From Leptospirillum sp. (GTDB taxonomy: Bacteria; Nitrospirota; Leptospirillia; Leptospirillales; Leptospirillaceae): 32,844 nucleotides of DNA. The translations under genes and the position numbers were made by a program. The notes beneath the pieces were generated by a model, which saw only the letters and a program-made list of their open reading frames with translations, was not told where the DNA came from and ran no database searches. This document shows positions 1 to 32,844 of this stretch, piece after piece. The DNA is taken from positions 247 through 33,090 of the forward strand of contig DAHWBS010000012.1 in the NCBI GenBank assembly GCA_027323445.1, given 5' to 3'. How positions within the stretch are numbered: position 1 is the stretch's first letter; every line of letters starts with the position of its first letter.

Positions 1-188
1 CCATCAGGGTTCAGGAAGGAGAGACGGCTTGCACTCATTGTCAAAGCCACCACCTTAAAAAAATACCCTCGAGCTTCAGCAGTTCCGTTGCAGGATCTCA
101 AATGGGGGGAATGGACTCAGGTAGCATGAGTTCCCCGCCACCATCAGGGGGGGGTTCTTGCTGCGGCGGTGGTTCCTGCTGCGGGTGA
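1..188 (+). CDS. FmdB-family zinc-ribbon protein, C-terminal fragment
   Basis: An open frame enters from the left edge (codons in phase from base 3) and ends at TGA 186-188. It contains a CxHC pair followed by a Ser-rich stretch (IPSSFSSS), as in the second half of the FmdB/CxxC_CxxC_SSSS regulatory-protein family, where a CPxCG knuckle is followed by SSFS. The tail is rich in Gly, Ser and Cys and ends with two GGGSCCG-like units, also common at FmdB C-termini. The first Cys pair and the start lie outside the window. The family's function is poorly defined; it is a small cytoplasmic, presumably metal-binding protein. The next gene begins 8 bases after the stop, so the two may be co-transcribed. 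The family call is an inference from about 60 residues. Confidence 0.6.
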   Translation, partial: IRVQEGETACTHCQSHHLKKIPSSFSSSVAGSQMGGMDSGSMSSPPPSGGGSCCGGGSCCG

Positions 189-196
189 GAAGGAGT

Positions 197-745
197 ATGG
201 GATTAACAGCTTCTCTCTCCTTCGTCGGGAAGAGTTTCATTTCTTTGGCGGCAATCGTGCTCCTTTTATCCGGTTGTCACCTAAACACCGAATCTCCCAT
301 TCAGATAGAGCCACAGAATGTCCAGATCATTTCAAAAAATGGCATTACATTCATCCTTGTTCCCCTTGGCATTCTGGATAAAGGGTCAAGAACTCTGAGA
401 GTCCATCTGAGACACAGTATTCTGGACCTTACGACCGATGACAAGCGAAATTATCGTCTGAGGGGTTCAGACACCTCTGACTTTGTATTGCATCACTCAG
501 ACAAGAAATACGGAGATATCTACCCTTCCATCTGGAAGGAATCCTGGGTTGACAGAGTCATGGCTCACAAGGATTCGGTTGTTCCCGCCGAGAGCCAGAA
601 ATTTCTTCCAATGCTCTATCTATACAGGGGAACTCTTGCCGGACTAGACCATATGACCCTTCATCTGGTCTACTCATACCCACAAACGGCATCCAATGAC
701 GAGATCATTCTCGATCTGCCCAAGTCGCCTTCTCCAAAACAGTAG
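197..745 (+). CDS. Small putative lipoprotein of unknown function
   Basis: An 182-residue protein. I chose ATG 197 over the longer frame from 158 because the longer start would overlap the upstream gene, and an AAGGAG sequence (190-195) lies next to ATG 197, although the spacing is very short. The N-terminus is a lipoprotein signal: a basic residue at 12, a hydrophobic stretch (about 14-23) and the lipobox LSGC with the lipidated Cys at residue 27. The mature part is hydrophilic, with alternating beta-like segments (for example FILVPLGILD and TLRVHLRHS) and no motif I recognise. It is likely anchored at the periplasmic face of a membrane. It converges on the peroxiredoxin gene. Lipoprotein status is well supported; the role is unknown. 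Confidence 0.75.
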   Translation: MGLTASLSFVGKSFISLAAIVLLLSGCHLNTESPIQIEPQNVQIISKNGITFILVPLGILDKGSRTLRVHLRHSILDLTTDDKRNYRLRGSDTSDFVLHHSDKKYGDIYPSIWKESWVDRVMAHKDSVVPAESQKFLPMLYLYRGTLAGLDHMTLHLVYSYPQTASNDEIILDLPKSPSPKQ

Positions 746-799
746 CGATCACTCTCTCCTGTTTTGTCGGACTTTTCCCTTTTCCGTACTTCTTTTTTT

Positions 800-843
800 C
801 ATGAAAAACAAAAAGAAGGGGATGGATACTTACCCATCCCCTT
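800..843 (-). terminator. Intrinsic terminator of the peroxiredoxin gene
   Basis: A perfect 10-bp stem (816-825 with 834-843, AAGGGGATGG/CCATCCCCTT) encloses an 8-base loop. Read on the minus strand it is followed by a T-rich run (800-815 complement, CTTTTTGTTTTT). The plus-strand side lacks a T-run, so it serves the minus-strand gene that stops at 868. Confidence 0.85.
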
Positions 844-867
844 CCCAAGCAGAAAAAGAAGAAAAAC

Positions 868-1326
868 TTACAAAGTGGCCAATGCTTTCAGAATATCCTG
901 ATCATCGCGAGCTGTCAGGATTTCCTGTACCTTGACGTAACGAACAACACCTGACTTGTCGACGATCACGGTTGCGCGCTTGTTGATGTTGGCTTCTTCA
1001 ATCAACAGTCCGTAGTTGCGGGAAACCTCTCGCTTGATATCAGACAGGAGATTATGCTTGAGCTTCAGGGCATCTTTCCATGCCTTGTGGCACCAGGTGC
1101 TGTCAGTGCTGATACCGAAAATCTCCGCATTCGCATCGGAAAATCGGGGAAGATCATTTGAAAAACAGGCGTTCTCATTGGTGCAGACAGGGCTCCAGTC
1201 CAATGGGTAGAAAGCCAGGACAACATTCTTTTTTCCTTTGAAGGAAGAAAGGGTGATCTTGTTTTTATCCTGATCTTCAAGAGTAAAATCAGGTGCAATA
1301 TCTCCAACTTTTACTTCAGCTGCCAT
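868..1326 (-). CDS. Peroxiredoxin (AhpC/TSA family, thioredoxin fold)
   Basis: A 152-residue thiol peroxidase that would reduce H2O2 or organic peroxides in the cytoplasm with thiol donors. The N-terminal [13 protein letters not shown] and the active-site segment [12 protein letters not shown] place the peroxidatic Cys at residue 48, with the usual Pro and Thr around it (P-V-C-T). A second Cys at 54 gives a CX5C arrangement, one residue longer than the CX4C of BCP/PrxQ proteins; another Cys lies in STWCHKAW. I chose ATG 1326, which has a GGAGG 9 bases upstream, over the GTG at 1332, which would be only 3 bases from that site. It is followed by a strong terminator. It is the last minus-strand gene after sucD (108-base gap) and probably protects oxygen-sensitive rTCA enzymes, which is an inference from position. 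Confidence 0.92.
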
Positions 1327-1434
1327 GCGCACAATCCTCCAGATTGAAAGTGGTATTCATCTCAATTCCAGGCCGGGAGAACAACTCCGGACCCTCTTAT
1401 GCCACCCTCCAGATGAAAGAGGGCCGACCCCTTC

Positions 1435-2325
1435 TCAGGACCGTTTCAGGACCTCAAGAACCGTTTGACCAATCATTGAAGGGTTTTGAACAACCGTTAC
1501 GCCCATTCCCTCAAGTGCTTTCATCTTGTCTTTCGCTGTGCCCTGCCCACCTGAAACAATGGCACCTGCATGTCCCATCCGTCTGCCGGGAGGAGCTGTC
1601 TGTCCGGCTATGAATCCAACAACAGGCTTCTTCATATGGCATTTTGCGAAAGCAGCGGCCTTTTCCTCATCCTCCCCGCCGATTTCTCCGATCATGACAA
1701 CGGCTTCCGTCTCCGGGTCATTTTCAAAGAGTGCCAGAACATCAATAAAGTTCAAGCCCCGAACGGGATCGCCACCGATCCCGACACAAGTCGACTCTCC
1801 CAGTCCAAGCTGGGTCAACTGCCACACGGCCTCGTAGGTCAGGGTGCCACTTCTCGATACAACACCAACTTTTCCCCGTTTGTGGATATATCCAGGCATG
1901 ATGCCAATTTTTGCACCATCTGGGGTAATGATTCCCGGACAATTCGGACCAATCAGGCGAATAACGGATCCTTCATCATTCTTCGCATCAAGAAGACGTC
2001 TGACACGCACCATATCGAGAACCGGAATACCTTCCGTAATACAGACAATCAGGGGAATTTCAGCGGCAATGGACTCAAGGACCGCATCTGCGGCAAATGC
2101 CGGGGGAACAAAGATCAGAGAGACATCAGGATTCTCTGCTTCCACCGCTTCATGTACAGAATTCCACACGGGAAATCCTTCATGGGTTGTGCCGCCTTTT
2201 CCAGGTGTAACACCTCCAACAACATGCGTACCATAATCCCTGCACGCTCCAGCATGATAAGAACCTTCTTTTCCTGTAATACCCTGAACAATAACCTTTG
2301 TAGAGCGGTCAACAAGAATGCTCAT
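1435..2325 (-). CDS. sucD: Succinyl-CoA synthetase, alpha subunit
   Basis: A 296-residue protein of normal family length. With SucC it converts succinate, CoA and ATP to succinyl-CoA; in an rTCA cycle it runs in that direction. Visible family features are the CoA-binding Rossmann start [14 protein letters not shown], the [10 protein letters not shown] segment, and the phosphohistidine in GHAGAIV near residue 248. Its ATG overlaps the sucC stop by four bases (ATGA), so translation is coupled. It shares family with CcsB in the same cluster but has the short C-terminal helix ending VLEVLKRS typical of SucD. It is the last gene of frdB-frdA-sucC-sucD. Confidence 0.97.
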
Positions 2326-3512
2326 TTCCCCCCCTTCTTCACCGCAAGAACAGCTTTTTCGGCACCTTCAAACAACTCTTCCGCAACTTCAATGTCCAGC
2401 CCGGAGGCTCTCAGCATCTCCCGACCCTCGGCCGCATTTGTTCCCTGAAGACGGACAACGAGGGGAACATTAATCTTGACATCCTGGGCTGCGGCAATAA
2501 TTCCGCCGGCAATTCGCTCACATCGAACAATTCCACCAAAAATATTGACAAAAATCCCCTTGACATGGGGGTCGCTCAAAATCAGCCGGAAGGCCTGCTC
2601 AACCGTATCCTTGCTCGCTCCTCCACCGACATCCAGAAAGTTCGCAGGAGATCCGCCTGCCAAGGCAATCACATCCATTGTAGCCATCGCAAGCCCCGCC
2701 CCATTCACCATGCAGGCAATATTTCCATCAAGCTTGACATAATTGAGGTTGTACTTTGAGGCTTCAATCTCGAGAGGGTTTTCTTCGGCCAGATCTCTCA
2801 GAACCTTTGTTATGGGCTGACGATAGATTGCATTGTCATCAAATCCTACCTTGGCATCAAGAGCAACCAGCGTCTTGTCCGCAGTCAGGACAAGCGGATT
2901 GATTTCGACCATACTGGCATCTTTCTCATGGAAGAACCGGACAAGATCACCCACAAGCTTGACGAAGGAAGGCTGTGTCTCTGCAGGAAGCCCCAGAAAA
3001 TAAAAAAGTCGACGACCAATATGCGCTGAATAGCCTTCACAAGGATCTATGGAGAGATGGAAGATGCGCTCAGGATGTTTCTGGGCCACTTCCTCGATCT
3101 CCATACCCCCTTCAGTGCTCGCAATCAGTGATACTCTCCGGGAATTTCGATCAACGACCATGCCAAGGTAAAACTCCTTCTCGATTCGTGAGCCTTCCTC
3201 GATCCAGACCTTGCCAACCTGTCGCCCCTCCGGACCGGTTTGGTGCGTAACAAGGACCTTTCCAAGAAGACCTGCTACGATTTCAGGAATTTGGGAAATT
3301 TCCTTCGTAATCTTAACCCCGCCTGCCTTGCCTCTGCCGCCAGCGTGGATCTGTGCCTTGACCGCAAAAACCTGCCCATTGGCTCCCTGAAAGAGAGGGT
3401 GGGTCTTGATCGCCTTTTCTGCTTCCGAAACTGAATCAACCATTACACCTTTGGGAACGGGGATCTGGTACTGGCCAAAAAGCTCCTTGGCTTGGTATTC
3501 GTGGATATTCAA
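2322..3512 (-). CDS. sucC: Succinyl-CoA synthetase (ADP-forming), beta subunit
   Basis: A 396-residue ATP-grasp subunit that binds nucleotide and phosphate. The N-terminus [12 protein letters not shown], the segment [17 protein letters not shown], the Mg-site stretch VEINPLV and the C-terminal [15 protein letters not shown] are all canonical. The start codon is TTG: a GGAAGGAG site lies 6 bases upstream, and the family's conserved MNIHEYQ begins exactly there. The gene begins 43 bases after the frdA stop and overlaps sucD, so it belongs to an frdBA-sucCD operon. It makes succinyl-CoA for the 2-oxoglutarate:ferredoxin oxidoreductase step, which is not in this window. A paralogue, ccsA, lies about 8 kb upstream. 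Confidence 0.97.
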
Positions 3513-3555
3513 ACGACGCTCCTTCCGGATGCATTGTCAATGATGAAAAGAAACA

Positions 3556-5178
3556 TCAAGCATTATCGCCTGATGTTTTCCGGCGATAATCCGGGAACAG
3601 CAAGGGCCCTTCAGGGCGCTCAACCCCATGGAACTCAGAATCAAGTTCCCGCTCAAAGCGTTTCACGTGGCCAAAACCAACTTCCTGCCACGAAAACGGC
3701 TTGCGACTCATACCTTCTCTGGCAGCAGCCAATCCCACCCGGTGACCAAAAACCAATACCTCCAGAAGAGAGTTTCCCATCAAACGGTTTTTTCCGTGTA
3801 ATCCGCCTGTCGTTTCCCCCGCCACATAGAGATGCTTGATCGGAGTCCGACCTTCCTTGTCGGCAGAGATTCCCCCATTTTGGTAATGGAGAGTCGGATA
3901 AACAAGGATCGGATGAGTCGAACAATCAACATCGTGCTTGGACATAAGCTTCAGGATATTGGGAAAGCGTCTCGCCACAGTTCCCTCGCCCATATCCCTG
4001 TCAATTGCCGCAAGGTCGAGGTAAACTCCAAAATGTCCGGCAGGAGTCCTGACTCCTCGCCCCTCAGAACACTCCCTGATAATGGCTGATGCCACGATAT
4101 CCCTTGTTTCAAGCTCGTTCACAAATCTTTTGCCTTCTTTGTTGTAAAGTCTGGCACCAGCTCCACGAACAGCTTCGGTAATAAGCATCCCAGCCATTTC
4201 AGAAGGATAGATCACACCAGTCGGATGATACTGGAAGCTTTCCATATGCAAGAGAGGCGAACCCATCCTGTAGGCCATTCCAAGACCGTCTCCAGTTGCC
4301 CCGAAATGATTGGAAGTAGCGAAACCACCGATATGAAGCCGACCGGTCCCACCGGTAGAGAGGAGTACAGACCTGGCCTTCACCCATTTAAGCTTTCCGC
4401 TGTCAACATCCAGAAGAACTGCTCCGGCACAGGAACCGTCCGGACCTTCAAGAAGCTCAACCGCAGGACTGAACTCCCAAAGGGGAATTCCGGAGTTTAG
4501 AAGATCTTCCTTCAGAACCCTGACAAGCTCGAGACCGGTATAGTCCTTTGCGGATATCAAACGGGGACGAGTTGTCCCGCCACCTTTCCTCAGAGCCAGA
4601 CTACCATGCGCATCCCGATCAAAAAGGACCCCCTTCCTGACCAACCAGGAAATCACTTCAGGGCCTTCCTTCACCAACACCGAGAGGAGTTCCGGGTCTC
4701 CAGTAAAATGTCCTCCTCTGTAGGCGTCCTTCAGATGCTGTGCAGGGCTGTCATCATCTCCCAAGGCAACCTGAATGCCACCTTCTGCCATAACGGTATT
4801 TGAGTCACCAATCCGAAGCTTTGTTGCAAGCAGGACAGAGGCCCCTGTTTCTTTTGCAAAAAGAGCCGCAGTAATCCCTGCTCCGCCCCCCCCAACAATA
4901 AGGAGGTCGACTTCGATATCCGGTTCGACGGGTCTTTCAATCTTCTCAGGATGAAGAAGCCGGCTCCTCGTTTCAAGGATATTGGCAATCTCCTCAGGAA
5001 CGACATTACCCTTGTTCGGACCAACCCTGAGAGTCGTTTTTCCCTCAGGCCGATAGTCCGGGTAATACCGGGCAAGAAGCGCCATTCGCTGTTCTGAAGT
5101 AAGAGATGGAGGATCATCCGTGATAAAGGTTGGAAGGTGATCATATAATGAAAGCGCCGTTTTCTGATCCTGGCTCAT
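3556..5178 (-). CDS. frdA: Fumarate reductase flavoprotein subunit (soluble type)
   Basis: A 540-residue FAD subunit that reduces fumarate to succinate in the rTCA cycle. An 88-residue N-terminal extension precedes the FAD motif DLLIVGGGGAG (91-101). Active-site landmarks are HPTG (318-321), the catalytic Arg region AVRGAGARLYN (Arg338), HYQNGG (431-436) and NRLMGNSLLE (Arg465). The usual covalent-flavin His of SdhA/FrdA (SHTV) is Asn127 here (SNTVMAEGG), so FAD is probably held non-covalently, as in L-aspartate oxidase and soluble fumarate reductases. The start overlaps the frdB stop (ATGA). No cytochrome b anchor genes accompany the pair. Aspartate oxidase is an alternative family reading, but the FeS partner and the rTCA context favour fumarate reductase. 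Confidence 0.9.
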   Translation of the reverse strand: MSQDQKTALSLYDHLPTFITDDPPSLTSEQRMALLARYYPDYRPEGKTTLRVGPNKGNVVPEEIANILETRSRLLHPEKIERPVEPDIEVDLLIVGGGGAGITAALFAKETGASVLLATKLRIGDSNTVMAEGGIQVALGDDDSPAQHLKDAYRGGHFTGDPELLSVLVKEGPEVISWLVRKGVLFDRDAHGSLALRKGGGTTRPRLISAKDYTGLELVRVLKEDLLNSGIPLWEFSPAVELLEGPDGSCAGAVLLDVDSGKLKWVKARSVLLSTGGTGRLHIGGFATSNHFGATGDGLGMAYRMGSPLLHMESFQYHPTGVIYPSEMAGMLITEAVRGAGARLYNKEGKRFVNELETRDIVASAIIRECSEGRGVRTPAGHFGVYLDLAAIDRDMGEGTVARRFPNILKLMSKHDVDCSTHPILVYPTLHYQNGGISADKEGRTPIKHLYVAGETTGGLHGKNRLMGNSLLEVLVFGHRVGLAAAREGMSRKPFSWQEVGFGHVKRFERELDSEFHGVERPEGPLLFPDYRRKTSGDNA

Positions 5179-5861
5179 TTAGCCTCACATTCGGACTTAA
5201 GCATTTCTGGGGAAAGAGAGAGAAGCCGCGACAGCTCCACATCAAAATCTCCCGACTGGATCTTTTCCATCCGGTGAAGGAGATTATCCGGAAACTTCAG
5301 CTCCTGACTCCCATAAGCCCTTCTTGCATAAAGAGCAATCTCATGGGGTGCCATCTCGGCAATGCAACGGGAAACACACAAGCCACACATGACACAACTC
5401 ATCGTTTCTTCCGTTACCCCTTTGAAATCACCAAAAACAGAGCGCCAGACAGCATCTCTCACATCTATTCCCTGGGGACAAACCTCTGTACAGGCATTAC
5501 AGTTCCTGCAGGTGGCCGACTCGGGATAGAGCTTGAAGAGCTCTTCTTTCGTATCTGCAATAGCTTCGATCTTGTAATCTGCACGCTGGGAAGGAAATGA
5601 CGGGATCAGGCTAAAGGCCATATTTTCCCTCACAAGGGTCTGGCAGGCCAATGCATTATGAAGATGGAAGTCTCCGGGCATCCTGTATACAGCTGCACAT
5701 GCTCCGCAAACACCCCCCAGACAGCCAATTCCATGAATGACTTCATGTCCCGTGTACCACATTGCCTGAATCATGGTCAGACCTTCAGGAACACTCCAGT
5801 CCTTTCCATTGATGCCCACCTTTATCATTCTTGCATTATCGGGTTTCTCATACTTGAACAT
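5175..5861 (-). CDS. frdB: Fumarate reductase iron-sulfur subunit
   Basis: A 228-residue electron-transfer subunit. The plant-type [2Fe-2S] ligands are Cys47, 52, 55 and 73 (GCLGGVCGAC...AC). Two ferredoxin-like quartets follow: CRNCNACTEVCP (Cys118, 121, 124, 128) and CVMCGLCVSRC (Cys156, 159, 162, 166). Canonical SdhB/FrdB carries one [4Fe-4S] and one [3Fe-4S] cluster; here the last site has a full four-Cys pattern but lacks the usual Pro. I chose ATG 5861, with GGGGAG 5 bases upstream, rather than the longer frame to 5903. It overlaps frdA by four bases. The electron donor is unknown; the lack of an anchor subunit suggests a soluble donor rather than quinol. Confidence 0.9.
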   Translation of the reverse strand: MFKYEKPDNARMIKVGINGKDWSVPEGLTMIQAMWYTGHEVIHGIGCLGGVCGACAAVYRMPGDFHLHNALACQTLVRENMAFSLIPSFPSQRADYKIEAIADTKEELFKLYPESATCRNCNACTEVCPQGIDVRDAVWRSVFGDFKGVTEETMSCVMCGLCVSRCIAEMAPHEIALYARRAYGSQELKFPDNLLHRMEKIQSGDFDVELSRLLSLSPEMLKSECEAK

Positions 5862-5953
5862 GGGAACTCCCCTGTTTAAAGTTGCTCGCTCAAGACACAC
5901 CACTCGAACCGATTGGAATTATGAACCATTTTCTTCTTTTATTCGTATGGGGG

Positions 5954-5983
5954 ATTTTAGCAGATCAACCCTGTATTCATCAA
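5954..5983 (-). promoter_or_regulatory. Candidate sigma70 promoter for frdBA-sucCD
   Basis: On the minus strand TTGATG (5978-5983) and TAAAAT (5954-5959) are separated by 18 bases, about 90 bases upstream of the frdB ATG and within the 148-base gap after the PsiE-like gene. The match is 4/6 and 5/6, so this is only a candidate. Confidence 0.35.
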
Positions 5984-6009
5984 CGTCCGACCACCCCAAA
6001 AAAACGTTC

Positions 6010-6618
6010 TTACTCCGGAGATCTGGAGATTTTTTTCCCGTTTCCTTTTCTCCGAACCATCTCCATAAGCTTCTGGAGTGCCAGGGAGTGAGCGGAGAAA
6101 TCAGGTGCCTCCTGACGGGGAGGCTGGTAACGGATCGCAACAAACCTGAGAACGGCAAGGGAAAGAATCAGAACCATCAATGCAAAGATCCGCTCAATAC
6201 CCTCTCCGGAAAACCATGTGACAACAGCTTCGGATAGAAGAAGGGCCAAGACGGTATCAACAATAAAAGTCACTTTTACACGACCAAGGATAAAGTAGGC
6301 CATGACCGTTCGAGAAACCTCAAGGAGAGCCAGCACCAGCAAGGAGTTCACAACAAGACTTTTCAGAACCATTAAAAGGCCGTTCGGAACTTGCCGGAAA
6401 GCAGCAAGTGCCGTTTCCGCAGTCCCCCATATCATGGCCACCACCTGGATAAAAAGAAGACTCAGGAGAACAAGTTTGATCCCCTTTACATACCATCCGG
6501 GAACCACGTTATGTACGGGCTGTTGATCATCCTCCAGCGATCCCGGCGGTAATGGAGCGGCACCTTCAGAAACAGATATCTTGTTATCTACAGGAGATGT
6601 TGTGTGGTCCTCAATCAT
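6010..6618 (-). CDS. PsiE-like four-helix integral membrane protein
   Basis: A 202-residue protein with a soluble, acidic N-terminal tail (about 40 residues), four hydrophobic segments (about 46-64, 82-102, 116-136, 142-163) and a basic C-terminal tail. The segment LLEVSRTVMAYFILGRVKV followed by a third helix resembles the phosphate-starvation-inducible PsiE family (Glu-x-x-Arg-Thr, then a polar loop before helix 3). PsiE has no established biochemical role. An AAGGA site lies 7 bases before ATG 6618. It sits between a terminator and frdB, where a membrane anchor for fumarate reductase might be expected. I see no paired heme-ligand His residues in the helices, so I do not call it FrdC. The family call is moderate. 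Confidence 0.6.
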   Translation of the reverse strand: MIEDHTTSPVDNKISVSEGAAPLPPGSLEDDQQPVHNVVPGWYVKGIKLVLLSLLFIQVVAMIWGTAETALAAFRQVPNGLLMVLKSLVVNSLLVLALLEVSRTVMAYFILGRVKVTFIVDTVLALLLSEAVVTWFSGEGIERIFALMVLILSLAVLRFVAIRYQPPRQEAPDFSAHSLALQKLMEMVRRKGNGKKISRSPE

Positions 6619-6670
6619 TGTATTTCCTTAAGACAAGGTGAGTAAAAAATCGGGAGGACAATCAACCATG

Positions 6671-6705
6671 AAAGGAAAAGAGCTGACCTTTTTGCCGGTC
6701 AGCTC
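6671..6705 (-). terminator. Intrinsic terminator after citryl-CoA lyase
   Basis: A perfect 9-bp stem GAGCTGACC/GGTCAGCTC (6680-6688 with 6697-6705) has an 8-base loop. On the minus strand it is followed by TTTTCCTTT (6671-6679 complement). It lies 60 bases after the lyase stop and would separate that gene from the PsiE-like gene. Confidence 0.75.
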
Positions 6706-6764
6706 CATCTTAGATCATTGAAATAAAAACAACATCAAGAAATCAGGAGACTATCTCCCAAATA

Positions 6765-7565
6765 TCAGGATTTTTTGGGAACGGACCTCACTGCCGGACC
6801 ATCATACTCATACGAGCCTTCCTCAAGACGCCGGAAGGGTTTCTCTCTATTCCATTCCTCAACAATATGAGCAACAAGTCCAGGGATCCTGCCGATAATA
6901 AAAATCCCCTTGCCTGTCTTCCATGAAAGACCCATTTCAGAAATAACCGCTGCAATCATTCCATCAACATTTAACGGAAGAGGTTTTTGGGACTGAGCTT
7001 CCAAAGCATCCTGAATGGCAACCGCAAATTCCACATAACGACCGGAAAATCCATATTCTTTGGCCAACTCGAGAATGCGAAGGGTTCTGGGATCTCTCTT
7101 GTAGAGTTTATGGCCATACCCGGGAAAGCGTTTTTTCTTTTTAGAAAAATCATCTACAACCTGACGGGCATGCGCTGTTACATCACTCACATCCGAACCT
7201 AACTGCTCCTGATAGATTTTTGCGCATTGTTCAATAGCTCCGCCATGATGATCTCCAAGAGTCAAAACGCCAGCAGCAACAGCTGCGTTCAGGGGGTTAC
7301 CACCTGAATAAACCGTCCTGGCAGAAACAACGGATGGAGGACCGATCCCATGATCAATACAGGCAACCAGCATCGCCTCCATCATTTTACGTTCTTTCTC
7401 TGTAGGCAACTCCCCTTTCAGGACCAGATAAATTCCTTCGGCAAAAGAAACATTGCCGATCAGGTCATCCAGTGGATATCCACGGACCACCGTTTTTCCA
7501 TCAACTTGTCCTGCAACAGATGTTCTCCAGTTTTTTGTTGAGGATCCTTCACCTTTTTCACTCAT
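6765..7565 (-). CDS. ccl: Citryl-CoA lyase
   Basis: A 266-residue member of the citrate-synthase fold, much shorter than a true citrate synthase (about 370-430 residues). In the two-enzyme citrate cleavage known from Hydrogenobacter thermophilus, this protein splits citryl-CoA to acetyl-CoA and oxaloacetate. Catalytic residues of the superfamily are visible: His107 (GDHHGGA), His152 (GYGHKLYKRDPRT) and Asp201 (NVDGMIAA). The SD is modest (GGGAG, 10 bases before ATG 7565). Terminators lie on both sides, so it may be transcribed alone. The assignment as lyase rather than a short citrate or methylcitrate synthase rests on length and on ccsA and ccsB nearby; the ATP-citrate lyase C-terminal domain is its close relative. 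Confidence 0.9.
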   Translation of the reverse strand: MSEKGEGSSTKNWRTSVAGQVDGKTVVRGYPLDDLIGNVSFAEGIYLVLKGELPTEKERKMMEAMLVACIDHGIGPPSVVSARTVYSGGNPLNAAVAAGVLTLGDHHGGAIEQCAKIYQEQLGSDVSDVTAHARQVVDDFSKKKKRFPGYGHKLYKRDPRTLRILELAKEYGFSGRYVEFAVAIQDALEAQSQKPLPLNVDGMIAAVISEMGLSWKTGKGIFIIGRIPGLVAHIVEEWNREKPFRRLEEGSYEYDGPAVRSVPKKS

Positions 7566-7632
7566 CTTTAAAAAACTCCCGAGTTATAGAGATCAATAGA
7601 AGTATAGAAAGTTTTTTGGGGGGATACTGATC

Positions 7633-7662
7633 AAAAAAAAGGGCCCTCCTTCAGGAAGGCCC
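7633..7662 (-). terminator. Strong intrinsic terminator after aconitase
   Basis: On the minus strand a 9-bp GC-rich stem (GGGCCTTCC/GGAGGGCCC with one G-U pair, 7641-7649 with 7654-7662) with a TGAA loop is followed directly by eight T residues. It begins 12 bases after the aconitase stop. Confidence 0.93.
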
Positions 7663-7673
7663 ACTTTCGGATC

Positions 7674-9596
7674 TTAGGCTTTACGAGATTTCACATAGGA
7701 CAGTGTCCCGCCTGCTGCCACAATCTCGAGGTCGCGGCTGCTTAATGCGTGAGTCACAGGAATGGATAGTCCCTTTGTCACATTTTTCAGTGTAAGGGGT
7801 TTTTTATCCAGATGGGCTGTTTCCAGCTCAAGGACATCTCCCGCATCAACCTTGTCATAATCGGATTCATTGACGAAAGTTAGAGGAAGAATGCCGAAGT
7901 TGATCAGGTTTGCCAAATGGATTCTAGCAAATGACTTCGTAATGACTCCCTTGATACCGAGATACATCGGAGCAAGTGCCGCATGCTCACGACTGGACCC
8001 CTGTCCGTAGTTGTTTCCACCAATGATAAAGCCACCACCTTCTTCCTTTGCCCTTTTGGGGAAAGTAGGATCAATCGCTTCAAAAACATACTGACTGATA
8101 GCGGGCACATTTGAGCGAAGGGGGAGCACTTTGGCACCAGCAGGCATAATATGGTCTGTGGTGATATTGTCGCCCACCTTGAGCAAGGCCTTTCCCTTGA
8201 TTTCAGGAGCAATCCTGTCACGGGTCGGAAGGGGCTTGATGTTTGGCCCTCTCATGATCTCAACAGATTTTCCGTCAGCCTGCGGGAAGATAAACATGCG
8301 GTCATCGAGTACATACTCTGAAGGAAGATCGATCTGCTCGAACTTCACACCCAGATCCCGAGGATCCGTAATCACACCTGTAATGGCACAAGCTGCAGCA
8401 ACTTCGGGGCTGGCCAAATACACTTTTGCATCTTTGGTACCACTGCGTCCTTCAAAATTACGATTGAATGTACGGACCGAAACACCACCGGAAGGAGGAG
8501 CAAAGCCCATACCGATACATGGACCACAAGCACTTTCGAGAAGACGGGCTCCTGCGGTGATCATGTTTCCGAGAACACCGTTCTGAGAGATCATCTCAAG
8601 GGTCTGACGGGATCCTGGAGAAAAACCAAGGCTCACCCCCGGACTGACCATTTTTCCCTTCATCAGATGAGAAATCGTCATCAAATCCTTGAAGGAAGAG
8701 TTTGTGCAGGAACCGATCGCAACCTGGGAAACAGGAATACCCTGAATATCACGAACTTTCACCACATTGTCAGGAGAGTGTGGCTGTGCGATCAGCGGCT
8801 CGAGGGTATCCAGATCAATCTCAACGGTTTCATCATAAGTGGCACCAGGATCAGCAGCATATTCGCGATAATCCTTTTCCCGACCCTGCGCCTTAAGATA
8901 TTCCCTTGTCCTGTCATCGCTCGGGAATATTGAAGTCGTCGCACCGAGCTCCGCCCCCATATTGGTGATCGTGGAGCGCTCCGGAACGGAAAGGGAGCGA
9001 ACACCTTCTCCATTGTATTCAAAGATCCGGTTGACACCACCCTTGACGGTCAAACGGCGCAACAGCTCAAGGATCACGTCCTTAGCCGAAACAAAAGGCT
9101 GCAAACGCCCTGTTAATTTGACCTGGACAACTTTAGGCATAGTGAGATGAAATGCTTCGCCACCCATAGCCAAAGCCACATCAAGACCGCCGGCACCAAT
9201 GGCAATCATTCCTACGCCGCCATTGGTCGGTGTGTGGCTGTCAGAACCAAGAAGAGTTTTTCCCGGCTTACCAAATCGCTCGAGATGCACCTGATGACAG
9301 ATACCATTACCAGGGCGGGAGAACACAATCCCGTATCGGGCAGCAACGGTCTGAAGATAGCGGTGATCGTCTGCATTTTCAAAGCCCGTCTGCAACATGT
9401 TGTGATCAACATAGGAAACAGAAAGCTCCGTTTTGACACGATCAAGTCCAAGAGCTTCAAACTGAAGGTAGGCCATTGTCCCGGTAGCATCTTGAGTGAG
9501 TGTCTGATCGATCCGTATGGCAACTTCTTTTCCAGCAACAATTTCTCCGGAAACAAGGTGTTCTTTAAAAATTTTCTGCGTCAGATTAAGCGCCAT
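7674..9596 (-). CDS. Aconitate hydratase (about 640-residue type)
   Basis: A 640-residue [4Fe-4S] enzyme interconverting isocitrate and citrate; in rTCA it supplies citrate to CcsAB. Substrate-site segment DQTLTQDATGTMA, then LGSDSHTPTNGGVGM, the first cluster Cys in GSCTNSSF, and the remaining two in SACGPCIGMG are all present. The swivel domain carries GGNNYGQGSSREHAAL. The length matches the compact aconitase subfamily rather than AcnA (about 890) or AcnB (about 860). AAGGAG lies 8 bases before ATG 9596. Upstream (transcription order) are the 49-residue membrane protein and ccsBA; a strong terminator follows. Confidence 0.96.
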   Translation of the reverse strand: MALNLTQKIFKEHLVSGEIVAGKEVAIRIDQTLTQDATGTMAYLQFEALGLDRVKTELSVSYVDHNMLQTGFENADDHRYLQTVAARYGIVFSRPGNGICHQVHLERFGKPGKTLLGSDSHTPTNGGVGMIAIGAGGLDVALAMGGEAFHLTMPKVVQVKLTGRLQPFVSAKDVILELLRRLTVKGGVNRIFEYNGEGVRSLSVPERSTITNMGAELGATTSIFPSDDRTREYLKAQGREKDYREYAADPGATYDETVEIDLDTLEPLIAQPHSPDNVVKVRDIQGIPVSQVAIGSCTNSSFKDLMTISHLMKGKMVSPGVSLGFSPGSRQTLEMISQNGVLGNMITAGARLLESACGPCIGMGFAPPSGGVSVRTFNRNFEGRSGTKDAKVYLASPEVAAACAITGVITDPRDLGVKFEQIDLPSEYVLDDRMFIFPQADGKSVEIMRGPNIKPLPTRDRIAPEIKGKALLKVGDNITTDHIMPAGAKVLPLRSNVPAISQYVFEAIDPTFPKRAKEEGGGFIIGGNNYGQGSSREHAALAPMYLGIKGVITKSFARIHLANLINFGILPLTFVNESDYDKVDAGDVLELETAHLDKKPLTLKNVTKGLSIPVTHALSSRDLEIVAAGGTLSYVKSRKA

Positions 9597-9869
9597 TGCT
9601 TAAACTCCTTAATGGAATTGTTAAGATTGGATTGGCTATTCCTTCCGGTCAGGAAAGGTGCCGATTGATTCGGCTCGGTCAATATGGGGAACTACAGGTA
9701 ATCCTTCGAAAGCAGTCGGAGACTTTCTTGTAACAAATGGCACCATCGCCAATTCGTAAAGGTTCATCCGGATTCAGACGAAGTTCTCAACACGGCTCAA
9801 AAATCGCGTGCATGAGAAGGGAACCTGCCCGGGAAGCCCCGGACAGGTCAACAACTCAATCAATAAAAA
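9597..9869. other. Intergenic region with imperfect hairpin
   Basis: A 273-base gap between the 49-residue gene and aconitase. An imperfect stem (CCTGcCCGGG, 9824-9833, with its partner up to 9847) lies about 20 bases after the small gene; on the minus strand it is followed by only a weak T/C tract, so it could be a poor terminator or a processing site. I see no convincing promoter for aconitase and no coding frame with an SD. Confidence 0.5.
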
Positions 9870-10019
9870 CTACGGCCAAGGCCAAATCATGTGATGAGAC
9901 ACCACAGCATTGGTTTCAGCAGACTTACCTAAAAATAAGATAAAAAATAGCGTTCCACCCACAACGATTGCTGCCAGGACAAGATTCTTTCCCATTCCCT
10001 GAGATTGCTGTTCTGCCAT
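9870..10019 (-). CDS. Small single-pass membrane protein in the rTCA cluster
   Basis: A 49-residue frame with one of the best SD sequences in the window, GGAGGAGGTGA, 6 bases before ATG 10019. The protein has a polar N-terminus with Gln-rich MAEQQSQGMGK, one hydrophobic helix (about 13-31, LVLAAIVVGGTLFFILFLG) and a short C-terminal tail ending WPWP. It begins 31 bases after the ccsB stop and so is probably on the ccsAB transcript. It is not a fragment of a longer frame and I recognise no family. It could be an assembly factor, a membrane tether for soluble rTCA enzymes, or a respiratory-complex accessory peptide; nothing in the sequence decides. Confidence 0.7.
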   Translation of the reverse strand: MAEQQSQGMGKNLVLAAIVVGGTLFFILFLGKSAETNAVVSHHMIWPWP

Positions 10020-10050
10020 TTCGAATCACCTCCTCCCAATTAATGTTGAA

Positions 10051-11037
10051 CTACCTGATTGTGGAATAGAGAGGAGCCACATGTGCGGCGGTGCTGTCCT
10101 CAAAATCCCTGGGAACACCAAGGCTCTCGATCGCAGAAACAAGCTCATGATAGTAAAAAGCCACTTTGACAGGATACTTTTTCCCTGCCGCATCAAGACG
10201 CTCGATCTTGTCAGTCGCCTTCCCCATTCCTCTTTCCACAATGGCCCCTGCATGACCAAAAGCAACACCTTCAGGCATTCTTTCCTGAAAACGACCGGAA
10301 ATAAAAGCCGCCACAGGTTTCTTGAAAACACCAGAGGTAATCAACTCGGCAGCCTGCTCTTCATAGGATCCGCCTGGTTCACCCAACATTACCACACCCT
10401 TGACATTTGGATCGTCCTTGACCTGCAGGAGGACATCCGCATAAGTGGTGTTGCTTATAATATCCCCTCCGATAGCCAACGCACAATAGGTACCCCAGCC
10501 TCTTCGCTTGAACATCTCTGCGGTTGTGACCGTCAAGCCACCGCTTTTTGAAATAATAAGCAGTCCGCCCTGGCGAAAGGCTACCGTTGGATCCTTGCCA
10601 CCAATAGCTCCGATTCTCCCAACCGAAGGAACGAAACAGCCAAGACTTGTCCCTCCGACAATAATAGCATTTCGTCGGACCTTTTCCTGATAGATGATTT
10701 CGGAGTCACGGATTGGAACATGCTCGGTGATGATATAAATCACCTTGATCTCCGCATCGAGACACTCCATGACCGCATCAAGGACAGAAGCCGGTGGCAC
10801 ATATATGAGTGCGGTATTAATTTTTGACCCGACAGCCGGATCTTTTTTGGCCTGAAAGAGAGTGTCAAAAACAGGGACAGCAAGTTCTGAGGAACCACCC
10901 CTTCCGGGAGTGACACCCGCTTTGATGATTCCGGGATAAAGAGCTTCGGACTCCTTGATCACCTGAGATGCTTCCCTCCCTGTAGCACCAATCACAACAA
11001 TACCAGTGTTTTCATTTAAATAGACGGGGCCCTTCAA
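10051..11037 (-). CDS. ccsB: Citryl-CoA synthetase, small (SucD-like) subunit
   Basis: A 328-residue paralogue of SucD. With CcsA it makes citryl-CoA from citrate, CoA and ATP, the first half of two-step citrate cleavage. It shows the CoA-binding start GIVVIGATGREAS, the TPGRGG segment and the phosphohistidine motif FGHAGAIVERG. It is longer at the C-terminus than SucD, as in CcsB (about 36 kDa). I place the start at TTG 11037, where AAGGAGG lies 5 bases upstream; an in-frame TTG at 11055 would put that SD inside the gene. It lies 54 bases after ccsA. The distinction from SucD rests on divergence, extra length, the separate true sucCD and the neighbouring lyase. Confidence 0.9.
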   Translation of the reverse strand: MKGPVYLNENTGIVVIGATGREASQVIKESEALYPGIIKAGVTPGRGGSSELAVPVFDTLFQAKKDPAVGSKINTALIYVPPASVLDAVMECLDAEIKVIYIITEHVPIRDSEIIYQEKVRRNAIIVGGTSLGCFVPSVGRIGAIGGKDPTVAFRQGGLLIISKSGGLTVTTAEMFKRRGWGTYCALAIGGDIISNTTYADVLLQVKDDPNVKGVVMLGEPGGSYEEQAAELITSGVFKKPVAAFISGRFQERMPEGVAFGHAGAIVERGMGKATDKIERLDAAGKKYPVKVAFYYHELVSAIESLGVPRDFEDSTAAHVAPLYSTIR

Positions 11038-11091
11038 ACGTTCCTCCTTAGACAAAGTTGTCCTGTAAGTCCGGAATAATCCTATAGTAGA

Positions 11092-12342
11092 TTATACAAT
11101 TTGCTCTGGCTGATAATTGACATGCTTGATCAAAAGCTCTTTCAGGCGAAGAGGAGCCTCCGTGATCGGAAGCTGGGAGTCATAAATATCTCCCTTGATG
11201 CCGTTGCGAACAAAGCACTCATGTAACATCTTCAAACCCTTTACATATTCCGGACCACTTCGACGAACAACCCAGATCAAATCCTTGTTCAAGACCCCTT
11301 CGGCATTCATGTCATCCAATGCCTTGGCCAAACCTTCTCCAAGAGTTACGTCAATTCTGGTGTTACTGGCCGTTCCGCCACAAACCAGAACAGCCTTCAA
11401 CCCTGGCTTGGACAAAATAATACGGGCAATCTTGTACATTTTTTCAGCAGGAGGGTTTCCACCGATGTCGGTCAGATTGGCCACACGAAGACCGGCCTCG
11501 ATCGCAGTTTCCGCAGTCACAGTGCTGCCGCCGCCACCAAAAGTCATCAGGGCAACATCTCCATCGAGTTCAACATAAGAGCCGGCCTTGCCCCGATGGT
11601 CTCCCTGATCGATCAGGATAGCATCCTGTTCTCTCTGCGAGAGAGGACGTCCCATATCACCGCGCGCAGAAAAACGGATGGAAGGAGGAATCGCTGCATC
11701 ATCATCCAAAAGGACGACGGCATCCGCAGCAACCAGCTTTTTCTTGTCCCCGACCTTGGCGACAACAAGAGGATTGATCTCCAAAAGGCGACACTCTGTT
11801 TCCCAGAACGCCTTAAAAACATTGACGATGATCTCAGAAAGGGGGCGCAACATCTCAGGGTCTGAAAAGCCGATCCCGACCAAAAACTTCCTGATCTGGT
11901 ATGGGTAGATAGCCCGAACATCTCCCACTATATAGGTGTGAATCAACTTATGATCAATCTCTTCGACTTCCATACCGCCATGCTCGCTGAAAGTAATGGC
12001 AGGAGCACGATCTTTTGTCGAGTAGGTAACGCTCAGGTAGTACTCTTTCTGGATATCAAGCTTTTCGCAAACGATCGCCCCAACAGATTTCTCGCCATAG
12101 ACTTCGCGAGTAGCCAAATCCTTGAATACATCAACGGCCTTCGTTTTGTCGGTAACAACCTTTACCGCTCCGGCCTTGCCCCTTTTGCCTACTAAAACCA
12201 TGGATTTAATTACAACGGCAGGCTGTTTTTCGATAAACTCGCGAACTTTCTCGTTTGGCTCGGTAGCAAAAACAAACTTTGGCGAAGGAATCTGAAATTT
12301 TTTATAGATAGATTCGAGTGCCTCATGCTCATAAAGTTTCAT
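11092..12342 (-). CDS. ccsA: Citryl-CoA synthetase, large (SucC-like) subunit
   Basis: A 416-residue ATP-grasp protein related to SucC but clearly divergent. It retains the lysine/glycine segment VGKRGKAGAVKVV, the metal-site stretch LEINPLVV, and in the C-terminal domain TFGGGGSTVTAETA and TDIGGNPPAEK where SucC has [11 protein letters not shown] and DVGGGASKD. The size (about 46 kDa) matches CcsA of Hydrogenobacter. An AAGGAG lies 9 bases before ATG 12342, and a promoter candidate lies about 80 bases upstream. It is the first gene of the cluster in transcription order and is divergent from tRNA-Glu. A second succinyl-CoA synthetase or another acyl-CoA synthetase is the alternative, made less likely by the neighbouring lyase. 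Confidence 0.9.
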   Translation of the reverse strand: MKLYEHEALESIYKKFQIPSPKFVFATEPNEKVREFIEKQPAVVIKSMVLVGKRGKAGAVKVVTDKTKAVDVFKDLATREVYGEKSVGAIVCEKLDIQKEYYLSVTYSTKDRAPAITFSEHGGMEVEEIDHKLIHTYIVGDVRAIYPYQIRKFLVGIGFSDPEMLRPLSEIIVNVFKAFWETECRLLEINPLVVAKVGDKKKLVAADAVVLLDDDAAIPPSIRFSARGDMGRPLSQREQDAILIDQGDHRGKAGSYVELDGDVALMTFGGGGSTVTAETAIEAGLRVANLTDIGGNPPAEKMYKIARIILSKPGLKAVLVCGGTASNTRIDVTLGEGLAKALDDMNAEGVLNKDLIWVVRRSGPEYVKGLKMLHECFVRNGIKGDIYDSQLPITEAPLRLKELLIKHVNYQPEQIV

Positions 12343-12422
12343 GCAGAACGGCTCCTTGGGGGCTAGACGGATCCAGATTGTTTGTTGGACGAAATTCCAT
12401 TCCAGAATTGGAAAATACGGCC

Positions 12423-12452
12423 ATCGTACATTAATCTTTTCTATTCAGTCAA
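12423..12452 (-). promoter_or_regulatory. Candidate sigma70 promoter of ccsAB
   Basis: On the minus strand TTGACT (12447-12452) and TACGAT (12423-12428) are 18 bases apart, giving a leader of about 75 bases to ccsA. The match is 5/6 and 4/6. Confidence 0.5.
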
Positions 12453-12484
12453 TCATTTCCTATTTGCACCTTTAACCGAACTTA

Positions 12485-12513
12485 TTGACAAATCACTCTC
12501 CCTTGCCTAGAAT
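12485..12513 (+). promoter_or_regulatory. Sigma70 promoter of tRNA-Glu
   Basis: TTGACA (12485-12490), 17-base spacer, TAGAAT (12508-12513): a near-consensus promoter whose start would fall about 25 bases before the mature tRNA. It lies back to back with the ccsA promoter candidate. Confidence 0.85.
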
Positions 12514-12544
12514 CATTTGGCTTTTCAATTCACATCCAACTCAC

Positions 12545-12622
12545 GTCCCCATCGTCTAGTTAGGCCTAGGACATCGCCCTTTCACGGCGGTAACACCGGT
12601 TCAAATCCGGTTGGGGACGCCA
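12545..12622 (+). tRNA. tRNA-Glu (anticodon TTC), CCA encoded
   Basis: The 7-bp acceptor stem GTCCCCA/TGGGGAC (12545-12551 with 12612-12618) is perfect. A D-arm follows (12554-12572), then an anticodon stem TCGCC/GGCGG with loop CTTTCAC, anticodon TTC at 12581-12583. The T-arm contains GGTTCAAATCC. The discriminator is G and CCA is encoded (12620-12622). A weak 6-bp hairpin (ATGCAG/CTGCAT) just after it lacks a T-run. Confidence 0.97.
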
Positions 12623-12765
12623 TCTATTCCATGCAGCAATCCTGCATCACTCAATAAAACATTTGATACATCCCCATCCATAGCTTCCAACTGATCCAAT
12701 CTAGTCAATACAGCATACAGGGTGCTACACTCCAAAAAATTATATTCCCAGTGGAGATCGGAGAA

Positions 12766-13566
12766 ATGAGCAATCCCAAGCTTTCAGTTGCGCCAAGCTC
12801 TGAAGAAATTGCCGCCAGACTCGAAACACTGACCTGTGATCGCTGTGATGCAGACAATTTCCTGCCGTTTGACTTCACGTTTGCTTTCCAGCCGATTGTG
12901 GATATCAATGCAAGAACAACTCATTCCTATGAAGCCCTTATTCGGGGAATTCATGGCGAAGGAGCCCAGACAATCCTCTCCCGCGTCGACTGGGGGACCC
13001 GATTCCGCTTTGACCAGCTCTGCCGGGCAAAAGTTATCACCCTTGCAAGCCATCTTGGCGTTGATACTTTCCTCAACATCAATTTTCTTGTCAACGCCGT
13101 ATACAACCCTGACCACTGTATACAACTCACGCTCGAAGTCGCCCGGAAGATGAAATTTCCTGTGGAGAAAATCATCCTTGAGACCACAGAAGAAGAGAAA
13201 ATCGAAAACCCGAACTTTCTGAGGAACGTTCTTGATGGCTACCGAAAGCATGGCCTGTTGGTCGCTATCGATGATTTTGGAGAGGGGTACTCCAGCCTGA
13301 ACCTTCTGGCCCAGCTCAGACCTGAATACCTGAAGCTTGACCGGCAGCTGATCTCAGAAATTCAAAACGACAAGACCAAAACCATCATTGTTGAAGCGAT
13401 CGTCAAACTTTGCCAAGCTCTTTCAATCAAGGTTATAGGAGAAGGAGTAGAAACCGCTCAAGAGGCAAGAATCCTTCGGGATATGGGCATCTATCTTTTT
13501 CAAGGGTATTTTTTCGCTCGGCCGGGCTTTGAAACACTACCGCCTGTTTCAAACTGGGATTTCTGA
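12766..13566 (+). CDS. EAL-domain protein, c-di-GMP phosphodiesterase type
   Basis: A 266-residue single-domain protein. A short N-terminal segment has a CxxC pair (Cys24, Cys27), then the EAL domain fills the rest. Phosphodiesterase residues are all visible: Glu56 in YEALIRG, Asn106 (LNINF), Glu139 (ILETTEE), Asp169-Asp170 in IDDFGEGYSSL, Lys190 (LKLDR), Glu226 (GEGVET) and Gln246 (FQGYFFARP). It should therefore hydrolyse c-di-GMP to pGpG. There is no GGDEF, membrane or receiver domain; the CxxC could bind metal or sense redox state. I prefer ATG 12766 (GGAG 9 bases upstream) to GTG 12751, which has no SD. It converges on a second EAL gene 27 bases away. Confidence 0.92.
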   Translation: MSNPKLSVAPSSEEIAARLETLTCDRCDADNFLPFDFTFAFQPIVDINARTTHSYEALIRGIHGEGAQTILSRVDWGTRFRFDQLCRAKVITLASHLGVDTFLNINFLVNAVYNPDHCIQLTLEVARKMKFPVEKIILETTEEEKIENPNFLRNVLDGYRKHGLLVAIDDFGEGYSSLNLLAQLRPEYLKLDRQLISEIQNDKTKTIIVEAIVKLCQALSIKVIGEGVETAQEARILRDMGIYLFQGYFFARPGFETLPPVSNWDF

Positions 13567-13593
13567 ACCCCAGCGGAAAACATCCTGAAGCTC

Positions 13594-14838
13594 CTAGCAG
13601 GAAGCGTCTGACCAGTCGACATCGACACAAAAAACGACAACGTCCGAGGAACCTTCCACTGCGATTGAAACAGTCCGGCAAAGATGTGCCCCTGTCAGGG
13701 AAAGGTATGGTGGCGAAATCTGGATAACTCCCTTGTTATTGATGGCACTTTGAAAATATCCTCTCCTGGCCCAGTTTGCTCCTTTGGCATCCTGAACCGG
13801 GTCGAATCGACTATCGCAAAAGTTTTTGACATCTCTTAAAGTAACCGTTTCTCCCCGTTGAAATCCCTGTCTGTCGAGCATATAGAATCGAATGATTCCC
13901 AGATCATTAAAGGTACTCCGAACATCGTCTTCCACATTTTTTGTTATCATTTTTTTCGAAAAAGACAGGAGCGATTCCCCGATTTTCAAGATGGACTCTT
14001 CACTTTTATCCTTTCTCAGCACAGAGAGAAGTGATTCATCTATTCTCTTTTCCGACATGGGAGTGACGCCAGAAAAAACCGATGATGGCCTGGCAAAATA
14101 GAATCCCTGAACAAAATCGGCTTCCGTTTCAAACACCACCCTTGCTTCCGTCTCTGTTTCAACGCCTTCCAGAACAACAAGGGCCCCAGACTCCCGAAGA
14201 AGGGAAACAATCCCCGGAAGGAGTCGACGAATCCTTTTGTTTTCTGCAGCTCCCTGAATCATCGATCGGTCCACTTTCACAAGATCCGGCTTGAACGACC
14301 AGATCCGGTCAAAATTTGAATGCCCCGCACCAAAATCATCAACCGCCAGAAGGCATCCTATCTGCCGATAGTAAGCACCGGCTTCCGACAAACTCTTTTC
14401 ATCGTCGATCCCGCTTTCCAGAATCTCGACAACCACCTGAGAAGGCAGGACGGAAAAGTGAGAAAGGATCTCTTCAAAAAAGCTGCCATATTCACGTCCC
14501 GCAACAGCCGCATAAGGATCCAGATTTAAAAAGAGCCATTGCTTTTCTTTTCGTCGGAGTGAAAGATTGGCCAGATGCAGTGCGCGAAGAAGGCGGTCCA
14601 GAAAAACCCTTTCCCCTCCATTTTGTCCGGGAAGAGCCAATACCTCCATCGCAGAGACCCTGCGACCGTCAGGGGCAATGCCTCTTACAAGAGCTTCTGC
14701 TCCGCCTGTGCGGCAATGGAACAAGCTAAAGATTGGCTGAAAAACACTTTCGAGGAGGTATCCAGAAAAATGCCCTACAAAACAATCGTCCCTGCGCTCA
14801 AGTCTTGAAAGAATATCTTTAAAGTAACCGTTATTCAC
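13594..14838 (-). CDS. EAL-domain phosphodiesterase with C-terminal PDC/Cache-like sensor
   Basis: A 414-residue protein with the EAL domain first (about 25-255) and a sensor-like domain after it (about 275-410). The catalytic set is present: Glu48 (AEALVRG), Asn105 (LNLDP), Glu138, Asp167-Asp168 (VDDFGAGHSNF), Lys188 (VKVDR), Glu224 (LEGVET) and Gln244 (VQGFYFARP). The C-terminal part (WARRGYF...VQ/ISPPYLSLTG...CRTVSIAV...VDVDWSD) resembles PDC/Cache ligand-binding folds, but no membrane segment or signal is visible, so it would sense a cytoplasmic ligand. I prefer GTG 14838, with AGGGAG 5 bases upstream, to ATG 14862, which has no SD and lies in an inverted repeat. The C-terminal fold is an inference. 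Confidence 0.88.
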   Translation of the reverse strand: MNNGYFKDILSRLERRDDCFVGHFSGYLLESVFQPIFSLFHCRTGGAEALVRGIAPDGRRVSAMEVLALPGQNGGERVFLDRLLRALHLANLSLRRKEKQWLFLNLDPYAAVAGREYGSFFEEILSHFSVLPSQVVVEILESGIDDEKSLSEAGAYYRQIGCLLAVDDFGAGHSNFDRIWSFKPDLVKVDRSMIQGAAENKRIRRLLPGIVSLLRESGALVVLEGVETETEARVVFETEADFVQGFYFARPSSVFSGVTPMSEKRIDESLLSVLRKDKSEESILKIGESLLSFSKKMITKNVEDDVRSTFNDLGIIRFYMLDRQGFQRGETVTLRDVKNFCDSRFDPVQDAKGANWARRGYFQSAINNKGVIQISPPYLSLTGAHLCRTVSIAVEGSSDVVVFCVDVDWSDASC

Positions 14839-14861
14839 TTTTACTCCCTGCTCAGAAAACA

Positions 14862-14892
14862 TTCTGGAATCTGAAATGAGCAGATTCCAGAA
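14862..14892. repeat. Perfect 12-bp inverted repeat upstream of the EAL-sensor gene
   Basis: TTCTGGAATCTG (14862-14873) and CAGATTCCAGAA (14881-14892) are exact inverted copies around a 7-base centre. The repeat ends 13 bases before the SD of the EAL-sensor gene and covers its alternative ATG. No T-run follows on either strand, so an operator or leader hairpin is more likely than a terminator. Confidence 0.85.
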
Positions 14893-15044
14893 AAATCAAT
14901 TCCTGTTTATTTTGCATCAATTTGTTTTTTTGAACAAGAATGTCTCTGGAGGAGATATCCTGAAAACAGGGGAAAAATCGTTTTTCTGACAATTCGATAA
15001 AATTTAATAATCAAATCAGCCCCGCCCATAGGGAAAGGAATAAC

Positions 15045-15650
15045 ATGGCCTCCAAGTTGTTCGCTCAATTTTATGACCGGTTGATCCAGGGAATGGAAAG
15101 GACACATTTCTCTGCCGTCAGAAAAAGTCTTCTCCCCGAAGTCGAAGGAAACCTTCTCGAGATTGGAGCCGGAACCGGTGCCAACCTCCCCTACCTTGAT
15201 CGAAAGGGACAGAAGATTTTTCTGGAATATAATCCATGGATGATGAAGCAGGCCCTGAAGAAATCCCTGAAGCAACTTGGAGAGCCCGTTATTGGATCCG
15301 GATCCGAACTCCCTTTCAGGGATCACTCCTTCGATACCGTCCTCGTTACCCTTGTGCTTTGTTCTGTAGGAAACCTACCTTTGACAGCAAAAGAGATCGA
15401 GCGGGTGTTAAAACCGGGTGGAAAACTTCTGGTGCTTGAACATGTCAAAAGCGAAAAGAGATGGATGGCCGCTTTCCAGCGAACGATCACACCCCTCTGG
15501 AAGCATTTGGCTGACGGGTGCCATCTTGACCGGGATACCGATGGAGAACTTCAGAAAGCTTTCAGAAAAAGAGAACAAAACCGGTTTGAGATCCAGAACA
15601 CACCTTTCATTTACGGTGTATATAAAAAGATCGACCATCCGGAAGACTAA
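15045..15650 (+). CDS. SAM-dependent class I methyltransferase
   Basis: A 201-residue protein with motif I LLEIGAGTGANLPYL (37-51), an acidic residue at the end of strand 2 (FLEYNPWM), the ELPFRDHSFDTVLVTLVLC segment (motif II), and LKPGGKLLVLEH (motif III). The C-terminal GCHLDRDT is typical of the UbiE/METTL7-like branch that methylates lipids or small molecules. Substrate is not predictable. An AAGGA lies about 6 bases before ATG 15045. It converges on the ppk2 stop with only 8 bases between, and no terminator hairpin is visible there. It is monocistronic on the plus strand. Confidence 0.88.
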   Translation: MASKLFAQFYDRLIQGMERTHFSAVRKSLLPEVEGNLLEIGAGTGANLPYLDRKGQKIFLEYNPWMMKQALKKSLKQLGEPVIGSGSELPFRDHSFDTVLVTLVLCSVGNLPLTAKEIERVLKPGGKLLVLEHVKSEKRWMAAFQRTITPLWKHLADGCHLDRDTDGELQKAFRKREQNRFEIQNTPFIYGVYKKIDHPED

Positions 15651-15658
15651 GGAAATGC

Positions 15659-16528
15659 TCAGGGGGCAAGCTGCTTCCGTATGGCTTTGAGCTCCCTGAT
15701 CCGGTCAGCTCCCACCGGGGAGATCTTCATATCGAGGTCCTTCATGGTTTCAAGAATGATCCCGGAAATAAAAAGTCTGGCATTTTTCTTGTCATCGGCA
15801 GGAATAATATACCATGGTGCCTGTTCAAGACTGGTATGAGACAGGCACTCCTCATACGCATGCATATATTTCCCCCAGAACTTCCGCTCGGCCATGTCCG
15901 CTGCCGAAAACTTCCAGTTTTTATCTGGATTGTCGATACGTTCAAGGAACCGTTTCCGTTGCTCCTCCTCTGAAAGGTGCAGAAAAAACTTGATGACCCT
16001 TGTCCCGTTTCTGGTGAGATGTTTTTCAAGCTCTGTAATGGACTGGTAACGATTGGCCCAGATGGTGCTCTCATCTTTCGGAAGATCCGAAAGCCCCTGG
16101 GCTGAAAGGATCTCCGGGTGAACCCTGACAATCAGAACCTCTTCATAATAGGATCTGTTGAAAATACCGATTCGCCCCCTTTCCGGAAGACACCTCGATG
16201 TGCGCCAAAGGAAATCGTGCTCAAGTTCCTCAGCACTCGGGTGTTTGAAACTGTAGACCTGACACCCCTGGGGGTTGACCCCTGACATCACATGCGAAAT
16301 CGCTCCATCTTTTCCAGCAGCGTCCATCGCCTGAAAGATCAATAAAAGAGAATGGCTGTTTGACGCATAAAGAAGATACTGCTGACTTGAAAGCTCCCCG
16401 ATATGCTTTTTCAAAATCTTTTCATACTGACTTTTCGACTTGTACAAAGGCTCCGTCAGGGTCGGATAGCGGGCAAGATCCACCCGTGATCCTTCCTTGA
16501 CCCGGAAGCGGGAAAATGAACTTTTCAC
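15659..16528 (-). CDS. ppk2: Polyphosphate kinase 2 family (polyP:nucleotide phosphotransferase)
   Basis: A 289-residue single-domain PPK2 that transfers phosphate between polyphosphate and nucleotides in the cytoplasm. Walker A is [10 protein letters not shown] (66-75), followed by [17 protein letters not shown] and EHDFLWR, and Walker B/lid NRSYYEEVL (about 124-132). The MDAAGKDG and SGVNPQG pattern fits the subclass that can phosphorylate AMP and ADP (class III); this is from family memory. ATG 16564 overlaps the zwf stop (ATGA) but has a weak SD; GTG 16528 has AAAGGAGG 4 bases upstream and gives a normal family N-terminus, so I use it. It is the last gene of pgm-glgP-gnd-zwf-ppk2. Confidence 0.92.
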
Positions 16529-16560
16529 CGAACCTCCTTTCCCTGATTTTTGAGTGGAAC

Positions 16561-18099
16561 TCATGAATGCTTTTTCTTCGACAACCCATCCGGTTCATTG
16601 TATATCGGCCAGAAATGCTCAGGTTTTTCCAAAAGACCAAGCGTTGCTTCAGGTCCCCAGGAGCCAGCGGGATAATTTGGAAAGTCGCTCGGCGGTGCCA
16701 TGGACCACGTTTCAATCACCGGAGACAGAAGGCTCCACGCTGCATCAATCTGGTCCGAACGCATGAATAATGTGGCGTCATTTCGCATGACATCCCAAAG
16801 AAGAGTTTCATAAGCTTCCGGCGAAGGAGTCATAAACGATTCCTGGTAGGAAAACTTCATCTCAACAGGACGAAGATGGAGCTTTTGGCCCGGATATTTG
16901 GCCTGAAAACGAAGAATGATCCCCTCTTCCGGCTGAATGGAGATCACAAGCCTTGCCGGCTGCCAGCCAAGAGAGGCTTCCATCGGGAAAGAACGATGTG
17001 GCACCTGGCGAAAGGTAATGACAATTTCAGAAATTTGTCGGGGCAGTCTCTTTCCCGTTCGGAGGTAAAACGGAACATTCTGCCAACGCCAGTTATCAAC
17101 AAAAAGCTTCAGTGCCGCAAAGGTCTCCGTTCCGGAATCCTTCGAAACGCCTTCTTCCTCCCGATATCCAGGCACCTTTTTCTGAGCGATCCAGCCGTCT
17201 CCATATTGCCCTCTGACGGCCACCGAATGAACCATATCCCTTGCTATCGGACGAACGGCATGGAGAACATCAACTTTTTTATTCCTGATCTCATCAGCAT
17301 CAAAATCAACCATTGGCTCCATCGCCACAAGACACAAAAGCTGCATCAGGTGGTTCTGGACCATATCCCTGAGCGTTCCGGCCCCGTCAAAGTAAGACCC
17401 CCTGTGCTCAACTCCAACCGTTTCAGCAACCGTGATCGTGACACATTCAACATAATGGCGATTCCAGAGAGGTTCAAAGATAGGATTTGCAAACCGGAAA
17501 GCCAGAATATTCTGGACCGTTTCCTTCCCCAGATAATGGTCGATCCGAAAAATCTGTGACTCATCAAAACTCTCGGCAAGTGTCTGGTTCAATGCCCGGG
17601 AAGACTCACGGTCATAACCTATGGGTTTTTCGATCACAAGTCTTGAACACTCGATATCATCGGACAGACCAGAGGCTTTCAGATACTTCGGAATCTCCCC
17701 AAAAAGGCTTGGGGGGGTCGCCATGTAAAAAATACGCTGGGTTTTTTCCTTCCATAAATCATCAATCTCCTTGCAACGAACCGAAAGAGCCGAATAGGTT
17801 TCTGATTTTTTAAAATCCCCCCTGAGGTAGAAAATCTGGCTGGCAAAGATATTCCAGTCATCTGCAGACACTTTTCCCACTCTGGAAAAAGAGTTCACCC
17901 CATCAAAAAAGTGTTTTCTGAGCTTGTCCTCCTCAAAGTCATTCCGGTCCACGCAGATGATCGCAAAATGATTTGTGATGCTTTTGGCCCGGAACAGATC
18001 AAAAAGGGCTGGGACCAGCTTCCGCCAGGTCAGATCCCCGCCACCCCCGAAAATGACAAAGATCGTTGCGGGGGCCTTGTCATGATTCGGGGCCATCAT
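16561..18099 (-). CDS. zwf: Glucose-6-phosphate 1-dehydrogenase
   Basis: A 512-residue NADP-dependent enzyme, the first step of the oxidative pentose phosphate pathway. The cofactor motif [17 protein letters not shown] and the catalytic segment [13 protein letters not shown] are intact, as are VIEKPIGYD and [18 protein letters not shown]. Length is normal. I start at ATG 18099, whose ATGA overlaps the gnd stop; an upstream TTG at 18111 lacks a good SD. Coupled to gnd, it feeds NADPH production. Being downstream of glycogen phosphorylase and phosphoglucomutase, the operon would turn stored glucan into glucose-6-phosphate and then NADPH and pentoses. Confidence 0.97.
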
Positions 18100-19523
18100 G
18101 ATTCGTCCCAATCTGTGTGAAAGACACCTGTGCGGTCGATTCGCTCATAAGTATGCGATCCGAAGAAATCACGCTGGGCCTGAATAAGGTTCGACGGAAG
18201 CCATTCGCTTCGATAAGCATCAAGATAGGATAATGTCGATAGAATGGCCGAAACAGGGATTCCCATCCTGATCGCTTCTGTTGCGACCGACCTCAAGCTC
18301 TCCTGATGGTCTGCCACGATTTTTGAAAAGGCAGGATCAAGAAGAAGATTGGGAAGAGCGGGAGAACGTCTGTACACATTCCGGATATCTTCCAGAATAG
18401 TGGCACGGATAATGCATCCCCCCCGCCAGATCCGGGCGATCGCTTCAAGGTCCAGGCCATACCCATGGTGGGAAGAGGCCACCGATAAAAGAGCCATACC
18501 CTGGGAATAGACCAGAAGCATCGAAGCGTACAAGGCACTTTCAAGCCTTTTGACAAACTCGCCGCAATCTCCGGAGAAGGACACCAAAGGACGGGGAAGA
18601 TTGGATTTAGCAATACTCCGTTCATCATGAAGAACAGACAAATTCCTCATGGCAACCGACACATCAATCGACGGAGTGGGTACAGAAAGCTCCATCGCGC
18701 TTTCAGAAGTCCACATCCCGGTTCCCTTTTGAGCCGCGGCACCCTTGATTTCATCGATCAGATCCTTTTTTGTTTCCGGATCCTTGCGACCAAAAATTTC
18801 GCCTGTGATCTCCATCAGGTAACCGGAAAGTTCTTTTTTGTTCCAGTCCTTGTAAACCTGCTCCAGCTCCCGATTTCCCAGACCAAGACCCCGTTTCATC
18901 AGATCATAGGATTCGGAAATCAACTGCATCAGGGCGTACTCGATCCCGTTATGCACCATCTTGACGAAGTGGCCTGCGGACCCAGGTCCGATATGGGTCA
19001 CACATGGTTCCCCCTTGACCTTTGCAGAGGATGCCTCAAGGATGGGCCTCACCCGCTCATAGGCTTCGGGACGCCCACCCGGCATGATGCTTGGTCCGTA
19101 GCGAGCCCCCTTTTCCCCACCAGAAACGCCCATTCCCATGAACCATATCCCTTTTGCATAAAGGGCTTTCTCTCGGATGTCCGTATCCTTGTAGTCAGAA
19201 TTCCCGGCATCAATAATCAGATCTCCGGGCTCCAGAAAGGAGAGAAGCTCATTGATGACCGAGTCGACCGCCAGACCTGCCGGGACAAGCATCATGACCG
19301 CCCGCGGTTTTTTCAGAAGACCGATGAATGCGGCGAGATCGCTTGAACCACTGACATCGTGGCTGGCCCCTTCTTTCAAAAAGGCATTCACTTTGGCCGG
19401 ATCCCTGTCATATCCGGCCACAGGAAAGCTGTGGTCGGCCATGTTCAGGAGAAGGTTCCGGCCCATGACTCCAAGACCGATCATACCCAGTTCAAAACGA
19501 CTGCCAGTTTTCTCTGCTTTCAA
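18096..19523 (-). CDS. gnd: 6-phosphogluconate dehydrogenase, decarboxylating
   Basis: A 475-residue enzyme that oxidises 6-phosphogluconate to ribulose-5-phosphate, CO2 and NADPH. It shows the NADP site [18 protein letters not shown], the substrate signature [22 protein letters not shown], the catalytic Lys/His region [13 protein letters not shown], and a full C-terminal domain. The start is TTG 19523, strongly supported by AAGGAGG 6 bases upstream. The stop overlaps the zwf ATG. It begins 21 bases after glgP. The 475-residue length is the long homodimeric form. Confidence 0.97.
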
Positions 19524-19544
19524 GAGCGACCTCCTTCTTTAATT

Positions 19545-22094
19545 TTATCTTTGCCACAGGATCTGTGATGTCTCAAGCGGTACAGATACACCCGGAAAAC
19601 AGGGTATAACACGGGCGGTATAGTCTCCCGGCGGGCGATTGGAGGATACGCTTGCCGTATAGAGCCTATCGCCGGAAGGATTCGCCGAAGCCATCTCCAT
19701 CGTTTGCCGGAAGACAGGCAAATCCGGACCGCCATCGGCATAGATTTCTACAGAAAACTCTGATGAATCCATCTTTCCCGGATCGATCGACACGGAAAAA
19801 ACAAAGCCATTTTCGCCATTCGATAACAACGCTTTCCGGATTTTGAGCGTGTCCCAGTTTTCCACCAATTTTTTCTTCCAGATGGAAATTCTGGTCCCGA
19901 GAGCTCCATTCTCTGCTGATCTCAAGCGAACACTTTCGGCTGCAGGAAGATAATATCTCTGGGTGTACTCCCTGACCGCCCGGTTGCTTGAAAATCGGGG
20001 GGTCAGGCAAGCCATGCTTTCCCTGATTTTCTGGATCCAGCCCTCCGGACGGTTGTTCCGGTCCCGGTCGTAGAAAGCCGGAACAACCTCCTCCTCGAGT
20101 TTTTCATAGAGAGACTCCGCCTCTACATGATCCCATTCCGGATCGTCCCCATGTTCGAGCCCGTCACCAAGGGCCCAGCCAACCTTGGGCGTATAGGCTT
20201 CCGCCCACCATCCGTCGAGCTCCGAAAAATTCAGTCCTCCATTGACCAGAACTTTCATACCGCTTGTTCCACAAGCTTCCCATGGCCTTCTTGGGGTATT
20301 GAGCCAGAGATCAACCCCCTGAACAAGACGCTCACTCAACAGCATGTCATAATCCGATAAAAACATGACCCGTCCTGAAACCTCAGGCCTCCTTATAAAG
20401 GAGGTCCATTGCCGGACCATTTCCTGGCCGGCAAGATCCGCCGGATGTGCCTTTCCTGCAATCACTATCTGTACAGGACCCTTCGGGTGATGAAGAAGAC
20501 GAATCAGACGATCAGGGTCAAATAAAAGAAGGTTGGGACGCTTGTAGGTTGCAAATCGCCGCGCAAATCCGATTGTCAAAACATCGGGCGAGAAGAATGA
20601 GGAAACCCGTTCGATCTGCTCCGGAGGCTCACCCGCAACCTTCATCTGCCGGGCAAGATGCTCCCTTGCGTAGGAAATAAATGTTTTTCGGGAAGCATTT
20701 CTGAATTTCCAAAGAGCCTCGTCAGGCAAGCGCCGGATATCGCTTTCAAGGGATTCTGTCGGCAATAGCCAGCGGCCCTTTCCGCAGGCATTGCTCCACA
20801 GGGCATCTGCACCCTCAGAATCCCAGCTGGGAGAATGAACCCCATTGGTCACATGGCCGATCGGAACCTCAGATATCGGCCATCTGGGGAAAAGGTCTCC
20901 CAGAATATGACGACTGACGCGACCATGAAGCGCACTCACACCATTGACCTGGCCGCTGCCCCTCATCGCAAGGTGTGCCATATTGAAAAGCGACCCGGAA
21001 TCTTCGGGGCTCACTCTTCCGAGAGAAAGAAATTCATCAAAGCCGATCCCGAGCTCTTTCTCGGAATACGTCCTGAAATAGCGGTCCATCAGGGACGGCT
21101 CAAATCGATCAAATCCCGCAGACACTGCAGTGTGCGTCGTAAAGAGGTTCCCGGCCCTTGTGGTCGAAAGAGCCTCGTCAAAAGATTGCCCGGTCTTTTC
21201 CATCTGCTCCCTGGCCCGTTCGAGAATGGCAAAAGCGGCATGCCCTTCGTTCAAATGACAAACGTTTGCATCGATTTCCAGTTTTCGAAGCAGCCTCCAG
21301 CCACCGATTCCAAGAACAATTTCCTGTTTCAGCCTGAGAGGTGACCCTCCACCGTAAAGTTCGCTCGTCACTTGACGGTGGGAGGGATGATTGGCCAGGT
21401 CATTGGAGTCCAGAAGGTACAACCTTACCTTTCCGACCTTAACGTGCCAGACCCTGAGCCACATCTTTGCCGATGGCATGTCGACCGACAATCGGAGCCA
21501 TTCTCCATTGGGTTCCCGAACCGGTGTGATGGGGAGGCTTCCTGGGTCGTTATAGGGATAAAGAGCCTGCTGGTTTCCTCCATTGTCGATGACCTGGCGA
21601 AAATACCCCTGCTGATACAAAAGACCGATACCCACGACCGGTACACCCAGATCGCTTGCGGCCTTGAGCTGGTCTCCCGCTACATTTCCAAGCCCTCCGG
21701 AGTAGATAGGAAGAGCTTCACTCAACATGAATTCCATGCTGAAATAGGCAACCGTTTCAAGGGGTGAGTCTTTGTATGTCATCTGAAACCATGCCGGTGA
21801 TTCAGTAGACTTCATTTTTTCTTTTAAAAGCCTTGCCACATCCTTCCGAAAAGAAGGATCCGAAAAGGCCTCCAGGATCCTGTCCCGAGAAACAGTCTGG
21901 AGTACCGCCCATGGGTTATGGGTCAATTCCCACAAATCAGGGTCGAGATGGCGCCATACCAAATCCGCGGAATGGTTCCAGGACCACCGCATATCAAGCG
22001 CCAGCTCCGCCAGTGAATCAAATCCCTCGACATCTGAATGTCTGGTGGTATAACGCTGGTTCGTCGCACCTTTTAAAGCTGCTTTCCTGGCCAT
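19545..22094 (-). CDS. glgP: Alpha-glucan (glycogen) phosphorylase
   Basis: An 849-residue GT35 enzyme releasing glucose-1-phosphate from glycogen. The N-terminal domain (ALDMRWSWNHSADLVWRHLDPDLW) is the DUF3417 found in the short bacterial/archaeal phosphorylase type rather than classical MalP/GlgP. The active-site histidine region CHLNEGHAAFAILE and the PLP-lysine stretch RRPWEACGTSGMKVLVNGG are intact. A C-terminal domain of about 120 residues follows the catalytic part. I use ATG 22094 (GGGAG 4 bases upstream) instead of TTG 22121. It lies 36 bases after pgm and 21 before gnd. Confidence 0.95.
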   Translation of the reverse strand: MARKAALKGATNQRYTTRHSDVEGFDSLAELALDMRWSWNHSADLVWRHLDPDLWELTHNPWAVLQTVSRDRILEAFSDPSFRKDVARLLKEKMKSTESPAWFQMTYKDSPLETVAYFSMEFMLSEALPIYSGGLGNVAGDQLKAASDLGVPVVGIGLLYQQGYFRQVIDNGGNQQALYPYNDPGSLPITPVREPNGEWLRLSVDMPSAKMWLRVWHVKVGKVRLYLLDSNDLANHPSHRQVTSELYGGGSPLRLKQEIVLGIGGWRLLRKLEIDANVCHLNEGHAAFAILERAREQMEKTGQSFDEALSTTRAGNLFTTHTAVSAGFDRFEPSLMDRYFRTYSEKELGIGFDEFLSLGRVSPEDSGSLFNMAHLAMRGSGQVNGVSALHGRVSRHILGDLFPRWPISEVPIGHVTNGVHSPSWDSEGADALWSNACGKGRWLLPTESLESDIRRLPDEALWKFRNASRKTFISYAREHLARQMKVAGEPPEQIERVSSFFSPDVLTIGFARRFATYKRPNLLLFDPDRLIRLLHHPKGPVQIVIAGKAHPADLAGQEMVRQWTSFIRRPEVSGRVMFLSDYDMLLSERLVQGVDLWLNTPRRPWEACGTSGMKVLVNGGLNFSELDGWWAEAYTPKVGWALGDGLEHGDDPEWDHVEAESLYEKLEEEVVPAFYDRDRNNRPEGWIQKIRESMACLTPRFSSNRAVREYTQRYYLPAAESVRLRSAENGALGTRISIWKKKLVENWDTLKIRKALLSNGENGFVFSVSIDPGKMDSSEFSVEIYADGGPDLPVFRQTMEMASANPSGDRLYTASVSSNRPPGDYTARVIPCFPGVSVPLETSQILWQR

Positions 22095-22130
22095 TGATCT
22101 CCCTTCATCTCGAAGTTTCAAAAAATGGAA

Positions 22131-23774
22131 TCATGAAGACAACGCTTTATCCACAATCTCCTGTGCTTCTGAAAGTATCCGGGAAAGATGCTCCTCTCCC
22201 GCAAAGCTCTCGGCATAAATCTTGTAGATACTTTCGGTTCCCGATGGTCTTGCCGCAAACCATCCGCTTTTGGTCACAACCTTCAGTCCTCCGATGGACT
22301 GGTTGTTGCCGGGAGCCTTTGTCAGGCATTCAATGATCTTTTCTCCCGCAAGCTCTTCCGAACGAACCTTCTCTGGAGTGAGGTTCTTCAGGAGTGATTT
22401 CTGCCAGTCTGTCGCCGGAGCGTCGATCCGGCGATAAGCCGGGTGTCCGAAGCGCTCGCAAAGATGACTGTAGGACGTACATGGATCCATCTGCATCCTG
22501 ACGGTCATTTCTGCAGACAACAATCCAGGAATGATTCCATCCTTGTCCGTCGACCATACGCCACCATCGATCCTGAGGAAGGAGGCACCGGCACTTTCCT
22601 CTCCACCAAAACCAAGGCTTCCATCCATAAGACCATCGACGAAATACTTAAAGCCAACCGGAACTTCGTAAAGAGCCCTGCCAAGCTCCCTGGCCACAGC
22701 ATCGATCATCTGCGAGGAAACCAGCGTCTTTCCCACTCTGGCCTTTTCCGACCACTTTGGCCTGTGTGTGAAAAGATAGCTCACCATAGCGGACAGATAA
22801 TGATTCGGAGCCATCAGGCCACCACTTTTCGTGACGATACCGTGCCGGTCATGGTCCGTATCCGCCGCGAAGGCGATGTCAAAACGATCCTTCATGGCAA
22901 CCAGCGATTCCATGGCATAAGGCGAAGAGGGGTCCATCCGGATTTGCCCATCCCAGTCAAGGGTCATGAAGCGGAAGGTCGGATCGACCATCTCGTTAAC
23001 ACAGGTCAAATCCAGCTTGTATTGCTCGGCGATCCTTCTCCAGTAGTGCACTCCGGCTCCGCCCAGAGGATCAACCCCCATCCGGATTTTTGAATCTCTG
23101 ATCAACTCCATATCGACAACATTTCCAAGATCCCCAACATAGGAACCCAGGAAATCATGTCGATGTGTTGTCGGAGCCTTCAGGGCCCTGGCATAAGAGA
23201 TACGCCTGATTCCCTGGAGACAGTCCTCCATCAATCCATTGGCCTTGCTCTCGATCCAACCGGTAATGGAAGCATCCGCCGGGCCCCCGTTAGGCGGGTT
23301 ATACTTAAAACCCCCATCCTGGGGAGGATTATGCGATGGGGTAATGACTATCCCGTCAGCAAGGCCTCTCTTCCTGTTGGCGTTATAGGTCAAAATTGCA
23401 TGGGATATCACCGGGGTCGGGGTAAACTCGTCGTTGATGGCAAGAAAGACATCAACCTCATTTGCGGAAAGAACTTCAAGGGCAGTAACCATCGCCGGCA
23501 GAGAAAGGGCATGGGTATCAATTCCCAGATAGAGAGGACCATCGATCTTCTGAGACTTCCGATACAGGCAGATCGCCTGGGTGATGGACAAGATATGTTC
23601 TTCATTAAATGATCGGGTAAAGGAAGATCCCCTGTGACCGGAGGTTCCGAAAGAGACCCTTTCTCCCGGAACCCTGGGATCGGGCATTTCCGTAAAATAG
23701 GCGGTTACAAGCTTTGAGACATCGAGCAGAGTATCAGGAGACGCGGGTTTTCCCGCAAGGGGGTTGATCGTCAT
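22131..23774 (-). CDS. pgm: Phosphoglucomutase (alpha-D-glucose phosphate-specific)
   Basis: A 547-residue alpha-phosphohexomutase converting glucose-1-phosphate to glucose-6-phosphate. The four family motifs are present: the start FGTSGHRGSS, phosphoserine loop ITPSHNPPQDGG, metal loop DTDHDRHG, sugar-specificity loop GGEESAGASFLR, and phosphate-binding RPSGTESIYKIY. AAGGAG lies 6 bases before ATG 23774; a second ATG four bases upstream is out of frame. It is the first gene of the glycogen/pentose phosphate operon and links GlgP to Zwf. Confidence 0.96.
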   Translation of the reverse strand: MTINPLAGKPASPDTLLDVSKLVTAYFTEMPDPRVPGERVSFGTSGHRGSSFTRSFNEEHILSITQAICLYRKSQKIDGPLYLGIDTHALSLPAMVTALEVLSANEVDVFLAINDEFTPTPVISHAILTYNANRKRGLADGIVITPSHNPPQDGGFKYNPPNGGPADASITGWIESKANGLMEDCLQGIRRISYARALKAPTTHRHDFLGSYVGDLGNVVDMELIRDSKIRMGVDPLGGAGVHYWRRIAEQYKLDLTCVNEMVDPTFRFMTLDWDGQIRMDPSSPYAMESLVAMKDRFDIAFAADTDHDRHGIVTKSGGLMAPNHYLSAMVSYLFTHRPKWSEKARVGKTLVSSQMIDAVARELGRALYEVPVGFKYFVDGLMDGSLGFGGEESAGASFLRIDGGVWSTDKDGIIPGLLSAEMTVRMQMDPCTSYSHLCERFGHPAYRRIDAPATDWQKSLLKNLTPEKVRSEELAGEKIIECLTKAPGNNQSIGGLKVVTKSGWFAARPSGTESIYKIYAESFAGEEHLSRILSEAQEIVDKALSS

Positions 23775-24111
23775 TCATCGCTCCTTCTGAGGTTTGAACC
23801 GGACCTTAGCCTTTTTCTTCAATGTATCAGGATCAAAATTCCAGGGAGACCCCCCTTTGTTACAGAGCAAGATTCTAAGGATTTAAAGGAATCAAGATGT
23901 GGAGATCATGAAGGATATATCGAGCAAAAAACAAACAGGAAAACTCATAATCGCTCAACAGGACAGATTTTACAAGACAGACTGACTGCTGCTGCGAAAT
24001 TTTTTTATATTACGGCAATTGAAATACCTGCCATGAGAATCGAACAAGTTATGGATACCAAAGGAACGTTCATACCACCCGACAAAGAGGATCGGCGATC
24101 TATGATGTTTA
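23775..24111. other. Intergenic region between ackA and pgm
   Basis: A 337-base AT-rich gap. It should hold the pgm operon promoter on the minus strand, but no hexamer pair is convincing. A 25-codon plus-strand frame (ATG near 23908) has a poorly spaced SD and no recognisable product, so I do not call it. No strong hairpin follows ackA. Confidence 0.5.
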
Positions 24112-25218
24112 TCATTGACCCAGTACAAGATGGGCGTCTCTCGAAATTGTCCAGTCTTCTTTTGTGGAAATAACCGCCACGCTGACGCGGGAGCCAATAG
24201 GAGAAATGATCCGGTCAGTCGAGGATTGCCCATTTTCTTGGTTTTTCCCGGAATCAAGGGCGATTCCCAAAAAGCCAAGATCTCTTGCAATCCAGTTTCT
24301 CATCAGGCTTGAATGTTCTCCTATCCCTCCGGCAAAAACCAGACAGGAAATCCCCCCCATCGATGTCGCCATCTGAGAAACCGCCTGAGCCGCTCTCCTT
24401 GCAAACATGGAAAGAGCCATTTCTGACTCTTTGTGTCCTGAACGATAAGCCTTCTCCAGCACAACGAGGTCGCTGTCAAGCCCTGAGACGCCCAAAAGTC
24501 CCGACTGGTGATTCAGATCCTTTTCAATCTCCTCTGGCGAAAGCCCTTTTGTTCCCAAATAAAAGGGAATTCCCGGATCGATGGAGCCGGATCTCGTCCC
24601 CATCATCAAACCTTCCATAGGAGTCAAACCCATTGTTGTATCAATGGACACACCTGAATGAATCGCACAGGCCGAAGCACCGTTCCCGAGATGGAGGGCA
24701 ACGGTCCGCAGGGCCTCCTCAGGCTTAAAAAGCTCTTTTAATCTGTGAGCGATGTAGTCGTAAGACAGGCCATGAAAGCCATAGCGTCTTACCCCGTGAT
24801 CATGGAACCAGGAGTTCGGAACAGGGTAATGAAAAGCCACCGGAGGAAGCGTGCGATGGAAAGACGTATCAAAGGACAATACAATGGGACAGTTTGCAAA
24901 AATTCGTTTCAAAGCGTTAATGGTCCGGATCGCACCGTCTGTATGCAGAGGAGAAAGTGGACGAAGGCGTTCTAGATCATCAAAGAGTTTTTCATGAAAA
25001 AGAACCGGATCCCTGAAAAGCGAGCCACCGTGAACAACCCTGACACCCACAGCTTCCGGAGGACTGTCCGAATTTCCGGAGAAAAAGGAGGAAAGAGCCC
25101 TGTCCAAAAGCTCAGGACGGTCATGAAACGGGACGGTAGAAGTCCCGATTCTGTTATTGTCCTTCCACAACGACAGCTTGATCGTTGATGAACCTGGATT
25201 GACGACAGCCACTATCAC
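24112..25218 (-). CDS. ackA: Acetate kinase
   Basis: A 368-residue ASKHA-fold kinase interconverting acetate plus ATP with acetyl phosphate. The phosphate-binding start VNPGSSTIK, the catalytic segment FDTSFHRTLPPVAFHYPVP, RRYGFHGLSYDYI, HLGNGASACAI, TPMEGLMMGTRSGSIDPG and FAGGIGEHS are all there. It is slightly shorter than the usual 400 residues. The start is GTG 25218; an in-frame stop 31 bases upstream excludes a longer protein, and the family's N-terminus fits, but the SD is weak. No pta is adjacent; acetyl phosphate could come from a phosphoketolase elsewhere (inference). Confidence 0.95.
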   Translation of the reverse strand: MIVAVVNPGSSTIKLSLWKDNNRIGTSTVPFHDRPELLDRALSSFFSGNSDSPPEAVGVRVVHGGSLFRDPVLFHEKLFDDLERLRPLSPLHTDGAIRTINALKRIFANCPIVLSFDTSFHRTLPPVAFHYPVPNSWFHDHGVRRYGFHGLSYDYIAHRLKELFKPEEALRTVALHLGNGASACAIHSGVSIDTTMGLTPMEGLMMGTRSGSIDPGIPFYLGTKGLSPEEIEKDLNHQSGLLGVSGLDSDLVVLEKAYRSGHKESEMALSMFARRAAQAVSQMATSMGGISCLVFAGGIGEHSSLMRNWIARDLGFLGIALDSGKNQENGQSSTDRIISPIGSRVSVAVISTKEDWTISRDAHLVLGQ

Positions 25219-25469
25219 CGAATGACAACCCCACCCTGCTGATTGACATCAACCTTTACGGAAGCAAGCCAAAAGCAACCCTGAAACAGGTCTGGCTTCC
25301 ATAACCTCCTGTATTTCTCAGATGCATTGTGACGCGTTCCCGGACCCTTCGCAAACACCGCCTCTCTTCTGGAGACTCACTCCTTTAGAACCGGGGAAAG
25401 TGGCGCTCTCATCCTTTGATCGAAGATCTCTTCATGACAAAAAGTCTTCCGCTTTTCACAAGAAACAAC
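25219..25469. other. Intergenic region upstream of ackA
   Basis: About 250 bases with no supported gene. On the minus strand a 17-codon frame (ATG 25302 to TGA 25249) follows an AGGAGG only 2 bases away and is in frame with ackA; it is too poorly spaced to call a leader peptide. No clear promoter pair is seen. Confidence 0.45.
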
Positions 25470-25494
25470 AAAAAAGGGAGACCTTGGGCCTCCC
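25470..25494 (-). terminator. Strong intrinsic terminator after the 103-residue gene
   Basis: Minus-strand stem GGGAGGCC/GGTCTCCC with a CAA loop (25476-25494), one G-U pair, followed by TTTTTT. The G-U would be an A-C mismatch on the plus strand, which fixes the direction. Confidence 0.9.
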
Positions 25495-25521
25495 TTTTCA
25501 GGATCCGGAATCCAGCCCCTC

Positions 25522-25833
25522 CTAATGAAGCTCCGCAAAGACTTCCTTCAGATGCCGGATGGCTTCTTCATGAGGAACATCCATCACTGGCTGGCGCTTG
25601 ATCAAGACCTCACAACCCCGCTCGAGAGCCGCCAGGATCTCACTCCTCATCTCCGGAACATGGTACTCCGTCACAAGGTCGTCACAAACCGATCCAAAAT
25701 ACCCTCTCACATTCTGTTTCCAGGAAATCAGCCCATCTTCGGTCGGATCCGGAGCCGGATCAATTAACGCAAGCCTCCCTTTTTTTTCCGCTTTCATGAG
25801 GATCTCTTCTTTTTTAACCTGTGTCGTCTCCAT
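25522..25833 (-). CDS. Conserved-looking small protein, unknown function
   Basis: A 103-residue soluble, acidic protein. It has a textbook SD (AAGGAGG, 7 bases before ATG 25833) and its own strong terminator, so it is very likely expressed. After a charged N-terminus (KKEEILMKAEKKG) it shows a compact alpha/beta-looking pattern with a Cys in SVCDDLV, a helix MRSEILAALERGCEVLI and a C-terminal helix EEAIRHLKEVFAEL. No membrane segment or signal is visible. I do not recognise the family. Confidence 0.8.
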   Translation of the reverse strand: METTQVKKEEILMKAEKKGRLALIDPAPDPTEDGLISWKQNVRGYFGSVCDDLVTEYHVPEMRSEILAALERGCEVLIKRQPVMDVPHEEAIRHLKEVFAELH

Positions 25834-26109
25834 GGCTTACCCTCCTTCAAAGAGAAGTTGTTTTCCAAAAATGGATTCGTTCCCAGTGCATGCACTCCCA
25901 CAAGACCCTCCCCCACGGAAGGAAAACAGAAACCGGACAGCTCCTCGCGACAGGAAAGGCAAAAAGCCTCCAGCCGCCAGGAAAGGACGCAACCTATGAA
26001 TGATTTCAGATAGTGGGAATGATTTGAGAGTACACCCGAAATGGTTCTTGTCAAGTGCGCAAAAAATCAAATGAGCGGGGAAAGAGATGGGCAGCGTCCT
26101 GACGATCCG
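25834..26109. other. Intergenic region with weak promoter candidate
   Basis: A 276-base gap upstream of the 103-residue gene. On the minus strand a TTGACA (around 26050) is followed 16 bases later by TACTCT, a poor -10. If used, the leader would be about 190 bases. I checked it for a cobalamin-type riboswitch and saw no conserved core. Confidence 0.3.
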
Positions 26110-27111
26110 TCACGCACCAGGGAGTTTCATCGATAACGCCTTGGCCTTTGCCAACTGATCTGAAGACATTTTCCTGGCAAGATAGGCAATTTCTCTTTTG
26201 ACAACCATCCATGTTTTTGAATGAATTTTCGAAGCGGTCAATACTCTCGATAGCCATGCATAGGCCCTGACCCGATCTTTGGGAACTCCCTGACCCTGCG
26301 CATAACAGATACCAAGCCCATAGGCCGCAACAACAGAACCGAGCGCCGCTGACTTTTGATACCAGAAAACCGCTTTGGAGAAATCTCTGGGAACACCCTG
26401 ACCGTACTTGTAGAGTGAAGCGAGCATCGCCATCGCCTGAGGATCATTTCTTGAAACAGCGACTTTGAACCATTGTCTTGCTCTGGCAAAGTCTTTCCTC
26501 CCCAAAAGACCATCCTGATAAATGACACCGAGGTCGGTCGCCGCACCGGCATCACCTCCCGCCGCAGCCTTTCGATACCAGATCATCGCTTCGGGAATGT
26601 CTTTCGAAACACCAAGACCGGAAGCATAAAGCGTTCCCATCCAGTTTTCCCCGTTGACAAAGCCCTGAACGGCTGATTTATAAAACCAGTCTCTGGCGAT
26701 AAGATAGTTGGCCGGAACACCTTCTCCATAGAAATATGCGGCACCGACATCCGTCTCGGCATCAGGGTTACCCTTTCTGGCGGCCTTAAGATACCACCTG
26801 AACGATTTCACCGGATCTTTTTTGCCGCTCTTTCCCCGCAAATAATAGTCTCCCAGAACAATCTCGGACCAGAGGTCTCCCTTCATGGCGAGATGATTCA
26901 AGCGGGAAAAAGACCGACGATCTCCCTTTTCAGCTTTCCGGGCAAGGAGAATCGCTTCTTTTTTTGTCAGAGCATAGGATGTGTGGGGAATGGATAAAAG
27001 GAAAGATAAAAACAGGAGGGCCAAAAAAGCCCCCCCCTTTTTTAATTTGAAAAAAAGCCTGCCATGCATATCCGCAAGAAGTGAAAAGATCCATTCAGTC
27101 TTTTCAGACAT
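26110..27111 (-). CDS. Secreted Sel1-repeat (TPR-like) protein
   Basis: A 333-residue protein. A signal sequence (MHGRLFFKLKKGG, hydrophobic AFLALLFLSFLLSI, then SYA before LTKKEA) is followed by about six Sel1-like repeats of about 36 residues with the signature LGxxYxxGxGVxxDxxxAxxWYxKAA (for example GTLYASGLGVSKD). Such repeats form a superhelical scaffold for protein contacts, here in the periplasm. ATG 27111 lies 3 bases after the adh stop and may be coupled; ATG 27069 gives a cleaner signal peptide but has no SD, so the start is uncertain. The partner is unknown. Confidence 0.9.
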   Translation of the reverse strand: MSEKTEWIFSLLADMHGRLFFKLKKGGAFLALLFLSFLLSIPHTSYALTKKEAILLARKAEKGDRRSFSRLNHLAMKGDLWSEIVLGDYYLRGKSGKKDPVKSFRWYLKAARKGNPDAETDVGAAYFYGEGVPANYLIARDWFYKSAVQGFVNGENWMGTLYASGLGVSKDIPEAMIWYRKAAAGGDAGAATDLGVIYQDGLLGRKDFARARQWFKVAVSRNDPQAMAMLASLYKYGQGVPRDFSKAVFWYQKSAALGSVVAAYGLGICYAQGQGVPKDRVRAYAWLSRVLTASKIHSKTWMVVKREIAYLARKMSSDQLAKAKALSMKLPGA

Positions 27112-27114
27112 TTC

Positions 27115-28158
27115 TCAATCCAGTGATTTCATATCAATAACGAACCGGTAACGAACATCTCCTGACAGAGTTCTTTCATAAGCCTTGTTCACCTCGGAGA
27201 CCGCAATCACCTCGACATCGGCACCGATGTTCTCCCTGCCGCAGAAATCCAGAAGCTCCTGTGTTTCCGGAAGTCCGCCAATCAGGGATGCCGTCAGTGT
27301 TCGCCTTCTGCCAATCAGGCTGAACGCATGAACGGCAAGCGGGGATTCGGGAACACCGACAAGAACCATCGCTCCATCCCGTTTTAAAAGGCCCAGATAG
27401 AGATTGGGGTCATGTGGGGCCGAAATGGTATCGATAATCACATCAAGGGTTTCAGAAAGCCTGGCTACGGCTGCTGCATCATGAGTATCTACAAACCCGG
27501 TGGCTCCTAGATTCCTGCTGTCAGCCGCTTTTTTCGGAGAATGGGAGAGAACAGTGACATCGGCCCCCATTCTGGAGGCAAGCTTCACAGCCATATGGCC
27601 CAAACCTCCAAGCCCCATGACTCCTACGCGGGTTCCAGCTCCCACATTGAACTTCCGAAGGGGAGAATAGGTTGTGATTCCTGCGCATAAAAGGGGCGCA
27701 ACCGTTTCAAGCGGCAGATTTTCCGGAATTTTAAGAGCATAGTCCTCCCGGATCACAATCATCCGGGAATATCCCCCCTGGGTCATATTCCCGTCCCTGT
27801 CCCTGGAGTTGTAGGTCCAGACCAGTCCCCCTGTGCAGTACTGCTGCAAGCCCTCCCTGCAGGAATCACACGTTCCGCAGGAATCGACAAAACACCCTAT
27901 CCCGACCGCGTCACCGACAGAAAAACGCTTTGCAGAGGAACCACCCCTTACAACACGGCCTACAATTTCATGTCCGGGAACAAGGGGAAAGGTTGCTCCG
28001 CCCCATTCGTTTTTCACCTGATGGATATCGGAATGGCAGATCCCGCAATAGAGGATCTCCACCAAAATATCATTTGGAGAAAGATCTCTCCTTGAAAAAG
28101 AAAATGGTTCAAGGGGTTGCCCTGCAGACATTGCCGCATAACCTTTTGTTTCAATCAT
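27115..28158 (-). CDS. Zinc-dependent alcohol dehydrogenase (cinnamyl-alcohol/YahK type)
   Basis: A 347-residue medium-chain dehydrogenase/reductase. The catalytic zinc ligands are Cys41 (CGICHSD), His63 (PGHE) and Cys158; the structural zinc ligands are Cys94, 97, 100 and 108. The cofactor site GLGGLGHMAVKLA is followed by VTVLSHSPKK, where Ser and Lys after strand 2 favour NADPH. It is likely an aldehyde reductase with broad substrates. I use ATG 28158 (AGAGG 9 bases upstream) rather than TTG 28164. The Sel1 gene follows by 3 bases. Confidence 0.94.
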   Translation of the reverse strand: MIETKGYAAMSAGQPLEPFSFSRRDLSPNDILVEILYCGICHSDIHQVKNEWGGATFPLVPGHEIVGRVVRGGSSAKRFSVGDAVGIGCFVDSCGTCDSCREGLQQYCTGGLVWTYNSRDRDGNMTQGGYSRMIVIREDYALKIPENLPLETVAPLLCAGITTYSPLRKFNVGAGTRVGVMGLGGLGHMAVKLASRMGADVTVLSHSPKKAADSRNLGATGFVDTHDAAAVARLSETLDVIIDTISAPHDPNLYLGLLKRDGAMVLVGVPESPLAVHAFSLIGRRRTLTASLIGGLPETQELLDFCGRENIGADVEVIAVSEVNKAYERTLSGDVRYRFVIDMKSLD

Positions 28159-28192
28159 TCCCAATTTCCTCTCTCTAAAAATATCCTGTCCG

Positions 28193-28408
28193 CTATTCGT
28201 TAGTCCGAGCTTTTCTGTCGTCTATTTTCTCAAGCTGCATATTGTCTGTGTCGCAACCTATCGGAGAAAGGTCCTGACCCCGGATCTCCGGTAATATTTG
28301 CATGGCACCTTTGTCGAGATTCTGATGAGCAAGTGATCCGCCTTCCTTAAATTCGGCGGAGAAACGGATCATACTCGCCTTTTGAGGGACCCACCCGGAA
28401 TCAAACAT
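28193..28408 (-). CDS. Possible small protein upstream of adh, unknown
   Basis: A 71-residue frame (ATG 28408; TTG 28426 is possible) whose composition and codon use look like a real soluble protein (Met-Phe-Asp-Ser-Gly-Trp start, FSAEFKEGGSLAHQNL, ILPEIRGQDLSPIGCD, acidic C-terminus). It ends 34 bases before adh in the same direction. No good SD precedes either start, so it may be a remnant of a longer gene or non-coding. I recognise no family. Confidence 0.35.
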   Translation of the reverse strand: MFDSGWVPQKASMIRFSAEFKEGGSLAHQNLDKGAMQILPEIRGQDLSPIGCDTDNMQLEKIDDRKARTNE

Positions 28409-28645
28409 CTCAACACTGATCAACAATCTTAAAACGGCACCTTCCTGGAGAGCAAGAAACCATTCGACGGGAATCCGCTGGCATCGGAAGAACTATCAGG
28501 GAAGTACAGGCGGAGTAACAGCGGTTCGGAGTTACCGTCAGGACACAACAGAAAAAGCGGGAAAAAGAAAAACAGAACCGTCCGCTTGTTCCCTTCTGGC
28601 TTGTGGCCCGGGAAGGAAAATGCACGAACAATCTGTTCAGGAGGA
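28409..28645. other. Intergenic stretch, no supported gene
   Basis: Frames here are short, lack SD sequences and give low-complexity or Cys/Ser-rich products unlike the neighbours. It should contain the promoter for the small frame and adh, but none is clear. Confidence 0.5.
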
Positions 28646-28675
28646 AACCGGAAGAGAAGAACTTCTCTTCCGGTT
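28646..28675 (-). terminator. Perfect 13-bp hairpin after sat, probable terminator
   Basis: AACCGGAAGAGAA (28646-28658) pairs exactly with 28663-28675 around a 4-base loop, starting 16 bases after the sat stop. On the minus strand only TTTCCTCCT follows, so termination may be imperfect. Confidence 0.65.
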
Positions 28676-28691
28676 AAAACAAAAAGAGGTT

Positions 28692-29864
28692 TCAGGAAAC
28701 AGGCATGGATGCTTTCGAATAATGGCTGATCAGGATTTTTGCAACTTCAGGCCGGGTCATTTCCGGAGGAGGAGCCATCCCTTCACGAAGCATCTTTCGA
28801 ACCTGGGTCCCCGACAGAAGAATCCTGGAATCCTCTGAATGGCCACATGTCTTGTGAGAAGCCATTGCCTCGCAGGAGCGGCAATAGTAAGCCGTATCAA
28901 AAAAGATCGGAACAATGCCCAGATCGTCGTAATCGAACTCTTTTAATAGATCATGGGCCTCAAAAGGACCATAGTACGAACCGACACCCGCATGATCGCG
29001 ACCGACAATAAAGTGTGTACACCCATAGTTTTTGCGAATCAGGGCGTGAAAAAGTGCCTCCCTTGGTCCGGCATACCGCATTGAACCGGGAAAGACACCA
29101 AGAACCACGCGGTTTGAAGGGTAGTATCGGGACAGGAGAGCTTCGTAACAATCCATCCGGACGGATGCGGGGACATCATCTTCCTTGGTTTCTCCCACCA
29201 GAGGATGGACAAGGAGACCATCGACCAGTTCCAGTGCGCACTTTTGAATATACTCATGGGCACGGTGAATGGGATTTCTTGTCTGAAAACCCACAACAGT
29301 CGACCAGCTGTGATGGTTGAAGAGATTTCTTGTCTCGGTAGGAGTCATCCGTCTGTTCGAAAAAACCCCGCCAGACAGATTTTCGACCACACGAACCTTG
29401 CCGGCAACGGCAAATGACGAAACGGACAAAAGGTAATTCACGCCTGGATGGGCGGGATCTTCCGTTCGATAAACTTCCCGGGCCTCTTTCTGAATATCTC
29501 TTTTGAAGACATCGCTTACATTGAGTGCAGCCAGGATTTTTCCATTCTCATCCTTTAGCGCAACAAGATCTCCTTTTTTAAACGTTTTTGCCAATTCTTC
29601 AACAACTGGCAAAACAACAGGAAGCGGAAAGAGAAGGCCGTTTGGAAGCCTCATGCGTTCGACAACAGAGGTCCATGCGGCTTCGTCCATAAAACCATCC
29701 AGCGGGGAAAGCCCCCCCTCGGACAACAAAATGAGATCGGAGATTTCCCGTGGATCAAGGGTTACCGAAGGAGCCTTTTTCAGCTCCCTGAGAAGAGACT
29801 CCTTTTCATGAAGGTCCACGGAGTTGATCACAAGGGAACCTCCGTGAGGAACGGACAACGTCAT
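28692..29864 (-). CDS. sat: Sulfate adenylyltransferase (ATP sulfurylase)
   Basis: A 390-residue enzyme that makes APS from sulfate and ATP, or the reverse. The nucleotide site QTRNPIHRAHE (194-204), GRDHAGVGSYYG (288-299) and SGTQVRKMLREG are intact. A zinc site of the bacterial/archaeal type is seen: Cys328, Cys331, Cys340 and His342 (CRSCEAMASHKTCGH). There is no APS-kinase domain. AAGGA lies 7 bases before ATG 29864. It is third in aprA-aprB-sat, 60 bases after aprB, so the operon handles sulfate to sulfite via APS in one unit. Confidence 0.97.
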   Translation of the reverse strand: MTLSVPHGGSLVINSVDLHEKESLLRELKKAPSVTLDPREISDLILLSEGGLSPLDGFMDEAAWTSVVERMRLPNGLLFPLPVVLPVVEELAKTFKKGDLVALKDENGKILAALNVSDVFKRDIQKEAREVYRTEDPAHPGVNYLLSVSSFAVAGKVRVVENLSGGVFSNRRMTPTETRNLFNHHSWSTVVGFQTRNPIHRAHEYIQKCALELVDGLLVHPLVGETKEDDVPASVRMDCYEALLSRYYPSNRVVLGVFPGSMRYAGPREALFHALIRKNYGCTHFIVGRDHAGVGSYYGPFEAHDLLKEFDYDDLGIVPIFFDTAYYCRSCEAMASHKTCGHSEDSRILLSGTQVRKMLREGMAPPPEMTRPEVAKILISHYSKASMPVS

Positions 29865-29924
29865 TTTTTTTCCTTTCAGATGAACGATTCAATTCTTAGA
29901 TACAACACCAGAAGTCCAGGCCTA

Positions 29925-30278
29925 TCAGGCCCCTCCCATTTCGGCGATCAGATCATCCGGCACACGAGTCGGAGCGTCAAAAAACTCAGGCTCCTTCCCT
30001 GCCGTTTCAAGAGTCCATCGTATGCTTTCCCGCCTGACCTTTGGCATCAAGCGGGCATTTTCCGCCGCAACAGAATAGGGCAGAACCACCTCAACTGCAC
30101 CTACCGGACAGGGCTTGACGCAGGCATAGCAGTCCCAGCAATCGGCCTGTACGCGCATGAAGGCTTTCTGATCTTCCTTCCGGATTCCGATAAGGTCCCC
30201 CGGACAAGCCATGACACATCTTGCCTCAGGCAATTTGACACATCCATGGCAGACGTTGAGATCAATGCGAATTCCCAT
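29925..30278 (-). CDS. aprB: Adenylylsulfate (APS) reductase, beta subunit
   Basis: A 117-residue ferredoxin-like subunit, somewhat shorter than the 140-170 residues of dissimilatory AprB. Two [4Fe-4S] quartets are visible: Cys10, 13, 21, 25 (CHGC...CVMACP) and Cys47, 50, 53, 57 (CWDCYACVKPCPVGAVEV), the latter a hallmark of AprB. A tail of about 60 residues follows that in the family wraps the alpha subunit. ATG 30278 has AAGGAGG 6 bases upstream; the gene overlaps the aprA end by 17 bases. It passes electrons to the FAD of AprA. Confidence 0.93.
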   Translation of the reverse strand: MGIRIDLNVCHGCVKLPEARCVMACPGDLIGIRKEDQKAFMRVQADCWDCYACVKPCPVGAVEVVLPYSVAAENARLMPKVRRESIRWTLETAGKEPEFFDAPTRVPDDLIAEMGGA

Positions 30279-32010
30279 GGAAAACCTCCTTATCCTCTTG
30301 ATGACCACTTTTTAAAACGTCTCCTCCGGAAAGAGATCTTAAAACAATCTTCGATTCTCCCGTCTCAAGGTCCCGCACAGAATTGACAAAAACGGACCAG
30401 TTCAGAGAATCCGTTTCAGGATAGTCGGTGCGGCTCTGGAAACCTGGCCATCGGCTTTCCTTTCTGGCCCGGAGATGGGCGACTAAAACTCGTGAAACAT
30501 CGACCCGGTCAACGACTTCATGCGCATTCATCAGTTCATGGAGATCATTGGCTTTCATGCGGGGAAGATCTGATGCAATACGCTGAAGGTAGTTATCGGC
30601 CATGGCAAGCCCCGCCTCATTCATTTTATAAGCGGTTCGTATCCCCCCGGCATATTCGTCCATGACTTTCTGCATGCGCTCCTCAATCTCCTCGGGAGAA
30701 TATTCCCCTCTCGAATGATCGAGATACGAAAACACACGATCTTCCTCTTCGGTCACCTGGGCCAGATCAAGACCGGGAATTGGCGTTTTTTCCGTCTGCA
30801 TGTCCGAAATAGCCGTCAGAGCGGCAATTTTTCCTTCTGCGAAGCAGCCGGAGACAAACTTGTATGGAGCTCCTCCTGCCACATCCCCTGCGGCAAAGAG
30901 ATTGGGAAGAGTTGTTCTCCTCCCGGCATCAACCCAATAACCAGCCTGACAATGACCGCCTACGACATAAGGCTCGGTACCGCAAATCTCGATGGGATCC
31001 CGTCCAGGATCGATATCGCTGGAAGCCCAGTAAAGAACGGTGTTGGGATACATGTCCAGATAGGCTTCCTTGAGCTTTTTCACCCGATCGGAAGAGAGAT
31101 GTCTGGTATCCATAAAGCATGGACCCCGTCCCTCTTCGATCTCTTTCATCGGAGCGGCCAGCCGGATCGGAGTCGGAGCTCCCTCACCTCCCCATTCGGA
31201 CCATCTGAGCTTCATGAATTCTTCCCCAAGAGCATTCACCTGCGGGGCACCAAAACCCAATGCCAGAGTCCCGGTGGGCGCCAGTGTTTCCTTCGTCCTC
31301 AAAGCAATGAAGCGATGCTCAAAACTTGTCATCTCGGCACCGGCCCTGATTCCAATCGCGTATCCGGCACCTGTGTTGAAGGGGGAGTACCACATCGTGT
31401 GTCGGGCAGCCCCTTCGTTGTTTGGACGATAAAGCCCCGATGCTCCTCCTGTGGCGACGATCGTTTTTCTGGCTCTGGCAACGTAAAACTCTCCATCGCG
31501 AACACCAAATCCCATGGCACCGCTAACAGCCCCCTCCTGCATCATGAGATTCGTGACAACAACGCGATTGAGAACCGTCACGCCCGACTCGACCACTTTT
31601 CTCGCCAGAATGGACTTTAGCGACTCTCCATGAATTTTGATGTTCCAGCGGCCACGAGGGGAATACTGTCCATTCTCATCTTTCACAATGGGCAAACCCA
31701 TTTGCTCAAGCTCACGGACAACCTCGGAAAAGAGTTCTGCCTGGGTTCTGACGAGGTCTTCCCTCAAAATCCCCATGGAATCGAAGCGGACATAATCCAC
31801 GAAAGAATCGACGGTTTCCCCTGGATTGATATAGGCATTGATGGCGTTCATTCCTCCGGCAAGACAGCCGGAACGATCAATATGAGCCTTCTCAAGGATC
31901 AGCACCCGGATATCGGGGGCAGCTCTTCTTGCACTGATGGCCGCAAAGCAACCGGCCGTTCCGCCACCAATGATCAACAGGTCTGTCTCGTGAATTTGAC
32001 GCTTGACCAT
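30262..32010 (-). CDS. aprA: Adenylylsulfate (APS) reductase, alpha subunit
   Basis: A 582-residue FAD protein of the fumarate reductase/AprA family that reduces APS to sulfite and AMP. The FAD motif DLLIIGGGTAGCFAA (10-24) and LEKAHIDRSGCLAGGMNAINAY are AprA-like, as are SPFNTGAGYAIG, FEHRFIALRTKETLAPTGTL and YVVGGHCQAGYWVDAGRRTTLPNLFAAGDVAGGAPYKF. I use ATG 32010, with GGAGG 4 bases upstream; the extension to 32100 would run through the promoter and operator. The AprB partner excludes an ordinary succinate dehydrogenase. Without dsr or sox genes here, an assimilatory role is plausible (inference). Confidence 0.93.
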   Translation of the reverse strand: MVKRQIHETDLLIIGGGTAGCFAAISARRAAPDIRVLILEKAHIDRSGCLAGGMNAINAYINPGETVDSFVDYVRFDSMGILREDLVRTQAELFSEVVRELEQMGLPIVKDENGQYSPRGRWNIKIHGESLKSILARKVVESGVTVLNRVVVTNLMMQEGAVSGAMGFGVRDGEFYVARARKTIVATGGASGLYRPNNEGAARHTMWYSPFNTGAGYAIGIRAGAEMTSFEHRFIALRTKETLAPTGTLALGFGAPQVNALGEEFMKLRWSEWGGEGAPTPIRLAAPMKEIEEGRGPCFMDTRHLSSDRVKKLKEAYLDMYPNTVLYWASSDIDPGRDPIEICGTEPYVVGGHCQAGYWVDAGRRTTLPNLFAAGDVAGGAPYKFVSGCFAEGKIAALTAISDMQTEKTPIPGLDLAQVTEEEDRVFSYLDHSRGEYSPEEIEERMQKVMDEYAGGIRTAYKMNEAGLAMADNYLQRIASDLPRMKANDLHELMNAHEVVDRVDVSRVLVAHLRARKESRWPGFQSRTDYPETDSLNWSVFVNSVRDLETGESKIVLRSLSGGDVLKSGHQEDKEVFHGNSH

Positions 32011-32036
32011 TTCCCCTCCAAAAGAGATCGCGATCG

Positions 32037-32087
32037 CTTTTATGTTTATAATAGTTACTAACCTATTAACTATTATAAACATAAAAG
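32037..32087. repeat. 21-bp perfect inverted repeat over the apr promoter (candidate operator)
   Basis: Bases 32037-32057 and 32067-32087 are exact inverted copies (outer ends CTTTTATG/CATAAAAG, inner ends TAGTTA/TAACTA) with a 9-base centre. It covers the -10 box and the expected start of the aprA promoter. It ends 27 bases before ATG 32010. No T-run follows, so it is not a terminator. Symmetry and position indicate a dimeric repressor site. Confidence 0.9.
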
Positions 32088-32100
32088 ACAGCCTTGTCAA
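32072..32100 (-). promoter_or_regulatory. Consensus sigma70 promoter of aprA-aprB-sat
   Basis: On the minus strand TTGACA (32095-32100), exactly 17 bases, then TATAAT (32072-32077): a full consensus match. Transcription would begin near 32065, in the centre of the inverted repeat, giving a 55-base leader. Confidence 0.93.
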
Positions 32101-32134
32101 CTCTCTCTCGCATCAGTGCAGGGAGCACATCATC

Positions 32135-32168
32135 TGTCCGGTTTTGGAGCGCAAGGGTTGTCCGGTTT
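32135..32168. mobile_element. Probable insertion-sequence end with direct repeats
   Basis: TGTCCGGTTT occurs twice in direct orientation (32135 and 32159, 24 bases apart) just before a transposase-like start. This arrangement resembles the subterminal repeats of an IS end. The opposite end is not seen, so the element is truncated. Confidence 0.5.
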
Positions 32169-32194
32169 CATAATGGGTCCAGAAAGGACTCAGA

Positions 32195-32330
32195 ATGAAC
32201 CAAACGACCGTACTACAGGGGATCCGGAAGATCTATCTTGAAGAAACATAGAATGAGCGGAAGAAAGAACGGCTGACGCAGGAAGTCGTCCGGTCGAAGA
32301 CCCGGTATGAAAACGGAAACCCCACCTGCA
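32195..32330 (+). pseudogene. Transposase N-terminal remnant
   Basis: ATG 32195, with AAAGGA 6 bases upstream, begins MNQTTVLQGIRKIYLEE, which resembles the N-terminus of helix-turn-helix transposases that start MNETTVLQGIRKMRFEE. The frame is broken by TAG at 32249-32251 after 18 codons. Transposase-like residues (ERLTQE, then RYENG) continue in frame after the stop, and the rest of the gene is missing. Nothing functional can be made. The right boundary is approximate. Confidence 0.55.
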
Positions 32331-32500
32331 GCGAAAAGCGCTTAGGTGAGGGAGAGATGCAGACAAAGCGACTTTCCACTCATATCAGTGGAATAACACT
32401 CCTTATATATCAGCTACTTACGGAGTTTTACTGCGCTTTTCGATAAATATATCAACACGAACACTCGCGTTTTTAGCGCTCTCCGAAGCATGCGCTGTAT
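32331..32500. other. Intergenic stretch after the IS remnant
   Basis: AT-rich in part, with no supported gene; it separates the IS remnant from the stop of the Sua5-type gene. I see no clear terminator for that minus-strand gene. Confidence 0.45.
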
Positions 32501-32844
32501 CTATTCCCTTGAGGGTGACTGAGCGGCACGCCGTAGCCGATCATTGACCGCAAGCCACTCAGAAGCATCCGGTGGCAACTCAAGCAAAAGACAGTCGAAA
32601 CCTCCGCGGTCAAGACGATGCAAGGTCGAATAGAGCTTACTCCCATATTCTACCGCCTTTGGAGGCATGCAAATGATCGTGACTTTACTGCTTTCAAAAG
32701 CTTTTCCGTCGTCTCCCAATTTCAGAACGGCAACATTTTTCCCCTGCCAGACCATTTGAAGCACCCGATGCCACAATGTGTTTGTCGGGTGGATTTCAAG
32801 CGGAGTGACGGGAGCATAATGAGAAGCCAGCATGCCAGGGGCAC
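32501..32844 (-). CDS. Threonylcarbamoyl-AMP synthase (Sua5 type), C-terminal domain
   Basis: A frame entering from the right edge; 114 complete codons are visible including the stop. It begins APGMLASHYAPVTPL, the conserved linker SPGMxxxHYAP that joins the YrdC catalytic domain to the C-terminal Sua5 domain. The rest (VAVLKLGDD, LYSTLHRLDRGGFDCLLLELPP, WLAVNDRLRRAA) matches the Rossmann-like Sua5 domain. The full enzyme makes threonylcarbamoyl-AMP for the t6A37 modification of tRNA; the catalytic part lies outside the window. Confidence 0.9.
   Translation of the reverse strand, partial: APGMLASHYAPVTPLEIHPTNTLWHRVLQMVWQGKNVAVLKLGDDGKAFESSKVTIICMPPKAVEYGSKLYSTLHRLDRGGFDCLLLELPPDASEWLAVNDRLRRAAQSPSRE

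Follow-up and report, generated by a model that had tools for sequence, protein, structure and literature searches.

CydX has one membrane helix and its gene lies beside the genes of its partner, while KdpF and AcrZ are likewise small single-helix accessory subunits encoded beside the partner. In Synechocystis, a 44-aa protein, AcnSP, is described as a regulator of aconitase (PMC7336809). Since 2008, descriptions of the Leptospirillum rTCA cluster have shown a 474-nt gap at the site studied here (PMC2607301). In the accessible part of that paper, the Leptospirillum ferriphilum map shows the ccsB-acnA spot as a 474-nt inter-operon region with no ORF listed, and orf1-orf3 are the additional ORFs named for the two clusters. 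The same text reports that no evident terminator was seen in this ccs-ccl gap, that RT-PCR spanned it, and that no known FRD anchor was found, orf1 being proposed as the anchor of fumarate reductase (PMC2607301). A 2020 paper on thioredoxin-fold proteins again gives ccs and ccl as separate transcriptional units (PMC7084401). As far as its accessible text goes, the literature we searched on Leptospirillum citryl-CoA synthetase, ccsB, small proteins or ORFs, and omics makes no mention of the microprotein ORF described below.

Results

The window is the whole stretch of Leptospirillum sp. DNA that was analysed, 32,844 nt long. Its features around the microprotein are the following, the genes from citryl-CoA lyase to sucD (orf1 apart) being named by Pfam and the published L. 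ferriphilum order.

11092-12342, minus strand: ccsA, citryl-CoA synthetase large subunit (ATP-grasp, Citrate_bind)
10051-11055, minus strand: ccsB, citryl-CoA synthetase small subunit (CoA_binding, Ligase_CoA)
10026-10034, minus strand: Shine-Dalgarno sequence AGGAGGTGA of the microprotein; GGAGG or GGGGGTGA type in 19/19 loci
9870-10019, minus strand: microprotein gene, 49 aa, single-pass membrane protein; ATG at 10019, stop TAG at 9872-9870
9822-9849, minus strand: 12-pair GC-rich hairpin directly past the microprotein stop, without a T-run in the window
7674-9596, minus strand: aconitase, which opens the next unit, the published ccl operon (Pfam and published order)
6765-7565, minus strand: citrate-synthase-like gene, taken as citryl-CoA lyase
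6010-6618, minus strand: orf1, PsiE-like membrane protein between ccl and frdB (PF06146, E 7e-6)
5175-5903, minus strand: FrdB-like
3556-5178, minus strand: FrdA-like
2322-3512, minus strand: sucC
1435-2325, minus strand: sucD

A tRNA gene lies upstream of ccsA on the opposite strand (12545-12619, plus). The listed ccsB ORF begins with TTG at 11055 and is about six residues longer than most relatives; translation probably begins a few codons further in.

The translation of 9870-10019 on the minus strand is MAEQQSQGMGKNLVLAAIVVGGTLFFILFLGKSAETNAVVSHHMIWPWP. The sequence-only reading had presented this frame as an unannotated 49-residue ORF with an excellent Shine-Dalgarno sequence and one transmembrane helix, and our analysis bears this out: the full AGGAGGTGA stands upstream of the ATG, with 9 nt from GGAGG to the start (10028-10020), and both a Kyte-Doolittle core and an AlphaFold2 helix are found. 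The hydrophobic core covers residues 13-31 (Kyte-Doolittle mean 2.67 over 19 residues), and the AlphaFold2 model is a single helix over residues 2-45, with a mean pLDDT >90 across residues 11-30. The window holds 162 ORFs of 40-70 aa, of which 3 reach a Kyte-Doolittle value of 2.0, and among these three only 9870-10019 also has an upstream Shine-Dalgarno core. The neighbours ccsB and aconitase had been named correctly, as Pfam confirms, and "unannotated" holds relative to the published L. ferriphilum cluster map, its sole basis.

Across the 19 loci at which we found it, the microprotein measures 47-55 aa and its best 19-residue Kyte-Doolittle mean is 2.47-3.25 in every case. Every member has 1-2 K/R before the core and 1 after it; with nearly as many positive charges on one side as on the other, the topology is ambiguous and the MAEE end may be outside.

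Searches against known families gave no convincing match for the 18 distinct members in Pfam (best E 0.029) or NCBIfam (best E 0.031), none in PHROGs (best E 0.043), only E 2.7 in a PDB search, and no match in plasmids, phages or viral contigs. Three weak hits were considered and set aside. An NCBIfam beta-lactamase model matched 5/18 members (best E 0.031) and is taken as chance; the phage holin Phage_holin_3_6 matched 4/18 (best E 0.029), the neighbours being rTCA genes and no phage record matching; and the Sdh_cyt anchor matched 1/18 (E 0.06), the microprotein having a single helix and its invariant His in the tail, not the membrane. An aconitase microprotein of the AcnSP type was likewise rejected, the similarity to the cluster aconitase reaching only BLASTP E 13. 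The microprotein is a single-helix microprotein in an enzyme operon, which is a known kind, and its family is new within the libraries searched.

The microprotein was found in 19/21 genomes of the class (E 9.7e-30 to 0.0092), and a profile built from the 19 members recovers the same 19 at E 1e-19 or better. The tblastn search of the loci overlooked the frame in G009 and G015, where it nevertheless lies at the same place. A single-sequence search of GTDB contigs returned one locus only, YS4.bin12, which is the same place as in G005 and is counted once. In 19/19 genomes the frame sits, in unchanged gene order, between ccsB and aconitase, starts with ATG behind a G-rich Shine-Dalgarno sequence and ends in Trp-Pro. 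A frame or start that varies among close relatives had been named beforehand as counting against the gene; both are conserved here, as are the Shine-Dalgarno sequence and the two ends of the protein. Eight residues are invariant among the 18 distinct proteins (M1, A2, G10, G31, H42, P47, W48 and P49). G000 and G004 encode the same protein, so that the 19 loci make 18 alignment rows.

The other check proposed was a comparison of synonymous with nonsynonymous change. G000 and G004 differ by 7 changes, all at third positions and synonymous, against 0 amino-acid changes. In 7 disjoint pairs, which take in 14/19 genomes, 131 changes (83 at third positions) produce 43 amino-acid changes; when the same changes are placed at random 2000 times, the mean is 82.6 and the minimum 68, with 3.9 stops expected. 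NG86 omega, given only for pairs with 0 < dS < 1.5, is <0.13 in most close pairs; it is higher in some very close pairs differing by only 4-5 changes (G020/G014 0.31, G020/G012 0.46) and reaches 0.4 in two distant pairs. In the three g1 genomes the microprotein frame is 91-95% identical and gap-free, and the gap that follows shows 78-84% identity and 6-11 gap positions. The results show that the microprotein is under purifying selection. Since this conservation and selection lie far beyond chance, we regard 9870-10019 as a real gene with near certainty.

We then compared the phylum as a whole. The profile matches 118/295 genomes at E 1 or better; the best match outside the class (E 1.1e-4) falls within a 576-aa frame, and the matches outside the class are taken as chance hydrophobic matches. 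Judged from these sequence searches, the microprotein is confined to one class among the 295 genomes of the phylum. A ccsB match of E 1e-60 or better is present in 23/295 genomes, namely the 19 and four of one other family (L091-L094). These four carry ccsAB and show neither a microprotein match nor a small frame of such kind in the cluster, which indicates that citryl-CoA synthetase has no general need of the microprotein. Their gene order is ccsA, ccsB, a 743-749-residue frame, a ccl-like gene and aconitase; by our own reading of its sequence the 743-749-residue frame appears isocitrate dehydrogenase-like. The aconitase of these four genomes is also different, about 740 aa long and about 35% identical to that of the window.

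The two genomes of the class without a microprotein match, G017 and G019, have no ccsB match either; since they are 89% and 70% complete, respectively, this joint absence may reflect missing contigs. On its stretch L095 (1-8892), G019 keeps frdBA-sucCD with an unrelated 1209-residue open frame as upstream neighbour, and the genome gives no match for the microprotein, ccsB or ccl, its only aconitase match being a distant one. Either its rTCA cluster is rearranged or lost, or there is a binning gap. Because G019 keeps frdBA-sucCD and gives no match for those three, the microprotein is weakly tied to ccs and not to frd.

The sequence-only reading had also placed the gene between ccsB and aconitase. 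The position stands in 19/19 genomes and needs correction as to the operon, which is that of ccs and not of aconitase, as a terminator precedes acn in 14/19. In the window the microprotein starts 31 nt after the ccsB stop codon and is followed by a 273-nt gap to aconitase; across the loci a short and steady spacer of about 30-40 nt separates it from ccsB, and the gap to acn is long, 231-344 nt. The 14 genomes with an intrinsic terminator directly after the microprotein are 12/12 of genus g5, G006 and G001, each with a single hairpin of -21 to -30 kcal/mol followed by 5-9 T. These terminators come from our own scan, judged against mononucleotide shuffles (20 per genome), none of which reached the observed value in any genome; the standard terminator scan does not list them, the suspected cause being its restriction to loops of 3-8 without bulges. 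By our scan the other 5/19 genomes, window included, have no terminator: the three g1 genomes, to which the window belongs, and two g3 genomes carry a strong hairpin without a T-run.

As the terminator directly follows the microprotein and precedes aconitase in 14/19 genomes, the microprotein most likely closes the ccs operon (ccsA-ccsB-microprotein), and it is very probably co-expressed with ccsAB. Some read-through into acn is likely, because RT-PCR crossed the ccs-ccl gap in L. ferriphilum.

The other membrane protein of the cluster, orf1, was aligned in 14 rows, drawn from 18 stretches with an orf1 match. Its centre is strongly conserved, without a conserved His in the membrane, which disfavours it as a fumarate reductase anchor of the haem-b type. 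Its structure model has a mean pLDDT of 64.

Discussion

Based on gene order, we propose tentatively, with a probability of about 0.4, that the microprotein acts on citryl-CoA synthetase as a membrane adaptor or accessory subunit; this is the most economical idea for a gene that is fixed in the operon of one complex, after ccsB in 19/19 genomes. Made together with CcsAB as the third product of the ccs operon, it would set its helix in the inner membrane, with the MAEE-type N-terminus in the cytoplasm, touching citryl-CoA synthetase or a complex that holds it, and the His/Trp/Pro tail at the outer interface. The citrate-cleaving step might then be partly held at, or tuned by, the membrane. A stronger form, in which a lineage-only third subunit would be a true tether that anchors citryl-CoA synthetase and the citrate-cleaving branch of the rTCA cycle at the inner membrane of these iron-oxidising acidophiles, seems doubtful to us. 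CcsA and CcsB of Aquifex aeolicus are tabulated from soluble extract (PMC10052474), which counts against a membrane role. In an alignment of CcsA and CcsB with those of the four microprotein-less genomes we found no docking feature special to the lineage and no added hydrophobic segment; the aligned rows differ in shifted N-termini and short losses within loops.

A somewhat unlikely alternative is that the microprotein is a lineage-specific membrane peptide of acidophile stress or homeostasis, in the manner of the small membrane proteins of E. coli, which has no rTCA partner and owes its place in a strongly expressed operon to dosage. Its restriction to one class is consistent with this, as is its faster divergence: identity to the window microprotein drops to 41-48% in the other large genus, where CcsA and CcsB keep about 79-87%. 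A free-standing peptide of this sort fits poorly, however, with a place after ccsB that is unmoved in 19/19 genomes and with the conservation of both ends. We consider it rather improbable that the microprotein is an extra subunit of a membrane complex riding in the ccs operon, most likely the FrdAB-orf1 fumarate reductase. That enzyme, in the ccl operon, lacks a known membrane anchor, and the 2008 paper, which found none, proposed orf1 (PMC2607301); one of the 18 members has the weak Sdh_cyt match (E 0.06), and in all 19 genomes the cluster stays together over the length of the available stretches. Yet this match is far below the Pfam cut-off, the single helix contains no conserved His, the gene lies in the other operon, ahead of the terminator, and G019 has frdBA and no microprotein match.

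A regulatory role in cis, as leader peptide or attenuator of the downstream acn-ccl operon, could account for the terminator-like hairpin between the microprotein and acn and for RT-PCR crossing the gap in the 2008 report (PMC2607301). It is nevertheless very improbable: the amino-acid sequence is conserved to the far C-terminus despite strongly diverged codons, acn is 231-344 nt away, and Rfam shows nothing in the stretch at E 1 or better except a tRNA. That the frame is a chance ORF, as its short length and lack of a domain might suggest, has a negligible probability in view of the start, frame, Shine-Dalgarno sequence and ends kept in 19/19 loci and of the selection tests.

The conserved third ccs gene means that an overlooked membrane partner may exist for citryl-CoA synthetase in this lineage, and the microprotein offers a small, direct target on the question of whether acidophile rTCA enzymes work at the membrane. 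Should it be a general membrane peptide, the gain would be limited to a corrected annotation. In either case the published cluster map misses a real gene.

The membrane setting is less unexpected than the sequence-only reading supposed, since another membrane protein, orf1, the proposed fumarate reductase anchor, is encoded in this cluster too. Like the microprotein, orf1 is a membrane protein inside the same rTCA cluster and conserved in the lineage, but it has about 200 aa and several helices, belongs to the PsiE family and lies in the ccl operon. AcnSP shares the feature of a microprotein acting on a TCA-cycle enzyme (PMC7336809); it differs in that it resembles the aconitase N-terminus, whereas the window microprotein is a membrane helix with no aconitase match. 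Subunits of the CydX type have no sequence match to the microprotein in Pfam or NCBIfam and resemble it in kind, being near 30-55 aa and hard to annotate, as described for CydX of cytochrome bd (PMC4325964). The partners of CydX, KdpF and AcrZ are integral membrane complexes; the operon partner of the microprotein, in contrast, is an enzyme of the succinyl-CoA synthetase superfamily.

Follow-up and report, generated by a model that had tools for sequence, protein, structure and literature searches.

Control of the apr promoter

How is an exact consensus promoter, embedded in a long palindrome in front of the aprA-aprB-sat genes of a Leptospirillum sp., controlled, and by which regulator? The initial annotation of this locus had read it as a full-strength promoter under tight repression. 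To obtain insight into its control, we performed an in silico analysis of a stretch of 32,844 nucleotides (hereafter the window) from the source genome (G000; 1.5 Mb, 73% complete), followed by comparison with related genomes. The following features are relevant, with coordinates given as window positions.

32095-32100, minus strand: -35 box TTGACA of the apr promoter (TTGAC[A/T] in 19 of 19 family aprA promoters)
32072-32077, minus strand: -10 box TATAAT, in the upstream arm of the palindrome, 17 bp from the -35 box (from the sequence)
32054-32070, minus strand: putative 17-bp core operator covering the start site, GTTAATAG-G-TTAGTAAC (from family-wide conservation)
32037-32087, no strand: 51-bp near-perfect palindrome (long arms common to genome G005 only)
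32065, minus strand: predicted transcription start (inferred)
32013-32019, minus strand: ribosome-binding site GGAGGGG of aprA (from the sequence)
30262-32010, minus strand: aprA, APS reductase alpha subunit, ATG at 32010
29925-30308, minus strand: aprB, ferredoxin-like beta subunit, 127-aa frame (cf. L052 11786-12169)
28692-29864, minus strand: sat, ATP sulfurylase (PF01747, PF14306)

On the minus strand, exactly 17 bp separate TTGACA from TATAAT, which gives the apr promoter the sigma-70 form TTGACA-N17-TATAAT. Its -10 box lies within the 51-bp palindrome, which is composed of a perfect 21-bp inverted repeat (arms 32037-32057 and 32067-32087) around nine central bases (CTAACCTAT) or, in an alternative description, of 24-nt arms that mismatch at one position and enclose a 3-nt centre, the dyad centre being at 32062. 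A second TATAAT, on the plus strand, starts at 32047, as had been pointed out. Transcription is predicted to start at about 32065, 7 bp past the -10 box, and the ATG of aprA stands behind its ribosome-binding site. Re-derivation of the coordinates reproduced the arrangement that had been annotated, and its claimed rarity was borne out as well. As chance control, the window was shuffled 20 times by a first-order Markov model; the longest near-perfect arm measured 10-14 nt and a perfect promoter occurred in none of the 20. Moreover, among the palindromes found in 757 kb of DNA from Leptospirillaceae, the present one ranks first in length, followed by the orthologous site of G005. The combination of palindrome and promoter is not a product of chance.

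Two further regions of the window were inspected. Upstream of the promoter, positions 32122-32430 are unlike their counterparts in G004 and G005 and hold a 23-nt direct repeat and a broken frame (MNQTTVLQGIRK...), which we take to resemble the N-terminus of a transposase; the region gave no NCBIfam match. Behind sat, positions 28562-28676 gave a weak Rfam match to the SR6 antitoxin (31 bits, the gathering score being 55), probably by chance.

A conserved dyad, probably the core operator, in the family

In every family aprA promoter seen (19 of 19), a TTGAC[A/T] box is followed by a -10 box and then by the core dyad GTTAnTAA-n-TTAnTAAC, which lies over the start site; one side of the dyad is weaker in genus g5. 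Symmetry holds at offsets 3, 5 and 7 in all of these promoters and at offset 6 in 95% of them (n=19). Because symmetry further out falls off, except in G000 and G005, the conserved operator unit, judged by this comparison, measures about 17-23 bp and the 51-bp palindrome is an extension of it. The core dyad is very probably the operator of a repressor of the apr promoter; we favour a repressor over an activator since the promoter is of consensus type and the dyad covers its start site. The proposal of a full-strength promoter under repression has thus gained ground, as a near-consensus promoter with a conserved dyad behind it precedes aprA throughout the family genomes seen and recurs at sir and DsrE genes (see below). 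The view of the palindrome as the operator, on the other hand, had to be narrowed: what relatives conserve upstream of apr is the central 17 bp, whereas the 51-bp repeat is common to one relative only. Among the Bacillota relatives of AprA, no apr-type operator was found before aprA.

The long arms of the palindrome

The long arms are present in G000 and G005 and lacking in 17 of the 19 apr promoters; in G004, the left arm is similar and the right arm degenerate. A comparison of G000 with G005 shows that, within offsets 5-23, the arms deviate at four positions only (-16, -9, +9 and +16), which form two pairs and leave the symmetry intact. This pattern could stem from selection for flanking half-sites or from template-switch repair that makes one arm match the other, and the chances that the long arms have a function are about even. 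With a function, they may add weaker flanking sites in these two genomes. In the alternative explanation, only the core would be an operator, and the functionless long arms would stem from template-switch repair in the course of replication, with one arm serving as template for the other (quasipalindrome homogenisation). Template switching is indeed known to make the arms of inverted repeats alike (PMC7202029, PMC8604942), and the symmetry reaches to offset 23-25, past the conserved core, with the -10 region copied; the one-sided similarity in G004 also agrees with such an origin. The process is, however, not general, since a palindrome of comparable length was found nowhere else in the 757 kb of family DNA, unless an existing dyad is required as a seed, as may be the case. 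We regard this origin as quite possible, if somewhat less than an even prospect, and the palindrome as a case for telling binding-site selection from template-switch repair.

Putative regulon: aprA, sir and DsrE genes

Pattern searches and genome stretches covered 21 genomes, the same 21 that were returned by a class-level search. The exact symmetric core GTTAnTAAnTTAnTAAC yielded six matches, three before aprA and three before the gene for a siroheme sulfite/nitrite reductase (sir), while the reversed control yielded none; the search of related genomes for the half-site that had been suggested for this locus thus led, with the exact core, to aprA and sir only. Allowing for one mismatch, the pattern adds the remaining apr sites, most of the g5 sir sites and the G004 sir site, and it also finds the promoters of DsrE-type clusters in G001, G006 and G018; its total count is about that of the reversed control, and single loose matches mean little without a conserved place. 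Related sites were seen in the sir promoters of G003, G005 and G006, the outer half-sites of G003 and G006 being 8 bp further apart, and the sir promoter of G001 has a poor operator score. In G000 itself, sir was not found. Matches to 'GTTAATCGATTATGAAC' in g5 coincided with the beginning of a conserved gene, to the eye a threonine-synthase-like one, and were set aside as background. The sir product is a NIR_SIR protein, a class whose models do not separate sulfite from nitrite reduction; the partner genes argue for sulfite.

The clusters of small DsrE-family genes with an apr-type operator occur in three genera (L054, about 5246-7063; L057, about 7245-9150; L168, about 6255-8160). In addition, half-sites of apr and sir promoters repeat at 8-bp steps, e.g. 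GTTATATA-GTTATTAA-TTTAATAAC (L056, L066, L067, L163-L168, L297, L298), a recurrence that is unusual for an Rrf2 dimer.

A CymR-like Rrf2 protein as candidate repressor

The window holds no regulator gene, in agreement with the initial annotation, and the best candidate lies on another contig (G000:C16:18386-18808). Rrf2 proteins are widespread in Leptospirillaceae and of two kinds, one IscR-like and encoded beside iscS, the other CymR-like. The candidate, of the latter kind, belongs to the Rrf2 family (PF02082, 85.6 bits against a cut-off of 30; TIGR00738, 84.7 against 73.3) and matches CymR structures. Its best-scoring specific model is the NCBIfam CymR equivalog NF047409, matched over its full length (3-140) at 52.1 bits, below the cut-off of 195; by these scores the protein is CymR-like, not CymR. 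The C-terminal tail is MFYI or MFFI in 13 of 13 complete family copies (MFYI in that of G000), MYHI or MFHI in Nitrospirota relatives and MFYI in CymR of S. aureus, hence of the Ile-ending type that can enter CysK. The three Fe-S cysteines that mark IscR are missing from this group of proteins (group 2).

Fourteen of the 21 genomes were seen to contain the candidate gene. It is missing from G002, G010, G017 and G019 together with uppP, its neighbour in g5; in G009 the contig ends beside uppP, and for G005 uppP is no guide, the two genes not being neighbours in g1. These absences would mostly come from assembly gaps, an explanation that is doubtful for G008 (96% complete), the main phyletic doubt, where the expected place holds an HNH-type insertion followed by the end of the contig. 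The frame in question (L249 5952-6872) is IscB-like by eye and lies beside uppP, about 0.7 kb from the contig end. In Leptospirillaceae the candidate gene is unlinked to apr, no apr-type operator indicative of autoregulation was found near it, and in the tree the family copies are not firmly joined to the apr-linked ones. Another candidate gene common to all neighbourhoods was not found. Weighing all of this together with the evidence from its relatives, presented below, we consider it rather probable that the CymR-like Rrf2 protein is the repressor acting at the apr operator.

In other Nitrospirota, relatives of the candidate are encoded by the first gene of Rrf2-aprA-aprB(-sir) operons, of one Rrf2-aprA-aprB-sat operon and of Rrf2-sir operons, and one is encoded near DsrE genes; the target classes of the linked proteins are the three classes of the Leptospirillum operator (apr, sir, DsrE). 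In the promoters of the linked operons, TTGACA and a -10 box are followed by TAATTCCTATCGGAATAGTA or a similar sequence. This ATTCC-N4-GGAAT dyad, which we take to resemble the CymR box, has the same promoter position as the Leptospirillum dyad. Operators of the ATTCC/GGAAT type are absent from the apr and sir promoters of Leptospirillaceae, and the sequence is practically absent from the family. Furthermore, the recognition helix reads FLKQ in 13 of 13 complete family copies and [FY]LEQ in all linked relatives, CymR and IscR, the changed residue (Glu to Lys) being at the position of IscR Glu43. Glu43 of IscR makes contact with CC in the operator, and specificity changes when this residue is lost (PMC5411485; PMC10783083). 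The loss of Glu from the helix and of CC/GG from the operator thus fit together, and a co-divergence of Rrf2 helix and operator in Leptospirillaceae is probable. Tentatively, we propose that a CymR-like repressor changed its DNA alphabet and kept its regulon: with the exchange of Glu for Lys, ATTCC-N4-GGAAT would have given way to GTTAnTAA-n-TTAnTAAC at the same position of the apr, sir and DsrE promoters, after which one sub-lineage would have grown the 51-bp palindrome, kept symmetric by paired changes.

Proposed mechanism

According to our model, aprA-aprB-sat would form a sulfate-assimilation operon driven by the consensus-strength sigma-70 promoter in the palindrome. A dimeric repressor on GTTAnTAA-n-TTAnTAAC, over the start site and beside the -10 box, would block RNA polymerase; the same repressor would also govern sir and, in some species, the DsrE cluster. 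When cysteine is ample, the Rrf2 protein, probably stabilised by CysK, would sit on the start site, and when O-acetylserine rises or reduced sulfur runs short, it would leave and the promoter would fire. The model for this is the CymR-CysK regulation of B. subtilis (PMC3828012, PMC12895370). The candidate would report cysteine status through CysK because its tail (MFYI) is of the B. subtilis CymR kind; by this analogy, a CysK signal is conceivable, although we hold it to be somewhat doubtful.

Alternative explanations

A different repressor may have taken over in Leptospirillaceae with the same operator and logic, for instance a ribbon-helix-helix protein on tandem 8-bp boxes like MetJ or another winged-helix protein, and the CymR-like Rrf2 protein would then have another role. 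Such a replacement would account for an operator that has nothing in common with the ATTCC-N4-GGAAT of the relatives, for the 8-bp spacing at which half-sites recur in several of the sir and apr promoters and for an unlinked Rrf2 gene that could not be found in G008. It is nevertheless unlikely, given that Rrf2 genes of other Nitrospirota are linked to the same three classes of target, that the change from Glu to Lys in the helix fits an operator without CC/GG and that the neighbourhoods yield no alternative gene common to all. The XRE gene pair beside sat was rejected as the regulator, having been seen in g5 genomes, with one XRE gene in one g3 genome and none in g1, g2 and g4. In g5, these two small genes of the XRE helix-turn-helix type lie directly downstream of sat (L058 11897-12589, and the same place in L061, L062, L063 and L065).

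Control of apr and sir by IscR, the Rrf2 protein with three Cys, is very improbable. IscR is present in nearly all genomes, and in four genera a distance of about 4 kb separates iscR-iscS from aprA, but the iscR promoters carry, right after the -10 box, a different conserved dyad, ATCnCAGACC-N5-GGTCTGCGAT, and no apr-type site, so that IscR, having its own distinct operator, is disfavoured as apr repressor. This second family-wide operator was observed at the iscR-iscS promoters (L053, L055, L056, L058, L060-L062, L065, L068, L212, L213, L222) and is presumably the IscR site of Leptospirillaceae.

Extrusion of the AT-rich palindrome as a cruciform, which would make the promoter sensitive to supercoiling, is hardly credible; the strand folds as a DNA hairpin (-16.6 kcal/mol, z -8.9), but any DNA palindrome folds by construction and the long arms are missing from 17 of the 19 apr promoters. 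The strong inverted repeat just upstream of the gene might also suggest a hairpin in the leader RNA, acting as attenuator or terminator, which can be dismissed almost outright: with the start as predicted, the upstream arm precedes it and is not in the apr mRNA, the leader piece that was folded gave z -0.36, a T-run does not follow the repeat and no Rfam family matches the site, so that neither the transcript structure of an intrinsic terminator nor a known RNA family such as a riboswitch was found.

Comparison with known systems

A described regulator of sulfate assimilation in Leptospirillum was not found in the literature searched; the present analysis adds a probable operator with a small regulon, together with a specific candidate gene, each of which can be tested. 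With CymR the candidate shares the Rrf2 fold, the lack of Fe-S cysteines, the C-terminal M[FY][YFH]I tail and, as proposed here, the repression of sulfur-acquisition genes. CymR differs in its helix (YLEQ against FLKQ in Leptospirillaceae), in its equivalog model, on which the candidate reaches 52 bits against a cut-off of 195, in its operator, which in Leptospirillaceae is GTTAnTAA-n-TTAnTAAC, and in its targets, which are cysK, tcyP and mccAB as opposed to apr-sat, sir and DsrE genes. IscR is likewise an Rrf2 protein with dyad operators of similar size and has Glu43 at the position that is changed here, but it needs three Cys for its cluster, and the isc operator of Leptospirillaceae is another sequence. 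The met boxes of MetJ, with the unit AGACGTCT as compared with TTAnTAA here, are alike in that some of the operators consist of palindromic units with an 8-bp period and in that a sulfur regulon is controlled. The Rrf2-aprA-aprB-sir and Rrf2-sir operons of other Nitrospirota have the same promoter plan and target classes as Leptospirillaceae, whereas their regulator is linked to its targets and their operator is TAATTCCTATCGGAATAGTA. Thus, if our reading holds, repressor and operator seem to have diverged together within the phylum while the regulon was left unchanged.
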